64,000 bases of DNA from Chloroflexota bacterium (lineage in GTDB: Bacteria > Chloroflexota > Anaerolineae > Promineifilales > Promineifilaceae), in the NCBI GenBank assembly GCA_018004935.1, contig JAGNBF010000001.1, positions 1 through 64,000 of the forward strand, read 5' to 3'. A program made the translations under genes and the position numbers. The first letter of the stretch is position 1, and each line of letters opens with the position of its first letter. A model generated the notes under the pieces. The model did not search any database and was not told where the DNA came from. It saw nothing but the letters and a program-made list of their open reading frames with translations. Below, piece after piece: positions 1 through 64,000 of this stretch.

Positions 1-865
1 CATCGGCACCGACGAGAAGGGCGTACACGGCAATGCCTATGAAAGCCAGTGCGGCCGCATACTGTTTACCGGCTAATGGCTCTAGCAGTTTTAATAATAC
101 GCCCACCAGCAACATCACATTAAACCCGGAAATGGCGATTACATGGGACATGCCCGTCGTGCGAAAATCGTCCTGCAAATCGGGGGGCAGGCCATTGTCA
201 TTGCCCAGAAGAATGCCGGTGAGCAATGAAGCCTGGGGATCATTGATGATGCGGGTGATGGTGGCCTGGGCCGTCTGTTTGAAGCTGAGTAGAGCCGCCC
301 GGAAGGGAGAACCCTGCCCTTGTGCCAGCATCGTCATTTGCGGGAAAGCGATAAGGCTATGGATGCCCTGCCGGGCCAGATACTCTTTGTAATTGAATTC
401 AGGGTTTTCGGGGGGAATTTCGAGTTCGCCCCGTAGTTCGAGACGGTCGCCGTAGGCTACCAGGGGAAAGCGGGGTGTCTGCACCTGGACGAAGCCTTGA
501 ACGGGTAGGGTAAGGCCACCGGGCAGTTGCACTGTTTCCGCTTGCAGACGTAACCCTTGAGAACGGTCACGCACATCTGGTTCGGCGACGACCACGCCGG
601 TGAGGGTGAGTTCGCCACTATGGTTGTAATAGGCGATATGGGTTTGGTCAATAACTGGTTGGGCGATGAGGCCGCGGCCGCAACCCAACCATATCATTCC
701 TAACCAGGCCAGCCACAAGGTATTTCCCTGACGCCGGAAAATCAGCCCGACCCCAATCAGCCCGGCTCCTCCCGCGAACCAGCCCCATAGCGGTATAGGC
801 AAAGCCACAAACCCGGCCAACCATATCCCGATCAACCAGCCAATAACCAGATAAACAACAGTCAT
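1..865 (-). CDS. comEC: ComEC/Rec2-family DNA uptake channel, N-terminal part
   Basis: The gene runs off the left edge; 288 N-terminal codons are visible, reading from an ATG at 865 without a stop. ComEC forms the inner-membrane channel for single-stranded DNA during natural transformation. The N-terminus has closely spaced hydrophobic segments (residues about 1-70), then a soluble OB-fold-like stretch (DUF4131 region, about 75-160). After this comes the family signature around GMSHVIAISGFNVML at the start of the Competence domain, followed by another membrane segment. The catalytic metallo-beta-lactamase-like half would lie outside the window. No clear Shine-Dalgarno precedes the ATG. Two GCGGCCGC octamers (51 and 674) lie in the gene. 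Confidence 0.9.
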   Translation of the reverse strand, partial: MTVVYLVIGWLIGIWLAGFVALPIPLWGWFAGGAGLIGVGLIFRRQGNTLWLAWLGMIWLGCGRGLIAQPVIDQTHIAYYNHSGELTLTGVVVAEPDVRDRSQGLRLQAETVQLPGGLTLPVQGFVQVQTPRFPLVAYGDRLELRGELEIPPENPEFNYKEYLARQGIHSLIAFPQMTMLAQGQGSPFRAALLSFKQTAQATITRIINDPQASLLTGILLGNDNGLPPDLQDDFRTTGMSHVIAISGFNVMLLVGVLLKLLEPLAGKQYAAALAFIGIAVYALLVGAD

Positions 866-1294
866 AGGTGTGAAGGTGTTGGGTGTGAGAGTCAGAGGCA
901 GAAAGGACTCATTTTGCCGCTGACTTCTGGTCTGAATAATAAACTCAACTGATGTACGACAGAGATGGTAAGCGTTCAGTCGGGTTACATCAACGGATTT
1001 TCCAGAGGTCGCCTTTAATCCGTTTCTTTCTAAATCCGCTGAAGTAAGCCAAAATCGTCTCTGGGCTGAACGGTTACGGCAGAGATGACGTAAAGATGGA
1101 GCAGGATTGTAACGGATTGAAGGAAAACGGTAAAACGGGGTGACGACGATGACATGGCCGTTTTTGTGTGCCAGGAGTGAGAAGAATTGGTGGATTTATG
1201 GGGCAGGGTAAAATCGGAGAAGCGAGCGTGGGAGCGAGCGTGGTAAAGGTTGTTCAGATCCAGGTGGTGAGGCATCGTTGTATAAGGGGTTAAG
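866..1294. repeat. Intergenic region with dispersed repeat (about 945-1080)
   Basis: No gene is seen between comEC and the LVIVD gene, which diverge from here. The stretch 945-1080 is one copy of a family also found at 17905-18270, 40350-40600 and 43955-44083. Its landmarks are GTTACATCAACGGATT, then AGAGGTCGCCTTTAATCCGT, then a segment around AAATCGTCTCTGGGCTGAAC. The two outer parts match each other as an imperfect inverted repeat (TAAGCGTTCAG at one end, CTGAACGGTTAC at the other). Confidence 0.6.
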
Positions 1295-3922
1295 ATGAAA
1301 AAAGGGTTGGCATTGTTGTTTAGTGGGATGGGGGCAATGGGACTGGGGTGGCTCCTGGTGGGATGGGTGCAGGCTTTTGCGCCCTACGCACAGGCGCCTT
1401 TGACAAGCACGACAAGTGCTCAAAATATGGTAGAGGTAGGGCACAGTGGTGGCCTGGCGGATGCTGTGTTTATCAGTGGGACGTTGGCTTATGTAGGGTT
1501 AGGGGCAGAATTGGCGGTGATGGATGTGACTAATCCGTTTGCCCCAGAGCGACTGAGCTATATATCGTTTCCGGCATTGGTGACTGATATTGATGTTGCC
1601 AATAATGTGGCTTATGTCGCGGCCGCAGAAGCAGGCGTCTACCTGTTTGATCTCACAAACCCCATCCAACCCACCTTTCTCAGCATCTATACCACCACTG
1701 GGTCAGTGCAATCGGTGGTCGCGGCCGCGAATACCCTTTACCTGGCCGAAGCCCGTACCAGTAACCCCGATGGCCTGATCGCCTCTCTGGATGTTACCAC
1801 CCCCACCCAACCCGTTTTGTTACATAGCATCACTTTGCTGGCCCCGGTATACGATCTGGCCCTGGAGGGGAGTTGGCTTTACGCGGCCGCGGACTTCAAT
1901 GGCCTCTACATTTATGATGTCAGTTCCTCTACTACCATCACCCCCGTTGGTAACATTGACACCCCCGGTTGGGCCAGAGGTGTGGCCATTCAAGGCATGT
2001 ATGCTTACGTAGTTCAGACCAATTGTGCCAGTGATTGCCCCGGTTACTTCAGCATCATCAATATTAGCAACCCATCCAATCCCGTTGCCAGTAGCCATAC
2101 CGGCTTACCTGGCTCTGGGGTAGCGGTTGCCGTAGAGGGGGAATACGCCTACCTGGCAGATCGTACCGGTGGGTTGCGGGTTTATTCTATTGCTAACCCC
2201 CTGGCCCCCATCGCCACCGATGATTTTAATACCCCCGGCACCGCTTGCGCTATCTTCTTTCTAAATGGCCTGGCCTATGTCGCTGATGCCGAAGGGGGGT
2301 TCCAGATTTACAATGTCTTTGATCCCTACAGCATCACCGCCATTGGCAACTACCAGACCACGGATCATGCGTTAGATGTGGCCGTAACCGGCACATTTGC
2401 CTACGTGGCCGATTGGGCAGGGATACGGGTGCTGGATGTGACCGACCCGGCATTGCCTGTACCAGGCGGCCGCGTTGTTTTACCGGACGACGCCGAGCAG
2501 ATTGTTATTTCGGGTACAGTGGCTTATGTGGCCGCTGGTGATGTGGGTGGGATCCGTGTTTTAGACATCAGTGATCCGGCTATGCCTACGGAAGTTGGCA
2601 GTTACAACACGCCCGGTACGGCGCACAAAGTTCTCATTGATGGGGCCACTGCGTATGTAGCGGATGGCAATCAGGGTGTGCGCCTGCTTGATCTGACAGA
2701 TCCCACGGAGCCAGCCTTGTTAGGGTTTGTGGATACACCAGGAGAAGTGTGGGATGTGGCTCTCCACGAGCATTATGCGTATGTGGTGGCGCAGGCATTT
2801 GGTCTCCGTATCATTGATGTGAGTAACCCCACGAACCCCATAGAGGTCGCAACGTACATTCCCCAGGCCCAATTGGTAAGTATTACCATCAAGGAACAAT
2901 ACGCTTATGTAGCCGCTTTAAACGGCTCTCTGTGGGTGTTAGATTTGACGAACCCCACCGCCCCCATTCTGGTTAAAACAATGAATGTCGGCGGGTGGAC
3001 GTACCGGTTGGTGTGGCGGGATAACACATTGTTCGCGGCCGCGAGCACTGTGGGTTTACGGGCCTATGATCTCACCGACCCGGCCAACCCGGTGGAGATG
3101 GCTTACCTGAATACCGGAGGGAATACGCGTAGTGTTACCCTGGTGGGGAGTCAGCTTTATCTGGCCGATTTGACTGGGGGAGTGGCGATTGTTGAGGAAA
3201 ATTATCTGGTACGCGGCCGCGTGGCCGATCATGCTGGTGTGCCGCAACCCGGTGTCCTCATCCAGACTAACTCCGGTCTGACTACAACGACAACGGCCAC
3301 CGGCCACTACACCATAACAGGCGTGACAGGTGGGGAACATCTGCTTACTCCCAGCCTGTCGGGTTTCCGTTTTAGCCCCTCTAGCCATCTGGTACTGGTT
3401 GGCCCATCCCAAGAAGGTCAAGATTTTATCGTTTTCCCAGCCCCTCAGATCATTTCTTTTACCGGGGACATTACCCTCACCTTACGTTTTACCGATACAC
3501 AACACCTTACAACGACTCTCACCTTCCCGGCAGGGGCGGTCACCGATACCGTTACCCTGGCCCTCACCCCGACATTGATGACCCTGGATTCCCCTTATTT
3601 GATGACCACCGGGCACAATTTTGAGTTGGCTGTTTATCAACACAATAACTGGGAACCCAAATTTGTCTTTGCCGCACCGGTACACGTTTCTATTGGTTAT
3701 TCCGAACTAGATGTTTTGTCTATAACGCATAGGGAAAAATTATTCCTGGGAGTATGGGATGGAGAAAATTGGCCCGATGCGGCCGCGACCTGTACGCCCC
3801 CTTCAATTTATCACCATAACATCCTGGGTAATCGCGTAACGGTAGATATTTGTGGTACCGGGCTATTAGCCTTGTTGCGGCCGCTGGATTTACTTTATTT
3901 GTCTTTTGTGCCCAAGAATTAG
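1295..3922 (+). CDS. Secreted LVIVD-repeat beta-propeller protein with carboxypeptidase-regulatory-like domain
   Basis: This 875-residue protein begins with a signal peptide or membrane anchor (hydrophobic residues about 5-30). Residues about 45-640 are a long series of roughly 40-45-residue repeats of the type AYVA...GLRVLDVSDPxxPxxVG, the LVIVD repeat, which folds as beta-propeller blades on cell-surface proteins. Residues about 645-715 look like a carboxypeptidase-regulatory-like (CarboxypepD_reg) beta-sandwich, containing GVLIQTNSG and GHYTITGV. The last 150 residues form another beta-rich domain with no recognised family. AAGGGG sits 5-8 bases before the ATG. Eight GCGGCCGC octamers occur in the gene, coding for AAA or GR. 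The biological role is unknown; surface binding or scaffolding is an inference. Confidence 0.85.
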   Translation: MKKGLALLFSGMGAMGLGWLLVGWVQAFAPYAQAPLTSTTSAQNMVEVGHSGGLADAVFISGTLAYVGLGAELAVMDVTNPFAPERLSYISFPALVTDIDVANNVAYVAAAEAGVYLFDLTNPIQPTFLSIYTTTGSVQSVVAAANTLYLAEARTSNPDGLIASLDVTTPTQPVLLHSITLLAPVYDLALEGSWLYAAADFNGLYIYDVSSSTTITPVGNIDTPGWARGVAIQGMYAYVVQTNCASDCPGYFSIINISNPSNPVASSHTGLPGSGVAVAVEGEYAYLADRTGGLRVYSIANPLAPIATDDFNTPGTACAIFFLNGLAYVADAEGGFQIYNVFDPYSITAIGNYQTTDHALDVAVTGTFAYVADWAGIRVLDVTDPALPVPGGRVVLPDDAEQIVISGTVAYVAAGDVGGIRVLDISDPAMPTEVGSYNTPGTAHKVLIDGATAYVADGNQGVRLLDLTDPTEPALLGFVDTPGEVWDVALHEHYAYVVAQAFGLRIIDVSNPTNPIEVATYIPQAQLVSITIKEQYAYVAALNGSLWVLDLTNPTAPILVKTMNVGGWTYRLVWRDNTLFAAASTVGLRAYDLTDPANPVEMAYLNTGGNTRSVTLVGSQLYLADLTGGVAIVEENYLVRGRVADHAGVPQPGVLIQTNSGLTTTTTATGHYTITGVTGGEHLLTPSLSGFRFSPSSHLVLVGPSQEGQDFIVFPAPQIISFTGDITLTLRFTDTQHLTTTLTFPAGAVTDTVTLALTPTLMTLDSPYLMTTGHNFELAVYQHNNWEPKFVFAAPVHVSIGYSELDVLSITHREKLFLGVWDGENWPDAAATCTPPSIYHHNILGNRVTVDICGTGLLALLRPLDLLYLSFVPKN

Positions 3923-4330
3923 TTTACCCAATAAGGAACCCATTCCCCTCGGGATATTTTTGTAACCGTTCAGGTGGGTCAATTTATCCGCCAGCCCGCC
4001 TGGTCGTAAAACAAACGAGCTATCCTTACAAAGGGCGTTGGCCTGGCGTTTCAGCCCGTAGGGCTTTGTCCATTTAGCCCGGCGGGTTTTGTTGTATTAA
4101 AAAATAGTCAGGTAATATGGTTTGGTTTTCCTCCAAACCTAACCTCGCCCCCAGGGGCGGGGAACTTTCTCATGTGCCGGGAATCGCCTGGAGATGGGCG
4201 AATCAACTCATTACCCGATTAATCATTTAATCAACAATGACCGTCGGGCGGGGTAACTGAACGCTTACATATTTTTTACAGGCGTTCGCCCGCGAAAAAT
4301 ATCACCGCAACTCATACAAAAGGAGTTCCC
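3923..4330. repeat. Intergenic repeats between LVIVD gene and R2lox
   Basis: No gene is seen. About 3960-4095 is a copy of a family centred on 'gggcgttggcctggcgtttcagcccgtagggc', related to 29455-29570, 35820-35890 and 40040-40130. About 4135-4260 carries the GC-rich 'CGCCCCCAGGGGCGGGGAAC' segment and the 'ATTACCCGATTAA...TTTAATCAACAATGACCG' tail that also occur in the repeats at 13230-13440, 20690-20740 and 45170-45210. AAAGGAG at 4319-4325 is the ribosome site of the next gene. Confidence 0.55.
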
Positions 4331-5224
4331 ATGCGCGATCATTACCTCTCCGCAACTCGTGGATTACAAAGACAATCGTTCCCCATGCGTTTATTTGAAA
4401 AAGCCAAACGATTTGGCATCTGGAACCCCAGCGATCTGGATTTCAGCCAGGATAAACAGGATTGGCAACGGTTCACCGCCGAGGAAAAAGATTTGGTTCT
4501 TCGTTTGACTACCCTGTTTCAGGCAGGCGAAGAAGCAGTTACCCTGGATTTATTGCCCTTGATACAGGTGATTGCCCAAGAAGGGCGTATTGAAGAGGAG
4601 ATGTATCTCACAACTTTTCTTTTTGAGGAAGCCAAACATGTAGATTTTTTCCGCCGGGTATTAGATGAGGTCGCTGAGGTAAATCATGATCTGAGCCATT
4701 ATCTGACGCCCAATTATGCCACCATTTTTAATGTGGCCCTGCCCCAGGCGCTCCAGACTTTGCGCTCTGATCATTCACCTATAGCCCAGGCACGTGCGGC
4801 CGCAACCTACAACATGATTGTCGAAGGGGTGTTGGCCGAAACCGGTTATTACGCCTATTACACCATTCTGAAACGCAATAACATCATGCCCGGACAGCTA
4901 CAAGGCATTACCTACACCAAACAAGACGAATCGCGCCATATTGCTTATGGTCTGTACCTGCTCTCCCGGCTTATTGCCTGTGATAGGGCTGTATGGGACG
5001 TAATTGAAACCACCATGAGCGAGCTAATGGTTGCGGCCGCGGGTGTTATCACCGATGCCTTTTCTTTTTATGATCCCATTCCCTTTGGGTTGAATGAAGA
5101 TGAGTTTATTGAATATGCCTGGGGTCAATTCCAAAAGCGTTACGCCCGTCTGGAGCAGGCGCGGGGCCAATCGTTAGAGGAAATCATGCAGGTGGCCGAG
5201 GAAAGTTTTTCGGCTGAGGAATGA
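4331..5224 (+). CDS. R2-like ligand-binding oxidase (R2lox)
   Basis: This 297-residue ferritin-like protein belongs to the R2lox family, relatives of ribonucleotide reductase R2 that hold a Mn/Fe centre and a fatty-acid-like ligand; the physiological substrate is unknown. All expected metal ligands are present: E67 (QAGEEAV), E100 and H103 (FEEAKHVDFF), E165 (IVEGVLAETG), E200 and H203 (QDESRHIAYG). V70 and Y160 sit at the positions that form the characteristic valine-tyrosine ether crosslink in characterised members, whose numbering is two higher. Length is typical. AAAGGAG precedes the ATG at proper spacing. It stands alone, flanked by repeats, so neighbours give no clue to the substrate. 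Confidence 0.92.
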   Translation: MRDHYLSATRGLQRQSFPMRLFEKAKRFGIWNPSDLDFSQDKQDWQRFTAEEKDLVLRLTTLFQAGEEAVTLDLLPLIQVIAQEGRIEEEMYLTTFLFEEAKHVDFFRRVLDEVAEVNHDLSHYLTPNYATIFNVALPQALQTLRSDHSPIAQARAAATYNMIVEGVLAETGYYAYYTILKRNNIMPGQLQGITYTKQDESRHIAYGLYLLSRLIACDRAVWDVIETTMSELMVAAAGVITDAFSFYDPIPFGLNEDEFIEYAWGQFQKRYARLEQARGQSLEEIMQVAEESFSAEE

Positions 5225-5796
5225 ATGCTGGATGGCTGGAAAAAGGCGGTTTAGCTGTAACAACCCCCACCCCTAACCCCGCCCCCAGGGGCGGGGAACT
5301 TTTCTGGGCGCAGTTTTTCGGGGCATGCGCCCCGAAAAACTGCGCCGATGGGGTCTCCCTTTCCCCTGGGAAGGGGTAGAGGGATGGGTCTTCCGCCTGG
5401 CCCTTACCTAACATTGCCGAAGCGGTTGGCTGTAACAACCCCCATCCCCAGGGCCAGGGAACTTTTCTGGGCGCAGTTTTTCGGGGCATGCGCCCCGAAA
5501 AACTGCGCCGATGGGGTCTCCCCTTCCCCCTGGGAAGGGGTAGGGGGATGGGTCTTCCGCCTGGCCCTTACCTAATATTGCCGAAGCGGTTGGCTGTAAC
5601 AACCCCCATCCCCAGGGCCAGGGAACTTTTCTGGGCGGTCTCCTGCCGTACCACTTTCGATAAGCAGGTTATTTAATTTCCATTCGTCACTATACAGATG
5701 GGATACGGCTCTGCCTGAGCTTGTCGAAGGCAGAGCCGGGCTTCGATAAGCTCAGCCCTCGAGGGCGTATATAGTTACTCTCTTCCTAAATACCCA
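5225..5796. repeat. Near-tandem GC-rich hairpin repeats, then a TGAGCTTGTCGAAG repeat
   Basis: A unit beginning GGCTGTAACAACCCCCA starts near 5252, 5429 and 5591 (spacing about 177 and 163 bases). The first two units contain a perfect inverted repeat with 16-base arms (CGCAGTTTTTCGGGGC, spacer ATGC, then its complement) near 5298-5333 and 5472-5507. They end in a stretch resembling 'GGGATGGGTCTTCCGCCTGG'; the third unit is cut short near 5640. Related hairpins with different arms occur at 13310-13350, 20608-20642, 35735-35775 and 45260-45300. At about 5712-5768 is a separate inverted repeat, TGAGCTTGTCGAAG paired with CTTCGATAAGCTCA. Confidence 0.75.
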
Positions 5797-6894
5797 CTAC
5801 CCTTCATCTGAGGGCAGAGTTTGTAAGACAGTGTTGATCTTAACCGGATCAGCTACCGGGGCCGGGTAGGAGCGGGTGCCAAGTTGCGTTAACGCGGCCG
5901 CGCCCATACCCACCGCTCCCACAATTATGGTCAGAACCCATTGACCAAAACCCAAACCCATCACATTAAACATCCCTACCGCCAGGGATAAAGCAACCGT
6001 ACCTAAAACGCTGGCTGTTTGCAGGCTAGGATTCTTCAACTTTAAAGGGCCAGCCAGCCACAAACCCACCTTATATCCCAGAGCGACCCAACCCATGATT
6101 GCGGCCGCGATCAACGCCGCCGAAACAATTAACATAATCGGGAAGCCCAATAATCCCAGGCCACAAGCCAGCACCAGCACCCCAAACACCGCACTCATCA
6201 AAGCCAGCAGAGAAGCCCCGGCCACCCCTGTCAGCAGTCCTACCGTACCACTGGTAACCGGCTTTTCGCTAATCACCTGGCTCACCTGGTTCAATTGCCG
6301 AGGGAAAACCGAAGCGATAACCAACGCCAATACCCCTAGCGTAAAAGTCCAACCCGCTGTTTCCACCACATTACCTACAAAATTCCCTATACCGCGCCCC
6401 AGCCACGATGTTTCTCCATGAACAGGAACAGGTGGAATCACCACATCTGGTGGGGTCACGACAGCCGGTGTGGCCACACCCGCCGGTGGGGCCGGGGCCG
6501 CCAGTCCATCCAGTAATTGCGCTATCGCCGGTATAGACGGCACAGCACTACAGGTCACCGCGTGATCTCCTGATTCTTGCACACTATCACCGAGCAAGAC
6601 GCATTCTCCATGAAGTTGGCCATCCTCCATAATAGTCAACGTACCATCAAAGAGGGTAACAGCCCCATTCACCGTACCGGCCAACAAAAGATCGCCATCA
6701 TAAATGGTTACCGGACTGTTTACTACCGCTCCAGCCTCAATGGTGAGATCCCCATCATAAACTGTGATGGACTCATTAATCACCTCACCGGCGGAAATCA
6801 CCCGATCCGCATCGGCTTGGGCCAGGATATAACCTGCTGGCACCGTCACCAGCAAAAATAAAACCAGAAAAAAACCAATACGAAACCGTTTCAT
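5797..6894 (-). CDS. Membrane protein with bactofilin-like beta-repeat N-terminal domain
   Basis: This 365-residue protein has a signal peptide (residues 1-25), a short polymer-forming-like domain (about 30-105) made of repeats such as ESITVYDGDLTIEAG and SPVTIYDGDLLLAG, a Pro/Val-rich linker (about 120-165), and a C-terminal region with four or five membrane helices. The ATG at 6894 is preferred over an upstream ATG at 7032 because GAGGAG lies just before it and the signal peptide starts there. It follows an anti-sigma and an ECF sigma gene on the same strand, so it is probably a regulon member or effector in envelope stress. The precise function is unknown. Confidence 0.8.
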   Translation of the reverse strand: MKRFRIGFFLVLFLLVTVPAGYILAQADADRVISAGEVINESITVYDGDLTIEAGAVVNSPVTIYDGDLLLAGTVNGAVTLFDGTLTIMEDGQLHGECVLLGDSVQESGDHAVTCSAVPSIPAIAQLLDGLAAPAPPAGVATPAVVTPPDVVIPPVPVHGETSWLGRGIGNFVGNVVETAGWTFTLGVLALVIASVFPRQLNQVSQVISEKPVTSGTVGLLTGVAGASLLALMSAVFGVLVLACGLGLLGFPIMLIVSAALIAAAIMGWVALGYKVGLWLAGPLKLKNPSLQTASVLGTVALSLAVGMFNVMGLGFGQWVLTIIVGAVGMGAAALTQLGTRSYPAPVADPVKINTVLQTLPSDEG

Positions 6895-6984
6895 GCTACC
6901 ACTCCTCAAGTAACTATCGCTCATTAAGTTTCTACGTAACGATGTTGCTAATACGCCAACATGAATTCCCAAACAGCCGTAATT

Positions 6985-7060
6985 ACTAAGCCGTTGCTTG
7001 AGCTTGTCGAAGGCAACATGAGGCTTTGACAAGCTCAGCCCTCGAGAGTCTTAGTAGTTA
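6985..7060. repeat. TGAGCTTGTCGAAG inverted repeat inside the sigma operon gap
   Basis: TGAGCTTGTCGAAGGC at about 6998 pairs with GCTTTGACAAGCTCA at about 7022. The copy ends in CCCTCGAGAG and is bordered by TACTAAGC/CTTAGTAGTTAC. The same bordered unit recurs at 11334, 21606, 21712, 29334, 35519 and 37675. Confidence 0.6.
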
Positions 7061-7117
7061 CAAACAGTCAACATAATCCCTATTCCGTAATGGCGTACTC
7101 GTTTTGGCCGATAGTTA

Positions 7118-7675
7118 CTAAACACGCACATTGGCAGGCATCAGGCGGGGCGCGGGAAAGACAAGTTGGCGATAGACGCCGCCCCAGACCATAATGATGC
7201 CCACCATCATCAAAAGTACACCAACAATGGCTGGTTGTTGGGAGATGAAGGTGCCCACGAGATTCAACATAGCTGTCAATATCACCGGTAGCAAACTCAA
7301 GGTTTCCCACAGGGAGCGTAAAACACCCCCCAATAGCCCCAGATCAAATACCACCGTACCGACAGTACTAAATAAAATGCCTGCCAAAACAAGGGGTACT
7401 ACCCCGCTGAGTAAGAGCAATGTATAAACGGTGCCAATCATCCAGACGCGATACGCCGGGTGGGGCAGACGTACCAACGTTCGTTGCACAAAATCGGCTG
7501 GGGGGGCCAGGGCTGGGGTGGTACGGAGCAATGTTTCCACTGCCTGTAAAGCGTACCACTCCTGCGCACAAGCCAGACACGTTTGTAAGTGCACTTCCAG
7601 GTTGTCCCACCCGTCATCGGGAAGCTCACCGTCCAAAGCGTCCATCATGAGCAGGTAAATCTCTTCGTGTTCCAT
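7118..7675 (-). CDS. Zinc-finger anti-sigma factor with membrane domain
   Basis: This 185-residue protein has the zf-HC2 anti-sigma pattern H29-x3-C33-x2-C36 (HLQTCLACAQ). This is followed by a short cytoplasmic linker and two or three hydrophobic segments (about residues 77-105, 120-140 and 147-170). Such proteins hold the cognate ECF sigma factor at the membrane until a signal releases it. It starts 34 bases after the sigma gene stop, and GAGGAGAG lies ahead of its ATG, so the two are almost certainly co-transcribed. The anchored C-terminal half has no recognised sensor domain. Confidence 0.88.
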   Translation of the reverse strand: MEHEEIYLLMMDALDGELPDDGWDNLEVHLQTCLACAQEWYALQAVETLLRTTPALAPPADFVQRTLVRLPHPAYRVWMIGTVYTLLLLSGVVPLVLAGILFSTVGTVVFDLGLLGGVLRSLWETLSLLPVILTAMLNLVGTFISQQPAIVGVLLMMVGIIMVWGGVYRQLVFPAPRLMPANVRV

Positions 7676-7709
7676 CCCTCTCTCCTCAATCTCCGTAATG
7701 ATGGGTCTC

Positions 7710-8300
7710 TCAAGCCATCTCCGCGGCCGCTAACTCTGCCGGTTGAATCAGTCCCATTTCTACCCCGGTCTGCGCTAACATGCGCCGGGCGCGGAAGAGC
7801 CGGGATTTAATGGCACTGACCGTTGTTTGCATAATCTCGGCAATTTCCTCATACGAGAGATCATGCCAGTAGCGCAAAACAACCGTCTGCCGATAATCAT
7901 CCGGGAGTTCCTGCAATAGAGATTGGACCATTTGTTGTTGTTCATTCATAACTGCCTGCGCTTCAGGTCCGGCCGCTTTATCCGAATGAAGGGCTGGATG
8001 GGGCGGCAACGGTTCATCTAACGAAAGCATAATGGCTCGCCGTTTGCGAATGACATCAATGCAATAGTTGGATGTAATAGACAGCATCCAGGTGCTAAAT
8101 TTATGCGCCGGGTCGTAGCTGTCCAGGCGGGTATAAGCCCGAACAAACGCTTCTTGAGCCGCTTCTTCAGCTTCTCCCGTGTTACTTAACATCCGGTAAG
8201 CCAGATTAAAGACAGGGCCTTGATAAGCTTCAATAAGACAACCAAAAGCCACTTTGTCACCCTGTCGGGCTAAATCTAACCAAATTTGTTCTTGATCCAC
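7710..8300 (-). CDS. ECF RNA polymerase sigma factor (RpoE-like)
   Basis: This sigma-70 family protein of 196 residues has region 2 (FNLAYRMLSNTGEAEEAAQEAFVRAY and the following W/I-rich segment) and region 4 (LLQELPDDYRQTVVLRYWHDLSYEEIAEIMQTTVSAIKSRLFRARRML, split here by class not by gap). I place the start at a GTG at 8300, giving MDQEQIWLDLARQ, because AGGAG lies eight bases upstream. An ATG at 8330 would also be in frame but lacks a ribosome site. The next genes are its anti-sigma and a membrane protein. A possible self-regulated ECF promoter lies upstream at 8329-8356. Confidence 0.9.
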   Translation of the reverse strand: MDQEQIWLDLARQGDKVAFGCLIEAYQGPVFNLAYRMLSNTGEAEEAAQEAFVRAYTRLDSYDPAHKFSTWMLSITSNYCIDVIRKRRAIMLSLDEPLPPHPALHSDKAAGPEAQAVMNEQQQMVQSLLQELPDDYRQTVVLRYWHDLSYEEIAEIMQTTVSAIKSRLFRARRMLAQTGVEMGLIQPAELAAAEMA

Positions 8301-8328
8301 CGATCTAACTCCTGACTCTGTGACAACC

Positions 8329-8356
8329 ATTACGCAGAGTCACGGAAAAAGTTGTT
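8329..8356 (-). promoter_or_regulatory. Candidate ECF-type promoter upstream of the sigma gene
   Basis: Read on the minus strand, AACAACT (8356-8350) is followed after 15 bases by CGTAAT (8334-8329). This fits the general ECF promoter form with an AAC-containing -35 and a CGT -10. It would place transcription just ahead of the GTG start at 8300 and its AGGAG site. The assignment is by pattern only. Confidence 0.35.
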
Positions 8357-8522
8357 GGCAATCTTTGGCAAGGTGTGCCGGTTACAGGTACCCCTTATAT
8401 TCTGGGGAAACCCGGCCAGATTCGTGTTGGAATCACCGCTATTATACGCAGATAAATCTCTCATGTTGCATTGACCTGTTTCTATGACAGGGCGATTGCC
8501 TTACCCATCCCCGATACTTTCT

Positions 8523-8551
8523 TTGACGCTCCCTCGCCCCTGTTTTATAAT
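8523..8551 (+). promoter_or_regulatory. Near-consensus sigma-70 promoter for the methyltransferase
   Basis: TTGACG (8523-8528), a 17-base spacer, then TATAAT (8546-8551). The first ATG of the next gene lies at 8561, so transcription would begin at or a few bases before the start codon, implying a leaderless or near-leaderless mRNA. Confidence 0.7.
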
Positions 8552-8560
8552 GCTCGGTCT

Positions 8561-9394
8561 ATGGTGAATCAGATGAATGAGAATGAAAAACGATCATTGC
8601 CCTCAACGTTATACACTGAGGAATATTTTTTAACGGCCTGTGAAGGGTATGATGTGTTTCTGGAATCGGAAGGGCAACATTTGTCCCGACGGTTACGAGA
8701 TGCATTTGCGATGGCGGGGGTAACGGCCGGGATGCGGGTATTGGATGTGGGTTGCGGCCGCGGTGAGATTATCCGCCATTGCATGGAATTGGGTGTAGAA
8801 GCCTATGGCATAGATTATGCCGAAGTGGCTACCCGTATGAGTCTGGATGTTATTCATACCCATTCCCAAGCCCACCCGGAACAACATTACAAAACGGGTG
8901 TCTGCCGGGCCGATGCCAAAAAATTACCCTTTCCCACCGGTTATTTTGACCGCGTCTTACTGTTTGATGTGGTTGAACACCTCTACCCCTGGGAACTACA
9001 TGAGGCCTTGCTTGATATTCATCGCATCCTCAAACCCAACGGCCGCCTGATGGTACATACTGCCCCCAATCGCTGGTATGATGCCTATGCCTACCCCTGG
9101 GTACGGCGGGTCCGTATGTTGCTGGGGCAGGGTGCCCATTACCCCAAAGATCCCCGTGCCATTACCCCAGCAAATCAGGATGTACATGTGAATGAGCAGG
9201 ACATTCTGAGTATGCGCCGGGTACTGGCGGCGGCCGGTTTCAAAGCCAAAGTGTGGTTGGATAGCCCACCGCAAAACCGGCAGGAAAGTTGGTTCATGGC
9301 TATTTTACGTCGCCTTGCGTTTGGTATTCCCCCTTTCCGCTGGTTTTTTGAACGAGAAGTGTTTGCTGTGGCTGATAGGGGGACGGTTAATTAA
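8561..9394 (+). CDS. Class I SAM-dependent methyltransferase
   Basis: The 277-residue protein has the Rossmann methyltransferase motif I (VLDVGCGRGEII, about residues 59-70), an acidic end of strand 2 (YGIDYAE) and the later FDRVLLFDVVEHL and HRILKPNGRLMVHTAPN segments of the Methyltransf_11 type. The substrate cannot be told. The reading frame is open back to 8471, but the ATG at 8561 is favoured because a near-perfect promoter lies in the upstream part. A GCGGCCGC octamer falls within motif I (GCGRG). Confidence 0.85.
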   Translation: MVNQMNENEKRSLPSTLYTEEYFLTACEGYDVFLESEGQHLSRRLRDAFAMAGVTAGMRVLDVGCGRGEIIRHCMELGVEAYGIDYAEVATRMSLDVIHTHSQAHPEQHYKTGVCRADAKKLPFPTGYFDRVLLFDVVEHLYPWELHEALLDIHRILKPNGRLMVHTAPNRWYDAYAYPWVRRVRMLLGQGAHYPKDPRAITPANQDVHVNEQDILSMRRVLAAAGFKAKVWLDSPPQNRQESWFMAILRRLAFGIPPFRWFFEREVFAVADRGTVN

Positions 9395-9439
9395 AAAAGA
9401 GTCAATTAAAAAGGCGTATCTATAAACGGTAAACGCCAG

Positions 9440-9538
9440 GAGCAAACCAAAATGAGAATTGCTGGATTCTCCCCTCCAGCTTCTATCTCGAGGGGGGAGA
9501 GGGGAGTTGATTCCCTCTCCCGGGGGAGAGGGTCAGGG
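9440..9538. terminator. Paired inverted repeats between convergent genes
   Basis: CTCCCCTC ... GAGGGGGGAGAGGGGAG and CCCTCTCCCGGGGGAGAGGG form GC-rich hairpins between the convergent methyltransferase and CCA-polymerase genes. A similar sequence is found at 33940-33980 and 49680-49750. It lies in terminator position but has no strong T-tract. Confidence 0.4.
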
Positions 9539-9539
9539 T

Positions 9540-11162
9540 TTACTGACGCCGTACCCATGCCATGGCCTCTGCTATGGTGCTGACTTCGCCAGTGGCTTGG
9601 GCTTCTTCTAGCAGGCGCAGAAGTTGTCCGACCAGAGGCCCGGGGGCCAACCCCAACTCTTGCATGAGTTGATGCCCATTGAGCAAAGGCTGTGGGCTGA
9701 TGGTACGCTCATGCTGATGAAAGTAATGGTTGAGAAACCATTCCACCAGGGCGCATAATTTCCGCCACGCGGCCGCGTCGCCTACCCCCCCATAAGTTGC
9801 CAGATGATCCGCCAGGGATAACAATAGAACATCTACGCCATTAGGCCCCAACGCTTTAAAGAAACGGTATACCGCCCGGGGAGTAGGAGATTCACTCTGG
9901 AGTAAAAAGAGTGGTCGCATGTGTCCGCCTACTATCGTTTGTACCTGGCGCACGGCTTCCCGGCTCAGGCGTAAACGTTCTAGCACCGGGCCAGTCATTT
10001 TAGCCCCTACCCCATCATGGTCTAGAAAACGAATGCGGCCGCTTGCCTCATGGGTCTGGGTTTTGGCTTTCCCGACATCATGAAAGAGTGCCCCCAACCG
10101 CAGGATCGTCCAGCCATCAAGACCACCGTCTACGGACCGGGAAAGGTAATCTGTGAGGGGGTGGGTGTAAGGAGCCAGCGCTTTGCTGGCGGCACTAAGG
10201 GGGTGCTCGGTGGTGGCTGTGCCCCGGAGCCACTGTTCAACCTGTACCAACCAGCGCAGTACACTCCAGGTGTGTTCTAGAACCGGTTCGTGGTGAGGTG
10301 GCGACTGCACGATATGGGTCAGGGCGGCGACTTCGGGTAATAAAACAGGTAATAAGTTGTATGTTGCCATCTGCTGTAGCGCGGTGTGGGGGGCCGAGGT
10401 GAGGAGTAGTTTCAAAAATTCATCGCGGCAACGTTCAGCCGAAACACGGTTGAGGGTAGACGCGGCCGCAACTATTGCCTGCCCCGTCTCACTTTCAATG
10501 GTAAAGCCAAACTGCACCGCTTGCCGAATGGCTCGTAAACCTCGTACCGGATCATCGCTGATAGCCTCAGGGCTGGCCTGCCGGATGATTTTGGCTTTGA
10601 GATCGGCCTGGCCATGGCAGGGATCAATCAGACTGCTGGTGCGGGTTGCGGCCGCAGGTAAGGCAATGGCGTTCACCGTAAAGTCACGAGCCTGCAAATC
10701 AGCTAACAAATCTGGCCCCCGGTAACAGGCCACATCCAGCGTCGTATCGGCCAGAACAACCCGACCCGTGTCCCGTTCCGCATCTAGAGGGTAAGCGGGT
10801 TGATGGAGGACATTACCCAGGTGGAAAGCGGTAGCAATTCCTTTGCTGGGTACAACAAAATCCAGATCATGGCTGAGCCGCCCCATCAAGGCATCCCGCA
10901 CGGCTCCCCCCACCAGATAGATGGGGATTTCCAATTGAGCGAGGTGCGGCCGCAGTTCTGCCAGTAAAGGAGAAAGGGGCAACGGTTCGCCACCCTCCGA
11001 ATCCACATAAAGCAAGGTAAATTTTTCTTTGGGGCGATTGCGGCGAGCCAGGAGCGCGGCCGCGTGTCCTGTCTCACCTACACCGGCTACCTGTCCTTGT
11101 ACCAGCGCCACCCAATGGCCCTGGTAAGGAGTTAAATTGGGAAATGCGGTAGAGTGTGACAT
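9540..11162 (-). CDS. CCA tRNA nucleotidyltransferase / poly(A) polymerase with HD domain and N-terminal DUF5678-like domain
   Basis: This 540-residue protein has three parts. Residues about 10-60 (YQGHWVALVQGQVAGVGET...ALLARRNRPKE) look like DUF5678. Residues about 80-320 are a class II nucleotidyltransferase with LVGGAVRDAL, the DLD metal motif in SHDLDFVV, RDFTVNAIAL and the RNA-binding segment DPVRGLRAIR. Residues about 340-460 hold an HD phosphohydrolase domain (LFHDVGKAKT...HD). The family adds or repairs the CCA end of tRNA, or A-tails; this cannot be separated by sight. It is longer than usual because of the added N-terminal domain. Five or more GCGGCCGC octamers occur inside it. Confidence 0.88.
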   Translation of the reverse strand: MSHSTAFPNLTPYQGHWVALVQGQVAGVGETGHAAALLARRNRPKEKFTLLYVDSEGGEPLPLSPLLAELRPHLAQLEIPIYLVGGAVRDALMGRLSHDLDFVVPSKGIATAFHLGNVLHQPAYPLDAERDTGRVVLADTTLDVACYRGPDLLADLQARDFTVNAIALPAAATRTSSLIDPCHGQADLKAKIIRQASPEAISDDPVRGLRAIRQAVQFGFTIESETGQAIVAAASTLNRVSAERCRDEFLKLLLTSAPHTALQQMATYNLLPVLLPEVAALTHIVQSPPHHEPVLEHTWSVLRWLVQVEQWLRGTATTEHPLSAASKALAPYTHPLTDYLSRSVDGGLDGWTILRLGALFHDVGKAKTQTHEASGRIRFLDHDGVGAKMTGPVLERLRLSREAVRQVQTIVGGHMRPLFLLQSESPTPRAVYRFFKALGPNGVDVLLLSLADHLATYGGVGDAAAWRKLCALVEWFLNHYFHQHERTISPQPLLNGHQLMQELGLAPGPLVGQLLRLLEEAQATGEVSTIAEAMAWVRRQ

Positions 11163-11616
11163 GATTTAAGCAGGTTGTGAAAAGCAGTCATAACCAGATA
11201 TCTTAGTAATCGTCCAAAAATAAGTTCCGCACAGACCTGACAGGTTTTCGGAAACCTGTCAGGTCTAAATCGGGAAGTTATTTTTAGATGTTCACTTACT
11301 CAACGTGTATCTGTACAGGTGATCTACGACGATGCCTGAGTTTGTCGAAGGCCCTGCTGAGCTTCGACAAGCTCAGCCCATGAGAAAGTGCATAGTTACC
11401 TTGCCCAGAGTTTAGACCGAGAGGTAAACCTATCGCTTTCAAGAAAAAGGCGTGGTTCAAAAGTCGGCAAACTGTGCTTAACAGTTTGTAGGGCGATTTT
11501 GTAAATCGCCCTACACAATATGGTAGGCGGGCAGAAGCCAGTGCGTAGACCAAACCATCATCTGAACGCCACTAACGCATGTTTTCTAGCCCCGGTTCCC
11601 GGTAACTAACACACCT
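11163..11616. repeat. Intergenic repeats (three families)
   Basis: No gene is supported. At 11232-11265 is the palindrome GACCTGACAGGTTT/AAACCTGTCAGGTC, also seen at 19199, 23727 and 45567. At about 11334-11383 is the TGAGTTTGTCGAAG/CTTCGACAAGCTCA repeat. At about 11485-11520 is TGTAGGGCGATTT/AAATCGCCCTACA, a short form of the family at 12995 and 13600. A short open frame on the minus strand (11296-11553) consists of these repeats and is not taken as a gene. Confidence 0.65.
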
Positions 11617-12177
11617 TTACGCAAATATTTCTGGTTTTAAAACCGCGATATAGGGCAAGTTGCGATAAAACTGAGCATAATCAAGGCCATAACCTACGAC
11701 AAACTCATCTGGAATGTCAAAACCGATATAATCTACCGGCACATCTACTTCGCGGCGGGAAGGTTTGTTGAGCAGGCTACAGATGCGTAATGAAGCTGGA
11801 GCGCGGGCTAACAAATTCCGGTGCATATAAGCCAGGGTGCGGCCGCTATCAATAATATCTTCGATAATCAGGATATGCCGACCGGCGATGTCTTCTTTCA
11901 GGTCCATGATAATTTGCACGGCACCACTGCTTTTTGTGCCTGCGCCATAACTGGAGACACCCATAAAATCCACGTAATGCGGCCGCGTTATCGCCCGGCT
12001 CAAATCAGCTAGAAAAATATAGGCCCCTTTCAATACACAAATCAAGGACAAATCAGCCACATCCTCATATTCAGCCGTAATGGCTTCGCCCAACTCCCGA
12101 ATTCGTTTCTGCAACTCCATCTCATCAATCAAAACGTAGGCAATACTGTCGGTTAATTTACCACCTGTTTTTTTCAT
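11617..12177 (-). CDS. hpt: Hypoxanthine phosphoribosyltransferase
   Basis: The 186-residue protein converts hypoxanthine or guanine plus PRPP to IMP or GMP in purine salvage. The PRPP-binding motif ILIIEDIIDSGRTL is at about residues 101-114, ahead of the family motifs LKGAYIF (about 49-55) and DYIGFDIPDEFVVGYGLDY near the C-terminus. GGGGGAGAA precedes the ATG. It is followed upstream on the same strand by thymidine kinase after an 88-base gap, making a small nucleotide-salvage cluster. Confidence 0.95.
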   Translation of the reverse strand: MKKTGGKLTDSIAYVLIDEMELQKRIRELGEAITAEYEDVADLSLICVLKGAYIFLADLSRAITRPHYVDFMGVSSYGAGTKSSGAVQIIMDLKEDIAGRHILIIEDIIDSGRTLAYMHRNLLARAPASLRICSLLNKPSRREVDVPVDYIGFDIPDEFVVGYGLDYAQFYRNLPYIAVLKPEIFA

Positions 12178-12265
12178 TTCTCCCCCTTAGGAACTGTCTA
12201 AGAATAACTGCCCATTTTGTTATGGCCGGTCTCCTGACCGCGCCACCCAAGTTATTTTTAGATAC

Positions 12266-12847
12266 TCACTTAGCGCCATTGCGTCGCACGATATGGCAAT
12301 GACGACAACGCGCCTCATAGACCTCAGCCGCCCCAACCAACACTACCGGATCATCATACGCGGCAGGTTGCCCATTGATAAGGCGTTGGGTGCGACTGGC
12401 ACTCTCACCACACACCACACAAATTGCCTGAAGTTTGTCTACCTCTTCAGCCCGGGCCATCAGGTGGGGGATAGGGCCAAATGGTTCGCCCCGAAAATCG
12501 GTGTCTAGCCCAGCACAGATGACGCGAAACCCTTGATCTGCCAGGTGATTACAGATGGAAACAATGGCGGGGTCAAAAAATTGCACTTCATCAATAGCCA
12601 CGACAGTGGTTTGCGGCCGCAAAAGCGGCAAAATCTCCTCCGCTAGTCCCACCGGTTCTGCTTCCACCGTCAAACCATTATGGGATGTCACCCGCTCCAC
12701 CCCATATCGTACATCAATCTGCGGTTTAAACACCTGTACCGTTTGCTGGGCAATAATCGCCCGCCGCACCCGGCGAATTAGCTCCTCTGTTTTGCCGCTG
12801 AACATACTGCCACAAATCAACTCCACGCGCCCTCGCGAGTGTTTCAT
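12266..12847 (-). CDS. tdk: Thymidine kinase (type II)
   Basis: The 193-residue protein phosphorylates thymidine for salvage. It has the P-loop [14 protein letters not shown] at about residues 13-26, the Mg-binding segment [11 protein letters not shown], the lasso-type substrate loop, and a zinc site built from CVVCGESA and CRHCH near the C-terminus. GAGGAG lies ahead of the ATG. A GGTCTCCTGACC repeat remnant occupies part of the gap to hpt at about 12222-12252. Confidence 0.95.
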
Positions 12848-13129
12848 ACCTTCATCTCCTCATATTGAACTTGCCAGACAACCCCTTTTATAGCATAGTT
12901 TACCGTGACCGTGCATAAACGGCGCTACTGAAGCAAACGGGGTAAGGTTACTTTTACATATTCACCAAGACGATTTATTCCCGCAACAATCTACTCCTAC
13001 GAAAATGTAGGGCGATTTGGTAAATCGCCCAGTGGACGATTTACAAAATCGTCCTACAAATTTTCATCCCTCTTGGTGCGCCAAAGGCCCATGGGGAACT
13101 CCTACGAAAATGTAGGGCGATTTGGTAAA
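12848..13129. repeat. Gene-free stretch with AAATCGCCC hairpin repeats
   Basis: Two near-copies of a unit start at about 12991 and 13100: CTCCTACGAAAATGTAGGGC followed by GATTTGGTAAATCGCC, then GGACGATTTACAAAATCGTCC and TTTTCATCCCTCTTGGTGCG. The second copy is interrupted at 13130 by a mobile element and resumes at 13588. Other copies are at 45012, 49540 and 54490. No gene is seen. Confidence 0.7.
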
Positions 13130-13587
13130 GGGTGTGTTTCATTTCAGTTGAGAGGAAGAAAATAATGAATCAGTGAATCCGTGAATTGTTGAATGATTAA
13201 CCAGGAGAACCCACCTGGCGGGCAAAATCGGGGGTTTTTGTCGTTTAAAATTAATCAGGTAATGGAATCCCCCCCACCCCTAACCCCGCCCCCCGGGGCG
13301 GGGAACTTTTCTAAGGGGCATTTTTCGGGGCATTCGCCCCGAAAAATGCCCCATGGGAATTCCCCCCTTCCCTCGGGAATCGGCAGGGGGGATGGGGTCA
13401 ATGAAGGCGTTACCCGATTAAAAATTTAATGAACAAAAACCCCCAGTTTTGCCCGCCTTAAAAAAACTCCCCGCCCCTGGGGGCGGGGTTGGGGGTGGGG
13501 GAACGCCACGTAGGCAATCGCCCTAGAGCGTCTACCGCTTCATGAACAGTTCAACAGTTAGTTATTCAACTCATTTGAAACACACCC
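13130..13587. mobile_element. 458-bp non-autonomous element (MITE-like) with 9-bp target duplication
   Basis: The ends are GGGTGTGTTTCA and its exact complement TGAAACACACCC, extending imperfectly to about 22 bases. TTTGGTAAA lies immediately on both sides (13121-13129 and 13588-13596). Removing the element plus one TTTGGTAAA restores GGCGATTTGGTAAATCGCC, the uninterrupted form of the surrounding repeat. The interior holds the GC-rich hairpin module (GGGGCATTTTTCGGGGC and complement at about 13315-13352), flanked by inverted arms GGCGGGCAAAATCGGGGG/CCCCCAGTTTTGCCCGCC. No transposase is encoded. A second copy with its right end missing begins at 45068. Confidence 0.85.
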
Positions 13588-14094
13588 TTTGGTAAATCGC
13601 CCGGGCGATTTACCAAATCGCCCTACAAATTTTCATTCCATTTGGTGAGTGCCCGCTCATGGGGAACTCCGACAAAAATAAGCTGCGAGTGGCGAGTTTG
13701 CGAGTGAACGCTTACTCGCCCACTCGCTACTCGCTACTCGCATATTCACTATTTTCATCTATCCCTTCGGCAAGCTCAGAACAGGCTTGGTGTGCCACAA
13801 TTCGTAGTAGAGACGCAAAATTTTGCGTCTCTACTTTACCAAAGGGTATGTTGCCAATGAGTTGAATAACCGCAATTCTCAATTGGCCCCGATGGGTAGG
13901 GATGGGGTTGGCCTCATCCTCTCACTCTTGCCGCATCTCCTACCTGCCTTACCCGGGTATCAAACCAGACATTGGTGGGGCAGGCGAGCGAGGCAACCGG
14001 GAGAACAAGTTGGGGTGATTAGACAATATTTCCCCCCGTTGCCCTGCCCCTACGACTCTCAATTGAGAATTGCCGATTAAATAATTATACTGTT
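13588..14094. repeat. Continuation of repeat field: interrupted repeat, CTCGC repeat, 28-bp palindrome
   Basis: 13588-13660 completes the interrupted AAATCGCCC repeat. 13684-13741 is rich in GCGAGT/ACTCGC (for example CTGCGAGTGGCGAGTTTGCG), matching the 59700-59795 region. A perfect 28-base palindrome occupies 13807-13834 (arms GTAGAGACGCAAAA). 13868-14080 is bordered by CAATTCTCAATTG and CTCTCAATTGAGAATTG. No gene is supported. Confidence 0.6.
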
Positions 14095-14360
14095 CACGAT
14101 CAGTTATTGCGCTTTTGCGCTGTGGCTGGTCTCCTGACCGCGCCACCCAGGTTATTGTGGGACGATTACTTAGGATTGACGATTAAATAACTTGAACATT
14201 TGCTGTGGCTGGTTTCCTGACCGTGCCACTCCCAGCGAACAAGTTATTTAGTTCTCATTCCTTAGGATTGACGATTAAATAACTTGAACATTTGCTGTGG
14301 CCGGTCTCCTGACCGTGCCACTCCCAGCGAACAAGTTATTGAGTACTCATTCCTTAGTAG
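14095..14360. repeat. Tandem GGTCTCCTGACC-type palindromic repeats, 92-bp period
   Basis: A unit starting TTAGGATTGACGATTAAATA is at 14170 and again at 14262. Each contains AATAACTTGAACATTTGCTG, a GGT(C/T)TCCTGACC core and a closing AGCGAACAAGTTATT, so that the outer AATAACTTG and CAAGTTATT pair. A shorter copy is at about 14118-14155. Further copies are at 12222, 26455, 39043 and 41725, with reverse-orientation copies at 18297, 37612 and 38043. Confidence 0.7.
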
Positions 14361-14415
14361 TTACCAATTCTGACGTTATTCGCAAGCAACCACGACATGA
14401 GGATGGAGTCGAAAT

Positions 14416-16800
14416 ATGAACATAGGCCCTTTAAGAAGCCGCACCTCAACCATTGACATCTACATTAAACTGGCTCAATACCCTATCTTGGCCGACAAAA
14501 TCCGTCAGCGTATGCGCGAAGAGTTCTTCCGTAGAGGCATCATCAGCGAAGATGCCTTTGAAAACGAAGTTGAAGAACGAGCCATTGAATCCCAGCGTCG
14601 CGAAGGTAGTTACGATCCCTTCAACCCCGAACCTCATGGCCTGTGGCAGGAGCGCAAAGCCCGCATTCGTGCCTTCCACACCGATTTTTACTTCGGCAAC
14701 AACCTACCCGCCAGCCTCTTTGAAGAAATTGTTGAAAATGTTCTGCATGGTCAACGAGGCGAAAGTCGCCCCGTTTTGGAATTAGGTTTTAACCCAGAAG
14801 TAGCTCCCTGGGACATGCTCTTTGACCAGGGCAAAATTTATGAAGCTTTGCCCCCTCCAGAACAGAAAAAAGTCAGCCACCACCTGGAAGAAATCAAAGT
14901 GGTCTTGATCAAGGGGATGATTAGTGATCACCTTGACTTTATCCGGGTAGCTAAAAAAGTATTCACCATTGCCGACTTACACAGTATATATCACCGGCGC
15001 ATTGGCCGAGGCAAAATTGGCGGCAAGGCGGCAGGAATGCTCCTGGCCTGGCGTATGCTCCAGCAACAAACCCCAGAATTTGGGGGTGACATCAGTGCGC
15101 AGATAGACATCCCCGAATCTTACTTTATGGCTACCGATGTCATTTACGAATTCCGCCGCTTCAACAATCTGGATCATTACATGAACCAGAAATATCGCCC
15201 TTTAGATGAAATCCGTAACCAGTATCCTCAAATTTTAGCGGATCACCTCAAGGGTGAATTCCCTGACAATATTGTCCAACGACTGGCTGATGTGTTAGAG
15301 CAGATGCAAGGACGACCCCTGGTGGTTCGTTCATCCAGTTTGTTGGAAGATAATTTTGGTTATTCCTTTGCCGGGAAGTATGAAAGTTATTTTTGTCCCA
15401 ATCAGGCCAGCCCGGAAGAAAATTTGCAAGAAGTGCTGGATGCTATTCGTAAAGTATTTGCCAGTACTTTGAACCCGGATGCTATTTTGTACCGGCAGAA
15501 AAAGGGGTTGATTGATTATGATGAGCGGATGGCCGTTTTACTTCAGGCGGTAGAGGGAGAACGTCACGGCAATTACTTCTACCCTACCTTAGCCGGGGTA
15601 GGCTTCAGCCAAAATCCATTCCGCTGGAATAGCAAAATTCGGCGCGAAGATGGGTTTTTGCGTCTGGTCTTTGGTATGGGTACAAGAGCCGTGGACCGGG
15701 TAGATCGTGACTATCCGCGTATGATCGCCCTCAGTCACCCGCAACTGCGCCCGGAAACGACAGCGAAGGCGATCCGGCAATATGCACAATACTTTGTGGA
15801 TGTGGTTGATCTGGCCGAAAATCGTTTCCATACGGTACCACTCCGTGAGGTTTTACCCCATCATCAAACAATATTGCGTTATATAGCGTCTATGGATAAA
15901 GGCGATTATCTCCAACCGGCTAACCTGATAGGACCAGGGGAATCTTTTGATGATGTGGTGCTGACGTTTGATTACTTGACGAAAGATCGTAACTTCGTGA
16001 AGCTCATGCGTAATGTTTTGCGACGATTGGAAACAGGTTATGAGACTGCGGTAGATATGGAATATGCTGTGCGTCTGATTCCCAGTTACCCCACGCCGGA
16101 GATTAAACTTATTTTGCTCCAGTGCCGCCCCCTTAGTCAACGCACCGATGCTGGTCCGGTGGAGATTCCCCAAGATATTCCTGATGAGTCGTTATTGTTC
16201 CGGGGACATTATTTGATTCCTGATGGTAAAGTGGAAGGCATTCGGTATCTCATTTTTGTGGATCCGGCGATGTATAACAAGGCACCATCTAATACTGTGC
16301 GCCTGGAGTTGGGGCGGGCGGTGAGTCGGTTGAACAAACGGCTGGAGCATGAGTTGTTTGTTTTATTGGGGCCAGGGCGGTGGGGTAGTTCTAACCTGGA
16401 TCTGGGAGTGAAGGTTTCTTATGCAGATATTCATAACACAAAGGTGTTGATTGAGATCGCGGCCGCGGACGGAGAAACTGTTCCCGATTTATCCTACGGC
16501 ACTCACTTCTTTCAGGATTTGGTAGAAGGAGGGATTTTTTCGTTGCCCTTACACCTGGACAAACCTGGGAGCTGTTTTCTGTGGGAATTCTTCCGCCAAT
16601 CGCCCAACCGTCTGGCTTACCTTTCGCCCCAAGATGCGGAGTTAGGGGATTATCTAAAGGTAATTGATGTAACGACGATTTTACCGAATGCCCGAGTTTC
16701 CATTCTGATGAATGGGGCTGAAGATGTTGCGGTGGGGTTTATCAGCCAGGGACATTGGCGGAGTGGACTACAGCAAGAGGTGTCAGTGTCTAGTTTCTAG
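14416..16800 (+). CDS. PEP/pyruvate-binding (PPDK_N) domain protein without the phosphohistidine domain
   Basis: The 794-residue protein has a unique N-terminal region (about 1-190), then an ATP-grasp-type pyruvate,phosphate dikinase N-terminal domain (about 195-570). This includes GKIGGKAAGMLLAW, PLVVRSSSLLEDNFGYSFAGKYESYF and the end motif LILLQCRPLSQR. The final 220 residues form a conserved-looking domain with VLLGPGRWGSSNLDLGVKVSYADI and YGTHFFQDLVEGGI. The swivelling catalytic-His domain and the PEP-binding barrel of true PEP synthase are absent. It is therefore probably a phosphotransferase of altered chemistry or a nucleotide-sensing protein; the function is unknown. GGATGGAG precedes the ATG. 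It holds only one GCGGCCGC, low for its length. Confidence 0.8.
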   Translation: MNIGPLRSRTSTIDIYIKLAQYPILADKIRQRMREEFFRRGIISEDAFENEVEERAIESQRREGSYDPFNPEPHGLWQERKARIRAFHTDFYFGNNLPASLFEEIVENVLHGQRGESRPVLELGFNPEVAPWDMLFDQGKIYEALPPPEQKKVSHHLEEIKVVLIKGMISDHLDFIRVAKKVFTIADLHSIYHRRIGRGKIGGKAAGMLLAWRMLQQQTPEFGGDISAQIDIPESYFMATDVIYEFRRFNNLDHYMNQKYRPLDEIRNQYPQILADHLKGEFPDNIVQRLADVLEQMQGRPLVVRSSSLLEDNFGYSFAGKYESYFCPNQASPEENLQEVLDAIRKVFASTLNPDAILYRQKKGLIDYDERMAVLLQAVEGERHGNYFYPTLAGVGFSQNPFRWNSKIRREDGFLRLVFGMGTRAVDRVDRDYPRMIALSHPQLRPETTAKAIRQYAQYFVDVVDLAENRFHTVPLREVLPHHQTILRYIASMDKGDYLQPANLIGPGESFDDVVLTFDYLTKDRNFVKLMRNVLRRLETGYETAVDMEYAVRLIPSYPTPEIKLILLQCRPLSQRTDAGPVEIPQDIPDESLLFRGHYLIPDGKVEGIRYLIFVDPAMYNKAPSNTVRLELGRAVSRLNKRLEHELFVLLGPGRWGSSNLDLGVKVSYADIHNTKVLIEIAAADGETVPDLSYGTHFFQDLVEGGIFSLPLHLDKPGSCFLWEFFRQSPNRLAYLSPQDAELGDYLKVIDVTTILPNARVSILMNGAEDVAVGFISQGHWRSGLQQEVSVSSF

Positions 16801-16866
16801 TACGTTTATGCGGAAGCCTGGAGCAGGTTTAGCCTGAAGACGTGCTCCCCAGGGCGATTGTATAAT

Positions 16867-17898
16867 ATGAGTGATACACCCTTCCACACACAAATTTGTT
16901 ATATGCTGGTATTTCCCTATGCCGCCAGCATTCAGGAACCGATCAAACCTATCCTGGGCTTAAAAGATGCCCCTTATTTCCAGCCAGTAGATATTGATGT
17001 GCAATCTTTATCCAGTGAAACGCTGGTGCTAGAAGGGATTACGATCACGGTTCAGCGACAGGTATTTGATGAATTGGTACAAATCATAGAGGGCTATTTT
17101 GTCTTGCCTGATGTACTGAGTGGGGTGGCGGTGCAAACTTGTGTGCGCCTGGAGGAAGCGTTACGAACACGCCTGCTTCCGGCCAATAACCAGATAGATG
17201 GGTTATATGAGGAGTACACCATTCTGCTCATACAAGGGGTAGCGCAATCGCCCGATGTGTTTGTAGAAGCACATAATCAACAACTGGCCCGTTTTTTGCG
17301 GCCGCAACGTGAAATCTTTGGCCCTTATGAAATCGAAGAAATACTTCTCTCTCGTGTTCGTTACTCCGAAGATGACCTCACCCTGGTAGATTGGGATGGG
17401 GCGATTATCATTGCCCCTGCTGGTGATTACCAATCTGATATTGAACTATTAAAAATTGGCAACTACCAATTACTCCGTTATCGCATGTTAGACAAAGTAA
17501 TAGAAGCGAACCTGGAAGCCATCAGTCAGAACTTTCAGGAAGGGAGCCGCCCATCCCTTCTGCCCAACCGTTCCCGCCGCACTTTACGTCAGGTGCTAGA
17601 ACAACGGCTTTCCCTGGTTCTCAACTTTGAACGTATTGACCAAAACCTGCTCCTCATCGGTGACTGGTACACAGCTAAACTGTACAAAGTCATCCACGAT
17701 GAGTTTTATCTAGATGACTGGCAGGATACCATCAAAAACAAACTGGATAGCCTGCAATCCATTATTCAGATTGTGCAAGACAACTTTTCTGTTTCCTGGG
17801 CCAGCTTCATCGATCTGCTTCAGGTAGTGGGGTGGTTGCTTTTGTTAATCGGTTACATTATCCTGTTCTTTATTGATGTTCAGGCATACTTACCCTAA
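16867..17898 (+). CDS. Membrane-anchored DUF155/RMD1-like protein
   Basis: The 343-residue protein has a soluble alpha/beta body and one C-terminal membrane helix (about 318-340, WLLLLIGYIILFF). The order of elements resembles the RMD1/DUF155 family: an acidic strand VDWDGAIIIAP, a helix around NYQLLRYRMLDKVIEANL, a helix with LYKVIHDEFYLDDWQDTIKNKLDSLQSIIQ, then the membrane helix. The similarity is by eye and unproven. A TTG nine bases upstream could also start translation. It lies 66 bases after the PPDK_N protein on the same strand and may be co-transcribed. Confidence 0.65.
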   Translation: MSDTPFHTQICYMLVFPYAASIQEPIKPILGLKDAPYFQPVDIDVQSLSSETLVLEGITITVQRQVFDELVQIIEGYFVLPDVLSGVAVQTCVRLEEALRTRLLPANNQIDGLYEEYTILLIQGVAQSPDVFVEAHNQQLARFLRPQREIFGPYEIEEILLSRVRYSEDDLTLVDWDGAIIIAPAGDYQSDIELLKIGNYQLLRYRMLDKVIEANLEAISQNFQEGSRPSLLPNRSRRTLRQVLEQRLSLVLNFERIDQNLLLIGDWYTAKLYKVIHDEFYLDDWQDTIKNKLDSLQSIIQIVQDNFSVSWASFIDLLQVVGWLLLLIGYIILFFIDVQAYLP

Positions 17899-18383
17899 AG
17901 GTAACTGTTCCGTTGCGTTACATCAACGGATTGAGTCCACTGAAAAAAGGTCAAAACAGTTAAAAGTCCGGTTTCTTTTTCTCTGGAAGCGTCGGTTAAA
18001 TTAGTCAGAAACCGGGCTTTTTGCAGTAGACTCACGGATTAGGAAATAAACGGATTTTGCAGAGGCCACTCTTAATCCATTCCTTTCAAAATCCGGGATT
18101 TTTAGGAATTCAGGGGTTGCCACCATATGTACGGGCTGGCCTTGTGCCTGCCCCGTGTGGGGCAACCACAAGGGTTGCCCGTACCCCACGAAATCCCGAA
18201 GAGTCAAAACCCGTTGTTATAACCCAAAATGGTCCAATATAGTCTCTGGACGGAACAGTTACCCCTAAAGAATGGCAATTAAACAACCGACTCACCAAAA
18301 GTGGCTCGGTCAGGAGACAGGCCACAGCTTATCCAGGTTAACAAGTTGATAGCTGAGCGGCTCTATTTAGAGGAGATCAAACC
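17899..18383. repeat. Nested intergenic repeats
   Basis: The GTTACATCAACGGATT repeat begins near 17918 and its far end (AGTCTCTGGACGGAACAGTTAC) is at about 18241-18262. Inside it lie an insertion carrying AGTCCGGTTTCTTTTTCTCT and AGAAACCGGGCTTTTTGCAG (about 17963-18025) and, at about 18099-18205, a copy of the 115-bp family (GGGATTTTTAGGAATTCAGG ... GTACCCCACGAAATCCCGAA). A reverse GGTCTCCTGACC-family fragment is at about 18297-18325. AGAGGAG at 18370 is the next gene's ribosome site. Confidence 0.6.
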
Positions 18384-18818
18384 ATGTCCCGATTAAAAGA
18401 AGCAAAATTGGCAGAGATGACAATACCGGAATTGAAGGCCTTGTTGCAGGAGCAAGGGTTATCAACATCGGGTAATAAACAGGCCTTAATTGATCGTTTG
18501 TTAATGTCTAGCCCCACTGGCCCCGGAGTTATGGTCGTGGAAACCGTATCGGCACGGCGCTCTAAAAAGGGCACCCTGCCACCCCCCCCCGCAGAAGAAG
18601 TCGTGCCGCCTGAGGCACCTATCAGTGAAGAAATAATAACCCCTGCCACCCCCCCCATCCCCGAAGAACCCGCCCAGAACGACGCGGCCGCACTCATTGC
18701 CCAACTTAAAGAATTAGTTGCCCAGGCCCAGGACGCCGTCTTCGCCGCCCAAGAAGTACTCGCGGCCGCGCAGGCCAAAAAGAAAGAGAAAAAAGGGAAA
18801 AAGAAAAACAAAAAATAA
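18384..18818 (+). CDS. SAP-domain protein with lysine-rich tail
   Basis: The 144-residue protein starts with a SAP domain (about residues 8-42, LAEMTIPELKALLQEQGL then NKQALIDRL), a helix-extended-helix fold usually linked to nucleic-acid binding. This is followed by a Pro/Glu-rich linker (about 60-95), an Ala/Gln helix (about 97-128) and a highly basic end with repeated KKKEKK. AGAGGAG precedes the ATG. Two GCGGCCGC octamers encode AAA in the helix. A DNA- or RNA-associated role is an inference. Confidence 0.8.
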   Translation: MSRLKEAKLAEMTIPELKALLQEQGLSTSGNKQALIDRLLMSSPTGPGVMVVETVSARRSKKGTLPPPPAEEVVPPEAPISEEIITPATPPIPEEPAQNDAAALIAQLKELVAQAQDAVFAAQEVLAAAQAKKKEKKGKKKNKK

Positions 18819-19390
18819 GCGGCCTTGCTGGGGCGTGGTTCAAAAGTTGACCAATGGCATGGGGGAAATCGTCCACTGAGCGATTCACCCCATCATCCTA
18901 TAAATTTGTAAAGCTAACCTGAACCATGCCCAAATTGGCCTGGTATGGATAGCCCGGCGGTTCAACTGGGCGTAGCACAGCCTTTCCAGGCTGTGCACTC
19001 TCTATACAGGCAGAGCCGGGCTTCGACAAGCTCAGCCCTCGAGGACGTGAATCGTTACGCCCATTTTTTGTTTTCACGAGAGGGCGAACAGCCTGAAAGG
19101 CTGTTCTACGGGTTGGGCCATTTTTCGAGCGTGCTCCTGGAGTCCAACGGTTTTTGAGAATTACTGGCTAATCTTGGAGTATACCCACGTTTTGTGGGAG
19201 ACCTGACAGGTTTCTAAAACCTGTCAGGTCTGTGCCCCACGATTTATGGGTATACTCCTAATCTTGAGGATGGTTGCCTCTTCCCTAAACCCATGTTATA
19301 TTTACCACCCTTGCCCGCTAATGTGGGCTATCTTTATGAATGAACGCCATCATCCCAATAGATGATGTTTAGTACGTGGAGAGGATTGTC
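18819..19390. repeat. Intergenic repeats upstream of rplS
   Basis: 18965-19060 combines the CGTAGCACAGCCTTTCCAGG unit with the GGGCTTCGACAAGCTCAGCC half of the TGAGCTTGTCGAAG family. 19088-19120 carries AACAGCCTGAAAGGCTGTTC. 19199-19232 is the GACCTGACAGG palindrome, itself bordered by GAGTATACCCACG and its complement TGGGTATACTC. No gene is seen; the GGAGAGGA at 19378 belongs to rplS. Confidence 0.6.
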
Positions 19391-19744
19391 ATGTCTGATT
19401 TGCTTTTAAAAGCCTTTGATTCCCCGGCAAATACCAATGTGCCGGAACTCCGGGTGGGAGATAGCGTAACCGTGTATGTACGAATCGTAGAAGGCAACCG
19501 GGAACGCACCCAGATGATTCGTGGCACCATTATTCGTCTGCGCGGTAGTGGCAACCAGCGCAATTTTACGGTGCGCCGCGTGGCGTCTAATAGCGTCGGA
19601 GTAGAACTGACTTTTTTGACCCGCTCCCCACGCATTGAAAAAATTGAAGTGCACCGTCATGCCCATGTCCGTCGGGCGCAGTTGTATTATCTGCGTGATC
19701 TCACCGGCAAAGCGGCCCGTCTGCGCGAAAAACGTATCAACTAA
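19391..19744 (+). CDS. rplS: 50S ribosomal protein L19
   Basis: The 117-residue protein carries the L19 signatures [19 protein letters not shown] and [18 protein letters not shown], with the basic end [21 protein letters not shown]19 sits at the 30S-50S interface. The ATG at 19391 is chosen over a GTG at 19376 because GGAGAGGA lies directly upstream and the GTG would overlap that site. A strong hairpin terminator follows. Confidence 0.97.
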
Positions 19745-19781
19745 ACCACTTACCTGGTGCAGATGATCTATAACCAATAAC

Positions 19782-19813
19782 AAAGTGATAGCCCCCTGGC
19801 TATCACTTTTTTT
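19782..19813 (+). terminator. Rho-independent terminator after rplS
   Basis: Perfect 12-base stem AAAGTGATAGCC / GGCTATCACTTT with a four-base loop, followed by a run of T. Confidence 0.9.
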
Positions 19814-19843
19814 GTTGGTGCGCCCCAGGCAAACAGGAAAACC

Positions 19844-20578
19844 ATGTCTCGCAAGCCCATTATCGGTTGTACCACCTACCGCAAAACCACCGGTCACAAC
19901 CCACCGCTAGATATTTACGGCCTGATGCCCGCTTATCTGGAGGCAATCGCGGCCGCGGGGGGCATTCCGGTTATGTTCCCCTTGGGGTTAGATGAAGGGG
20001 ATTTATTCGCCCTATTGCATCGTGTGGATGGCTTACTTCTGCCCGGCGGGGGTGACATTGATCCCCGGCGCTATGGAGGTAATGATTCTGTCCCCTCTCT
20101 ATATGACATTAGCCCCGTGCGCGATGAGACGGAAATTCGGTTAGTGCATCATGCTCTCAACACCGGCAAACCACTCCTGGCAATTTGTCGGGGGCATCAG
20201 GTGCTAAATGTAGCCCTGGGGGGAACCCTCTGGGAAGATATAGCTGACCTTATGCCCAATGCCATTTGCCATGATTATTACCACCTCTTCCCCCGAAATC
20301 ACACCCCCCATGAAGTTCAGGTAAAACCGGATACCCAACTGGCCCGGCTATTAGGTACAACGTGTACCCGAGTAAATAGCCTACACCATCAAGGAATTAA
20401 AGAATTAGCCCCGGGTCTCATCGCGGCCGCGGCCGCCCCTGATGGTCTGATTGAAGCCGCCGAACTACCAGGACACCCCTTTGCCCTCAGTGTCCAGTGG
20501 CATCCTGAAAACCTGGTGCAAGATGACCCCCAAATGCACCAGTTATTTGCCGGTTTCGTTAGCAGTTGTCTGGCATGA
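19844..20578 (+). CDS. Gamma-glutamyl-gamma-aminobutyrate hydrolase family protein (class I glutamine amidotransferase-like)
   Basis: The 244-residue protein is a peptidase C26/PuuD-type hydrolase that cleaves gamma-glutamyl amides. It has the oxyanion segment GLLLPGGGDIDPRRYG, the nucleophile elbow LLAICRGHQVLN with Cys at about residue 115, and the His-Glu pair in LSVQWHPEN. A paralogue at 33163-33879 shares these elements and lies in a permease/ligase cluster; this copy stands beside rplS without pathway partners. A doubled GCGGCCGCGGCCGC encodes its AAAAA run near residue 195. Confidence 0.88.
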   Translation: MSRKPIIGCTTYRKTTGHNPPLDIYGLMPAYLEAIAAAGGIPVMFPLGLDEGDLFALLHRVDGLLLPGGGDIDPRRYGGNDSVPSLYDISPVRDETEIRLVHHALNTGKPLLAICRGHQVLNVALGGTLWEDIADLMPNAICHDYYHLFPRNHTPHEVQVKPDTQLARLLGTTCTRVNSLHHQGIKELAPGLIAAAAAPDGLIEAAELPGHPFALSVQWHPENLVQDDPQMHQLFAGFVSSCLA

Positions 20579-20946
20579 GGAAAGCAGAAGGGTTCGTTCG
20601 CAAACAACTTTTTTCGGGGCATTCGCCCCGAAAAATGCCCCATTGGAATTCCCCCCTGCCGATTCCCGAGGGAAGGGGGGATGGGGTCAATGAATGCGTT
20701 ACCCGATTAAAAATTTAATGAACAATGACCGCCGGGCGGATTAAGGGAATGCTTACCCTTCAAATTGAGAATTACTACATCCTACTGACCGCCATTGGCA
20801 CGGAAAAGGGAATCTGGTAAACTTGCCCATTGTAGCAAACACCCATTTGTTTACATTCAATAAATCAACTGTTTCATCGGGCGAGAGTAAATGACCCTTC
20901 TGTGTCTCTCTGTGCCTGTTGTTAATCAGAATCTACACAGAAGGGG
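20579..20946. repeat. Partial GC-rich hairpin repeat and empty spacer
   Basis: 20605-20760 is a fragment of the hairpin module: TTTTTTCGGGGC/GCCCCGAAAAA, then CCCTGCCGATTCCCGAGGGA and ATTACCCGATT-type tail followed by AACAATGACCGCCGGGCGG. The rest, about 20770-20940, shows no feature I can name apart from AAGGGGG before rpsU. Confidence 0.55.
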
Positions 20947-21156
20947 GTGAGTAAACTGGCAAAAGTCGTACTCCGTTCTAACGAAACACCGGAACAACTG
21001 CTCCGTCGCTTTAACAAAGAAGTGACTAAGAGCCGCGTCCTGGCTGATGTCCGGCGTAAACGTTGGCACGTACCGAAGAGTGAACTGCGTCGCATCGCCA
21101 AGAAAAAAGCGATTCGTCGGCAAAAACGTGTCTCCAAGCAGAATGATACAGCGTAA
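20947..21156 (+). CDS. rpsU: 30S ribosomal protein S21
   Basis: The 69-residue basic protein matches S21: VVLRSNETPEQLLRRFNKEV then RRKRWHVPKSELRRIAKKKAIRRQKR. The longest frame begins at a GTG at 20947, but the AAGGGGG ribosome site directly abuts that codon. A CTG at 20956 would give the usual MAKV-type N-terminus at better spacing, so the true start is uncertain. A strong terminator follows. Confidence 0.93.
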   Translation: MSKLAKVVLRSNETPEQLLRRFNKEVTKSRVLADVRRKRWHVPKSELRRIAKKKAIRRQKRVSKQNDTA

Positions 21157-21185
21157 AACGGCCCGTCTTTGTTTGCGCGTAATCG

Positions 21186-21218
21186 CCCCTAAACATGTCC
21201 CCATGTTTAGGGGTTTTT
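21186..21218 (+). terminator. Rho-independent terminator after rpsU
   Basis: Perfect 12-base stem CCCCTAAACATG / CATGTTTAGGGG with a four-base loop, followed by TTTTTATTTT. Confidence 0.9.
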
Positions 21219-21245
21219 ATTTTAAGGCAACCAGGAAGGACAAGA

Positions 21246-21566
21246 ATGACTTGGGTGAAAACCATCTCTGATCATGTGGGGCAACAAGAGGATAAGTTTT
21301 ATAAAACAACCTTGTTCCGCGCCGACACCTTGTTGTTAGGTTTAAATTGCCTGGAGCCGGGTCAGGTACAAAAAGTGCATGACCATGCCGATCAGGATAA
21401 ATTTTATATGGTGGTGGAAGGTCGCGGCCGCTTTCAGGTTGGTGATGAAATATTTACCGCCACGGTCGGCCAGGTCATCTGGTCGCCAGCGGGTGTACCT
21501 CATGGCGTTACCAATGAGAGTGATACCCGATTGACATTGTTGGTAGGTATTGCTCCTGCCCCTTGA
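21246..21566 (+). CDS. Small cupin-domain protein
   Basis: The 106-residue single-domain cupin has the metal-binding motif 1 (LEPGQVQKVHDHADQDKFYMVVEG with two His, Asp/Glu) and motif 2 (GQVIWSPAGVPHGVTN with His). The substrate is unknown. The ATG at 21246 is used because GGAAGGA lies just upstream; the open frame extends back into the rpsU terminator, which excludes the longer form. Confidence 0.85.
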   Translation: MTWVKTISDHVGQQEDKFYKTTLFRADTLLLGLNCLEPGQVQKVHDHADQDKFYMVVEGRGRFQVGDEIFTATVGQVIWSPAGVPHGVTNESDTRLTLLVGIAPAP

Positions 21567-21589
21567 TAAGAATCAGTTTTCGTGTCTAT

Positions 21590-21775
21590 ACAGGTGGGGC
21601 ACAGCGATGCCTGAGTTTGTCGAAGGCGAAGTCGGGCTTCGGCAAGCTCAGCCCCCGAGGACGTGTGTAGTTACCAGTTTTCTACCTATGAGGGTAACTA
21701 CTAAGCCTGTTGCCTGAGCTTGTCGAAGGCAAACGGGCTTCGATAAGCTCAGCCCTCGAGAAGGTTAGTAGTTAC
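21590..21775. repeat. Two adjacent TGAGCTTGTCGAAG repeats
   Basis: Copies at about 21609-21665 and 21712-21765, each an inverted pair of TGAG(C/T)TTGTCGAAG and CTTCG(G/A)(C/T)AAGCTCA, bordered by TAGTTAC. The second reaches to within a few bases of the next start codon. Confidence 0.65.
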
Positions 21776-21777
21776 TT

Positions 21778-22410
21778 ATGAGGCCTAAAGTGACTATTGG
21801 TGGGGTCGAATTTGACCTGAAGCTCACCCTGATTATCGTCTTAGGGACGATCCTGCCTATGCTGGATTGGTACAACCATACAATCTTCCCTATAAAAGCG
21901 TATGATCGGGTTGTGTTGTACTTCGTCATTCCGGCTATTGTCATCTGGGTTTTATTTGCAGAGCCACTCAGTAATTATGGTTTCAAATGGGGTAAATGGC
22001 CGGAAGGGATTCTTTGGGTGGTAGGTGTTTGTGCCATAATGGCGGTTATTCTGTACTTTGTTGCCCGCACACCAGCCATGATTGCTTATTACAAAACTCG
22101 TGCCCCGGAAAGTGTGCCTTATCTGATTTATATCACCGGGGTAGATCTGTTTGGTTGGGAGTTTATCTGGCGCGGATTGATGCTTTTTGGACTGGCGAAG
22201 GTGTTGGGGCCAGGGCCAGCCATTTTTTTACAGGCTGTCCCTTTTGCCTTCATGCACTTGAATAAACCGGAATTGGAAACGTTAACCACCATTTTTGGTG
22301 GGGCGGGTTTTGCTTTTATCGCCTGGCGCACAGATTCTTTTGTTTATCCCTTCTTCATTCATTGGTTTATCGCCGCGTTTACCCAACTGGTAGCCAGCGG
22401 CCGCATTTGA
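21778..22410 (+). CDS. CPBP-family intramembrane glutamic protease
   Basis: The 210-residue multi-spanning membrane protein has about six hydrophobic segments. The CPBP (Abi/Rce1-like) motifs appear in order: W-E-F-I-W-R-G (glutamate and arginine, about residues 128-134), FAFMHLNKPE with His, and FFIHWF with the second His. In this copy the double Glu of the classic EExxxR motif is reduced to a single Glu. The family includes prenyl-protein endopeptidases and bacteriocin self-immunity proteins; the substrate is unknown. Confidence 0.8.
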   Translation: MRPKVTIGGVEFDLKLTLIIVLGTILPMLDWYNHTIFPIKAYDRVVLYFVIPAIVIWVLFAEPLSNYGFKWGKWPEGILWVVGVCAIMAVILYFVARTPAMIAYYKTRAPESVPYLIYITGVDLFGWEFIWRGLMLFGLAKVLGPGPAIFLQAVPFAFMHLNKPELETLTTIFGGAGFAFIAWRTDSFVYPFFIHWFIAAFTQLVASGRI

Positions 22411-22461
22411 GGTCGTGAACAGGGGACAGCAATCTGTCTTACAATCGGTATATTGTTACTT

Positions 22462-23700
22462 ATGAAAACAGTCAATTTAACTTTAACGGGTATGGGGCAT
22501 GGGGGCGTAGCCCTGGGGCGGGACACCAAAGAGCGGGTCGTGTTTGTCCCTTTTGCTATTCCGGGAGAACGGGTTCAGGTGGGGTTGGAAGAAAACAAGG
22601 GCAAACATTTTCACCGCGGCCGCATCCAGACCCTTTTAGAAGCCTCACCGTATCGTACTGAACCCCTTTGTCCCCACTTTGGCACCTGTGGCGGTTGTCA
22701 TTTTCAGCACATTAAATATGGGCAACAACTTGTCTATAAACAAGGCGTTGTGGCCGAGCAGTTACAGCGTATCGGTGGCATTGCTCACCCGATGGTGCGT
22801 CCTACTCTGGCGAACCCTTCACCCTGGGCCTATAGCCTGGAACTCAATCTCTCACTTACGGCAGAGGGGGAACTGGGGCTGTGGTCGCCGCATCAACAGC
22901 AGGTTATCCCCATCAGTACCTGCCCGATTACCCAACCGGCCCTTGTCAGTTTGCGGGAGGATTTTGCTCTGGAGTTCCCTGGTTTGCGCCAGGTGATCTT
23001 ACGCCAGGGGCAAGACGAGGAATTAATGGTGGTGCTTGATCTGGGGGACAATGAGGCGCCGGAGTTGGAAGTGGATTTTCCCCTCTCGGTAGCGGTGTTA
23101 CTGCCGGATGGCGCGGCCGCGACGCTAATCGGCGATGCGTATCTGGTACAAAGTGTCAAAGGACGAGAGTACCGGGTATCACCTGGTTGCTATTTTCCCC
23201 CCAGTCTGGCCGCGGCCGCATTACTGATTGATACCGTTCTCCACTACACCCAATTTCAAGGCACAGAACAGGTATTAGAGATGTATAGTGGCGTTGGTTT
23301 CCTCACCAGTTGGCTGGCCCCCAAATGTGCTTCTTGGGTAGCTATTGAACAAAACCCTGATGCGGTGGCTGACGCGGCCGCGAATCTGGAAGATACGGAA
23401 AATGTAACGCTATATGAAGGGGATGCCGCCGAGATTTTACCCGAATTAGATCTGCAACCGGACTGGCTGGTAGTGAATCCTCCCGCTCAGGGAATGAGTA
23501 AAGAGGTGGTGGATTGGATTCGCGGCCGCAGGCCCCCCCATTTACTCTACATCAGTTCTGAACTTTCTACTTTGGCGCGTGATGGTAAAGGATTAGTCGA
23601 GGGCGGGTATCATCTGGTCGAAGTGCAACCGTTGGATATGCGGCCGCAGACCTACCATGTCGAAACCATATCCCTCTGGGAATTACCCCCCTCGCCTTAA
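22462..23700 (+). CDS. TrmA/RlmD-like class I RNA methyltransferase lacking the catalytic cysteine
   Basis: The 412-residue protein has an N-terminal TRAM domain (about 5-55), a CxxxxCGGCxxxH iron-sulfur segment (CPHFGTCGGCHFQH, about 75-88) and a SAM-binding fold (VLEMYSGVGFLTSWLA). The family makes 5-methyluridine in tRNA or 23S rRNA. The usual SCNPxTLARD nucleophile motif reads YISSELSTLARD here, with Ser in place of Cys, and the DPPRxG motif reads NPPAQG; the catalytic Glu segment HVETISL remains. It may be inactive or have changed chemistry. A TATATT seven bases before the ATG suggests a leaderless mRNA. Five or more GCGGCCGC octamers are present. Confidence 0.85.
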   Translation: MKTVNLTLTGMGHGGVALGRDTKERVVFVPFAIPGERVQVGLEENKGKHFHRGRIQTLLEASPYRTEPLCPHFGTCGGCHFQHIKYGQQLVYKQGVVAEQLQRIGGIAHPMVRPTLANPSPWAYSLELNLSLTAEGELGLWSPHQQQVIPISTCPITQPALVSLREDFALEFPGLRQVILRQGQDEELMVVLDLGDNEAPELEVDFPLSVAVLLPDGAAATLIGDAYLVQSVKGREYRVSPGCYFPPSLAAAALLIDTVLHYTQFQGTEQVLEMYSGVGFLTSWLAPKCASWVAIEQNPDAVADAAANLEDTENVTLYEGDAAEILPELDLQPDWLVVNPPAQGMSKEVVDWIRGRRPPHLLYISSELSTLARDGKGLVEGGYHLVEVQPLDMRPQTYHVETISLWELPPSP

Positions 23701-23726
23701 TGCTCTCTTAACAAGGTTGTTATGCT

Positions 23727-23766
23727 TACAAACCTGACAGGTTTTCTGAAAACTTGTCAGGTTTAT
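23727..23766. repeat. CTGACAGG palindromic repeat
   Basis: AACCTGACAGGTTTTCTG paired with AAAACTTGTCAGGTTT, a slightly decayed copy of the 11232 and 45567 palindrome. Confidence 0.6.
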
Positions 23767-23843
23767 CACCAGATCTTCGTTAAAGTACATTCGCGACAGG
23801 GCGAAAACAGCGTGATCAATATGATTTTTTTGAGGAGCAACCC

Positions 23844-24617
23844 ATGACCTACGAACACATCCTTACCCGTACTGAAGGGCGTGTGGGCATCGCCCAATTA
23901 AACCGCCCGAAAGCCCTAAATGCCCTTAACCGGGAACTCATGGCCGAATTATTGACCGCCCTGAATCAGTTTGATACGGACCCGGCTATCGGTGCAATGA
24001 TCGTTACCGGCAATGAACGTGCCTTTGCCGCAGGTGCTGACATCAAACAAATGGCTGAAGCTACGCCTGTCACCATGTTAGATAATCCGTTTATTGATTA
24101 TTGGGATCGTTTGCGCCGCCTCAATAAACCAGTTATTGCCGCCATTTCCGGCTTTGCTCTAGGGGGCGGTTGCGAACTCGCCATGGCCTGCGACATGATC
24201 ATTGCCAGCGAGACGGCTCAATTTGGTCAGCCAGAAATCAATATTGGCGTGATTCCCGGAGCTGGGGGTACACAACGAATGACCCGTGCTGTGGGCAAAG
24301 CCCTGGCGATGGAAATTGTTCTAAATGGCCGCTTCCTCACCGCCCCCGAAGCCGCACATTACGGCCTCGTCAATCATGTTTATCCGGTAGAAGTGTATCT
24401 GGATGAGGCGATCAAACTGGCGAATCAAATCGCTAATCGCGCTCCCGTAGCCGTGCGCCTGGGGAAAGAAGCCGTCAACGTTGCCGATGAAATGTTTCTG
24501 CAAGCTGGTCTGGCCCATGAACGGCGTCTGTTTTATATGTTATTTGCCACAGAGGATCAGAAAGAGGGGATGGACGCTTTTATTAACAAACGTCCAGCAA
24601 ACTGGCAGGGAAAATAA
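23844..24617 (+). CDS. Enoyl-CoA hydratase/isomerase
   Basis: The 257-residue crotonase-fold protein hydrates trans-2-enoyl-CoA in beta-oxidation or related pathways. The oxyanion-hole segment FAAGADIKQMA (about 61-71) and GFALGGGCELAMACD (about 99-113) carry one catalytic Glu; the second Glu is in FGQPEINIGVIPGAGGTQR (about 128-146). Length is typical. GAGGAG precedes the ATG. No other fatty-acid oxidation gene is adjacent. Confidence 0.93.
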   Translation: MTYEHILTRTEGRVGIAQLNRPKALNALNRELMAELLTALNQFDTDPAIGAMIVTGNERAFAAGADIKQMAEATPVTMLDNPFIDYWDRLRRLNKPVIAAISGFALGGGCELAMACDMIIASETAQFGQPEINIGVIPGAGGTQRMTRAVGKALAMEIVLNGRFLTAPEAAHYGLVNHVYPVEVYLDEAIKLANQIANRAPVAVRLGKEAVNVADEMFLQAGLAHERRLFYMLFATEDQKEGMDAFINKRPANWQGK

Positions 24618-24643
24618 CACGGGGGGGGGAGTGTTAAACGAAT

Positions 24644-25324
24644 TCAGGCAGGTGATGTGACCCCGGCCAGGATTTGGGCACGGGTACGTACCGCATTGTT
24701 GGCTTCAATCACTCGCGCCAGCACGTCCTCTTCGGGCATTCCCTCATCAATAAACAACGGTTCGCCAATCGTTACATGGAGCCGGGCAAAGGGATAAGCC
24801 ACCAGATAACGATCCCAACGATTCATCTGATGCCCCCATTTTGTCCACACCCCTATAGGTAGAATAGCCGCCCTGGCTTTCCGGGCCAGGAAGGCGATGC
24901 CTGCCTTCGGCACAAAAGCCGGGCCATCTGGGCCATCTGGAAAGAGCACACTTTCCATACCCGCCTTGAGAGAACGTACCACTTTCAAGACGGCCCGCCC
25001 AGCGGCAACTGGATTACCCTGCATGTCTACGGCTATGGGCTGGCCCCCTATGCTTCGCCCCAGAACATCGAGGACATTAGAGCGATCATCACCTACGACA
25101 ATGGCCATGAAATTACGGGCATCTAAAAACTTGTCCCCAAAGTGCATGAAGCCCATCCCCATGCCATGCCAGCTTGTCCAGATACGTGGGCGGCCGCTTT
25201 CTTTGACTTTTTGTACGTTAGGCCACCCTTCCACCTGAAAATGGGCCGTACGAGTTACCAACCGAAAATAGGCGAATAGGGCATGGCCCTGAAAACGGAG
25301 CCATCGGGTATGAAAATCACTCAT
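24644..25324 (-). CDS. Lysophospholipid acyltransferase family protein (DUF374-like)
   Basis: The 226-residue protein resembles the DUF374/LPLAT group. It has a WHG segment in TSWHGMGMGFM in place of the HxxxxD box, then FPDGPDGPAFVPKAGIAFLARKA (substrate region) and ILPIGVW. It likely transfers an acyl chain to a lysolipid or lipid A-type acceptor. The ATG at 25324 is chosen because it lies just after the pssA stop (25329) and avoids overlap with that gene. It is probably co-transcribed with pssA. Confidence 0.82.
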   Translation of the reverse strand: MSDFHTRWLRFQGHALFAYFRLVTRTAHFQVEGWPNVQKVKESGRPRIWTSWHGMGMGFMHFGDKFLDARNFMAIVVGDDRSNVLDVLGRSIGGQPIAVDMQGNPVAAGRAVLKVVRSLKAGMESVLFPDGPDGPAFVPKAGIAFLARKARAAILPIGVWTKWGHQMNRWDRYLVAYPFARLHVTIGEPLFIDEGMPEEDVLARVIEANNAVRTRAQILAGVTSPA

Positions 25325-25328
25325 TATT

Positions 25329-26030
25329 TCATTGCCTGCTGACCGTCCGATAACCGGCACGGGCCAGAGATAACCCCACATAACCATTGGTTAATAGATA
25401 CCAGGTAGGGATAACGCTCAATTGCCAGATGCCAATTCCCGCGAGTATTAACAGGCAGACATTGAGACGTTTACGACTAAAGATCCATTTGAGGGAAGGG
25501 AAGGTGATGGTGCTCACCATCAGCAAACTGAGAATCACCATCAGAGGGATGAAGAGGCTATTGGGGATAACCATGCGGCCGCTTAAATCCGTCATTACCG
25601 CCAGAACTAACAACGCTCCTGCTGTCGAAATGGTCAGACCAATGGAATCGGTTTGGCCGGTTTTCATGGGGAGCAGGTTAAAGCGGGCCAACCGAAATGC
25701 CCCTGCCAGAGGGAGCAACACCGCGCATACCCAGATGAGTGACTCAGTGACATCACCCTGTAGCCGTAAATGGAAGAAGGCTAACACCGCCGGGGCCGCT
25801 CCCAGGCTTACCATATCTACCAGTGAGTCTAATTGCAGACCAAATTCTGACCGGGCATTGAGTTTACGCGCCGTTGTCCCGTCAAAAAAATCCAGGACAT
25901 AACTGGCCAGGATCAATGCTCCACCTGACGCCAGATGGCCCGTCGCCGAAGACAATATGGATACGATGCCACAAATGAGGGATAAAAAGGTGATTCCATT
26001 AGGAACCAGATAACGATATTTGCTATTCAT
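25329..26030 (-). CDS. pssA: CDP-diacylglycerol--serine O-phosphatidyltransferase
   Basis: The 233-residue polytopic membrane enzyme makes phosphatidylserine. The CDP-alcohol phosphatidyltransferase motif DGxxAR(x8)Gx3Dx3D is complete in DFFDGTTARKLNARSEFG and QLDSLVDMVS. It has about six hydrophobic segments. AGGAGATA precedes the ATG. It lies in the same direction as psd, about 590 bases downstream of it, and just before an acyltransferase, forming a phosphatidylethanolamine module. Confidence 0.93.
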   Translation of the reverse strand: MNSKYRYLVPNGITFLSLICGIVSILSSATGHLASGGALILASYVLDFFDGTTARKLNARSEFGLQLDSLVDMVSLGAAPAVLAFFHLRLQGDVTESLIWVCAVLLPLAGAFRLARFNLLPMKTGQTDSIGLTISTAGALLVLAVMTDLSGRMVIPNSLFIPLMVILSLLMVSTITFPSLKWIFSRKRLNVCLLILAGIGIWQLSVIPTWYLLTNGYVGLSLARAGYRTVSRQ

Positions 26031-26616
26031 GGCCTATCTCCTGGGGCGGTAAACAGTTGTCATAAAAACATACGTTGTACTTTCGTAAAGCTGTACTCGT
26101 CTAGGGCAAACTTACACACAGGAACAAAGCTGACAAAGTCACCAGAAAAATATGTGGGCTTTGTGGCTTCTTTCAATAAACAAGTAATCGTCCGTATTTA
26201 ACTTAGGAACTGTCGTAAGCGTTCAGTTCCCTGAGAAAAAGAGCCTTCCGAAGGTTTCCGCAAAGATGTTGACCAGTGGTACAAACCTTCAGAAGGCTGA
26301 ACGATTAGGAACTGTCTAAGGATAATGGGTCTTCAGGATTTCGTGGGGTATGGGCTGGCCTTGTTGTTGCCCACACTGGGTAGGCACAAGGCCAGCCAGT
26401 ACATCTGGTGTCAATTCACTGAATTCCCAAAGACCCAGAATAACTTCCCTTTTGGCTGTGGCCGGTTTCCTGATCGCGCCACCTATCTTATTTCCGAACG
26501 ATCACCAAGGCTATTCGACTCCGGCGAATTTTCCTTTTACCATGGGTGGCTGATAGACCTTTGCAGGCAGTTCACGCGCTGGTAAACAAGAAAAACGCCC
26601 CTGTTGTATAGCGTTA
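26031..26616. repeat. Intergenic repeats between psd and pssA
   Basis: No gene is supported. About 26225-26300 is an imperfect inverted repeat ending in GTTCAG...CTGAACG with GCCTTCCGAAGGTTT paired to AAACCTTCAGAAGGC. About 26325-26440 is a copy of the 115-bp family (GGGTCTTCAGGATTTCGTGG ... GAATTCCCAAAGACCC). About 26453-26490 is a GGTTTCCTGATCGCGCCACC core of the GGTCTCCTGACC family. Confidence 0.6.
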
Positions 26617-27303
26617 TTATTTTTGGGTTTTCTTTAATCGGGCAATGGGAGTCACCCCCCCATACACTTTATCCCCTACACGCACGATGAGGTCTGCGGT
26701 GGGGGGGAGAAACAGATCTACACGAGAGCTGAATTTGATCAGACCGAACCGTTGTCCGGTGGTAAGTTGATCACCTAATTGGGCATGGTTGACACAACGC
26801 CGAGCCAAAATACCAGCGATCTGTTTGGTCAGGATACGCCCATAAGCCGATTCCGTTATCATGGCGATGTATTCGTTGACCTCAGAGGCTTCGGGTAGAT
26901 ACGCTTTTAGGAATTGGCCGGGATGATGCTGGACAAGGGTAACGCGGCCGCTTAACGGCACCCGTTGTACATGAACATCCACAATAGAAAGGAAGATGCT
27001 AATACGAATAGCATCTTCTTGAAGGTATTTTTTTTCTGGCTCGCGGATAATTTCTACTACTTCCCCATCACCGGGGCTGACCACCAACCCATCTTCAACC
27101 AGGGGTGTGCGGTTGGGATCCCGAAAGAACCAGAGGATCAACAACCAAAGGGGTGTAATGAGCCAGAACAGCAGGTGGGTAAGGGGATGAGCACGAAGAA
27201 AACGCAACGCGGCCGCGAGCAACCACATTCCTGTAACAAAGGCCATAGTCCCTTCTCCCCCCTGGGCAAAAGGCCAACGTTTATCCTTTCCGTACTGCTC
27301 CAT
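26617..27303 (-). CDS. psd: Phosphatidylserine decarboxylase, short type, with Ser-Ser cleavage site
   Basis: The 228-residue protein should decarboxylate phosphatidylserine to phosphatidylethanolamine. It has an N-terminal membrane pair (about 18-60), the catalytic-His region FLSIVDVHVQRVPLSG and the self-cleavage site. In this family the site usually reads FGSR; here it reads FSSR (RFGLIKFSSRVDLFLPP), so the Gly before the pyruvoyl-forming Ser is Ser. Ser-Ser cleavage occurs in other pyruvoyl enzymes such as histidine decarboxylase, so activity is plausible. AAGGAG precedes the ATG. Two GCGGCCGC octamers lie in the gene. Confidence 0.9.
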   Translation of the reverse strand: MEQYGKDKRWPFAQGGEGTMAFVTGMWLLAAALRFLRAHPLTHLLFWLITPLWLLILWFFRDPNRTPLVEDGLVVSPGDGEVVEIIREPEKKYLQEDAIRISIFLSIVDVHVQRVPLSGRVTLVQHHPGQFLKAYLPEASEVNEYIAMITESAYGRILTKQIAGILARRCVNHAQLGDQLTTGQRFGLIKFSSRVDLFLPPTADLIVRVGDKVYGGVTPIARLKKTQK

Positions 27304-27704
27304 GCGACTCCTTACACCAGAAATCCGATTTCCCGGCGAAATCGGATTCCCTAAAAGTTATGGGGCATTTTAACATTCCCCCCAGGTCAGGGCAACCATC
27401 CTGCGGCGATTGCATACTCCCCAACCCCGCCCCCAGGGGTGGGGAACTTTCTCATGTGCCAGTTATCGAGCGCGGCCGCGCTCGATAACTGGCACTCCTG
27501 GTGTTTCCCCCTCCCCCTTGAGGGTGACGCGAGTCGAAGCCCGGTTCCGCCTTTGACTCGCGCAAACATCGCCGTACCTCCCTAAATCTGGGAGGTATTA
27601 GGGGGTGGCTTTATCCGTGTTTGACCTTCGCTAAACTCCCTCATTGCCCTACCGTACCCCTTTCGTCTCTCGCCCGTACCCTGCCTGTTTGATACACTTG
27701 CCCC
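27304..27704. repeat. Intergenic GC-rich repeat with a 40-bp perfect palindrome
   Basis: The promoter-side gap between divergent psd and the 27705 gene. 27420-27520 resembles the GC-rich hairpin family (CGCCCCCAGGGGTGGGGAAC), but its hairpin is a perfect 40-base palindrome at 27456-27495 with arms GTGCCAGTTATCGAGCGCGG, centred exactly on a GCGGCCGC octamer at 27472-27479. No gene is seen. Confidence 0.7.
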
Positions 27705-29048
27705 ATGATGGAAAATACGCGAACCCGCCTGTTCATTTTGTTCATTGCTTTGGTGGTTGTGGCGGTAGCTGTCTGGGCCACTACCTATGCCATCCAGGGT
27801 GATAGTTCTCTTTTGCGCAATGTGGCCATAGACGATGCCCGCATTACACCTAATGCTGATGGTAGTAATGACATTACCACTATTCGCTACGAAATTGCTC
27901 GTAACGCCACTGTTTCTATTTACTTTGAGAATGGGGCTGGCGAACGATTTTACTTTCGGGAAGCGCGGCCGCGAGCCGAAGGTATCTACTCTGTCAACTT
28001 TAGCGGTGTGGTTGAGGGGTACAAACTTCCCGGCGAAACCATCTCGGGTGAGATTCTCGCCCGCCTGCTCCAAAACGGAACCTACACCTGGACTATCGCC
28101 GCCACCGACACCGAGGGCATGAACCAAATGGTGCAGGGACAACTGATTATCGCCGAGGCTGATACGGCCCTGCCGGAATTACGCAACTTTAGCCTGGACA
28201 AAACAACCTTTACCCCCAACCAGGATGGTATTAATGACCGGGTTTTGGCGGCGTTTGAGTTGATGAAAGAGGTCTCTACCCTGCGAGTTTACCTGTTGGC
28301 TCCAGATGGCAGTCAATATCCCATCGAAGAAAAAGAGCGTGGTATTCCCGTCAACATGCCGGGCCGCCACGAGTACGATTACGAAGGGGGTGTGGATGAT
28401 AAAGCCACCCCGCCGCCAGATGGAATTTATCCGGTGATCGCTTATGCTGAAGATGCTGAGGGGCAAAAAATCCAGGTGGAGCAACAACTGACCATTCAAT
28501 ATGGTGGTGTGCCCCGTGCCGACATCATCTCTCCCCCCGCCGGACATACCATTGAGTTTAATGTAACCTCGGTGGCTTTATGTGATACGCTTTACTTTAC
28601 GGCGACCGTGCGAAATTATGGTACAACGCCCATCCGCACCACCGGTCCTATTCCTGGCACTGTTTATGACTCCGATTGGAATTACAATACGTTGGGTTGG
28701 CACACTGAATCTGGGGCGTGGCGTCTGGCTATCGGTTACGAAAATGAAATTTTTAATTACCCTTATCGCTGGGCGATTGGGAACCCTGATGAGTTGACGA
28801 TGATAGAGGGTGACCTGTATCTCATGCCGGATCAGCGGGTGGTTATCACCGGGGGTATTCGTATCATTAACAGTTTGGGGATTCGCAACCCGCAACCGGT
28901 ATGGGCTGGATTAATCCATGAGGATGTGGAGATTTCCCAATTTAACAATCGTGTGGATACGCAATCTATTCTCATAGATTTGCCAGACGAAAATAACTTT
29001 ACCCCCTGTCCAGCACGTGAGATTCCAGCGCGGCCGCAGGCTGAATAG
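27705..29048 (+). CDS. Membrane-anchored extracellular protein with FlgD-Ig-like domains
   Basis: The 447-residue protein has an N-terminal membrane segment (about 8-30) and an extracytoplasmic region with at least two beta-sandwich repeats. Each repeat starts like NVAIDDARITPNADGSND or FSLDKTTFTPNQDGIND and ends like DGIYPVIAYAED, a pattern typical of FlgD Ig-like/CHU_C-type domains. The C-terminal 180 residues are a further beta-rich region (YNTLGWHTESGAW) with no recognised family. There are two ATG codons at the start and no Shine-Dalgarno. The role is unknown; it is probably a surface or periplasmic structural protein. Confidence 0.75.
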   Translation: MMENTRTRLFILFIALVVVAVAVWATTYAIQGDSSLLRNVAIDDARITPNADGSNDITTIRYEIARNATVSIYFENGAGERFYFREARPRAEGIYSVNFSGVVEGYKLPGETISGEILARLLQNGTYTWTIAATDTEGMNQMVQGQLIIAEADTALPELRNFSLDKTTFTPNQDGINDRVLAAFELMKEVSTLRVYLLAPDGSQYPIEEKERGIPVNMPGRHEYDYEGGVDDKATPPPDGIYPVIAYAEDAEGQKIQVEQQLTIQYGGVPRADIISPPAGHTIEFNVTSVALCDTLYFTATVRNYGTTPIRTTGPIPGTVYDSDWNYNTLGWHTESGAWRLAIGYENEIFNYPYRWAIGNPDELTMIEGDLYLMPDQRVVITGGIRIINSLGIRNPQPVWAGLIHEDVEISQFNNRVDTQSILIDLPDENNFTPCPAREIPARPQAE

Positions 29049-29616
29049 ATCCGCAGGTTCTTGGCCCATGTCGGCAAGATTAACCTGAACCATGTCCCCC
29101 CTGACCATTTTTCGTCTTCCCCTAACCTGGCAAGTCAGAACCAAAGAGGTTTTTGCCCCAAATTAAATGAATTAGCACGAATGGGAAAATAAAAAGGCTC
29201 TTTGGGAATTCAGGGGGTTGACACCAGATGTACGGGCTGGCCTTGTGCCTGCTCCGTGTGGGCAATCACAAGGGTTGCCCGTACCCTACGATATCCTGAA
29301 GACCCAATAAAAATTCAGTAACGACTAAGCCGTGGCCTGAGTTTGTCGAAGGCAACCCGAGGCTTCGGTAAACTCGGCCCTCGAGAATCTTAGTCGTTAC
29401 ATTAATTCGTAAAATTCGTGGCTGATCTTCTTGTTTTCTGGCAAGCGTTCAGTTATCCCGCCCGATGGTCAAACCACCGGGCTACATTTACGAAGCCGTG
29501 CGGGCTAAAACCTCAGGCCAGCGGCCTTTGTAACCATAGCCCCGTCGTTTACGACCGGGCGGGTTTTTGCTCAGGAAATAAAACCCTTAGTCCATAATTA
29601 ACACCCCGCGTCAAAG
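29049..29616. repeat. Intergenic repeats (three families)
   Basis: 29200-29310 is a 115-bp family copy (GGGAATTCAGGGGGTTGACA ... CCCTACGATATCCTGAAGAC). 29334-29390 is a TGAGTTTGTCGAAG/CTTCGGTAAACTCG copy bordered by ACTAAGCC and CTTAGTCGTTAC. 29455-29570 is the GCCAGCGGCCTTTGTAACCA unit related to 4000 and 35850. No gene is supported. Confidence 0.65.
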
Positions 29617-29700
29617 ATGAATGATTGCCCTACTCTGGGTAAAATTCTCCTTTGCACCTCTCATGGATTGGATGCTCATTTACCAGGTATGTGTCTTACT

Positions 29701-30939
29701 ATGAATAACCGAACGCTGACGTACTCCGCTTTTTATTCTGTGGCGCGTAAAAACTTCCTTACCCGGAACACGCAAGCAACATTGTTTGCCTTACTTATCT
29801 TGTTACTGGCAAGCCTTACCGCCTGCCAGGGTACCACGGAGACAATCGAAGTCACTGTACCGGTTACCTATGAAGTAACGCGGCTGGTCAATGTACCGGT
29901 GACGGTCGCGGCCGCGACGGGGCCAGCCGCCACTCCCACAGCAGAAGCAGAACCTACCACCATGCCCTTACCCGGCACACCAGACTACCCCATCCGGCTC
30001 ATCTTTCCTCCCACTGTACCGGCTCCGGTAGTAGAAGCCCGACAACAGCCATTTCTAGATGCGTTGATTAGCGCGACCGGTTTCACCTTTGAAACGGTCA
30101 TCCCCGCCAATTTCCGGGAAATGCTAACGTTGCTTTGCAACGAGCCCAATCGCACCCTCGCTTTTTTGCCCCCAGAGGTATACGTTCTGGCTCATGAACA
30201 ATGTGGGGCACAGGTAGGGCAGGCTTTTATGCGGCTAGGAACTACCTGGAATGCGGGCATGATTGTGGTTCGCCTGGAGAACCCCATTGCCAGTCTGGAA
30301 GAATTAAACGGGCAGAGCTGGGGCGTCCCTGGTTTACAATCTCGCACCGGATCACTCTTTTTTACCGCCATGTTTCAACAAATGGGTATTACCCCTGGCC
30401 CCATAACCGAATATCCAGGCGACAGCCGGGCTATGGAAGCGGTATTCAACGGGGAAGTTGCCTTTGCCACAGCTACCTTTGTCCCCCCCATTTTGCCCTA
30501 TAATGAGCGGCCCTGGCAGATGGGCGTAGATGAGCCAGAACCCTGGAAGACAACCTTTGCCACACCGGCACGCAGTGACATTGGTTATGTGATCGCCAAT
30601 GGGGACGTTAATCAGGGGGGATACCGGGTGCGGGAGGCCCGTTCAGCTTTATTAGATACTGTTCCCGGCATATTTGCCCAGACACGTATCCTGGCCTTAT
30701 CGCCGCAAATCCCGTTTGATGCTGTGGTTTATGGGGCAACGTTTCCCTTTAATGTGGCGAATGAAGTAGCCGTGGCAATGACGGCTTTTGCCAGCCAGGA
30801 CGTTTGTATTGAATCGGTCTGCTCTAGCGATTTCCTGAATATGAACGGGTTAGAACCGGTAGCCGATAGTTTTTATGATAGTTATCGGGAGATGATCGCC
30901 ACAGCCGGTTGGGGTGAGGCAGAGATATTAGACGAGTGA
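29701..30939 (+). CDS. PhnD-like phosphate/phosphonate ABC-transporter substrate-binding lipoprotein
   Basis: The 412-residue protein has a signal sequence ending in a lipobox (LLASLTAC, Cys about 41). This is followed by a low-complexity Thr/Val/Pro linker (about 45-95) and a periplasmic binding fold of the PhnD/phosphonate type (PIRLIFPPTVPAP, SLEELNGQSWGVP, VAFATATF). No permease or ATPase genes are adjacent, so the transporter partner and ligand are unknown. The frame is open from an earlier ATG at 29617; neither start has a clear ribosome site, and 29701 gives the shorter pre-signal region. Confidence 0.82.
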   Translation: MNNRTLTYSAFYSVARKNFLTRNTQATLFALLILLLASLTACQGTTETIEVTVPVTYEVTRLVNVPVTVAAATGPAATPTAEAEPTTMPLPGTPDYPIRLIFPPTVPAPVVEARQQPFLDALISATGFTFETVIPANFREMLTLLCNEPNRTLAFLPPEVYVLAHEQCGAQVGQAFMRLGTTWNAGMIVVRLENPIASLEELNGQSWGVPGLQSRTGSLFFTAMFQQMGITPGPITEYPGDSRAMEAVFNGEVAFATATFVPPILPYNERPWQMGVDEPEPWKTTFATPARSDIGYVIANGDVNQGGYRVREARSALLDTVPGIFAQTRILALSPQIPFDAVVYGATFPFNVANEVAVAMTAFASQDVCIESVCSSDFLNMNGLEPVADSFYDSYREMIATAGWGEAEILDE

Positions 30940-31174
30940 AAATTGAAGGACTGTTTCCCGTCTCTTAGCGCGGTTTGGGGGCGTCCGCCTCAAACCGTGT
31001 CGGTAGGTTTCTCCTCTTCCCTCTGGGAAGGGGATGGGGGATGGATTTTCAGCCCATGCCTACCCAATCTGTTGCCGCAAACAAAATGTCACTTTATGAC
31101 TGTGGTAAGTATAGCCCGACGGTTTGACCGCCGGGTGAGGTAAGTGAATGATTACCTCTCAAGCGTAAAAAGCT

Positions 31175-32086
31175 ATGGTAGATCTGGCTATTATCATCGT
31201 CAGTTGGAATGTGCGGGATTATCTGCGTGATTGCCTGACCTCTGTGTATGGGGAATTACACCGATCTGGCATTACCGGTACGGTATGGGTAATAGATAAC
31301 GGCTCAACTGATGGCACCTTATCGCTGGTAAAAAACCTGTTTCCCCAGGTGCATCTGCTGGTGAATGCGGAAAATGTGGGGTTTGGGGCGGCTAATAATC
31401 AAGGTATGAAAGCGGCCGCGGCCGAATCTCCGCGCTATTTCTTTCTTCTTAATCCAGATACGTTGGTGCGGCCGCGAGCCTTCAAACGGATGCTGGAATT
31501 TATGGACAGTCGGCCCGATGTCGGTGTTGCCGGGGCACGGTTGATCTATGGCGATGGTCGCTTTCAACATAGTGCCTTTGCCTTTCCCGGCATCCGTCAA
31601 TTACTGTTTGACCTGTTTCCCTTACCGGCTCGTTTTTATGAGAGCCGCTGGAACGGGCGTTACCCACGCCATTATTACCACCCAGACAATAAGCCGTTTG
31701 CCGTTGATCATACCCTGGGGGCTACCATGTTAGTGCGCCGAGATGTAGCCGAAGCCACAGCCGGGTTTGACGAAGCGTTTCACATGTATTGTGAAGAAAT
31801 TGATTGGAGTTGGCGCATCCGCGAGGCTGGTTGGGCCATTTATACCGTTCCCTCGGCCGAAGTGGTTCATTTTGGGGGAGAAAGCACCAAACAGATTCCG
31901 GCTCGTTCGATTATTAATTTGTGGGGAAGCCGGGCACAACTGTACCATAAACATTATGGTCCCTGGCGGCGCAAGTTGGCGGCCTGGTTAGCGGCATTGG
32001 GCCTGCGACGGCACGCGGCCGCAGCCCGTGATCGCTCTCTTAAAGAAGCCTATGAACACGCGGCCGCGTTATGGGACAGCCGATAA
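31175..32086 (+). CDS. Family 2 glycosyltransferase (rhamnosyltransferase-like)
   Basis: The 303-residue GT-A enzyme has the nucleotide-sugar entry segment IIIVSWNVRDYLRDCL, VIDNGSTDGT, NVGFGAANNQG, the metal-binding PDTLV segment and a late ETAGFDEAF-type motif (ATAGFDEAFHMYCEEIDWSWR). This pattern is typical of WbbL-like rhamnosyltransferases. It probably adds a sugar to a surface polysaccharide. It forms a pair with the glycosyltransferase starting 89 bases downstream. Confidence 0.9.
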   Translation: MVDLAIIIVSWNVRDYLRDCLTSVYGELHRSGITGTVWVIDNGSTDGTLSLVKNLFPQVHLLVNAENVGFGAANNQGMKAAAAESPRYFFLLNPDTLVRPRAFKRMLEFMDSRPDVGVAGARLIYGDGRFQHSAFAFPGIRQLLFDLFPLPARFYESRWNGRYPRHYYHPDNKPFAVDHTLGATMLVRRDVAEATAGFDEAFHMYCEEIDWSWRIREAGWAIYTVPSAEVVHFGGESTKQIPARSIINLWGSRAQLYHKHYGPWRRKLAAWLAALGLRRHAAAARDRSLKEAYEHAAALWDSR

Positions 32087-32174
32087 TATACCCGACGCGG
32101 CGATAAAGCGACACGGCGACCGGGCGAACACAATGTCAGATTATGCCCTATGGCAGTATAGTGAGCGGTGATCC

Positions 32175-32936
32175 GTGAGTAGTAAACAAGCTTCGGTTGA
32201 GTTGACAGCCGCCATTCTTACTTTTAATGAAGCGGAGCATATCGTTGCCTGCATTGAAAGCCTGCGCTGGGCAGATCGGGTTTTTGTGTTCGATTCCTTC
32301 AGCCGGGATGACACCGTAGCCCGTGCTCAGGCCGCCGGGGCCGAAGTTGCTCAGGAGACGTTCCAAAATTATGCCCAACAACGGAATGCCGCTTTGGACG
32401 TTCTGCAAACGGATTGGGTTTTCTTTGTGGATGCGGATGAACGGGGTACGCCAGAGCTAGGGGTAGAAATTCGTCAGATGATCAATAACAGATCAGAGAG
32501 GGGTTGGTATGTGCCGCGCCACAACTATATTTTTGGCCGACTAACGTTAGGAGCCGGTTGGTACCCGGATTATCAGTTGCGCCTTTTTTGTCACGGCAAA
32601 GTGCGGTACGAACGACCCGTGCATGAATTGGCGGTGGTAGATGGGGCAATTGGCTACCTGCAAAATCCCTTGCTTCATTACAATTACCGAGATGTAGCCC
32701 ACTTTCAATTCAAACAACGGGCGTATACCAGTTATGATGCCAAAATTATGTTTGCGGCTGGGGTGAGAGCGCGGCCGCATAACTTCATTCTGCAACCCTG
32801 GCGACAATTCTGGTGGCGTTATGTTACCCTCAAAGGGTACCAGGACGGATTACACGGCTTACGTCTCAGCACCTATATGGCCTACTATGAGTGGGTAAAA
32901 TACCGTAAACTGGCCTGGTTCTGGCGCAAGCGTTAG
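32175..32936 (+). CDS. Family 2 glycosyltransferase (WaaE/KdtX-like)
   Basis: The 253-residue GT-A enzyme begins at a GTG. It shows ILTFNEAEHIVACIESL, VFVFDSFSRDDTV, NYAQQRNAALD and the DxD-type FFVDADERGTPEL, the set seen in WaaE-like glucosyltransferases of cell-envelope glycan synthesis. It lacks membrane spans. Its stop codon overlaps by four bases the end of the convergent small gene at 32933-33166. Confidence 0.9.
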   Translation: MSSKQASVELTAAILTFNEAEHIVACIESLRWADRVFVFDSFSRDDTVARAQAAGAEVAQETFQNYAQQRNAALDVLQTDWVFFVDADERGTPELGVEIRQMINNRSERGWYVPRHNYIFGRLTLGAGWYPDYQLRLFCHGKVRYERPVHELAVVDGAIGYLQNPLLHYNYRDVAHFQFKQRAYTSYDAKIMFAAGVRARPHNFILQPWRQFWWRYVTLKGYQDGLHGLRLSTYMAYYEWVKYRKLAWFWRKR

Positions 32937-33166
32937 GCAAGATATACTTTTTGCCCCAGCGGCCGCAATACCCAGTTTAACGTCTCCTTCCCCAATACCA
33001 ACTCCTGCGCCGACTGACCGGGTAAGATTACCAGGACATGCCGCCCTTCGTGGTCAGACCATTGCCTTCCTTGTTCGACGGATTGCCATTTACCCTGCCA
33101 CTGCACTCGCTGAATCGTCAATTGCCCATCCGTACGAAATTGACACTCTACCCCTACAATTTTCAT
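32933..33166 (-). CDS. Small uncharacterised protein coupled to the gamma-glutamyl hydrolase
   Basis: The 77-residue protein has no recognised family (MKIVGVECQFRTDGQLTIQR... ending VLRPLGQKVYLA). It is predicted to be a small beta-rich fold. Its ATG overlaps the TGA of the hydrolase gene upstream (ATGA at 33163-33166), the hallmark of translational coupling, which supports that it is real. It contains one GCGGCCGC. Confidence 0.7.
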   Translation of the reverse strand: MKIVGVECQFRTDGQLTIQRVQWQGKWQSVEQGRQWSDHEGRHVLVILPGQSAQELVLGKETLNWVLRPLGQKVYLA

Positions 33167-33879
33167 GGTGCGTCAGACTCCTCCGCGGCCGCGTTCACCA
33201 GGCCATCAAATAAGCGTTGTTGCGTCACATCCTCAGCCGCCGTAATCTCTGGATGCCACTGCACCGCCATCAACCAGGGATGCCCCACCATTTCCAGGGC
33301 CTCAATCGTCCCATCGGCCGCATAGGCCACAACTTCCAAACCAGTGGCTGGTTGGCGTACCGCCTGATGATGCCATGATGCCGGATTTACGGCTGTGGCC
33401 CCCATAATGCGGGCCAGCCGTGACTCAGATTTTACCTGTACTGGATGGGGAACGGCTACATCGGGTGGTTCACGGTGCACCACAGCTTCACCCACCACAT
33501 CGGGCAAATGTTCAATCAGTGTTCCTCCCAAGGCCACATTCAACACCTGCGTTCCCCGGCAGATGCACAAAGTTGGTTTACCTAGTTCGATAATTTTCCG
33601 GGCCAACATCATCTCCATCTCATCCCGCTCTGGACTGATGGTGTAAATTTCCGGGTGGGGCACACCAGCATAATGAGCCGGGTCTACATCTCCCCCACCC
33701 GAAAAGATGACCCCATCCAGTAGTTTCAGCAATTGATCCAGGTGCGGTTCACCAGGGGGAATTAGAATAACAATACCCCCGGCCCGGCGCACTGCATCTA
33801 CGTAGACGGTAGGAAGCATAAAATGGTCATCGGGACTGCGTTCATAAGTGGTGATACCAATAATGGGTGTTCGTGTCAT
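33163..33879 (-). CDS. Gamma-glutamyl-gamma-aminobutyrate hydrolase family protein (PuuD-like)
   Basis: The 238-residue class I glutamine-amidotransferase-like hydrolase has GVIFSGGGDVDPAHYAG, the nucleophile TLCICRGTQVLNVALGG (Cys about 104) and MAVQWHPEITA. It shares the fold and motifs of the 19844 paralogue. On the same strand downstream of a glutamine-synthetase-like ligase and an ethanolamine-type permease, it probably removes the gamma-glutamyl group at the end of that pathway. Confidence 0.9.
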   Translation of the reverse strand: MTRTPIIGITTYERSPDDHFMLPTVYVDAVRRAGGIVILIPPGEPHLDQLLKLLDGVIFSGGGDVDPAHYAGVPHPEIYTISPERDEMEMMLARKIIELGKPTLCICRGTQVLNVALGGTLIEHLPDVVGEAVVHREPPDVAVPHPVQVKSESRLARIMGATAVNPASWHHQAVRQPATGLEVVAYAADGTIEALEMVGHPWLMAVQWHPEITAAEDVTQQRLFDGLVNAAAEESDAP

Positions 33880-33929
33880 AAAAACGGTTCATTTTGTGTT
33901 TAGGAACGAGAATTAAGTGGTTTTTTCCT

Positions 33930-34080
33930 TCACCCCAGGGAGAGAGAACTAACTCCCCTCTCCCGCTTCGGGAGAGGGGTCGGGGGTGAGGGTCAGCCAT
34001 TCCACGCTCGGCGTCTTGTAGGACGCAGAGCGTCCCAGAGGGAATTCTCACGCCGAGCGTGGGAATAAGTTGTGACACCT
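33930..34080. repeat. Two inverted repeats between ligase and hydrolase genes
   Basis: CTCCCCTCTCCCGCTTCGGG with its complement at about 33950-33977, and CCACGCTCGGCGT paired with ACGCCGAGCGTGG at about 34002-34063. The first could act as a terminator or mRNA-stability hairpin. Confidence 0.5.
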
Positions 34081-34109
34081 GAATGGTTACAACTATTGGC
34101 AGGTTGTTG

Positions 34110-35489
34110 CTAGATCCGTTCGAAGTAGCGTTTGCGTTCCCAATCAGTGACGAAGTTATCGTAAGCTGACTGTTCCACCCGCCAGAAATGGGTGTAGTGA
34201 TCCACTACTTCGGCCCCAAACGCTTGTTTGGCAAAGTCGCTGGTAGCAAAAAGATCGGTGGCATCACGTAGGGTACGGGGAACCTGGGGCAACCCTTTGG
34301 CTGTGTAGACATCTCCCTGGAAAATGGCTGGGGGTTCGATCTGGTTACGAATACCATCGAGACCAGAAGCGAGCGCGGCCGCGTAAGCCAGATAGGGATT
34401 ACAATCCGCTCCCGGAATCCGGCACTCAATGCGTAAACTTTGCCCCTTGCCCACCACCCGGAACCCGGCCGTACGGTTGTCATAGCTCCAGGCCATGCTT
34501 GTGGGTGCCCAAGAACCTGCCTGATAACGCTTATACGAGTTCACTGTGGGGGCATAACAGACCATAAACTCTGGCACATGGGCAATCCATCCCCCCAGAA
34601 ACCAGCGGAAGGTATCGGAACCCATAACCGGCCCATACGCCTGATCCCCGGAGAAGGCGTTCTCGTCCCCTTGCCACAAACTCAGATGCATATGACAGCT
34701 AGAACCTGCCTGGGTAATATCATATTTAGCCATAAAAGTGAGACTAAGACCCAATTGATCGGCGGTTTCTTTCAGCACCTGTTTATACAGGGCGTGTCGA
34801 TCCGCCATCGTCAACATATCGGCATAACGGATATTGAGTTCATGTTGGCCCAACCCCCATTCCCCTTTGGAATTTTCGACCGGAATGCCCGAATGTTTGA
34901 GGTGATGACGGGCATAGGCAGTGAATTTTTCCTGCCGTGCCCCCTGTAACATATGATAATCTTCAATGTACCAGCCGAGGGGGTCGAGTGCTTTATACCC
35001 TTTTTGCGCGGCCGCTTTGTATGATTCTTCAAAAATGTAATATTCCAACTCGGAAGCGGCTTTGGCGTTGAGACCGAGCGCGGCCGCGTCATCAATCTGT
35101 CGTCGTAACATGGTACGGGGGGCCACAGAAACCAACTGATGCCTCCGCTCATCCTCTATATCACATAACACCACAGCCGACTTATCCAGCCAACTCGCCA
35201 CCCGGAGCGTGCTCATATCCGGAACCATATGGAAATCGCCATAACCCAACTCCCAATTGGCATACTTGTAGCCAGGCACCGGCTCCATCTCCATATCCAC
35301 CGTCAGCAGATAATCACAGCCGTGGGTGCCATGCCCGGCAATTTCCTCCACAAAAAACTCAGCATCAAACCGCTTGCCCATAAACCGGCCATAATGATCA
35401 GTAAACTGCACCACGACCGTATCAATTTCGCCTGCTTCGACCTTACTGTTCAACTCTGCCAATGTCAATAAACCATAAATTTTACTCAT
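34110..35489 (-). CDS. Glutamine-synthetase-family gamma-glutamyl-amine ligase
   Basis: The 459-residue protein has the GS fold: N-terminal beta-grasp (VVVQFTDHYGRFMGKRF), catalytic SELEYYIFEE with the metal-binding Glu, GQHELNIRYAD, SSCHMHLSLW and the RIPGADCNPYLAYAAALASG end. Divergence from GlnA and the neighbours place it with PuuA/GlnA4-type enzymes that ligate glutamate to polyamines or ethanolamine. GAGGAG precedes the ATG. Upstream on the same strand is an ethanolamine-family permease, and downstream a gamma-glutamyl hydrolase. The substrate is an inference. Confidence 0.88.
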   Translation of the reverse strand: MSKIYGLLTLAELNSKVEAGEIDTVVVQFTDHYGRFMGKRFDAEFFVEEIAGHGTHGCDYLLTVDMEMEPVPGYKYANWELGYGDFHMVPDMSTLRVASWLDKSAVVLCDIEDERRHQLVSVAPRTMLRRQIDDAAALGLNAKAASELEYYIFEESYKAAAQKGYKALDPLGWYIEDYHMLQGARQEKFTAYARHHLKHSGIPVENSKGEWGLGQHELNIRYADMLTMADRHALYKQVLKETADQLGLSLTFMAKYDITQAGSSCHMHLSLWQGDENAFSGDQAYGPVMGSDTFRWFLGGWIAHVPEFMVCYAPTVNSYKRYQAGSWAPTSMAWSYDNRTAGFRVVGKGQSLRIECRIPGADCNPYLAYAAALASGLDGIRNQIEPPAIFQGDVYTAKGLPQVPRTLRDATDLFATSDFAKQAFGAEVVDHYTHFWRVEQSAYDNFVTDWERKRYFERI

Positions 35490-35913
35490 AAAATAGTGCT
35501 CCTCAGTAACTACTGACGCTCTCGAGGGCTAAGCCTGGCGAAGCCCCGCAGTGCCTTTAACAAACTCAGGCAACAGGCTAAGTAGTTACACTCCTTGTAA
35601 CCGTTCAGCCGCTCAATTCATCCGTCAGACCCGCCCACTCGTAATTGAGATTTTCCGAAATAATACAGGCATAGAATGGCTACCACGAAAGATTCAGCCC
35701 TTGCGATCCTGGCAGGAAGGGGAAACCCCATTCGTGTCATTTTTCGCGGGCGTCTGCCCGCGAAAAATGACACAAGAACAAGTTCCCCGCCCCTGGGGGC
35801 GGGGTTAGGGGTGGGGAAACTCTATAAATCTCAAAAACAACCGGGCTATCACGACAAAGGCCGCTGGCCTGGCGTTTTAGCCCTACCACTCTTTATCTGG
35901 TGAATGGGTACGA
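35490..35913. repeat. Intergenic repeats
   Basis: 35516-35580 is an inverted copy of the TGAGCTTGTCGAAG family (CTCGAGGGCTAAGCCTGGCG). 35733-35775 is a hairpin GTGTCATTTTTCGCGGGC with its complement GCCCGCGAAAAATGACAC, next to CGCCCCTGGGGGCGGGGTTA. 35840-35885 matches the CGCTGGCCTGGCGTTTTAGC unit. No gene is supported. Confidence 0.6.
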
Positions 35914-37401
35914 CTACTTATGGGCCAACTCTTTCTGTGCTTCCGCTATCAAAGCGACTTCTTCTTCCGGGGCCTGGGCGACCAGGTGGTTACGACTATA
36001 AACCAAGAAATAAATAATCGCGACGATGATAAAAATACCTACACCCCATACGCCCGGACGGTAATCAACATTGGTTAAGCAAGCAAGAAGGGCAAGAAGC
36101 GCCAGAACAGTTCCCATCACAGCCCCTGGTATGCCCAACGGACTGAGGTAGGGGCGCGGCAAATTGGGCTGACGGATTTTCAAGACGATATAGCTGATCA
36201 TGACCAGGGCATAAGAAATAACAGCCCCAAAAACCGCCATATTTAACAAAGCACCACCAACAGTAGCGCTGGCCGAGACACCAAAAGCCCCTTTGTTGGC
36301 AAAATCTAGCAGGAGGGCACAGAGAAAGCCGATAATGCCACCAATGAGCAAGGCTAAATGAGGGGTATGGGTTTTACTGGTAAGAGACATGGTACGAGGG
36401 AAGTAGCCCGCACGCGAAAGGGCAAACAACACCCGCCCATAAGCGTAGATGATAGTGTGAAAGCTGGCGACAAGCCCGGTAAGACCAACCAGTGTCAGAA
36501 TGGTCGAGGTGGCCCCGATACCAAAGATGGCCTGGAACCCATCGGCCAGGGGAGCGGCAGATTCACCAATCGCGGCCGCGCCACCCCCCACACCACTGTT
36601 CAAAACCAGCGTGAACAAAGACAAAATCAACAGCGTTACAATCCCCCAGATCAATGCTTTTGGCATATCCCGTACCACATCATGCGTTTCTTCGGCCGCC
36701 AACGGCAATTGCTCAATCGCCAGATAAAACCAGATAGCAAAAGGTAAAGCAAAAAATACCCCCGACCATCCCTTCGGGAGCCAGGTCGCCGATTGACCCG
36801 GATCCGCAGGCACATTAAAGAGTAAATCCCAGTGAAATTCGCCACTAAACAGTGCCGCCAGGTAAAAAATGACCAAAACAGCCGTTGCCAGCAATGTGAT
36901 CACCATACCTACTTTTAGCGTCAGTTCGACACCGCGAATATTAATTGCCACAAAAATGGCATAGGCAATAAGCCACCATACCCACAACGGCACGCTAGGA
37001 ACCAGGGCATTCAAATACCCACCGATACCAACAACAATCACCGCCGGAGTAATCACATACTCAATCGTATCCGTTACCCCACAAATAAAACCCCCTAATG
37101 GGCCTAACGCACTGCGCGTGAAAGAATAAAATCCCCCCGCATGGGGTAAGGCCGTGGACAATTCCGCAATGCTGTACACCATACACACATACATCACCGC
37201 CATCAAAATCGTCGCCAGGGTTAACCCCCAGAACCCTCCCAAAGGCAGACCAAAATTCCAGCCAAAATAATCCCCTGAAATAACTGCTCCCACCCCCAAC
37301 GCCCAGAGCAAAATCCAATCCGCGCTCTTACGCAAACGCCGTTTTTCCAGATACTCCTTCCCTACATTCTCGTACCGCACATTTCCACTTTGTTGAGACA
37401 T
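35914..37401 (-). CDS. Ethanolamine-permease-family amino acid/amine transporter (APC)
   Basis: The 495-residue protein has about twelve membrane segments. The start RRLRKSADWILLWALGVGAV then ISGDYFGWNFGLPLGGF, the AELSTALPHAGGFYSFTRSA segment and IEYVITPAVIVVGIGGYL closely resemble the ethanolamine (EAT) permease branch of the APC superfamily. ATG at 37401 is chosen for its GGAGGA site; an earlier ATG at 37461 has none. Placed upstream of the GS-like ligase, it probably brings in ethanolamine or a similar amine. Confidence 0.87.
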   Translation of the reverse strand: MSQQSGNVRYENVGKEYLEKRRLRKSADWILLWALGVGAVISGDYFGWNFGLPLGGFWGLTLATILMAVMYVCMVYSIAELSTALPHAGGFYSFTRSALGPLGGFICGVTDTIEYVITPAVIVVGIGGYLNALVPSVPLWVWWLIAYAIFVAINIRGVELTLKVGMVITLLATAVLVIFYLAALFSGEFHWDLLFNVPADPGQSATWLPKGWSGVFFALPFAIWFYLAIEQLPLAAEETHDVVRDMPKALIWGIVTLLILSLFTLVLNSGVGGGAAAIGESAAPLADGFQAIFGIGATSTILTLVGLTGLVASFHTIIYAYGRVLFALSRAGYFPRTMSLTSKTHTPHLALLIGGIIGFLCALLLDFANKGAFGVSASATVGGALLNMAVFGAVISYALVMISYIVLKIRQPNLPRPYLSPLGIPGAVMGTVLALLALLACLTNVDYRPGVWGVGIFIIVAIIYFLVYSRNHLVAQAPEEEVALIAEAQKELAHK

Positions 37402-38243
37402 TTCCAGTTCCTCCAATTGGCTAAAATGGCTCTCCCGGTGCAAGTTGCTGGGTTTAGACAACGGACCTATCAGGTGGGAAACATTCTTTAACTTAACGCA
37501 TCATGCATCTCCTTATGCTCCAGATAACACCTAACCCAAACCAGACAGAAAGAGGTTCTGCCAGGCGGGTACGATGTAACTACTCAGTCATCGTTCAGAA
37601 ATAACGTGGATGGCTCGGTCAGGAGACAGGCCACAGCAAATCGCTAAGTTAAAAACGAACGATTACTAAGCCTGTTGTCTGGGCTTGTCGAAGGCAAATG
37701 GACTTCGACAAGCTCGGACCTCGAGAGGTTTAGTAGTTACGGTACGATAACCTTTACCGGGAACGTATTTTTGCGGGTGAGTTACCCTGGATGGCACCTG
37801 CACGACAACTATTCCACCGCCACAACACTTAAAATACCAAGAAGGCATCTATGCCAATGGTGAAACCTGCGGTCAAATATTCATGTCATGCTGTTTCTCT
37901 ATGGTCAGGGGGCAAAACGCAACACTTAAACGATTTTAACACCAAAATAAAAAAAGAGTTGTGATTTTGCGCGAAGTAAGAGGATAATCCCCACTCTCAA
38001 TAACTTCGTACTCGTCCAAAAATATACCTATCACGGTCATAGATTGGTGGCTCGGTCAGGACACCGGCCACAGCACGTAAGTCCTAAACTATTTCTCGGT
38101 CTTCAGGATTTCAGGGGGTTGACACCATCTGTAGGGGCAACCCTTGTGTTTTGCCTTTGAGGGAGCAGGCACAAGGCTAACCCCACCATTTAGCCACACC
38201 CCACGAATTCTCAAAGAACCCTATTTCTTTAAGGAGGAAACGT
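37402..38243. repeat. 842-base intergenic repeat region
   Basis: No gene is supported. 37610-37640 and 38040-38075 are reverse-orientation copies of the GGTCTCCTGACC family (GGCTCGGTCAGGA). 37672-37735 is a TGGGCTTGTCGAAG/CTTCGACAAGCTCG copy. 38098-38215 is a decayed 115-bp family copy (GGTCTTCAGGATTTCAGGGG ... ACGAATTCTCAAAGAACC). 37790-38030 shows nothing I can name. AAGGAGG at 38231 is the ribosome site of the SDR gene. Confidence 0.6.
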
Positions 38244-39017
38244 ATGCGTTTAGCCAATAAAGTAGCCCTGATCACCGGGGGTGGGAGTGGTATCGGTCGA
38301 GAGACCTGTCTGCTATTTGCCCAAGAAGGGGCCAGCGTTGTCGTGGTGGATGTCAACGATGGGGCAGGCCAAGACACAGTTGCGGCCATTGAGGCCAATG
38401 GGGGTACAGCGGTTTATGTTCACGCCGATGTTGCCCAGGCCGCTGATTGTGAAAATATGGTGCGGGTGGCAGAAGAAACGTATGGTGCGTTGCATATTCT
38501 GTTCAACAACGCGGGCATTATGCACAGCGATGATGATAATGCCATGACCACCAGCGAAGCCGTCTGGGATTTGACCTTTGCGATTAATGTCAAAGGAGTT
38601 TTCTTTGGCTGTAAATACGGCATTCCGGCACTTCAGCGAGCTGGGGGCGGTTCCATCATTAATACCGCTTCTTTTGTCTCCCATTTGGGAGCCGCAACGC
38701 CACAACTGGCTTATACCTCTAGCAAAGGAGCCGTTTTGGCAATGAGTCGTGAACTGGCGATTATTCATGCCCGCCAAAATATTCGCGTCAATGCTCTCTG
38801 CCCTGGCCCGCTCCGTACCGAATTGCTGATGAAGTTTCTGAATACGGAAGAAAAGAAGCAACGCCGCCTGGTGCACATTCCTATGGGACGTTTTGGTGAA
38901 GCCAAAGAAATGGCCAAAGCGGCGTTGTTCCTGGCTTCGGATGATTCGTCTTACATGACGGGCACAGAGTTTTTGGTTGATGGTGGGATCACTTCTGCTT
39001 ACGTTACACCAGAATAA
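38244..39017 (+). CDS. Short-chain dehydrogenase/reductase
   Basis: The 257-residue classical SDR has the NAD(P) motif TGGGSGIGRE (about 11-20), NNAG (about 92-95), the catalytic Ser in NTASFVSHLG, YTSSKG with Tyr and Lys (YxxxK, about 154-158), and PG near CPGPLRTE. Asp at the end of strand 2 (VVVVDVND) suggests NAD preference. The substrate is unknown. A full TAAGGAGG precedes the ATG. It has no GCGGCCGC octamer. Confidence 0.93.
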   Translation: MRLANKVALITGGGSGIGRETCLLFAQEGASVVVVDVNDGAGQDTVAAIEANGGTAVYVHADVAQAADCENMVRVAEETYGALHILFNNAGIMHSDDDNAMTTSEAVWDLTFAINVKGVFFGCKYGIPALQRAGGGSIINTASFVSHLGAATPQLAYTSSKGAVLAMSRELAIIHARQNIRVNALCPGPLRTELLMKFLNTEEKKQRRLVHIPMGRFGEAKEMAKAALFLASDDSSYMTGTEFLVDGGITSAYVTPE

Positions 39018-39171
39018 GGAATGAGAATTAAATAACCTGCTTACTGAAGGTGGCGCGGTCCCCTGATCGCGCCACAGCAGTTCCGTAGGTTATTTAATCT
39101 TCGATCCGTATCCTCCAATAAAGTAGGGTGCCATTGGTTGAGCTTGTCAAAACCAACCGCCTTCGACAAGC

Positions 39172-39684
39172 TCAGGCCATGTTTTCACCGAAATTTAGAG
39201 GGTGCAGTAAAAATTGGGTGACAACTTCTGTGTGTAGGGGAAAAGCCAGGAGTGCGGGGAGTGTCAGGATGACCCATTCGCTACATTCTGGGGTAGGGGT
39301 AAAGGGCGGTAAATCGGCCAGGCGGTAACGGGGGGCCAGGCCGAAAATCAGCACGGTTCCATCTGGGGCACTGCGGACACGGTATTCAGTAATCGTAGAG
39401 GGGTCAATGGTGATGCCAGCTTCTTCGCGAAGTTCGCGCGCGGCCGCGGCCTGCCAGCTTTCACCTACCTCAATATAACCACCCGGTAGGGCCAGTTGCC
39501 CCAGGCGCGGCTCAATTGCCCGCCGCACCGCAAGCACCCCAGCCTCTACTGGCAACAGTAAAACAGCCACCGGTAAAGGGTTTTTGTAACTGATTTGTTG
39601 GCAATGAACACAAGTACGCGGCCAACTCATCTCTTCAACAAAACGAGAACCACAAAAAGAGCAGTAGGAATCTTTGTGCCACAT
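39172..39684 (-). CDS. NUDIX hydrolase with N-terminal zinc ribbon
   Basis: The 170-residue protein starts with a zinc ribbon (YCSFCGSRF ... RTCVHCQQ, four Cys) and then a NUDIX domain with the complete box GGYIEVGESWQAAAAREL followed by REEAGI. The arrangement is that of NudC-like or ADP-ribose/NADH pyrophosphatases, but shorter; the substrate is unknown. The ATG at 39684 is used, since TATAAT at 39697-39692 lies seven bases upstream and the longer frame reads through that promoter. Confidence 0.88.
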   Translation of the reverse strand: MWHKDSYCSFCGSRFVEEMSWPRTCVHCQQISYKNPLPVAVLLLPVEAGVLAVRRAIEPRLGQLALPGGYIEVGESWQAAAARELREEAGITIDPSTITEYRVRSAPDGTVLIFGLAPRYRLADLPPFTPTPECSEWVILTLPALLAFPLHTEVVTQFLLHPLNFGENMA

Positions 39685-39691
39685 GGTGCCG

Positions 39692-39697
39692 ATTATA
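39692..39697 (-). promoter_or_regulatory. TATAAT -10 element for a leaderless NUDIX transcript
   Basis: Consensus TATAAT on the minus strand with seven bases to the ATG, so the predicted transcript begins at about the start codon. No good -35 is seen. Confidence 0.5.
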
Positions 39698-39866
39698 CGC
39701 TCAAGCCAATATGGTAAGCCACATCCAGCGACTATGGTCATAAAGTGACATTTTGTTTGCGGCAACAGCTTGGGCAGGTTTGTTGGCAGTATAAAACCCA
39801 GAGGGGAGAAGAAGCAGGCAAATAAAAAAGCCATTACCGAGAATATTCCCGATAATGACTTTAGGA

Positions 39867-39937
39867 CTGCGGGACCTGGATTTGAACCAAGACTAAGTGA
39901 GTCAGAGTCACCCGTTCTGCCATTAAACTATCCCGCA
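39867..39937 (-). tRNA. tRNA-Gln(CTG)
   Basis: On the minus strand the cloverleaf is complete: acceptor TGCGGGA/TCCCGCA (the U1-A72 pair typical of tRNA-Gln), anticodon stem GGTGA/TCACT around the loop CTCTGAC (anticodon CUG), T-stem CTTGG/CCAGG with TTCAAAT loop, discriminator G. The CCA end is not encoded. Confidence 0.93.
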
Positions 39938-40455
39938 AAGCGGCTGTTATTTTAACATGGGCTGTAGGCTCTGGCAAACCCGCTTGCTGGACGATAGCAA
40001 TTCTCAATTTGGCCTGAATGTCTAAAAATGGTGCGGCCGCGCGGCCCTATAACGGGCCGGGCTATGATTACGAAGGCCGTTGGCCTGCTGTTTTAGCCCG
40101 TGGGGCCTGGTCCTGGTACTGATAGCCCGTCGGTCAACAGGGCGTAGCACAGCCTTTCCAGGCTGTGCGCTCTCTATGCAGGCGGAGCCGGGCTTCGCAA
40201 AGCTCAACCCTCGAGGACGTGTAGGGCGAACAGCCTTTCAGGCGGTTCATCTACTCGAGAAAACGGCAAACGCCAGGAGCAAACCAAACGGAACGTTTAT
40301 CGTTCAAAATGAGAATTTCTGCTTGCAGGAATAAATTGCTGTGATTGAAGGTAACCGTTCAGTTCAGAGACGATTTTAGGCCATTTTGGATTACTTTAGC
40401 GGATTTAGAAAGGAATGGATTAAAGACGACCTCTGCAAAATCCGTTTATTTCTTA
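39938..40455. repeat. Intergenic repeats between tRNA-Gln and corA (left part)
   Basis: 40040-40135 is the GGCCGTTGGCCTGCTGTTTTAGCCC unit family (here about 95 bases). 40142-40260 contains CGTAGCACAGCCTTTCCAGG and a half TGAGCTTGTCGAAG repeat. 40350-40455 is the first part of the GTTACATCAACGGATT family in reverse, which is interrupted at 40456 and resumes at 40564-40600. No gene is supported. Confidence 0.6.
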
Positions 40456-40563
40456 CTTGAGTTTAGAGCGAGAGGATAGAGCGAGGGGATAGAGCGAGAG
40501 GGAATTACTCTGGAAAACTCTCTAGCTCTAGCTCTAGCTCTCGCTCTGAACTCTAAACTCAAA
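40456..40563. mobile_element. 108-bp MITE with 6-bp target duplication, nested in another repeat
   Basis: Ends are TTGAGTTTAGAG and CTCTAAACTCAA; the interior is low-complexity AGAGCGAGAG / CTCTAGCTCTAGCTCT. TTCTTA lies on both sides (40450-40455 and 40564-40569). Removing the element plus one TTCTTA gives a continuous CCGTTTATTTCTTAATCCG, matching the uninterrupted repeat at 44040. The element is related to the one at 51581-51663. Confidence 0.85.
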
Positions 40564-40625
40564 TTCTTAATCCGTTGAAGTAACCCAACTGAACGCTTAC
40601 GATTGAAGCACCCAGGTAAGGTCAA

Positions 40626-41612
40626 TCATAACCAGGAGCGGCGGCGCATCCATACATACAGGCCAATGGGAATAAGAATCATAGATACCAGAGCCACCAC
40701 CAGGGCGACGCGGCCTGTCCATAGGCTTGATTGGAACACGGGTTGAAAAAAGTTCATGCCAAAAAAACCGGTAATGAAGGTAAGAGGGAGGAAAAGTGCC
40801 GTCACGACCGCTAACGCTTTCATCACATCGTTCATGCGATTATTGACGATAGAGAGGTGTGTATCGAGGGCACTATGGGCACGGTCGCGTAAATTTTCTA
40901 TCAACTCATATACTTGATTGATATGGTCATACAGATCGCTGAAGAAGATGCGGTCTTTGGCATCAATAACGGCATAATCGTCCCGGCTAAGTTTTAGAAA
41001 AACATCCCGTTGGGGAGCAATGATACGACGCAAGCTGGATAGTTCTCGTTTGAATTGGAAGATACGTTGGGGAATGTCGTGACGAGGTCGGTTGAAAATT
41101 TCATCTTCGATGGTGTATAGATTATCTTCTAATTGTTCGGCCAGATGGCCGTAGGATTTAACCATCTCGTTGGCCAGGTTGTACAGGATGTGATCGGCTC
41201 CCTCGCGCCATAAGCGACCGGTGCGATCTTGAGCACACAGTTGCCAGAGGTATTCCAGAGCGGGAATGGGTTCGGTGTGGTAGGTGACGATGTAACGGGG
41301 TGAAACGAAAATATCGAGTTCGTTGCGGGGATCAGGGTGTTGTGGAGTGGGGTTGAGGCTGTAAAGAACGAGGTAGAGGTAATCTTGCCAGTCATCTACT
41401 TTAGGAACATTGCTTTCTTGTAAGGCATCGTCTATAGCCAGGTGGTGAAAATGAAAGACGCCCCGGAGGACGGCCTCGCTACTTTCCTGGGAGGTATTGT
41501 TCAAGTCTACCCAAATTACCCCAACCTGAGATGATAACGCGGCCGCAAGCCCATCCACCTGTAAATCAGTACGACATTTACCGTCAGCCATGCAGTGAAG
41601 AATGCGTAACAT
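40626..41612 (-). CDS. corA: CorA-family magnesium/divalent cation channel
   Basis: The 328-residue protein has the CorA layout: N-terminal cytoplasmic alpha/beta domain (about 1-180), a long helix, and two C-terminal membrane helices with the selectivity motif GMN in GFFGMNFF (about 284-291) at the end of the first. It conducts Mg2+, Co2+ or Ni2+. Length is normal. The upstream gap has no clear ribosome site. One GCGGCCGC encodes AAA near residue 24. Confidence 0.93.
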   Translation of the reverse strand: MLRILHCMADGKCRTDLQVDGLAAALSSQVGVIWVDLNNTSQESSEAVLRGVFHFHHLAIDDALQESNVPKVDDWQDYLYLVLYSLNPTPQHPDPRNELDIFVSPRYIVTYHTEPIPALEYLWQLCAQDRTGRLWREGADHILYNLANEMVKSYGHLAEQLEDNLYTIEDEIFNRPRHDIPQRIFQFKRELSSLRRIIAPQRDVFLKLSRDDYAVIDAKDRIFFSDLYDHINQVYELIENLRDRAHSALDTHLSIVNNRMNDVMKALAVVTALFLPLTFITGFFGMNFFQPVFQSSLWTGRVALVVALVSMILIPIGLYVWMRRRSWL

Positions 41613-42060
41613 AGGGAATTCTCAAAAATTGAATGGTCAAAATACCAGAATAAGCACGGTTAAACCCCTGACAGGCAACAATTGTACTCCAGCCAACCAT
41701 TTTGTACCTGATCCATTCACCCTTAAATAACTTGAACATTTGCTGTGACCGGTCTCCTGACCGTGCCCTCCCAGCGAACAAGTTATTTAGGTCTCATTCC
41801 TTAGCAGGTTTAGAACCCAGATCTTTCTCCTGTAGATCGCTCCTGATCTAGATATAAAAACCTGGGTTCACTTATGCAAAGCTGTACTATAGCGTTTAAG
41901 AAAAAGATGGGTCTTTGGGATTTCGCAGGGTACGGGCAACCTTTGTGGTTGCTCCACACTGGGCAGGCACAAGGCCAGCCCCTACTCAAAATCATTGTCT
42001 TAAGGTCTATAGCAACGGTTTCCATTTTTCACCCGGCCCAAAACACAGTATCATCTCTCT
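41613..42060. repeat. Intergenic repeats and recO promoter
   Basis: 41725-41800 is a copy of the AATAACTTG...GGTCTCCTGACC...CAAGTTATT unit. 41905-41995 is a truncated 115-bp family copy (GGGTCTTTGGGATTTCGCAG). TTTTCA (42026-42031), 17 bases, TATCAT (42049-42054) form a likely promoter six bases ahead of recO. Confidence 0.6.
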
Positions 42061-42885
42061 ATGGCACGAGATAAAACTTTCCGTAGTGAAGCAATTGTGT
42101 TGCGCCGGAGCGATTTTGGCGAGGCAGATCGCCTGCTGACTCTATTTACCCGAGATTTTGGCAAAATTCGGGCGGTGGCGAAGGGGGCACGCAAGCCACA
42201 AAGCCGCAAAACCGGGCATGTAGAACTTTTTATGCGGACACAATTTCTCTTTGCGGAAGGGCGGGATCTTCCCATCATTACCCAGGCAGAAATGAACGAG
42301 GCGTACCCCGGTTTGCGTGAGGACCTGGTGCGGACGACCTACGCCTCGTATATGGTGGAATTGTTGGACCGGTTTGCCCCAGATGAGGAGAAAAATACGC
42401 GGTTATATGAATGGCTCGCGGCCGCGCTCACCAACTTTGCCATCACAGATAACCTGCTCCTGGCCGCCCGTTACTATGAATTGCGCCTGCTCACCCTGGC
42501 TGGCTTCCAACCCCAACTGTTTCATTGTGTTCGTTGCCAGAAACCAGTGGCTGAACAAGATCAGTTTTTCAGCGCAGAGTTAGGCGGATTGCTCTGCCCT
42601 GATTGCCAGCCCGTTGATCGAAAAGCCAAAGCCATCAGCGCGGCCGCGATCAAAGTTCTGCGCTACTTACAAACACGCGACTGGAAAACCGTCCAATCAC
42701 TGAGCCTGAAACGCCCCCTGCACACCGAATTAGAAAACTTAATGCACTATTACCTCACCTATCACCTGGAACGTCACCTCAAGTCGGTGGATTTCCTGCA
42801 TCTGCTCCGTCGGGAAGCCACCTTCTTTGCCCCGGTAGGAGAGCCGGGAGAAAGTGAACCATCAGCAGGAAGTAGTGAGCAATGA
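42061..42885 (+). CDS. recO: DNA repair protein RecO
   Basis: The 274-residue protein has the N-terminal OB fold (RSEAIVLRRSDFGEADRLLT, about 8-80), a helical middle and a zinc finger (HCVRCQ ... LLCPDCQ). RecO loads RecA with RecR at gapped DNA. A promoter-like TATCAT ends six bases before the ATG, so the mRNA may be leaderless. The next gene, encoding a radical-SAM-associated protein, follows on the same strand. Confidence 0.93.
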   Translation: MARDKTFRSEAIVLRRSDFGEADRLLTLFTRDFGKIRAVAKGARKPQSRKTGHVELFMRTQFLFAEGRDLPIITQAEMNEAYPGLREDLVRTTYASYMVELLDRFAPDEEKNTRLYEWLAAALTNFAITDNLLLAARYYELRLLTLAGFQPQLFHCVRCQKPVAEQDQFFSAELGGLLCPDCQPVDRKAKAISAAAIKVLRYLQTRDWKTVQSLSLKRPLHTELENLMHYYLTYHLERHLKSVDFLHLLRREATFFAPVGEPGESEPSAGSSEQ

Positions 42886-43050
42886 CCCATCGTTTTTCAC
42901 CTGTCTTCAGGCATCTTCTCAATATTGCGGCGAAACGTAGCCTGAGCTTGTTGCAGGCGGTTGGTTGCGACAGGCTCAACCCACGTCACCCCACTTTTTC
43001 GCGCTCTCCTTTCACTCTAAACACCAACCAACACTCATCCCTACCTTTTT

Positions 43051-43764
43051 ATGCAAACAATCGTCGTTCAACGTTTACGAATGCGCTTTAGCAAAATTGG
43101 GCCGACAAGATTTATCGGTCATCTGGATTTGGCCCGGACACTAGAGCGGTCATTGAATCGCGCCCGTATTCCCATGGCCTATACTCAGGGTTTTAACAAA
43201 CGGATGCGCCTGCAACTCGCGGCCGCGCTCCCTCTTGGCTTTACCAGTGACTGTGAACTGGTAGACTTTTTCCTGCAAGAACAAATGCCCCTGAACGAGG
43301 CCCGCACCCGGCTGGAAGCCAAATTAGCTCCCGGCCTCATCCTGCATGACCTCTGGGAAGTACCCCTCAAGTTACCCCCGCTCCAAAATCAGGTGCAATC
43401 GGCCGTTTTTACCGTGACATTATTAGACCCAGTGCCCAGGGCCGATTTGCAACAACGGATTACTGACCTGATGGCCGCCCCTACCCTCATACGGGAACGG
43501 CGCGACAAAAGTTATGACTTGCGGCCGCTTATTCTTGACCTCTCCTTAGACGAAGGGCCAGACCTGGTTTTACAGATGGTGTTGTGGCAATTGCCCAGCA
43601 AAACCGGCCGCCCCGATGAGGTCGCGGCCGCGCTCGGTCTGGACCCACTCGCTACCCGCATTCATCGTACTATCCTTACCCTTGAGGAGACGGCTGACAC
43701 TGCCCCTGCCTTTAATGAGGAATTACCCCTAACAGATAACACGGATGGTGATGAAAACGGCTAA
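43051..43764 (+). CDS. TIGR03936/DUF2344 radical-SAM-associated protein
   Basis: The 237-residue protein matches the DUF2344 family that is often fused to, or encoded beside, a B12-binding radical SAM protein: RLRMRFSKIGPTRFIGHLDLARTLERSLNRA then GFNKRMRLQLAAALPLGFTSDCELVDF. The reaction is unknown; in some bacteria the gene lies next to rplU/rpmA or rng. The radical SAM partner is not in the window. Three GCGGCCGC octamers are present. Confidence 0.85.
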   Translation: MQTIVVQRLRMRFSKIGPTRFIGHLDLARTLERSLNRARIPMAYTQGFNKRMRLQLAAALPLGFTSDCELVDFFLQEQMPLNEARTRLEAKLAPGLILHDLWEVPLKLPPLQNQVQSAVFTVTLLDPVPRADLQQRITDLMAAPTLIRERRDKSYDLRPLILDLSLDEGPDLVLQMVLWQLPSKTGRPDEVAAALGLDPLATRIHRTILTLEETADTAPAFNEELPLTDNTDGDENG

Positions 43765-44086
43765 GTCATCGTTTGGGAATAACATGGGTGGCACGGTCAG
43801 GAGACATCCTCGAGGGCTGAGCTTGCCGAAGCCCGGCTTTGCCTGTAAGAGAGCGCACAGCCTGGAAAGGCTGTGCTACGCTCAGAGGTAGGCCCAAAAT
43901 TCGCCAAAGCCAATGTTAAGCATCGTTTGCCGACATTTGAATCATGCTGTAACCGTTTAGCCTAGAGACGATTTTGTGCCATTTTGAATGACTTCAATGG
44001 ATTTTGCACGGAACGGATTAAAGGCGACCTCTGGAAAATCCGTTTGTTTCCTCATCCGTTGATGTAATCCGACTGAATGTTTACCC
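43765..44086. repeat. Intergenic repeats
   Basis: 43785-43880 is a mosaic of a reverse GGTCTCCTGACC fragment, a TGAGCTTGCCGAAG half-repeat and an AGCCTGGAAAGGCTGTGCTAC unit. 43955-44083 is an uninterrupted copy of the GTTACATCAACGGATT family and shows the empty site for the MITE at 40456. No gene is seen. Confidence 0.65.
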
Positions 44087-44983
44087 ATGCCTTATTTACG
44101 AATGAATCCTAAGAAGAATGGGTTACAACCAATAGGGTTTATCATCTGGTTATGCCTGACCTGGGGTTGTGGCCTGAGCCAGACCACAACCCCTCCCTTT
44201 GTTCCTGCTCCCACGGCGCTGGTTTCACCACCCCCTACCCCAGTCATCAGCGCTACGGTGACAAATGCGGCCGCAGTCACCCGCACCCCCGTTCCCCCAG
44301 ATACCGGCTGGCTGACCTTGCGCCCAGGCCTGGAACAGCGCACCATCAACATCCTCGACACCAACACCGGCCAACAACGTGAAAGTGTCACCATCTTACG
44401 CCTGGACCCGGCTTTATTTACCTTTAATGTAGCCTACCATCCCGGCCACCCCCAATCTCTCACTGATTGGCAGGCGGAAACAGGCGCGTTGTTGGTTGTG
44501 AATGGGGGTTATTTCACAGCAGAACAGGTGGCAACCGGGTTAATTATTGTCGCAGGCGAGGCCAGTGGCCTTAGTTATGAAGGGTTTGGGGGGATGGTAG
44601 TGATAACGGCTAATGGGTTAAAGGTGCGCTCCCTGGCCGAGCAACCCTACAACCCAACAGAGACGATTGCGGCCGCGATCCAATCCTTTCCCCTTTTAGT
44701 AAAACCCGGCAACATAGCCGCCTACCCCGAAGAAGATAATCTCCCCTCCCGCCGCACCGTCATCGCCCAAGATCGTCAAGGGCGTGTATTATTCCTCGTG
44801 GCCCCGTCGCTCCACTTCACCCTCTACCAACTCAGCCAATGGTTAGCTACCAGCGACCTGGAGTTAGACATCGCCCTCAATCTGGATGGCGGCGGCTCCA
44901 CTGGCCTGTTCCTGACCGATCCGCCGCTCCATATTCCCAGTTTCGACCTGCTCCCTACGGTTCTCATCGCTTCTCCCAGGTAG
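44087..44983 (+). CDS. Phosphodiester glycosidase (NAGPA-like) lipoprotein
   Basis: The 298-residue protein has a lipoprotein-type signal (IIWLCLTWGC, Cys about 28), a Pro/Thr-rich linker (about 30-75) and a phosphodiester glycosidase domain. Landmarks are LLVVNGGYFTAEQ, FPLLVKPG, RRTVIAQDRQGRVLFL and the NLDGGGSTGLFL end motif. The family (DUF2233) removes phosphodiester-linked sugars. ATG codons at 44087 and 44102 are both possible. It acts outside the membrane. Confidence 0.87.
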   Translation: MPYLRMNPKKNGLQPIGFIIWLCLTWGCGLSQTTTPPFVPAPTALVSPPPTPVISATVTNAAAVTRTPVPPDTGWLTLRPGLEQRTINILDTNTGQQRESVTILRLDPALFTFNVAYHPGHPQSLTDWQAETGALLVVNGGYFTAEQVATGLIIVAGEASGLSYEGFGGMVVITANGLKVRSLAEQPYNPTETIAAAIQSFPLLVKPGNIAAYPEEDNLPSRRTVIAQDRQGRVLFLVAPSLHFTLYQLSQWLATSDLELDIALNLDGGGSTGLFLTDPPLHIPSFDLLPTVLIASPR

Positions 44984-45645
44984 AGAAGAAGCAACCGAAC
45001 AATAAAGGCTGGCTCCTACGAAAATGTAGGGCGATTTTTTAAATCGCCCAGTGGACGATTTAAAAAAGGGTGTGTTCATTTCAGTTGAGAGGAAGAAAAT
45101 AATGAATCGGTGAATTCGTGAATTGTTGAATGATTAACCAGGAGAACCCACTCGGCGGGCAAAATCGGGGGTGATTGTTCATTAAATTTTTAATCGGGTA
45201 ACGCCTTCATTGACTCCATCCACCCTGCCGATTCCCCCGGGAAGGGGGGAATTCCAATGGGGCATTTTTCGGGGCATTCGCCCCGAAAAATGCCCCTTAG
45301 AAAAGTTCCCCGCCCCTGGGGGCGGGGTTAGGGGTGGGGGAACGCCACGTAGGCAATCGCCCTAGAGCGTCTACCGCTTCATGAACAGTTCAATGGTAAG
45401 TAGATTACTTTTGCCCTAACGGGCTGTAAAAGATGGGTCTTCGGGATTTCGTGGGGTACGGGCAACCCTTGTGGTTGCCCCACACGGGGCAGGCACAAGG
45501 CCAGCCCGTACATCTGGTGTCAACCCTCTGAATTCCCAAAGAGCCTAAAAGATTAAGTTCCGCCAAGACCTGACAGGTTTTCGGAAACCTGTCAGGTCTG
45601 AACCGGGAAGTTATATTTTTACAAGCCCTAAGCCGTTTGTTTTGC
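44984..45645. repeat. 662-base repeat region with a truncated copy of the 13130 element
   Basis: 45010-45067 is the AAATCGCCC repeat, again interrupted, at 45068, by GGGTGTGTTCATTTCAGTTG, the left end of the 458-bp element. The interior module (45185-45345) is in the opposite orientation to that at 13250-13435. The right end stops near 45395 without the terminal repeat. 45430-45545 is a complete 115-bp family copy. 45566-45600 is the GACCTGACAGG palindrome. No gene is supported. Confidence 0.7.
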
Positions 45646-46293
45646 TCATGGCGCTAAGCGGCTCATTTGCCATACGCCGGTTTCTTTCTGGTCGTAGACG
45701 ATGCGGTCGTGTAGGCGGTTGTCGCGGCCCTGCCAGAATTCAAACTGCACCGGCTCCAGGCGGAACCCACCCCAGGCTGGCGGCCGCAACACCTCTTGCC
45801 CCTTAAACCGTTCTTCTAGCGCCGCAATTTGGGCCTGAAGGGGTTCGCGGCCGCGTAACCATTCACTCTGCACCGACGCCCACGCCCCAATTTGACTGCC
45901 TCGCGGCCGCGAACGGAAATACTCATCCGATTCCTGTGGCGGCACGGGGGTTACTGTGCCTTCGATGCGTACCTGCCGGTGCTGGTCATACCACCAAAAC
46001 ACCAACGCCGCCCACGGATTCCGCGCCAGTTCTTGCCCTTTGCGGCTCTGGTAATGAGTGAAAAAGGTAAACCCCTGGGCATCAAACCCTTTCAACAGCA
46101 CCATCCGCGCTGAGGGACGGCCTTCCGGGGTGGCGGTGGCGAGGGTCATGGCGTCGTACTGGGGGAGATGATCACGGATCGCGGCCGCGTACCATTCCCC
46201 AAACTGCGCCACCGGGTCCGGCAACATTTCGGCTTCATGCAACGCCTGCATTTCATACTGTCGTCGCAACGACTGGCGAGGATCAAGATTCAT
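45646..46293 (-). CDS. pdxH: Pyridoxamine 5'-phosphate oxidase
   Basis: The 215-residue FMN enzyme makes pyridoxal 5'-phosphate from pyridoxamine or pyridoxine phosphate. It contains MVLLKGFDAQGFTFFTHYQS, RKGQELARNPWAALVFWW, the RQVRIEGTV strand, DEYFRSRPRGSQIGAWAS and the C-terminal FWQGRDNRLHDRIVY. Length is standard. The ATG starts five bases after the stop of a HepT-like toxin gene, so it is probably transcribed with that pair. Four GCGGCCGC octamers occur in the gene. Confidence 0.95.
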   Translation of the reverse strand: MNLDPRQSLRRQYEMQALHEAEMLPDPVAQFGEWYAAAIRDHLPQYDAMTLATATPEGRPSARMVLLKGFDAQGFTFFTHYQSRKGQELARNPWAALVFWWYDQHRQVRIEGTVTPVPPQESDEYFRSRPRGSQIGAWASVQSEWLRGREPLQAQIAALEERFKGQEVLRPPAWGGFRLEPVQFEFWQGRDNRLHDRIVYDQKETGVWQMSRLAP

Positions 46294-46298
46294 TTGTG

Positions 46299-46766
46299 TT
46301 AGTTACCTTCATCTAAAGTACGCAAAAAAGTTTGAAGACGGGCTTTGAACTTCTCAAACACTGGTTGAACCTGACTGATTCCTTCCGCCATGCGATCCCA
46401 TTCCAATTGGAAACCATAGCTGTGAAAAACCACATGACGGAAGCGGCGATAAGGAGCCAAATCACGTGCTAACAAGCTATCAAATAACTGGGGTAAACCG
46501 GGATAGGGAGAAACAAATCGTTGGAACAGCTCGACATGCCAATTTGGCCCATCGGGCAACGGAATGTCTCTGAAAAGAGTGATTCGTTTCAGAATATTTT
46601 CAAGGCCATTATAAAACTGCGCCAAAAACGCCGCTCCGGCTGTCTTTTCTCGCGTGGAAGGAATGCGCTGCCTTACATCCTGGTGCAACAACAACAGTTC
46701 TTGCACTACTTTCTGCATGGCTTCAAGTTCAATAGCAATTTCCTCACGCAGATCGGTGGGAGTCAT
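46299..46766 (-). CDS. HepT-like HEPN toxin
   Basis: The 155-residue all-helical protein has the HEPN ribonuclease motif R-x4-H-x-Y in RFRHVVFHSYGF (about residues 110-120). It is preceded by a nucleotidyltransferase gene and overlaps it by four bases (ATGA at 46763-46766). This is the layout of type VII HepT-MntA toxin-antitoxin systems, where MntA AMPylates the Tyr of the motif. It lies immediately before pdxH. Confidence 0.82.
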   Translation of the reverse strand: MTPTDLREEIAIELEAMQKVVQELLLLHQDVRQRIPSTREKTAGAAFLAQFYNGLENILKRITLFRDIPLPDGPNWHVELFQRFVSPYPGLPQLFDSLLARDLAPYRRFRHVVFHSYGFQLEWDRMAEGISQVQPVFEKFKARLQTFLRTLDEGN

Positions 46767-47032
46767 ATTAAAACTTTACCTTGTTGCTCAATCCGGCGGG
46801 TAAACCGGTTTGGGGGAGTGAGAGGAATCAGGTCAAGGGGGACCTGGAGCACTTCCTCTAACTTTGCGCCCAACGCATAGAAATTCCACCCCGTAACGCC
46901 ATCACAGGCTAAGTCAAGGTCGTGCGCCTGCTGGGGGTTGGTGACGGCACTGCCGAAGAGGATCAACCGTCTAACGCCGAAATCACGGGCTATTTCAATG
47001 GCACGATCTAATTGTTCCTGGTGGATAGCCAT
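46763..47032 (-). CDS. MntA-like minimal nucleotidyltransferase antitoxin
   Basis: The 89-residue protein has the polymerase-beta-type motif GS(x10)DxD in LFGSAVTNPQQAHDLDLACD, lacking any extra domain. In HepT-MntA systems it neutralises the HEPN toxin by AMPylation. Its stop overlaps the toxin start by four bases. Confidence 0.85.
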   Translation of the reverse strand: MAIHQEQLDRAIEIARDFGVRRLILFGSAVTNPQQAHDLDLACDGVTGWNFYALGAKLEEVLQVPLDLIPLTPPNRFTRRIEQQGKVLI

Positions 47033-47109
47033 AAAGCACCTCTCTAAAAACTGACCGTTGGGGCATTATAACAGAGGGTACACATCAGGTAAACGCGGCC
47101 GCACCCACA

Positions 47110-48489
47110 TTACGCACCACGCATCACGTGCTTCTTTGCCTCATCCAATTGGGCCTGCAATACCTTTGGCGACGTTCCACCCACAGCACTCCGCTGAGCC
47201 AGCGAGGTAACAAAATCAAACACCGCCATCACATCCGCCTCAAACCGGGGGCTGATGGCCTGGAGATCGGCCAGGGTAAGGGCGGTGAGGGGTATCTGGC
47301 GGCTTTCGGCCAGGGCGACGGCCTTCCCCACCAGTTCATGCGCCTGACGGAACGGCAACCCGCGCCGCACCAGATAATCGGCCAGGTCGGTGGCGAGGAG
47401 ATTGGGTTCCAGTTGGGCGGCCATGCGCTCCGGGCGTAGGGTCAGGCTGGTGATGAGGCCAGACATCACCGGTAAAACAAGTTCCAGGGTATCGAAGGCA
47501 TCAAAGACCGGCTCTTTGTCTTCCTGCAAATCTTTGTCGTAGCTAGACGGCAATCCCTTCAGCGTGGTCAGTAGTCCTACCAGGTTGCCCAACAGCCGTC
47601 CCGCTTTGCCCCGCGTCAGTTCCAGGGTGTCGGGGTTTTTTTTCTGCGGCATGAGGCTGGAACCGGTGCTGTAGGCGTCGTCCAGCCGCACAAAGCCAAA
47701 TTCGCTACTGCTGAACAGGATGAGTTGTTCCGAAAGGCGGCTGAGGTGCAGGCCAAGCAGCGCGGCCGCGTACAGAAAATCGGCCGCAAAATCCCGATCT
47801 GATACCCCGTCCAGGCTGTTCTGGCTGATGGCCGCGAAACCCAGTTCCCGCGCCAACGCCGCCCGGTCAACCGGATAAGCCGTCCCGGCCAATGCCCCAG
47901 AACCGAGCGGCAGAACGGACGCGGCCGCACCTGCCTGCTCAAATCGCTTCCCATCCCGCACCAGGGGCCAAAAATGGGACAACAGCCAATGTCCCCAGGT
48001 GACGGGTTGGGCGTGTTGCAGATGGGTGTAGCCGGGCATGGGGGTGTTCAGGTTGGCTTCGGCATTGTGGATGAGGGCGGTTTGTAAATCGGTGAGGTGG
48101 GCGAGGAGGGTCGCGGCCGCACCCATCACCCACAGCCGGAAATCTGTCGCCACCTGATCGTTACGGGAGCGTCCCGTGTGTAATTTTCCCCCCACCGGGC
48201 CAACGATCTCCGTCAGCCGCCGCTCCACGACGGTGTGAATATCCTCGTCGTGTGGTGCAAACCGGATTGTCCCATCCCGAAATTCGGCTCTGACCTGCTC
48301 CAACCCGGCGCAGATCGTCTCCGCCTCGGCTCCGGTTAAGACCCCGGCCCCCACCAGCCCCCGCGCCCAGGCGACACTGCCGGTGATGTCTTCTTCATAC
48401 AGCCGCACATCAAAGCGCAGGCTGGCATTAAACTGATGAACCAACGTATCGGTCGCCTTCGCAAAGCGGCCGCCCCAAAGTTTAGACAT
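47110..48489 (-). CDS. argH: Argininosuccinate lyase
   Basis: The 459-residue enzyme splits argininosuccinate into arginine and fumarate, the last step of arginine synthesis. It has KLWGGRF at the N-terminus, HTGRSRNDQVATDFRLW, TPMPGYTHLQHAQPVTWG and the fumarase-superfamily signature GSSLMPQKKNPD (about residues 277-288). ATG at 48489 is used because AAGGA lies upstream, whereas the longer frame to 48546 has none. It is separated from the rest of the arg genes by about 7 kb of unrelated genes. Confidence 0.96.
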   Translation of the reverse strand: MSKLWGGRFAKATDTLVHQFNASLRFDVRLYEEDITGSVAWARGLVGAGVLTGAEAETICAGLEQVRAEFRDGTIRFAPHDEDIHTVVERRLTEIVGPVGGKLHTGRSRNDQVATDFRLWVMGAAATLLAHLTDLQTALIHNAEANLNTPMPGYTHLQHAQPVTWGHWLLSHFWPLVRDGKRFEQAGAAASVLPLGSGALAGTAYPVDRAALARELGFAAISQNSLDGVSDRDFAADFLYAAALLGLHLSRLSEQLILFSSSEFGFVRLDDAYSTGSSLMPQKKNPDTLELTRGKAGRLLGNLVGLLTTLKGLPSSYDKDLQEDKEPVFDAFDTLELVLPVMSGLITSLTLRPERMAAQLEPNLLATDLADYLVRRGLPFRQAHELVGKAVALAESRQIPLTALTLADLQAISPRFEADVMAVFDFVTSLAQRSAVGGTSPKVLQAQLDEAKKHVMRGA

Positions 48490-48680
48490 AGTGATTTCCT
48501 TCGGTATTAGAGATGTGGACAAGGGGAACTCACAAGAAATGGTCAATGGTCAATCGCCAATTGTCAATGAAGGGCGATCTATTCTTTATTCCAATCCGTT
48601 GGCATAACAACAGGAGTTCTCTAAGTTCTTGGAATTCCTCTGAGTTCCCAATAACCAATACACCAATACACCAATAACTC

Positions 48681-49439
48681 CTATCTCCCCCGCCGATACC
48701 AATACCGGTACGCTTCCACAAAACCAAAACGGGCGTATAACCGGTTGGCCGGGTCGTTGTGGGTGGTGACTTGCAGGTAGGCGGTGCTGGCGTCTGATTG
48801 GATGGCCCAGTCGAGCATACTGGCGACTAATTCACGGGCATAACCGCGGCCGCGTTCTCCCTCATCCGTCACAACATCAAACAACCCAAACAGCCCATCC
48901 TGGAGAATGCCCAGGCCGCAAGCCACCACCTTGCCCTCCACCATCAACACCATCGGGCATTTCTGGCCCAGGCTGGCCTGCACAATTTTGAGATGATTGA
49001 CGTGATCGGTGCGCCCGGTGTGGATGTCATGGAAGGAGCGGAACCAGGAGTCCAGCCCGGAGCGGCCGGGGAGCATGGAGGCCCGTTGGGATGGTTCCCC
49101 CGCCCATTGATCCAGGTCAAGGATCAGGTGGCGGGTTTCGTCCAGGTATTCGTACTTTTGTGCGGCGAGCAGGTGGTCGAGCGCGGCCGCGTCCGGGTGA
49201 AACGGTAACAGGCGAAACACCGCAGGCAGGTGCCGCGCCCGGAAAAACCCCTCGCACCACTCAACTTTCATCTCCAAATCCCAATCCCCACTACCCGGAT
49301 ACAGCGGCGTGGCCGAGTTGGCCCGTTTGGTATACCCATCTGCCCAACGCACTACCCAGCCATCCAGCAAAAAGGTCTGCAACCCCGGCCAGGCATTCAG
49401 GGCCGCTTCCTCAAGATAACGTTGCTCAAGCATCATCAT
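48681..49439 (-). CDS. GNAT-family N-acetyltransferase
   Basis: The 252-residue protein has an N-terminal region with LDGWVVRWADGYTKRANSA, typical of a GNAT subfamily with an N-terminal divergent domain. The C-terminal acetyl-CoA domain contains LFDVVTDEGERGRGYARELV (the R/Q-x-x-G-x-G/A motif as RGRGYA) and NDPANRLYARFGFVEAYRYWYR. The substrate is unknown. It lies 191 bases upstream of argH on the same strand. Confidence 0.87.
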   Translation of the reverse strand: MMMLEQRYLEEAALNAWPGLQTFLLDGWVVRWADGYTKRANSATPLYPGSGDWDLEMKVEWCEGFFRARHLPAVFRLLPFHPDAAALDHLLAAQKYEYLDETRHLILDLDQWAGEPSQRASMLPGRSGLDSWFRSFHDIHTGRTDHVNHLKIVQASLGQKCPMVLMVEGKVVACGLGILQDGLFGLFDVVTDEGERGRGYARELVASMLDWAIQSDASTAYLQVTTHNDPANRLYARFGFVEAYRYWYRRGR

Positions 49440-49791
49440 TTCCCTTCAACCCGCAAGATAGCCCTATTCTATCCTGACTATGACTGGGGCAAAGTAAGCG
49501 ATGACTCGGTTCAAATATAGCTATCCAGAAAAGTCTTTTCCTACGGTTGTTGTAGAACGATTTGGAAAATCGTTCTACAAATTGGGCGAAGATTTCTCTG
49601 GACACCTATACCGCTGAACAATAAAAAACTCCCGGAGATCGGAAGTCTCCGGGAGTTTCAATTACATTGTAACGATTCACCCTCATCCCCGGCCCTTCTC
49701 CCTGCGAGGGAGAAGGGTGTCAGTTCCCTCGCCCCAGTGGGGAGAGGGTTACGGTGTTAACACAGCCGAGGCTTGAGCTAATCCTGTTGAC
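49440..49791. repeat. Intergenic repeat, terminator and hairpin
   Basis: 49537-49600 is a copy of the AAATCGTTCTACA/TGTAGAACGATTT family. 49622-49658 is a terminator (listed separately). 49680-49755 is a CTTCTCCCTGCGAGGGAGAAG hairpin of the type at 9456 and 33950. No gene is seen. Confidence 0.6.
49622..49658 (-). terminator. Terminator downstream of the disrupted CSLREA gene
   Basis: Perfect 13-base stem AAACTCCCGGAGA / TCTCCGGGAGTTT with seven-base loop. The A-run at 49623-49628 becomes a T-tract on the minus strand. Confidence 0.8.
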
Positions 49792-51396
49792 TCACGCTCT
49801 GCGCCGCCAGACAACCACTGTTCCTGCCATGAGCAAAACCAGCAAAACGGCGATCAACATCGAATATCCCGGTTGGGAAATCGAACTGGCGACATGGTGC
49901 ATAGTGATGGTCGTTGGTGAGGCCGCGCCGTTAAGTGAACCCAGCGTGAAGTTACTGCCCAACAGACTGACATCCACATTCAGGAACTGCACTTGATCGT
50001 CCACGATAGCGGTGGCGGTGGCAACGTCGCTAAACGGGCCGGTATCGAGCGTTCGTTTGAGCAGGCGATAGTTACTGGCCGAGCCATTGGGCGGTAAGCC
50101 CCCATTCATCCCGGCTTCACTAAAATCGAAGATAATGTCAACAAAGCAAGTGCCGGGGGTGGCACAGTTGACGCCAGCCGCGTCGGTGACATCAACGTAC
50201 CAATGGCGTGCCCAACGGACATCGTTGATCCCATCCCAAACCCCGCCGGTGGGCAAATCAGTCGTGCTGTTGCTGTTGACCAGGGTACGATGGCCGAAGA
50301 GGAGCCAGTCACCATTGTCATTGAGGAAGTTGTTATTCGCCACAATCATGCCTGCTGTATGAGCTTGCGTATGCTGGTTGCCGCCAAACTGCCCAATCCC
50401 TGCCACGTCCAGGTCAAAGTTGCCGTTACCAGCGATATCCCCATCATAGAAATCGCTGGCTAGTGGAATCGTAATATTAAATTTGGAGCTGAGGTAATTT
50501 TCTACTAACAACCGCCTTACATCCGCAGGTGCTTCCGAAAAGATGATGACCTCACCAATATACCCAGCTAATGCGTGTCCAGTGTTGGCTCCACCGCTAC
50601 GGTTGCCAACTGCTATATCTAAGTTACTACTGTACACATCTGCCGATGTAGCGATAGACTGTAGCGTACCACCATCCACGCGGGCACTTTGAATATTACT
50701 AGAACGATTCCGTATGGCCGTAACTATGTGAGGCGTATTGGCCGTGTAAGCATTGTTGGTCATGATTAAATCATTCCCACCACTACTAGAGAACGGCATA
50801 CGATGCAAAAAGCGAACATCGTTACCATTCCAAGACGCAATTTGTACGCCATGACCAGTGCCACCAGTTTGTACACCACCAATAAGCGATTGCCCATCAG
50901 CACCGTGTAAACTGACACCATAAATTGCATAGTCATTTACACCGGTTAAAACCGGGAAGTTTGTGTAAACAAGTCTATCGTTGGCAAATTGCAACGAGGG
51001 TTGGCTGTTAATGCCCGTTTCGGTCAACTCATAAGTGGGAAGATTTGCTAAACTATTGGTAAAATCAAAATTGTTCCCACTCTGATCTTGCCAACATGCG
51101 ATAGTATTTCCATCAGTTCCTGGGGTTGTACATCCAACATTGCTGAAAATTTCTCTATCGGCACGCAGCCATAATTCTAAAGCACTGCTTCCATCGGTAT
51201 GACCGACACCGCCGGGGCCAAGGCCACCAGCTGCACCGGGAATCACAGGCGGGACGTAGTATTCAAAAGCACCAATATCACAGTGTGAGCCAAAAGGGCG
51301 GGCAATGCCGCGCTGATCCAGGTTGTTGACCGGCGCGGCCGCGCACACACCATCATCCCCAGCATCAAGGGCCGGAGAGCCAGATAATAGAGCCAT
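49792..51396 (-). CDS. C-terminal fragment of the disrupted CSLREA protein
   Basis: The downstream fragment opens at an internal ATG (51396; the coding sense continues upstream to the element). It includes LNDLGTLADNGGSTQT-like and GSPALDAGDDGVCAAAPVNN segments typical of CSLREA proteins, a sandwich domain (SSALELWLRADREIF, GDWLLFGH) and the C-terminal membrane anchor SMLIAVLLVLLMAGTVVVW. It has no signal peptide, so it could not be exported by itself. Confidence 0.5.
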   Translation of the reverse strand: MALLSGSPALDAGDDGVCAAAPVNNLDQRGIARPFGSHCDIGAFEYYVPPVIPGAAGGLGPGGVGHTDGSSALELWLRADREIFSNVGCTTPGTDGNTIACWQDQSGNNFDFTNSLANLPTYELTETGINSQPSLQFANDRLVYTNFPVLTGVNDYAIYGVSLHGADGQSLIGGVQTGGTGHGVQIASWNGNDVRFLHRMPFSSSGGNDLIMTNNAYTANTPHIVTAIRNRSSNIQSARVDGGTLQSIATSADVYSSNLDIAVGNRSGGANTGHALAGYIGEVIIFSEAPADVRRLLVENYLSSKFNITIPLASDFYDGDIAGNGNFDLDVAGIGQFGGNQHTQAHTAGMIVANNNFLNDNGDWLLFGHRTLVNSNSTTDLPTGGVWDGINDVRWARHWYVDVTDAAGVNCATPGTCFVDIIFDFSEAGMNGGLPPNGSASNYRLLKRTLDTGPFSDVATATAIVDDQVQFLNVDVSLLGSNFTLGSLNGAASPTTITMHHVASSISQPGYSMLIAVLLVLLMAGTVVVWRRRA

Positions 51397-51580
51397 CGTT
51401 TGGGTAGAGCCACCGTTGTCGGCCAGTGTCCCCAGGTTGGGGTCGCTGGTGATGGTATTTGTTGGGCTAGGGCATGAGCCTGTTTCGATGATATTTCTAT
51501 TTCCATTGAGTATACTGCTACCTGCTTTCCAGCAGTCAGCATCAGCAGGTGCTATATTATTTGCCAGGATAACATTGTTT

Positions 51581-51663
51581 CTGGAGTTTAGAGTTCAGAG
51601 CTAGAGCTAGAGGGTTTTCCAGAGTAGTTCTCTCTAGCTCTCTCCTCTCGCTCTAAACTCCAG
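51581..51663. mobile_element. 83-bp MITE with 13-bp perfect terminal repeats and 6-bp target duplication
   Basis: Ends CTGGAGTTTAGAG and CTCTAAACTCCAG are exact complements. The interior is low-complexity AGCTAGAGCTAGAG / CTCTCTAGCTCTCTCC with a central GTTTTCCAGAGTAGTTC. TTGTTT lies on both sides (51575-51580 and 51664-51669). It shares ends and interior with 40456-40563. No coding capacity. Confidence 0.9.
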
Positions 51664-52496
51664 TTGTTTAGACTAAAAGAAATGGATGAGTTGCCATTGA
51701 GCCAAACCCCACCGCCTACACTGGATGCGGTGTTGTTGGCGATGGTGCTGTTGTATATGCCTGAAGGCGACACCCCGAATTGGTTCATAATGGCACCGCC
51801 ATTACCATTAAATGTGGCGGAATTTTGGTAAAAAGTGCTATTCGAGATGGTCATCTGTCCAAATTCATTCATCACAGCACCGCCGAAGCGGGTGGTGGTA
51901 TTGTTATGGAAGGTACTGTTATTGATGGCCAAAGTGGGGATTGGGCCAGTGCCGCCATTAGCAACAGAATGATAGAAATCGTTATAGATGGCTCCACCAG
52001 CGAAACTTGCGGCGTTATTGGACAACGTGCTGTTGTTGATGGTCAAATGGCCCGCATTATGAAAGGCCCCGCCGCGTCCATCACCTGTGAAGCCAAAGGG
52101 GTCTTGTGAGGCGTTGGCACCAGTGAACATCATGTTGTTGAAGGTCACGTCAATATCGGCATAATAAATCGCAAACATGCCGGTACTGCCACCCCCACTG
52201 ACCGTCACCTGCGAAGCAAGCGATGAACCATCAACAATCAGGTTTTTATTGATGGTGAGTGTGGAACCCAACGTAATGGTTTGCCCAGAGAGAGCCGGAG
52301 CAAATACGATGGTATCATTACTGGCTGCCGCAACAATCGCCTCGCGCAAAGAACAGTCTGCATCGCAGACGCCATCGTTTGTGTCGGATGTCTTGGTTAC
52401 TATTAATGTCGCCGCTCTAGCCGGTTTGACATCCCAACTGCTGAAAATCAACACCAACAAGAAAACCAGCGAAAAAAGTTTGATAGTACGTTTCAT
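51588..52496 (-). CDS. N-terminal fragment of the disrupted CSLREA protein
   Basis: The upstream fragment has the signal peptide, CSLREA motif and beta-helix strands (INNSTLSNNAASFAGGAIYN, SNSTFYQNSATFNGNGG). After about residue 279 it reads into the inserted element and ends in an unrelated Ser-rich tail at 51588. If expressed it would be secreted but lack the C-terminal anchor. Confidence 0.6.
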   Translation of the reverse strand: MKRTIKLFSLVFLLVLIFSSWDVKPARAATLIVTKTSDTNDGVCDADCSLREAIVAAASNDTIVFAPALSGQTITLGSTLTINKNLIVDGSSLASQVTVSGGGSTGMFAIYYADIDVTFNNMMFTGANASQDPFGFTGDGRGGAFHNAGHLTINNSTLSNNAASFAGGAIYNDFYHSVANGGTGPIPTLAINNSTFHNNTTTRFGGAVMNEFGQMTISNSTFYQNSATFNGNGGAIMNQFGVSPSGIYNSTIANNTASSVGGGVWLNGNSSISFSLNNWSLEREERARENYSGKPSSSSSEL

Positions 52497-53129
52497 TCTG
52501 TTAATCCTCTTAAATAACTGCAATACCATTTTTCTCGCCCATAAGGCGGGTCTCTAAGCGGCCAGTAACCGCAGTGGAAGTGATACCATCCTCTGCCGGA
52601 AGCTCAACTATTGCCTTATGAATCTCGATTTTTTGCTGTAAGTGGGTTAGGAGTGGGGGAATTTCCTCACAGCGAGAAGCAACAGTCAACAGTATATTCA
52701 GACCAATAAAAACAACCCAGCCCCCAAACATCCCAATAAAGGTTCGGATTTGGTTGAGAAATTCCTCACTTGGGCCGATGTCGCCATCAGATCAGTTGGG
52801 AATTAGTAAAAAACCCGTATTTTGACCGTTATCTCGTCGCGTCACAACGAATTCTTCACGCTTACTTACTTCCGCTAGACAACAAAAAACGCCACTGTGG
52901 TGTGGCGTCCGAGAAACTCTTTTGGCTTTAAGGGAAAAATGAGGTCGAGGGGAAAGACTGTTTTATAGTCTGGTGGCATTCATTCAGGTGCGGTAGTCGG
53001 CGTTGAGGGTGGGGATTTATAACACAGCCCCATTTTGCCCGACGCGGACTGGGTAAGGTGTCTTGGGTGGGGTAGCCCAGAGGTGGAGTCGTTGCCAGAC
53101 GCGGCCGCAATTCAACCTCTGTTCATTGT
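52497..53129. other. Gap with a possible gene remnant and a terminator
   Basis: A minus-strand frame (52510-52731, extending in frame to about 52790 without a start) encodes a helical membrane-like piece (TFIGMFGGWVVFIGLNILLT, then a coiled-coil-like stretch). It resembles a gene remnant rather than a full gene. 52889-52908 is a terminator. 52910-53100 shows no feature I can support apart from one GCGGCCGC at 53100. Confidence 0.4.
52889..52908 (-). terminator. Terminator downstream of the FAD monooxygenase region
   Basis: Stem ACGCCAC/GTGGCGT with a six-base loop and an A-run (52883-52888) that serves as the T-tract on the minus strand. Confidence 0.65.
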
Positions 53130-53225
53130 TCAGGCCATCTGGTACGGCCAGAACGCCGCCCCACCCACAACGATGATGTGAGTCGCCCCGCCTGCCTTAA
53201 GAAAATCGCGCCTGGTTAACTTCAC
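53130..53225 (-). pseudogene. Orphan Tat signal peptide (truncated gene)
   Basis: A GTG overlapping the stop of the FAD monooxygenase gene starts a 31-residue frame, VKLTRRDFLKAGGA... ending in PYQMA. The RRDFLK motif and the following hydrophobic run are a textbook twin-arginine signal peptide, but the frame stops before any mature domain. It probably is the remnant of a deleted exported enzyme gene that was co-transcribed with the monooxygenase. Confidence 0.5.
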
Positions 53226-54373
53226 GCTTCGGCTCCCAGCACTTTGCCTAATTGCCGCGCCATGGTGCGCGAGGAGAAGGTTTTCACCGCCCAGTTCCGT
53301 GCCGCACACAGGAGAGGATTCTCCAGTTGGGCCATGCGCCCAATTTGCCATGATTGGTTGGTGATGAAGGCGGTGCGAGGTTGGCGGCGGGTTTCGTAGG
53401 TGTGGAACGCGGCCGCGACATCCTCTGTCTGCCCTAAACATTGCGCCAACACATCCGCCGATTCAATCGCCATACACGCCCCCTGCCCCATGTTCGGCGT
53501 CGTGGCATGAGCCGCATCTCCCAATAACGTCACCCGTCCCACACTCCACTGCTTCAGCGGCGCAAAATCAGCAATGTCATTGTGCAGAATCACCTCGGCC
53601 GGTGTGGCTTCTACCAAATGGCGGATGGGATGATGCCAGCCACCAAAAATCTTAAGCAATAATTGTTTTTGTTCATCCGGCGTATAGCAAACACCCTGGG
53701 GCGTGTTGGCTGTGGCAAACCAGTAAATCCGCTCCGCATCCAGCCGCACAATGCCAAACCGGTAGCCTCGTCCCCACGTTTCCGAGGTGATCCCTAATGC
53801 CACCTCGTCCTGGCTGATCACCGCGCCGCGCCAGGCGGTATAGCCGGAATAGCGCAGGTTCACGTGCGGGAACAACTGCCGCCGGATCACCGAACGCACC
53901 CCATCCGCCCCGATGAGACAATCAGCCTGAGCTTTACTCCCATCAGCAAATTGAGCGGTCACGCCGTTTTTATCCTGTTCCACACGGGTACACACCGCTC
54001 CCAGGTGTACCGCTCCATCCGGCAGGGCCGAGAGCAATACCTTATGCAGGGCCGCCCGGTGAATGGCGATGGTGGGCGCACCGAATTGGGTTTCATAATT
54101 CCGCATGTCGGTTTCGGCTAACGTTTGGCCGCCGTGGGTGCGAATTTGGGTGCGGGTCATCAGGGAACCGGCGGCGATGACCTGCTCGGCCAACCCCAAC
54201 CGGCGCAGGGCGCGAATGGCATTGGCGGCGATCACCAGCCCCGCCCCCACATCACCGAGCATCTCCGCTCGTTCATAGACTGTCGCTGTAATACCCATAC
54301 GGCGCAGGGCGATAGCGGTACACAGACCCCCTACCCCCCCACCGATGATGATAGCTGTTCGAGAGGTTTTCAT
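53222..54373 (-). CDS. FAD-dependent monooxygenase (salicylate/urate hydroxylase-like)
   Basis: The 383-residue flavoprotein has the GxGxxG FAD motif IIIGGGVGGLCTAIAL (about 7-22), a DG motif (DCLIGADGVRSVIRRQL) and the second FAD motif VTLLGDAAHATTPNMGQG. This is the class A flavin monooxygenase pattern (UbiH/salicylate hydroxylase group). The substrate is unknown. AGGAG precedes the ATG at 54373. It lies downstream of a TetR regulator on the same strand, which may control it. Confidence 0.9.
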   Translation of the reverse strand: MKTSRTAIIIGGGVGGLCTAIALRRMGITATVYERAEMLGDVGAGLVIAANAIRALRRLGLAEQVIAAGSLMTRTQIRTHGGQTLAETDMRNYETQFGAPTIAIHRAALHKVLLSALPDGAVHLGAVCTRVEQDKNGVTAQFADGSKAQADCLIGADGVRSVIRRQLFPHVNLRYSGYTAWRGAVISQDEVALGITSETWGRGYRFGIVRLDAERIYWFATANTPQGVCYTPDEQKQLLLKIFGGWHHPIRHLVEATPAEVILHNDIADFAPLKQWSVGRVTLLGDAAHATTPNMGQGACMAIESADVLAQCLGQTEDVAAAFHTYETRRQPRTAFITNQSWQIGRMAQLENPLLCAARNWAVKTFSSRTMARQLGKVLGAEA

Positions 54374-54677
54374 TGTAACTCCTGCGAAAATAGCCACTAA
54401 TTAACGAAACACGGATAGGAATGAACACGGATGAGGATGAAAATGGTGGCGCTGTTTTCATTCGACCTGGTGTGCGTTCCGTCCATGGAGAACTCCTGCG
54501 TAAATGTAGGGCGATTTGGCAAATCGCCCGGTAGACGATTTACAAAATCGTCCTACAGATTTTCATCCATCTTGGTGCGCTGTAGGCCCATGGGGAACTC
54601 CTGCGAAAATAGCCACGGATACTGGAAACACGGATGGAAAAAGAGTTCCCACGAGTTCCTAGAGTTCCTACGAGTTC
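54374..54677. repeat. Intergenic repeats between TetR and monooxygenase genes
   Basis: 54487-54600 is a copy of the AAATCGCCC/CGATTTACAAAATCGTCC family, and GAACTCCTGCGAAAATAGCC recurs at both of its ends (about 54374 and 54595). 54640-54688 is a GAGTTCCTACGA short tandem repeat that also forms the end of the TetR coding frame. No gene is seen. Confidence 0.55.
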
Positions 54678-55325
54678 CTACGAGTTCCCCCCTTCATCCC
54701 GCGCCTCGTTTAGGGGCGACTCCGGGAAATACGGTTTGTAATGTTGCACCATCACTTCCGCCGCTTCATGGAACGTCGTTTCGGTGATAACCTGCCCCAG
54801 GCTTTCCAGGTAGGACAGCCAGGTATTGGCTAACACCCAACCGACGAGGGTGGTGTGATGCAATTCGGCGGGGGTGAGGGTCAGGGTAAGGCCATTGGCC
54901 TGGGCTAACAGGCGAATGAAGGTTTTCTGCTCTTCAAGGCGTTGTTCCTGAATGGCCTGGAAACGAGCCGCCAGCAATGGGTCGTGGCGGAGCAACGCGC
55001 CCAATTCACGGAAGAAGAAGCGGTATTTCCAGTTGATCGTAAAACCCACCCGCATGAGGTCGCGCAAGGTATCCAGGGTGAAGGGAAAATGGGCGAAGGT
55101 GTACACGATGCCATACTCGTTGAACATATCTTCGAGGATGGCGCGAATGAGTTCTTCTTTGTTTTTGTAGTGATACTGCAAATTGCCCGCACTGATGCCA
55201 CACGCCTCAGCTAACGCGCTCATGGAAATAGAGGCTGTGCCCTGTTCGTTGTACAGTTCGACAGCCTTTTGCAGGATATGTTGTTTGGTCAACTGGGAGG
55301 GTTTGTAGGTGCGCGGAGCCATCAT
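54678..55325 (-). CDS. TetR/AcrR-family transcriptional regulator
   Basis: The 215-residue protein has an N-terminal TetR helix-turn-helix (ILQKAVELYNEQGTASISMS then ALAEACGISAGNLQYHYKNKEEL, about 16-60) and a helical ligand domain. The TetR_C-like region includes FRELGALLRHDPLLAARF. Two palindromes lie directly ahead of the start, the likely operator and autoregulation site. The neighbouring flavin monooxygenase downstream is the probable target. Confidence 0.9.
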   Translation of the reverse strand: MMAPRTYKPSQLTKQHILQKAVELYNEQGTASISMSALAEACGISAGNLQYHYKNKEELIRAILEDMFNEYGIVYTFAHFPFTLDTLRDLMRVGFTINWKYRFFFRELGALLRHDPLLAARFQAIQEQRLEEQKTFIRLLAQANGLTLTLTPAELHHTTLVGWVLANTWLSYLESLGQVITETTFHEAAEVMVQHYKPYFPESPLNEARDEGGNS

Positions 55326-55330
55326 TCACC

Positions 55331-55370
55331 AAATTAGTATGATCATACTAATTTAGTAAATTTTTACTAA
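55331..55370. promoter_or_regulatory. Probable TetR operator (two overlapping palindromes)
   Basis: A perfect 24-base palindrome at 55331-55354 (half-site AAATTAGTATGA) is followed by the near-palindrome TTAGTAAATTTTTACTAA at 55353-55370. Both lie just upstream of the TetR start codon at 55325, so the regulator probably represses itself. Confidence 0.7.
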
Positions 55371-55427
55371 TTTGTCAAGATGAAAATTGAAGAAGACCAC
55401 CCGGCGGTTTGATCGCCGGGCGGACTC

Positions 55428-56687
55428 TCAGGTGCGGTAGTCGGCGTTGATGGCGACATACTCAGCGGTGAAGTCGCAGGTCCACATGATGTCTGTGCCA
55501 GGGCCAGGGCCGACGTTGAGGTGAATGAGGATGTCGGATTGGGCGAAGATCGCGGCCGCGTCCCCCTCTTCATAACTCGTCGGCATCCCATCGGCAAAAA
55601 TAGTCAGCGGCTCAAGGCCCGGCCCACTGATGGTCAGGCTGGTTTGTTGGGGGTCAAAGGGGATACCGGCCCGCCCCGCGGCCGCGACAATCCGTCCCCA
55701 GTTGGCATCACCCCCCGCCAGGGCCGTCTTGAACAGCGGCGAAGTGGCAATCGTCTCGGCAATCCGGTGGGCGTCGTCCTCGTCAGCCGTGCCCGTCACC
55801 CGGATTTCCGCCACCTTTGTCGCCCCTTCACCATCCCGCACAATCATCTGCGCCAGGGTCACACAGACGTGATCCAACGCCGCCATAAACTGTTTTAGCT
55901 CGTGGGAATATGGGTCTGGGCCAGTGATTTCCGCGACCTCTTCAAGGTGGCCGATTTTGACGCCACTCGCGCCATTGGCTAAGAGAAGCACCGTGTCATT
56001 CGTGCTGGTGTCGCCGTCTACGCTGATGCGGTTGAAACTCCGTTTAACCGCCTGACTGAGCAACCCTCGCAACGACAGGCTGGAAATGTCCGCATCGGTC
56101 GTGATGACGGCTAACATCGTCGCCATGTTGGGGTGGATCATGCCTGCCCCTTTGGCCATGCCGCCGATGGTGACGGGGCCGTGGGGGGTGTCGAACTGCA
56201 CGGCGACCTCTTTGGGGCGGGTGTCGGTGGTCATGATGGCCTCTGCCGAGGCGTGGCCGTGCGCGGGGGAGAGGGTTTGGCTCGCGGCCGCAACGCCCCT
56301 CTTTACCTTCGCCATATTCAGCGGCACACCGATGACCCCCGTGGACATTACCAACACCTGCTCCGACCCACAACCAATCGCTTCCGCCACCAACGCCTGG
56401 GTTGTTCGGGCATTCTGTAACCCTTCTGCGCCGGTGCAGGCGTTGGCGTTGCCTGCGTTGATGACGACCGCCCGCAGACTGTCCCGGTTCCTGGCTAACG
56501 TTTCTTTGTCGAGGATGACCGGCGCGGCCGCGACCAGATTTTGGGTGAACACACCTGCGGCCGCGCAATCCCGCTCCGACACCACCAGGGCCAGGTCTGG
56601 TTTACCATTTTTCTTGAGGCCAGAGGCGGTTGCGGCCGCGCTAAACCCCTTCGCACTTGTTACCCCACCATCTTCTAAAACTTGCAT
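55428..56687 (-). CDS. argJ: Bifunctional glutamate N-acetyltransferase / ornithine acetyltransferase
   Basis: The 419-residue enzyme recycles the acetyl group in arginine synthesis. The autocleavage site KGAGMIHPNMATMLAVITTD, with the nucleophilic Thr of the family ATML motif, is at about residues 175-194. It also has the N-terminal KGFSAAATASGLKKNG, the SFNRISVDGDTSTNDTVLLLANG segment and the C-terminal CDFTAEYVAINADYRT. Six GCGGCCGC octamers occur within it. It lies about 130 bases downstream of the Mrr-like gene. Confidence 0.96.
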   Translation of the reverse strand: MQVLEDGGVTSAKGFSAAATASGLKKNGKPDLALVVSERDCAAAGVFTQNLVAAAPVILDKETLARNRDSLRAVVINAGNANACTGAEGLQNARTTQALVAEAIGCGSEQVLVMSTGVIGVPLNMAKVKRGVAAASQTLSPAHGHASAEAIMTTDTRPKEVAVQFDTPHGPVTIGGMAKGAGMIHPNMATMLAVITTDADISSLSLRGLLSQAVKRSFNRISVDGDTSTNDTVLLLANGASGVKIGHLEEVAEITGPDPYSHELKQFMAALDHVCVTLAQMIVRDGEGATKVAEIRVTGTADEDDAHRIAETIATSPLFKTALAGGDANWGRIVAAAGRAGIPFDPQQTSLTISGPGLEPLTIFADGMPTSYEEGDAAAIFAQSDILIHLNVGPGPGTDIMWTCDFTAEYVAINADYRT

Positions 56688-56817
56688 AAAACCCCCACGA
56701 ATTTGACAATCTATGCTAAGGCAACCGTCAATTCACAGTTTCCCCTTTTTTGAATAATTTGTGGGAAAATTGAGCATTCACCTCAAGTAGGATGCAATTC
56801 CAAATTCGCAACGGCGA

Positions 56818-57639
56818 TTAACAAGAATCTTTCATTGGTGAATAGTGAAACTGCCATATACTATGATGAGCTATAGTCATCTGGATGCTTGCATAACTTA
56901 TGTATAAAGGCTCTTGAGGCCCAAGACTCCATATCCATTCATCTAGTTCTCCTGCATGTGATGACTTTACAAGAATTACCCAACTTTCTTCATCATCCAA
57001 CTCGCTAAAAGATAACTCTTCCAATTCCTTTGCTATTAGTAGTTCTGTCAACTTTTCTCTTTGCAGAGCATAGATATGTTGAGATCTATTCTCAAAAATA
57101 GCCGTAACCTCTGGACACCACAGAATCGCTCCTCGGTGAGCAGTAGGATGATGGTTACTAAGCAGTCTAACTGCTTCTTCAGCTTGTTTTTGCCAAGAAG
57201 TAAAGTATCTATCGGAAATGTTTTTGTATTTCTCTAACAATGAGAGTAAGTTCTGTTTATTCCAAAAAGTAGCCATTCGTGTGCTAGATGGGTCTTCAGA
57301 GACAGCCTTTAATTGATTGTTGACTGTTTCACTAACTGTTGTAGATGTAATTAGAAGATATCGGTTAGCTCTATGAATTTTCATCCTTCCCTCAAAATTT
57401 CCAATATCAGACTCTCTCACAGAGCGGTTGCTTGTAGCTAAATGCTTGCATTCGATAAGCCATTTTTCTCGATGTAACAATCCCATGTCATCTGAGAAAG
57501 TACGTATTGCTATAATATCTTTTCCTTGGTCTGGGCCTCTTGCAGGACGCGATTCAATTATAAAACCCATTGCGCGAAGTAACTCTTCACACAAGAATTC
57601 AAAGTCTTCTGGAAAGATAGATTTGAAATCAATTGCCAT
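56818..57639 (-). CDS. Mrr-like PD-(D/E)xK restriction endonuclease
   Basis: The 273-residue protein has the Mrr/restriction-endonuclease-like core in residues about 1-110: LCEELLRAMGFIIESRPARGPDQGKDIIAI followed by KWLIECKHLA, i.e. the catalytic D and ExK (GPDQGKD ... IECKH). The remainder (about 130-273) has no recognised domain. Composition is clearly more AT-rich than neighbours and it has no GCGGCCGC. It sits between argG and argJ on the same strand and is probably a transferred insertion. Confidence 0.8.
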   Translation of the reverse strand: MAIDFKSIFPEDFEFLCEELLRAMGFIIESRPARGPDQGKDIIAIRTFSDDMGLLHREKWLIECKHLATSNRSVRESDIGNFEGRMKIHRANRYLLITSTTVSETVNNQLKAVSEDPSSTRMATFWNKQNLLSLLEKYKNISDRYFTSWQKQAEEAVRLLSNHHPTAHRGAILWCPEVTAIFENRSQHIYALQREKLTELLIAKELEELSFSELDDEESWVILVKSSHAGELDEWIWSLGPQEPLYISYASIQMTIAHHSIWQFHYSPMKDSC

Positions 57640-57891
57640 GTTTTTGAGAGAAAGCTACCAGTTATCTTAAGATTATGACTAATAGAAGTAAGCCCTATCT
57701 AGTCTATCACTGGACATAACGAGGACAAAACTCCTACTACCCCGGTTATTTATTTGAATTCGGTATAATCAACCTAGTCGGCATAGCCAACTACTATTTC
57801 CCCATCAATTACATCCAAAAAAACACAGAGGTTCACAGATTATAACTCTGTGCCCTCTGTGCCTTCTCTGTGTATCTCTGTGTCCCTCTTC
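57640..57891. repeat. CACAGAG-type repeats after argG
   Basis: AT-rich spacer (57640-57800) without a feature I can name, then at about 57820-57890 repeated CACAGAG/CTCTGTG units (for example CTCTGTGCCCTCTGTGCC). Similar units lie at 59180-59260 and 62925-63030. Confidence 0.5.
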
Positions 57892-59157
57892 TTAATCCCG
57901 TTTGAACTTGCTGTAATCCGGTTCCGCGTACCGCGTTTTGCCGCCGTCGCTGACTTCCATCATCGCCTTGACCTTCATCGGCAGGCCAAACAAGGTGATG
58001 AACCCTTCGGCGTGGGATTGGTCGTACACGTCTTCCTGCCCAAAGGTGGCGAAATCTTCCCGGTAGAAGCTGAACGGACTTTGCCGCCCCATGACAATGA
58101 TGTTCCCCTTGTACAGTTTCACCTTGACCCAGCCCGTCACCGTCTCCTGGGTTTTTTCGATGAACGCCTGGAGTGCTTCGCGCAAGGTGTGATACCACTG
58201 CCCAAAATAAACCAGTTCCGCATAACGCAGGGCGATCTGTTCTTTGTAATGGATCGTATCCCGATCCAGGCAGAGCGATTCCAGTTCCCGGTGGGCCGCG
58301 TAGAGAATCGTGCCGCCCGGTGTCTCGTACACCCCATGCGATTTCATCCCCACCAGCCGGTTTTCCACCAGATCAATTCGACCGATCCCGTGTTTGGCCC
58401 CGTATTCGTTCAATCTGGCGATAAGGGCGGCAGGGGGCATTTGCACATCGTTGATGGCCACCGGCACACCCTTCTCGAAATCAATTTTGACGATGTCGGC
58501 TACATCCGGGGCATTTTCCGGGGCGACCGTCCACTGGTACATGATCTCTTCCGGTTCTTGAGCCGGGTTTTCCAGCCGCCCCCCCTCGTGGGAGAGATGC
58601 CACAAGTTGCGGTCGCGGCTGTAGATGGATTTTTCGGTCTGGGTGACGGGGACGTTATGTTTGCGGGCGTAGGCCAGGGCGTCCTCGCGGGAACGGATGT
58701 CCCATTCACGCCAGGGGGCGATCACTTTGAGGGTGGGGTTGAGGGCTTTGAAGGTGAGTTCAAAACGCACCTGATCGTTCCCTTTGCCGGTGCAACCGTG
58801 GGCGACGGCATCGGCCCCTTCGGCTTCGGCAATCGCCACCTGCCATTTGGCGATCAGCGGCCGCGCCACCGATGTCCCCAACAAATATTGCCGCTCATAA
58901 ACGGCCCCCGATTGGAGCATGGGGAACAGGAAATCTTTGGCGAACTCATGGCGCAAATCTTCGATGTACACTTTGCTGGCCCCACTGGCTAACGCCTTCG
59001 CTTCCAGTCCGCCCAACTCTTCCCCCTGCCCGATGTCGGCGCAGAAGCAGATGACTTCACAGCCATAATTTTCGCGCAACCAGGGCACGATCACGGATGT
59101 ATCTAACCCGCCGGAATAGGCGAGCACAACTTTGTTGACTTTGGCTTTCTTGGACAT
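57892..59157 (-). CDS. argG: Argininosuccinate synthase
   Basis: The 421-residue enzyme joins citrulline and aspartate. It begins with the PP-loop [17 protein letters not shown] (about 10-26), then the citrulline/aspartate segments [31 protein letters not shown] and [16 protein letters not shown]. Length is standard. ATG at 59157 is used for its AGAGGAG; the longer frame to 59202 lacks one. It belongs to the arg cluster with argD, argB, argC upstream. Only one GCGGCCGC is present. Confidence 0.97.
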
Positions 59158-59248
59158 TATCAGAACTCCTCTTGAGAAATGGATTAGGGACACAGAGGAC
59201 ACAGAGTTTTTCTCTGTGAATCTCTGTGTCTCCTCTGTGCTCTCTGTG

Positions 59249-59809
59249 TCAATTTTTTGTTTGCAAATCTAGTACCATCGCCGTTTCGTCGCAGTTGTGG
59301 ACGAGCGGGCATTTTTGGCAGTCGTGCCACACTTTTTCAGGGAAGTGGCTTTTGTCGGTGATGGTGAAACCGCAGGCGAGAAAGAAGGGCACGGCACGGG
59401 TCAGGGCGAACAGGGTGGGGATGTGCCGGTTTTTGGCTTCGGCGATGAGGGCGTGCATGAGTTTTTTGCCGATGCCCTGGCCTTGCACGCTATCCGATAC
59501 GGCCAGGGAGCGCACTTCGACGAGGCCGCTGGTGTAGCGCAACAACGACACACAACCCACAATCACCCCATCCCCCTCGGCCACGAACCAGTTGCCAATG
59601 CCGTGTGAAATGGCCTGCGCCGACCGGGGCAGTAAGTCGCCGCGCCGGGCGTATTCGTTGACCAGGGCGGCAATGCCGTGAACGTCGTCGTGGGTGGCGA
59701 GGCGGACAAGGGGAGTGGGCGAGTGGGCGAGTAGGCGAGTGGGCGAGTCACCCAACACACGCGCAAACTCGCTTACGCGCAAACTCGCAGATTCCTCTAA
59801 TTCAAACAT
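59249..59809 (-). CDS. ArgA-like N-acetyltransferase with repeat-derived N-terminus
   Basis: The 186-residue GNAT protein (about 37-180) has [31 protein letters not shown] and [20 protein letters not shown] plus [12 protein letters not shown], close to the N-acetylglutamate synthase type found in arg clusters. It would supply N-acetylglutamate with or in place of ArgJ. The first about 35 residues come from a CTCGCCCACTCGC repeat rather than from a domain. Its ATG overlaps the end of argD by 13 bases. Confidence 0.82.
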
Positions 59810-60972
59810 GTGCTCAAGACCTCCATCGCTTCGTCAATTTGCGGCCGCGTCACCGTCAGGGGTGGTACGAAACGAATGACGTTGTCCCCGGCGTTGACCA
59901 GGAGCAGACCTTTGCCCCGCGCGGCCGCGACGACATCCGCCACCGGCACGTTAAGCTCCAACCCCACCATCAGCCCCAACCCACGCACATCCACCACCTT
60001 GTCCGATTCCAATGTTTGTAGGCGATGGCGCAGATAGGCCCCGGTTTCCTCAACATGGGCCAGGAAGGTGGGCTGGTTGATGCGCTCGAAGACGTGCAAT
60101 GCGGCCGCGCACACCAGTGGCCCCCCGGCAAAGGTACTGCCATGATCACCAGGCTGAATCGCGGCCGCGACCCGCTCCGTCACCAACGCCGCTCCCAACG
60201 GCAAACCCCCGGCCAACGGCTTGGCGATGGTCATCATGTCCGGCGTCACTCCCAACGCCTGATGCGCCCAGAGATGGCCGGTGCGCCCGATGCCACATTG
60301 CACCTCGTCGAAGATAAGCAGGGCGTCCTGCTCGTCACACAAGGCACGCAGACCACGCAGGAAATTGGGCGCGGCCGCGTGCACACCCCCTTCACCCTGG
60401 ATTGGCTCCACAATCACGGCACACGTCTCCGCCCCAATCGCCGCCGAGGCCCCGGCCAGGTCGTTGTACTCGGCAAAGGTCACACCAGGCAGGAGCGGCG
60501 CGAACGGCTCCCGATACTTCGCCTTGTGCGTCACCGCCAACGCCCCCATCGTCCGGCCATGAAAGCTGTGACTGAAGGCGACGAAACCCGTTTTGCCTTC
60601 ACCGTGATGGACGCGGGCGTATTTGCGGGCAAATTTCAGGGCGGCTTCGTTGGCTTCTGCGCCGGTGTTGCTGAAAAACAGCTTGTCGGCGAAGGAGTTT
60701 TCCACCAGTTTTTGCGCCAGGAGCAGTTGCGGCACATTGTGGTACAGGTTGCTGAGGTGAATCAACTGTGTGGCCTGCTCCGCTACCACCTGCGCCCAGG
60801 CGGGGTCAGCGTGCCCCAGGGCATTGACGGCAATCCCGGCCACAAAATCGAGGTAACGGTGGCCCGCATCATCGTACAGATACGCGCCTTCACCATGCGT
60901 GAAGACGATCTGCGGCCGCGCATACGTCGGCACTAAATATTTTTCGGCTAAAGCGAGAAGCTCTTGGGTCAT
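59797..60972 (-). CDS. argD: Acetylornithine aminotransferase
   Basis: The 391-residue class III PLP aminotransferase has the PLP-binding signature around LIFDEVQCGIGRTGHLWAHQ (about 212-231) and the Lys in MTIAKPLAGGLPLGAAL, with the FANTGAEANEAALKFARK entry. It converts N-acetylglutamate semialdehyde to N-acetylornithine. Six GCGGCCGC octamers lie in it. It is followed by the ArgA-like gene (13-base overlap) and preceded by argB. Confidence 0.95.
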   Translation of the reverse strand: MTQELLALAEKYLVPTYARPQIVFTHGEGAYLYDDAGHRYLDFVAGIAVNALGHADPAWAQVVAEQATQLIHLSNLYHNVPQLLLAQKLVENSFADKLFFSNTGAEANEAALKFARKYARVHHGEGKTGFVAFSHSFHGRTMGALAVTHKAKYREPFAPLLPGVTFAEYNDLAGASAAIGAETCAVIVEPIQGEGGVHAAAPNFLRGLRALCDEQDALLIFDEVQCGIGRTGHLWAHQALGVTPDMMTIAKPLAGGLPLGAALVTERVAAAIQPGDHGSTFAGGPLVCAAALHVFERINQPTFLAHVEETGAYLRHRLQTLESDKVVDVRGLGLMVGLELNVPVADVVAAARGKGLLLVNAGDNVIRFVPPLTVTRPQIDEAMEVLSTCLN

Positions 60973-60984
60973 AGGGTTTCCTTT

Positions 60985-61056
60985 TTACGTGGTGCGTGGT
61001 TCGTAGTGCGTTGACCATTCACCATTCACAATTCACCATTCACAATTCACAATTTC
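60985..61056. repeat. CATTCACCATTCAC short repeats before argD
   Basis: Tandem CATTCACAATTCAC units between argB and argD. They are direct repeats of about seven bases, with no coding potential. Confidence 0.5.
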
Positions 61057-61800
61057 TCACTCCCCAAACACCGTCCCCCCTCCCAACAACCCTTCCAAAT
61101 TGGTAATCCGCACCTGCGGCACACCTTTTTGCACCACATCCAGGGCGGCGCGGGTTTTGGGGATCATGCCGCCGTGAATAATGGCTTGTTGGATGAGATT
61201 TTCGGTTTGGCTGGGGGTGAGATGGGGATAAAACTGGCCTTGTGGGTCGAGGACACCGGGCACGTTGGAGATGAAGGTGAGTTGGTGGGCGTGGAGAGCC
61301 AGGGCGAGGGCTGCGGCCGCGTCATCCGCATTCACGTTATACACCTGCCCCGTCCCCATCTCCACCGATACTGGCGAAATGACGGGAACCATGCCCTGCG
61401 CCAGCAAAACATGCAACACATCCGTCCGCACCTGGATCACCTCACCCACAAAACCCAGGTCGGCCGTCGGGTGCAACCGCTTCTGGCATTGCAACAGGCC
61501 GCCATCCACCCCACTCAGGCCGATGGCATTCACCCCCGCCCGGAGCAAGGCCGTGACGATCAATTTGTTGGTATGCCCCGACAACACCATCTGCGTAATC
61601 GCCAACGATTCCCCGTCCGTCACGCGCAGGCCATCCACCTTCACCGGCTGAATGCCCAGGCGGGTCTGCATCTCAGCGATGGCCTTGCCGCCGCCATGCA
61701 CAATCACCACCGGCCCTTTCATCGCCGCTACCTTCTGCGCCAACCCGCTCAAGAAATCAGGCTGATCCAGTTCGTTACCGCCAATTTTGATAATTTGCAT
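61057..61800 (-). CDS. argB: Acetylglutamate kinase
   Basis: The 247-residue amino-acid-kinase-family enzyme phosphorylates N-acetylglutamate. It has KIGGNEL at the start, VVIVHGGGKAI (about 39-49), the N-acetylglutamate segment VDGLRVT and VYNVNADDAAAALALAL, then FISNVPGVLD and HGGMIPKTRAALDVV. ATG at 61800 has AGGAG upstream, so the longer frame to 61833 is not used. It belongs to the arg cluster. Confidence 0.95.
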   Translation of the reverse strand: MQIIKIGGNELDQPDFLSGLAQKVAAMKGPVVIVHGGGKAIAEMQTRLGIQPVKVDGLRVTDGESLAITQMVLSGHTNKLIVTALLRAGVNAIGLSGVDGGLLQCQKRLHPTADLGFVGEVIQVRTDVLHVLLAQGMVPVISPVSVEMGTGQVYNVNADDAAAALALALHAHQLTFISNVPGVLDPQGQFYPHLTPSQTENLIQQAIIHGGMIPKTRAALDVVQKGVPQVRITNLEGLLGGGTVFGE

Positions 61801-61887
61801 CCCAAACTCCTGATCAGGTACACGGATTTTCACGGATGAACACGGATATTTTTCTTTTATCCGTGAAAATCCATGCCAATCCGTGTA
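61801..61887. repeat. ACACGGAT-type repeat between argC and argB
   Basis: CACGGATTTTCACGGATG and ATCCGTGAAAATCC form an imperfect inverted repeat; similar ACACGGAT units are at 54408 and 54615. Confidence 0.5.
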
Positions 61888-62892
61888 CTAGAAAAGCCCC
61901 GTTGTCTCATCTATCCCCATCATCCCATTCATATTTTGCACCGCCTGCCCCGATGCGCCTTTGATCAGGTTGTCAATGGCCGAGGTCAGGATGAGCGTGT
62001 CTCTGGTAAGGGTCAGACCGATGGCGCAGAGGTTGGTGTGGATGGCATGGTGCAGGGTGGCGACCTGCCCTGTTTTCAACACCCGCACAAACGGCTCCTG
62101 GTCGTAGGTGGTCTGGTACAACTCGTGTAACTTTTTATCCGTCCAGCCGGGGTGCAGGGGGACGTAAATGGTGGACAGGATACCACGCGGCACGGGCAAC
62201 AGGTGGGGCGAAAAGATGAGCGAGGGCGGTTCGGCCTGCCACATCCCCAACCCTTGTTCGATTTCGGGCAGGTGGCGGTGCTGGCGACCAATGCTGTACG
62301 GGCTGAAGTTGTCGGATACCTCGACAAAATGGGTGTTTTGTTTGGGCACCCGCCCCGCCCCGGAAACCCCCGATTTGCTGTCGGCGATGACTGTGCCCGC
62401 GATGGCGTTGGCTGAGCAGAGCGGCCGCAGGGCGAGCAAAATGCTGGTGGGGTAACAGCCAGGGTTGGCGACGAGTTGGGCCTGGGGTAGTTGCTCGCGG
62501 GCAAATTCGGTGAGGCCGTAGACGGCAGAGGGGAGCAGTTCCGGGGCGGGGTGGGGGTGATGATACCACTGTTGGTACGCGGCCGCGTCCTTCAATCTAA
62601 AATCGGCACTCAGATCAATCACCCGGACACCCGCCTGCAACAGCTTGACGGCGACCGCGGCCGCGTCCCCATGCCCCAGGCACAAAAAGGCCACCTCAAT
62701 CTGGTCCAGCGGCGCGTGGTCGGGGTGGATGAGGGGGATGGGCGGTGCGGCCGCGAACAGGTCTCGCAAACTCTTCCCGGCTGATGAGGCCGATGTCGCA
62801 AACACAATCTCCGCCTGCGGATGCCTCTGCAAAATTTTGACCAACTCCACCCCCGTGTAGCCGGTTGTGCCGTAGATGCCGATGCGAATCAT
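61888..62892 (-). CDS. argC: N-acetyl-gamma-glutamyl-phosphate reductase
   Basis: The 334-residue NADPH enzyme has the Rossmann start MIRIGIYGTTGYTGVELVK and the catalytic VANPGCYPTSILLAL (Cys about 147). The segment SGVSGAGRVPKQNTHF and NHRHLPEIEQ-like (QHRHLPEIEQG) complete the family motifs. It reduces N-acetylglutamyl phosphate. ATG at 62892 gives the usual start. It is the first gene of the arg cluster here. Four GCGGCCGC octamers are present. Confidence 0.95.
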   Translation of the reverse strand: MIRIGIYGTTGYTGVELVKILQRHPQAEIVFATSASSAGKSLRDLFAAAPPIPLIHPDHAPLDQIEVAFLCLGHGDAAAVAVKLLQAGVRVIDLSADFRLKDAAAYQQWYHHPHPAPELLPSAVYGLTEFAREQLPQAQLVANPGCYPTSILLALRPLCSANAIAGTVIADSKSGVSGAGRVPKQNTHFVEVSDNFSPYSIGRQHRHLPEIEQGLGMWQAEPPSLIFSPHLLPVPRGILSTIYVPLHPGWTDKKLHELYQTTYDQEPFVRVLKTGQVATLHHAIHTNLCAIGLTLTRDTLILTSAIDNLIKGASGQAVQNMNGMMGIDETTGLF

Positions 62893-63407
62893 GTTTAATC
62901 CTAACCTGGAAAAACCAGAAAAAAGGAACACAGAGGGCCACAGAGAAGGCACAGAGAGACACAGAGTTTAAGAAAGTCAACACTTTTTCTCTGTGAATCT
63001 CTGTGTCTTCACCTCTGTGTTCTCTGTGTAACCTCTTTGGTGAATAAAACAAAAAAGCCCACCAGACTCATACCAGTCTGGTGGGCTTTGGTTTTGCTGT
63101 TGATGTTTGTTACTCGTCAGACAACCCAAAAAACCAGACTGGTAAGCTGGCTAGGACGGCGGCGGCGCAGGCGCAAAACGGGTTGGTTGACGTGCGTAAA
63201 CATGGTGGGGAATAGTAACAGAGAAATCAGGCGCGTCAACGGCAAATCCGCCATCTGGTTAAATTCGTGCAAACCGTACAATATTCAGGCGGGTCTTTTG
63301 GCTAAATTTGTACAAGTAGTGACCTACGCGGCCGCGATGAGAACAAAAAATAACAGGTTGGTGTTACAATTCTCCCGGATTTAGGGTTGCCAGGTGAGGA
63401 AACAAAT
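62893..63407. repeat. CACAGAG repeats, terminator and spacer upstream of the AAA ATPase
   Basis: 62925-63030 is a CACAGAG/CTCTGTG repeat (for example AGAGAAGGCACAGAGAGACA). 63054-63089 is a strong hairpin terminator. 63100-63400 has no gene I can support; a 115-residue plus-strand frame here reads through the terminator and was rejected. GGTGAGGA at about 63392 is the ribosome site of the next gene. Confidence 0.55.
63054..63089. terminator. Strong bidirectional terminator
   Basis: Perfect 15-base stem AAAGCCCACCAGACT / AGTCTGGTGGGCTTT with a six-base loop; A-run upstream and T-rich downstream. Confidence 0.85.
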
Positions 63408-64000
63408 ATGTTGACGAAGATAAGCATTCAGAGCTTCAAATCTATTCACCACATTCAAGACCTGGAGCTGGGCCAGGTCAATGTATTTGTGGGTGCAAAT
63501 GGGAGTGGCAAAAGTAATTTATTGGAAGCGGTAGGGGTATTGAGCGCGGCCGCGGCCGGACGTATAGACAGTGCTTCACTACGTGAAAGAGGCGTCCGTC
63601 TCAGTCCACCTCAACTCTACATAGCTTCGTTAAAACAGCAATTAAGCATACCACCACAAATTCATACAACGTCCTGGCTTGATCAGTATTCGCTTGAGTA
63701 CGGTATCACACTCCACCCATCCCAAACAGATATCGCCAGACTTGACGCACTTGAAGTTTTGTCAGGTGCAGACATTACGTTTAACACAAATGGCATGAGC
63801 AATGTATCATCTGATGAAAATCGTGCCTTGAGAGAAAGTAAAGAACAGTACCTAACCAAAGGTTTGTTTGCTTTTCTGCTCAATTTGGGCAAACTGCCTG
63901 CTCAAGCGGAAACATTGAATGCTATATTGAGTGACTACGCCATTTATGCGCCAACAACACCCGTTTTGAGGGCCATTCAGTCAGATATTTTCACACGAGA
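63408..64000 (+). CDS. AAA-family ATPase (RecF/OLD-like), N-terminal part
   Basis: 197 codons are visible; the gene runs off the right edge. MLTKISIQSFKSI then VNVFVGANGSGKSNLLEA has the Walker A motif GANGSGKS (about residues 29-36), typical of ABC-type AAA_21/AAA_23 proteins such as RecF, OLD-nuclease or DUF4435-linked ATPases. The rest of the visible part has no distinguishing domain. GGTGAGGA precedes the ATG. Which subfamily it belongs to depends on the missing C-terminus. Confidence 0.8.
   Translation, partial: MLTKISIQSFKSIHHIQDLELGQVNVFVGANGSGKSNLLEAVGVLSAAAAGRIDSASLRERGVRLSPPQLYIASLKQQLSIPPQIHTTSWLDQYSLEYGITLHPSQTDIARLDALEVLSGADITFNTNGMSNVSSDENRALRESKEQYLTKGLFAFLLNLGKLPAQAETLNAILSDYAIYAPTTPVLRAIQSDIFTR

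Follow-up and report, generated by a model that had tools for sequence, protein, structure and literature searches.

An ISKra4-type MITE family at palindrome centres, and a second repeat nested within one of its members, in a Chloroflexota genome

A 458-bp insert in the window (the whole 64,000-nucleotide stretch of Chloroflexota DNA analyzed here) is a member of a large non-autonomous MITE family. We consider it highly probable (about 0.92) that the insert was moved in trans by a DDE transposase of the ISKra4 family (Mutator-like, p-MULT 4). The MITE family is new, whereas the IS family with which it belongs is already known. The insert is not a single unit but a MITE of ~257 bp that carries a separate repeat of ~200 bp in its hairpin. 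This nested repeat is the odd part of the find; the MITE is otherwise mostly ordinary.

The insert spans positions 13130-13587, starting with GGGTGTGTTTCA at 13130 and finishing with TGAAACACACCC at 13587, and is flanked by exact 9-bp repeats, TTTGGTAAA, at 13121-13129 and 13588-13596. An earlier note had described a 458-bp element with a 9-bp target duplication, and its ends, coordinates, and duplication all proved exact. When the flanks were joined through one TTTGGTAAA, the resulting 94-bp site (...TGTAGGGCGATTTGGTAAATCGCCCGGGCGATTTACCAAATCGCCCTACA...) gave 107 spanning matches in the sampled loci, with ~88-92% identity among the matches listed; this number is not a copy count, as some of the sampled loci overlap. 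Thus, the note was also right that removal of the element restores a host repeat, since the empty site matches a repeat common elsewhere in the genome. The insert is placed exactly at the centre of the host palindrome. Its longest ATG/GTG/TTG open reading frame encodes 78 amino acids and is composed of repeats, and an Rfam scan of positions 12900-14400 returned no match. The features of the region are as follows.

13115-13120, plus strand: left arm of the host palindrome, GGGCGA, which together with TTTGGTAAA and TCGCCC makes up the restored target
13121-13129, no strand assigned: left target site duplication, TTTGGTAAA, exact 9 bp
13130-13587, plus strand: 458-bp composite of an ISKra4-type MITE (A end first) and a nested element; 257/258-bp copies are free of the nested part (L063, L065)
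13130-13151, plus strand: terminal inverted repeat of the A end, GGGTGTGTTTCATTTCAGTTGA; the autonomous IS in L143 has an identical A end
13217-13234, plus strand: left arm of the internal hairpin of the MITE, GGCGGGCAAAATCGGGGG
13238-13436, plus strand: nested ~200-bp repeat, TTGTCG...GAACAA, a separate family in the MITE hairpin loop, missing from the 257/258-bp MITE copies
13440-13457, plus strand: right arm of the internal hairpin of the MITE, CCCCCAGTTTTGCCCGCC
13566-13587, minus strand: terminal inverted repeat of the B end, GGGTGTGTTTCAAATGAGTTGA; identical B ends occur in the autonomous ISs of L141, L142, and L143
13588-13596, no strand assigned: right target site duplication, TTTGGTAAA, exact 9 bp
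13597-13602, plus strand: right arm of the host palindrome, TCGCCC
13844-14058, minus strand: decayed representative, by alignment, of this MITE's 243-bp subfamily, with the B end intact and the A end lost; TTTACCAAA precedes it at 13835-13843

The composite structure of the insert and the decayed second copy of the family had been overlooked previously. Two MITE copies, of 257 bp (L063) and 258 bp (L065), can be aligned with the window element from one end to the other, apart from a segment of ~200 bp that they lack and that lies in the loop of the hairpin GGCGGGCAAAATCGGGGG...CCCCCGATTTTGCCCGCC. The whole composite may have transposed as a unit, rather than the MITE having received the ~200-bp repeat locally: a second nearly full-length composite (L002, C74:94937) carries the nested repeat at the same place and in the same orientation, and fragments with parts of both the MITE and the nested repeat occur at L003, L004, and L019. 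We regard this as rather unlikely. The window copy and L002 differ at 15 of 258 aligned sites in the outer part but at only 3 of 198 in the inner part, and the right junctions of their nested repeats are unlike (AAACCCCC in the window, CCCCCCCC in L002). Furthermore, the nested repeat occupies the same MITE hairpin in reverse orientation in L081, and a different MITE hairpin in L085; both cases point to repeated independent nesting. Because the inner parts are closer than the outer ones and nesting recurred in these two copies, we favour repeated local nesting, without regarding the question as settled.

The MITE is abundant in the source genome. Across the 7.98 Mb searched, the end motif GGGTGTGTTNC occurred 201 times, compared to 11 occurrences of a reversed-pattern control. 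Forty-four intact copies were read from loci around listed places of the end motif. They were 146-538 bp long, had 22-bp ends and no transposase gene, and fell into size classes of ~155 bp (the majority), 163-164 bp, 242-245 bp, 257-266 bp, and larger. Every copy read consisted of one A end (GGGTGTGTTTCATTTC) and one B end (GGGTGTGTTTCAAATGAG). The duplication was exactly 9 bp in 25 of the 44 copies and had at most one mismatch in 32, and exact duplications of 5-8 or 10-12 bp were found in none of the 44. Twenty-seven copies were located, in the same register, within the palindrome GGRCGA-TTTNNNAAA-TCGYCC. The host palindrome pattern, GGRCGATTTNNNAAATCGYCC, has 840 sites and comprises ~0.2% of the genome, whereas its reversed control was absent from the genome. 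Thirteen other duplications shared a preference for WTTGNCAAW and were near-palindromic, with a mean of 2.7 of 4 pairs against a background of 1.0.

The GGRCGATTTNNNAAATCGYCC palindromes resemble REP elements. They are found genome-wide (in the window, for example, at 13006-13030 and 13603-13627), are often paired ~21-24 bp apart, and form a periodic array of ~102 bp on C11:1928-2785. Two palindrome-rich tandem arrays also occur in the window, one of 2.2 copies of a 164-bp unit at 5283-5637 and the other of 2.1 copies of a 92-bp unit at 14165-14357.

The partner transposase was found in relatives. A 22-bp pattern covering both the A and B ends, GGGTGTGTTTCAWWTSRGTTGA, was present in 13 of the 98 genomes of a panel of relatives, with zero matches to the reversed control. 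In three relatives of the same taxonomic family (G028, G015, and G011), an A end faced a B end 1626-1724 bp away, delimiting elements of 1626, 1672, and 1724 bp with the same 22-bp terminal sequences. The G015 and G011 elements (1672 and 1724 bp) each encode a single protein, of 517 or 534 amino acids, and these proteins are ISKra4-family transposases according to the NCBIfam model NF033572 (292.9 and 285.1 bits, E 1e-84, with a curated cut-off of 205 bits). The 1626-bp element encodes a related protein with a divergent C-terminal part. More distant homologues were encoded in metagenome-assembled genomes of Anaerolineales/Anaerolineae, JADHTJ010000078.1 (50% identity) and JAUIAP010000041.1 (44%), in elements that share the outermost 12 bp on either side, GGGTGTGTTTCA...TGAAACACACCC, and have exact 9-bp duplications, ATATGATTT and ATTAAATTG, respectively. 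The two autonomous ISs nearest in sequence terminate at contig ends, where duplications are unreadable, and the flanks of the autonomous IS in G028 are unmatched (TTTGCTAAA/CTTGACAAT). The earlier note had proposed looking for a transposase gene bordered by the same ends, which these elements supply; it had also counted copies in relatives with other ends or without duplications as evidence against its reading, and the relatives keep the same ends, several copies having 9-bp duplications. The MITE and the autonomous IS have only the terminal ~22 bp in common, so these are end-only MITEs and not visible deletion derivatives. The end pattern was not matched in IMG/VR viral contigs.

G012, a relative of a different genus, had 59 exact matches to the end pattern, all of them B-like among the matches listed. 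It contains a 112-bp element flanked by AAATCAATT, and MITEs bearing this end pattern would have been amplified there separately.

In the window's own genome, neither HMM nor protein searches found an ISKra4 transposase at E ≤ 0.001. Copies of the ~155-bp class diverge from their consensus by 7% on average (range, 1.4-42%). The MITE certainly spread in the past; present activity, which had been claimed previously, was not demonstrated by the search of this genome. The lack of a detected transposase counts against present activity but not against membership in ISKra4. The assembly is a draft of 229 contigs, 96.57% complete, with several MITEs at the ends of contigs; a repeated IS may therefore be missing from it. 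The partner enzyme is presumably either absent from this genome now or unassembled.

A 1798-bp pair of A ends on C20 was considered as an autonomous IS and rejected, as it consists of two separate MITEs (one of 306 bp and another). Between two facing MITEs with their A ends outward at this locus (L091 1908-3705, G000:C20) lies a DNA adenine methylase-like gene (297 amino acids), and the pair could act as a composite transposon.

The contrast between ~200 ends and no detected ISKra4 transposase leaves room for a different enzyme, still encoded in this genome, that moves the MITEs, the likeness of their ends to those of the ISKra4 element being superficial; the searches of this genome were aimed at the ISKra4 and IS256/Mutator families. 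We consider this very unlikely, given that the 22 bp of both the A and the B end agree with those of the ISKra4 elements and are arranged alike, with the same duplication length, and that no IS256/Mutator (PF00872) transposase was found in this genome either. That the insert is no transposon at all but a recombined palindromic repeat with chance-matched ends, as the crowding of palindromes and nested repeats in the region might suggest, is refuted by the duplication statistics (exact 9-bp duplications at varied sites, with none exact at other lengths) and is further opposed by the excess of end motifs over the control and by the empty site present elsewhere.

From the ends, duplications, target preference, nesting, and partner ISs described above, we infer mobilization in trans by an ISKra4-family enzyme and the following order of events. 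The transposase would recognize two slightly different 22-bp ends, A (GGGTGTGTTTCATTTCRGTTGA) and B (GGGTGTGTTTCAAATGAGTTGA), and would insert the element at a staggered cut of 9 bp within an AT-rich, nearly palindromic target (WTTGNCAAW), which most frequently is the middle of the abundant GGRCGATTTNNNAAATCGYCC palindrome. Filling of the gaps would then yield the 9-bp duplication. Later, the unrelated ~200-bp repeat would have inserted in the hairpin loop of the ~257-bp MITE, bringing it to 458 bp.

The nested repeat at 13238-13436, TTGTCGTTTAAAA...TTTAATGAACAA, is a high-copy repeat in its own right. The earlier claim of at least two non-autonomous families therefore stands, with this repeat as the second family, although the reason originally given is not the one. 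Its end has ~128 matches in the genome with up to 2 mismatches and none in the 50 other genomes searched, relatives included. Many unrelated inverted repeats carry the repeat exactly at their centre (for example, in L008, L015, L027, L294, and L301). Among 40 copies read with both ends, 33 were flanked left and right by an identical base, X[TTG...CAA]X, and only 2 by an identical pair of bases. An inverted repeat with a stem score of at least 7 hosted 33 of the 40 copies (83%), as opposed to 7% in a control that paired the flanks of different copies. In L027 and L294, the copies lie in the known host palindrome (...GATTTGG[]GTAAATC...). When unfilled, this palindrome has exactly three bases separating TTT from AAA, so the extra base in these copies is a duplicated central base (1 bp). 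In the window copy the 1-bp duplication is not clean, with GGGGGTTT and AAACCCCC on its two sides. A search of 20 solo ends, with flanks to 3 kb, found no longer partner with both ends and gave only copies of ~165-207 bp and truncated or mosaic ones.

We know of no IS family with a target rule of palindrome centre and 1-bp duplication, and a literature search on 1-bp duplications gave no match. We offer this rule as a lead only. Speculatively, the repeat could belong to a mobile family whose members insert exactly in the centres of inverted repeats (hairpin tips) and duplicate the single central base, which would imply a recombinase that recognizes hairpin structure and not sequence; we think this quite unlikely to be correct. 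If the rule holds, such a target mechanism would be unusual and would merit biochemical study.

Our results connect a high-copy group of MITEs, from a Chloroflexi lineage that has received little study, with an identified enzyme family; in this genome, gene-less elements appear to have outlasted their own transposase. Two unrelated element families both target palindrome centres, and as a consequence they pile into each other.

The ISKra4 family (Guerillot et al. 2014, PMC3942029) is described as having inverted repeats of 18-39 bp with a conserved terminal C and direct repeats of 8 or 9 bp, and Chloroflexi are already among its reported hosts. The elements described here resemble it in their 22-bp inverted ends and 9-bp duplications, with ends of GGG.../...CCC and 9 bp in both the MITEs and two autonomous ISs, and the partner transposases exceed the NF033572 cut-off. 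In contrast to the members of this family, the window element carries no transposase gene. Part of the ISKra4 group inserts upstream of sigma-A promoters (PMC3942029), whereas the window MITE, compared by target sequence alone, favours palindrome centres of the form WTTGNCAAW. A literature search on MITEs together with ISKra4 returned passing mentions only. Among prokaryotic MITEs, QMITE2 of Coxiella (reviewed in PMC10969869) is similarly short, has inverted ends, 7-9-bp duplications, and no transposase gene, and is likewise intergenic, with an RNA-like fold, and a target for other elements. Unlike MITEs of this type, the window MITE is assigned to ISKra4, a family not mentioned in the text of that review. 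IS1111 inserts in the GTAG palindrome of QMITE2 (PMC10969869) and, like the nested repeat, thus recognizes a palindrome carried by another repeat. The ~200-bp repeat differs from the IS1111/QMITE2 pair in occupying many unrelated palindromes, at their centre, and usually with a 1-bp duplication.
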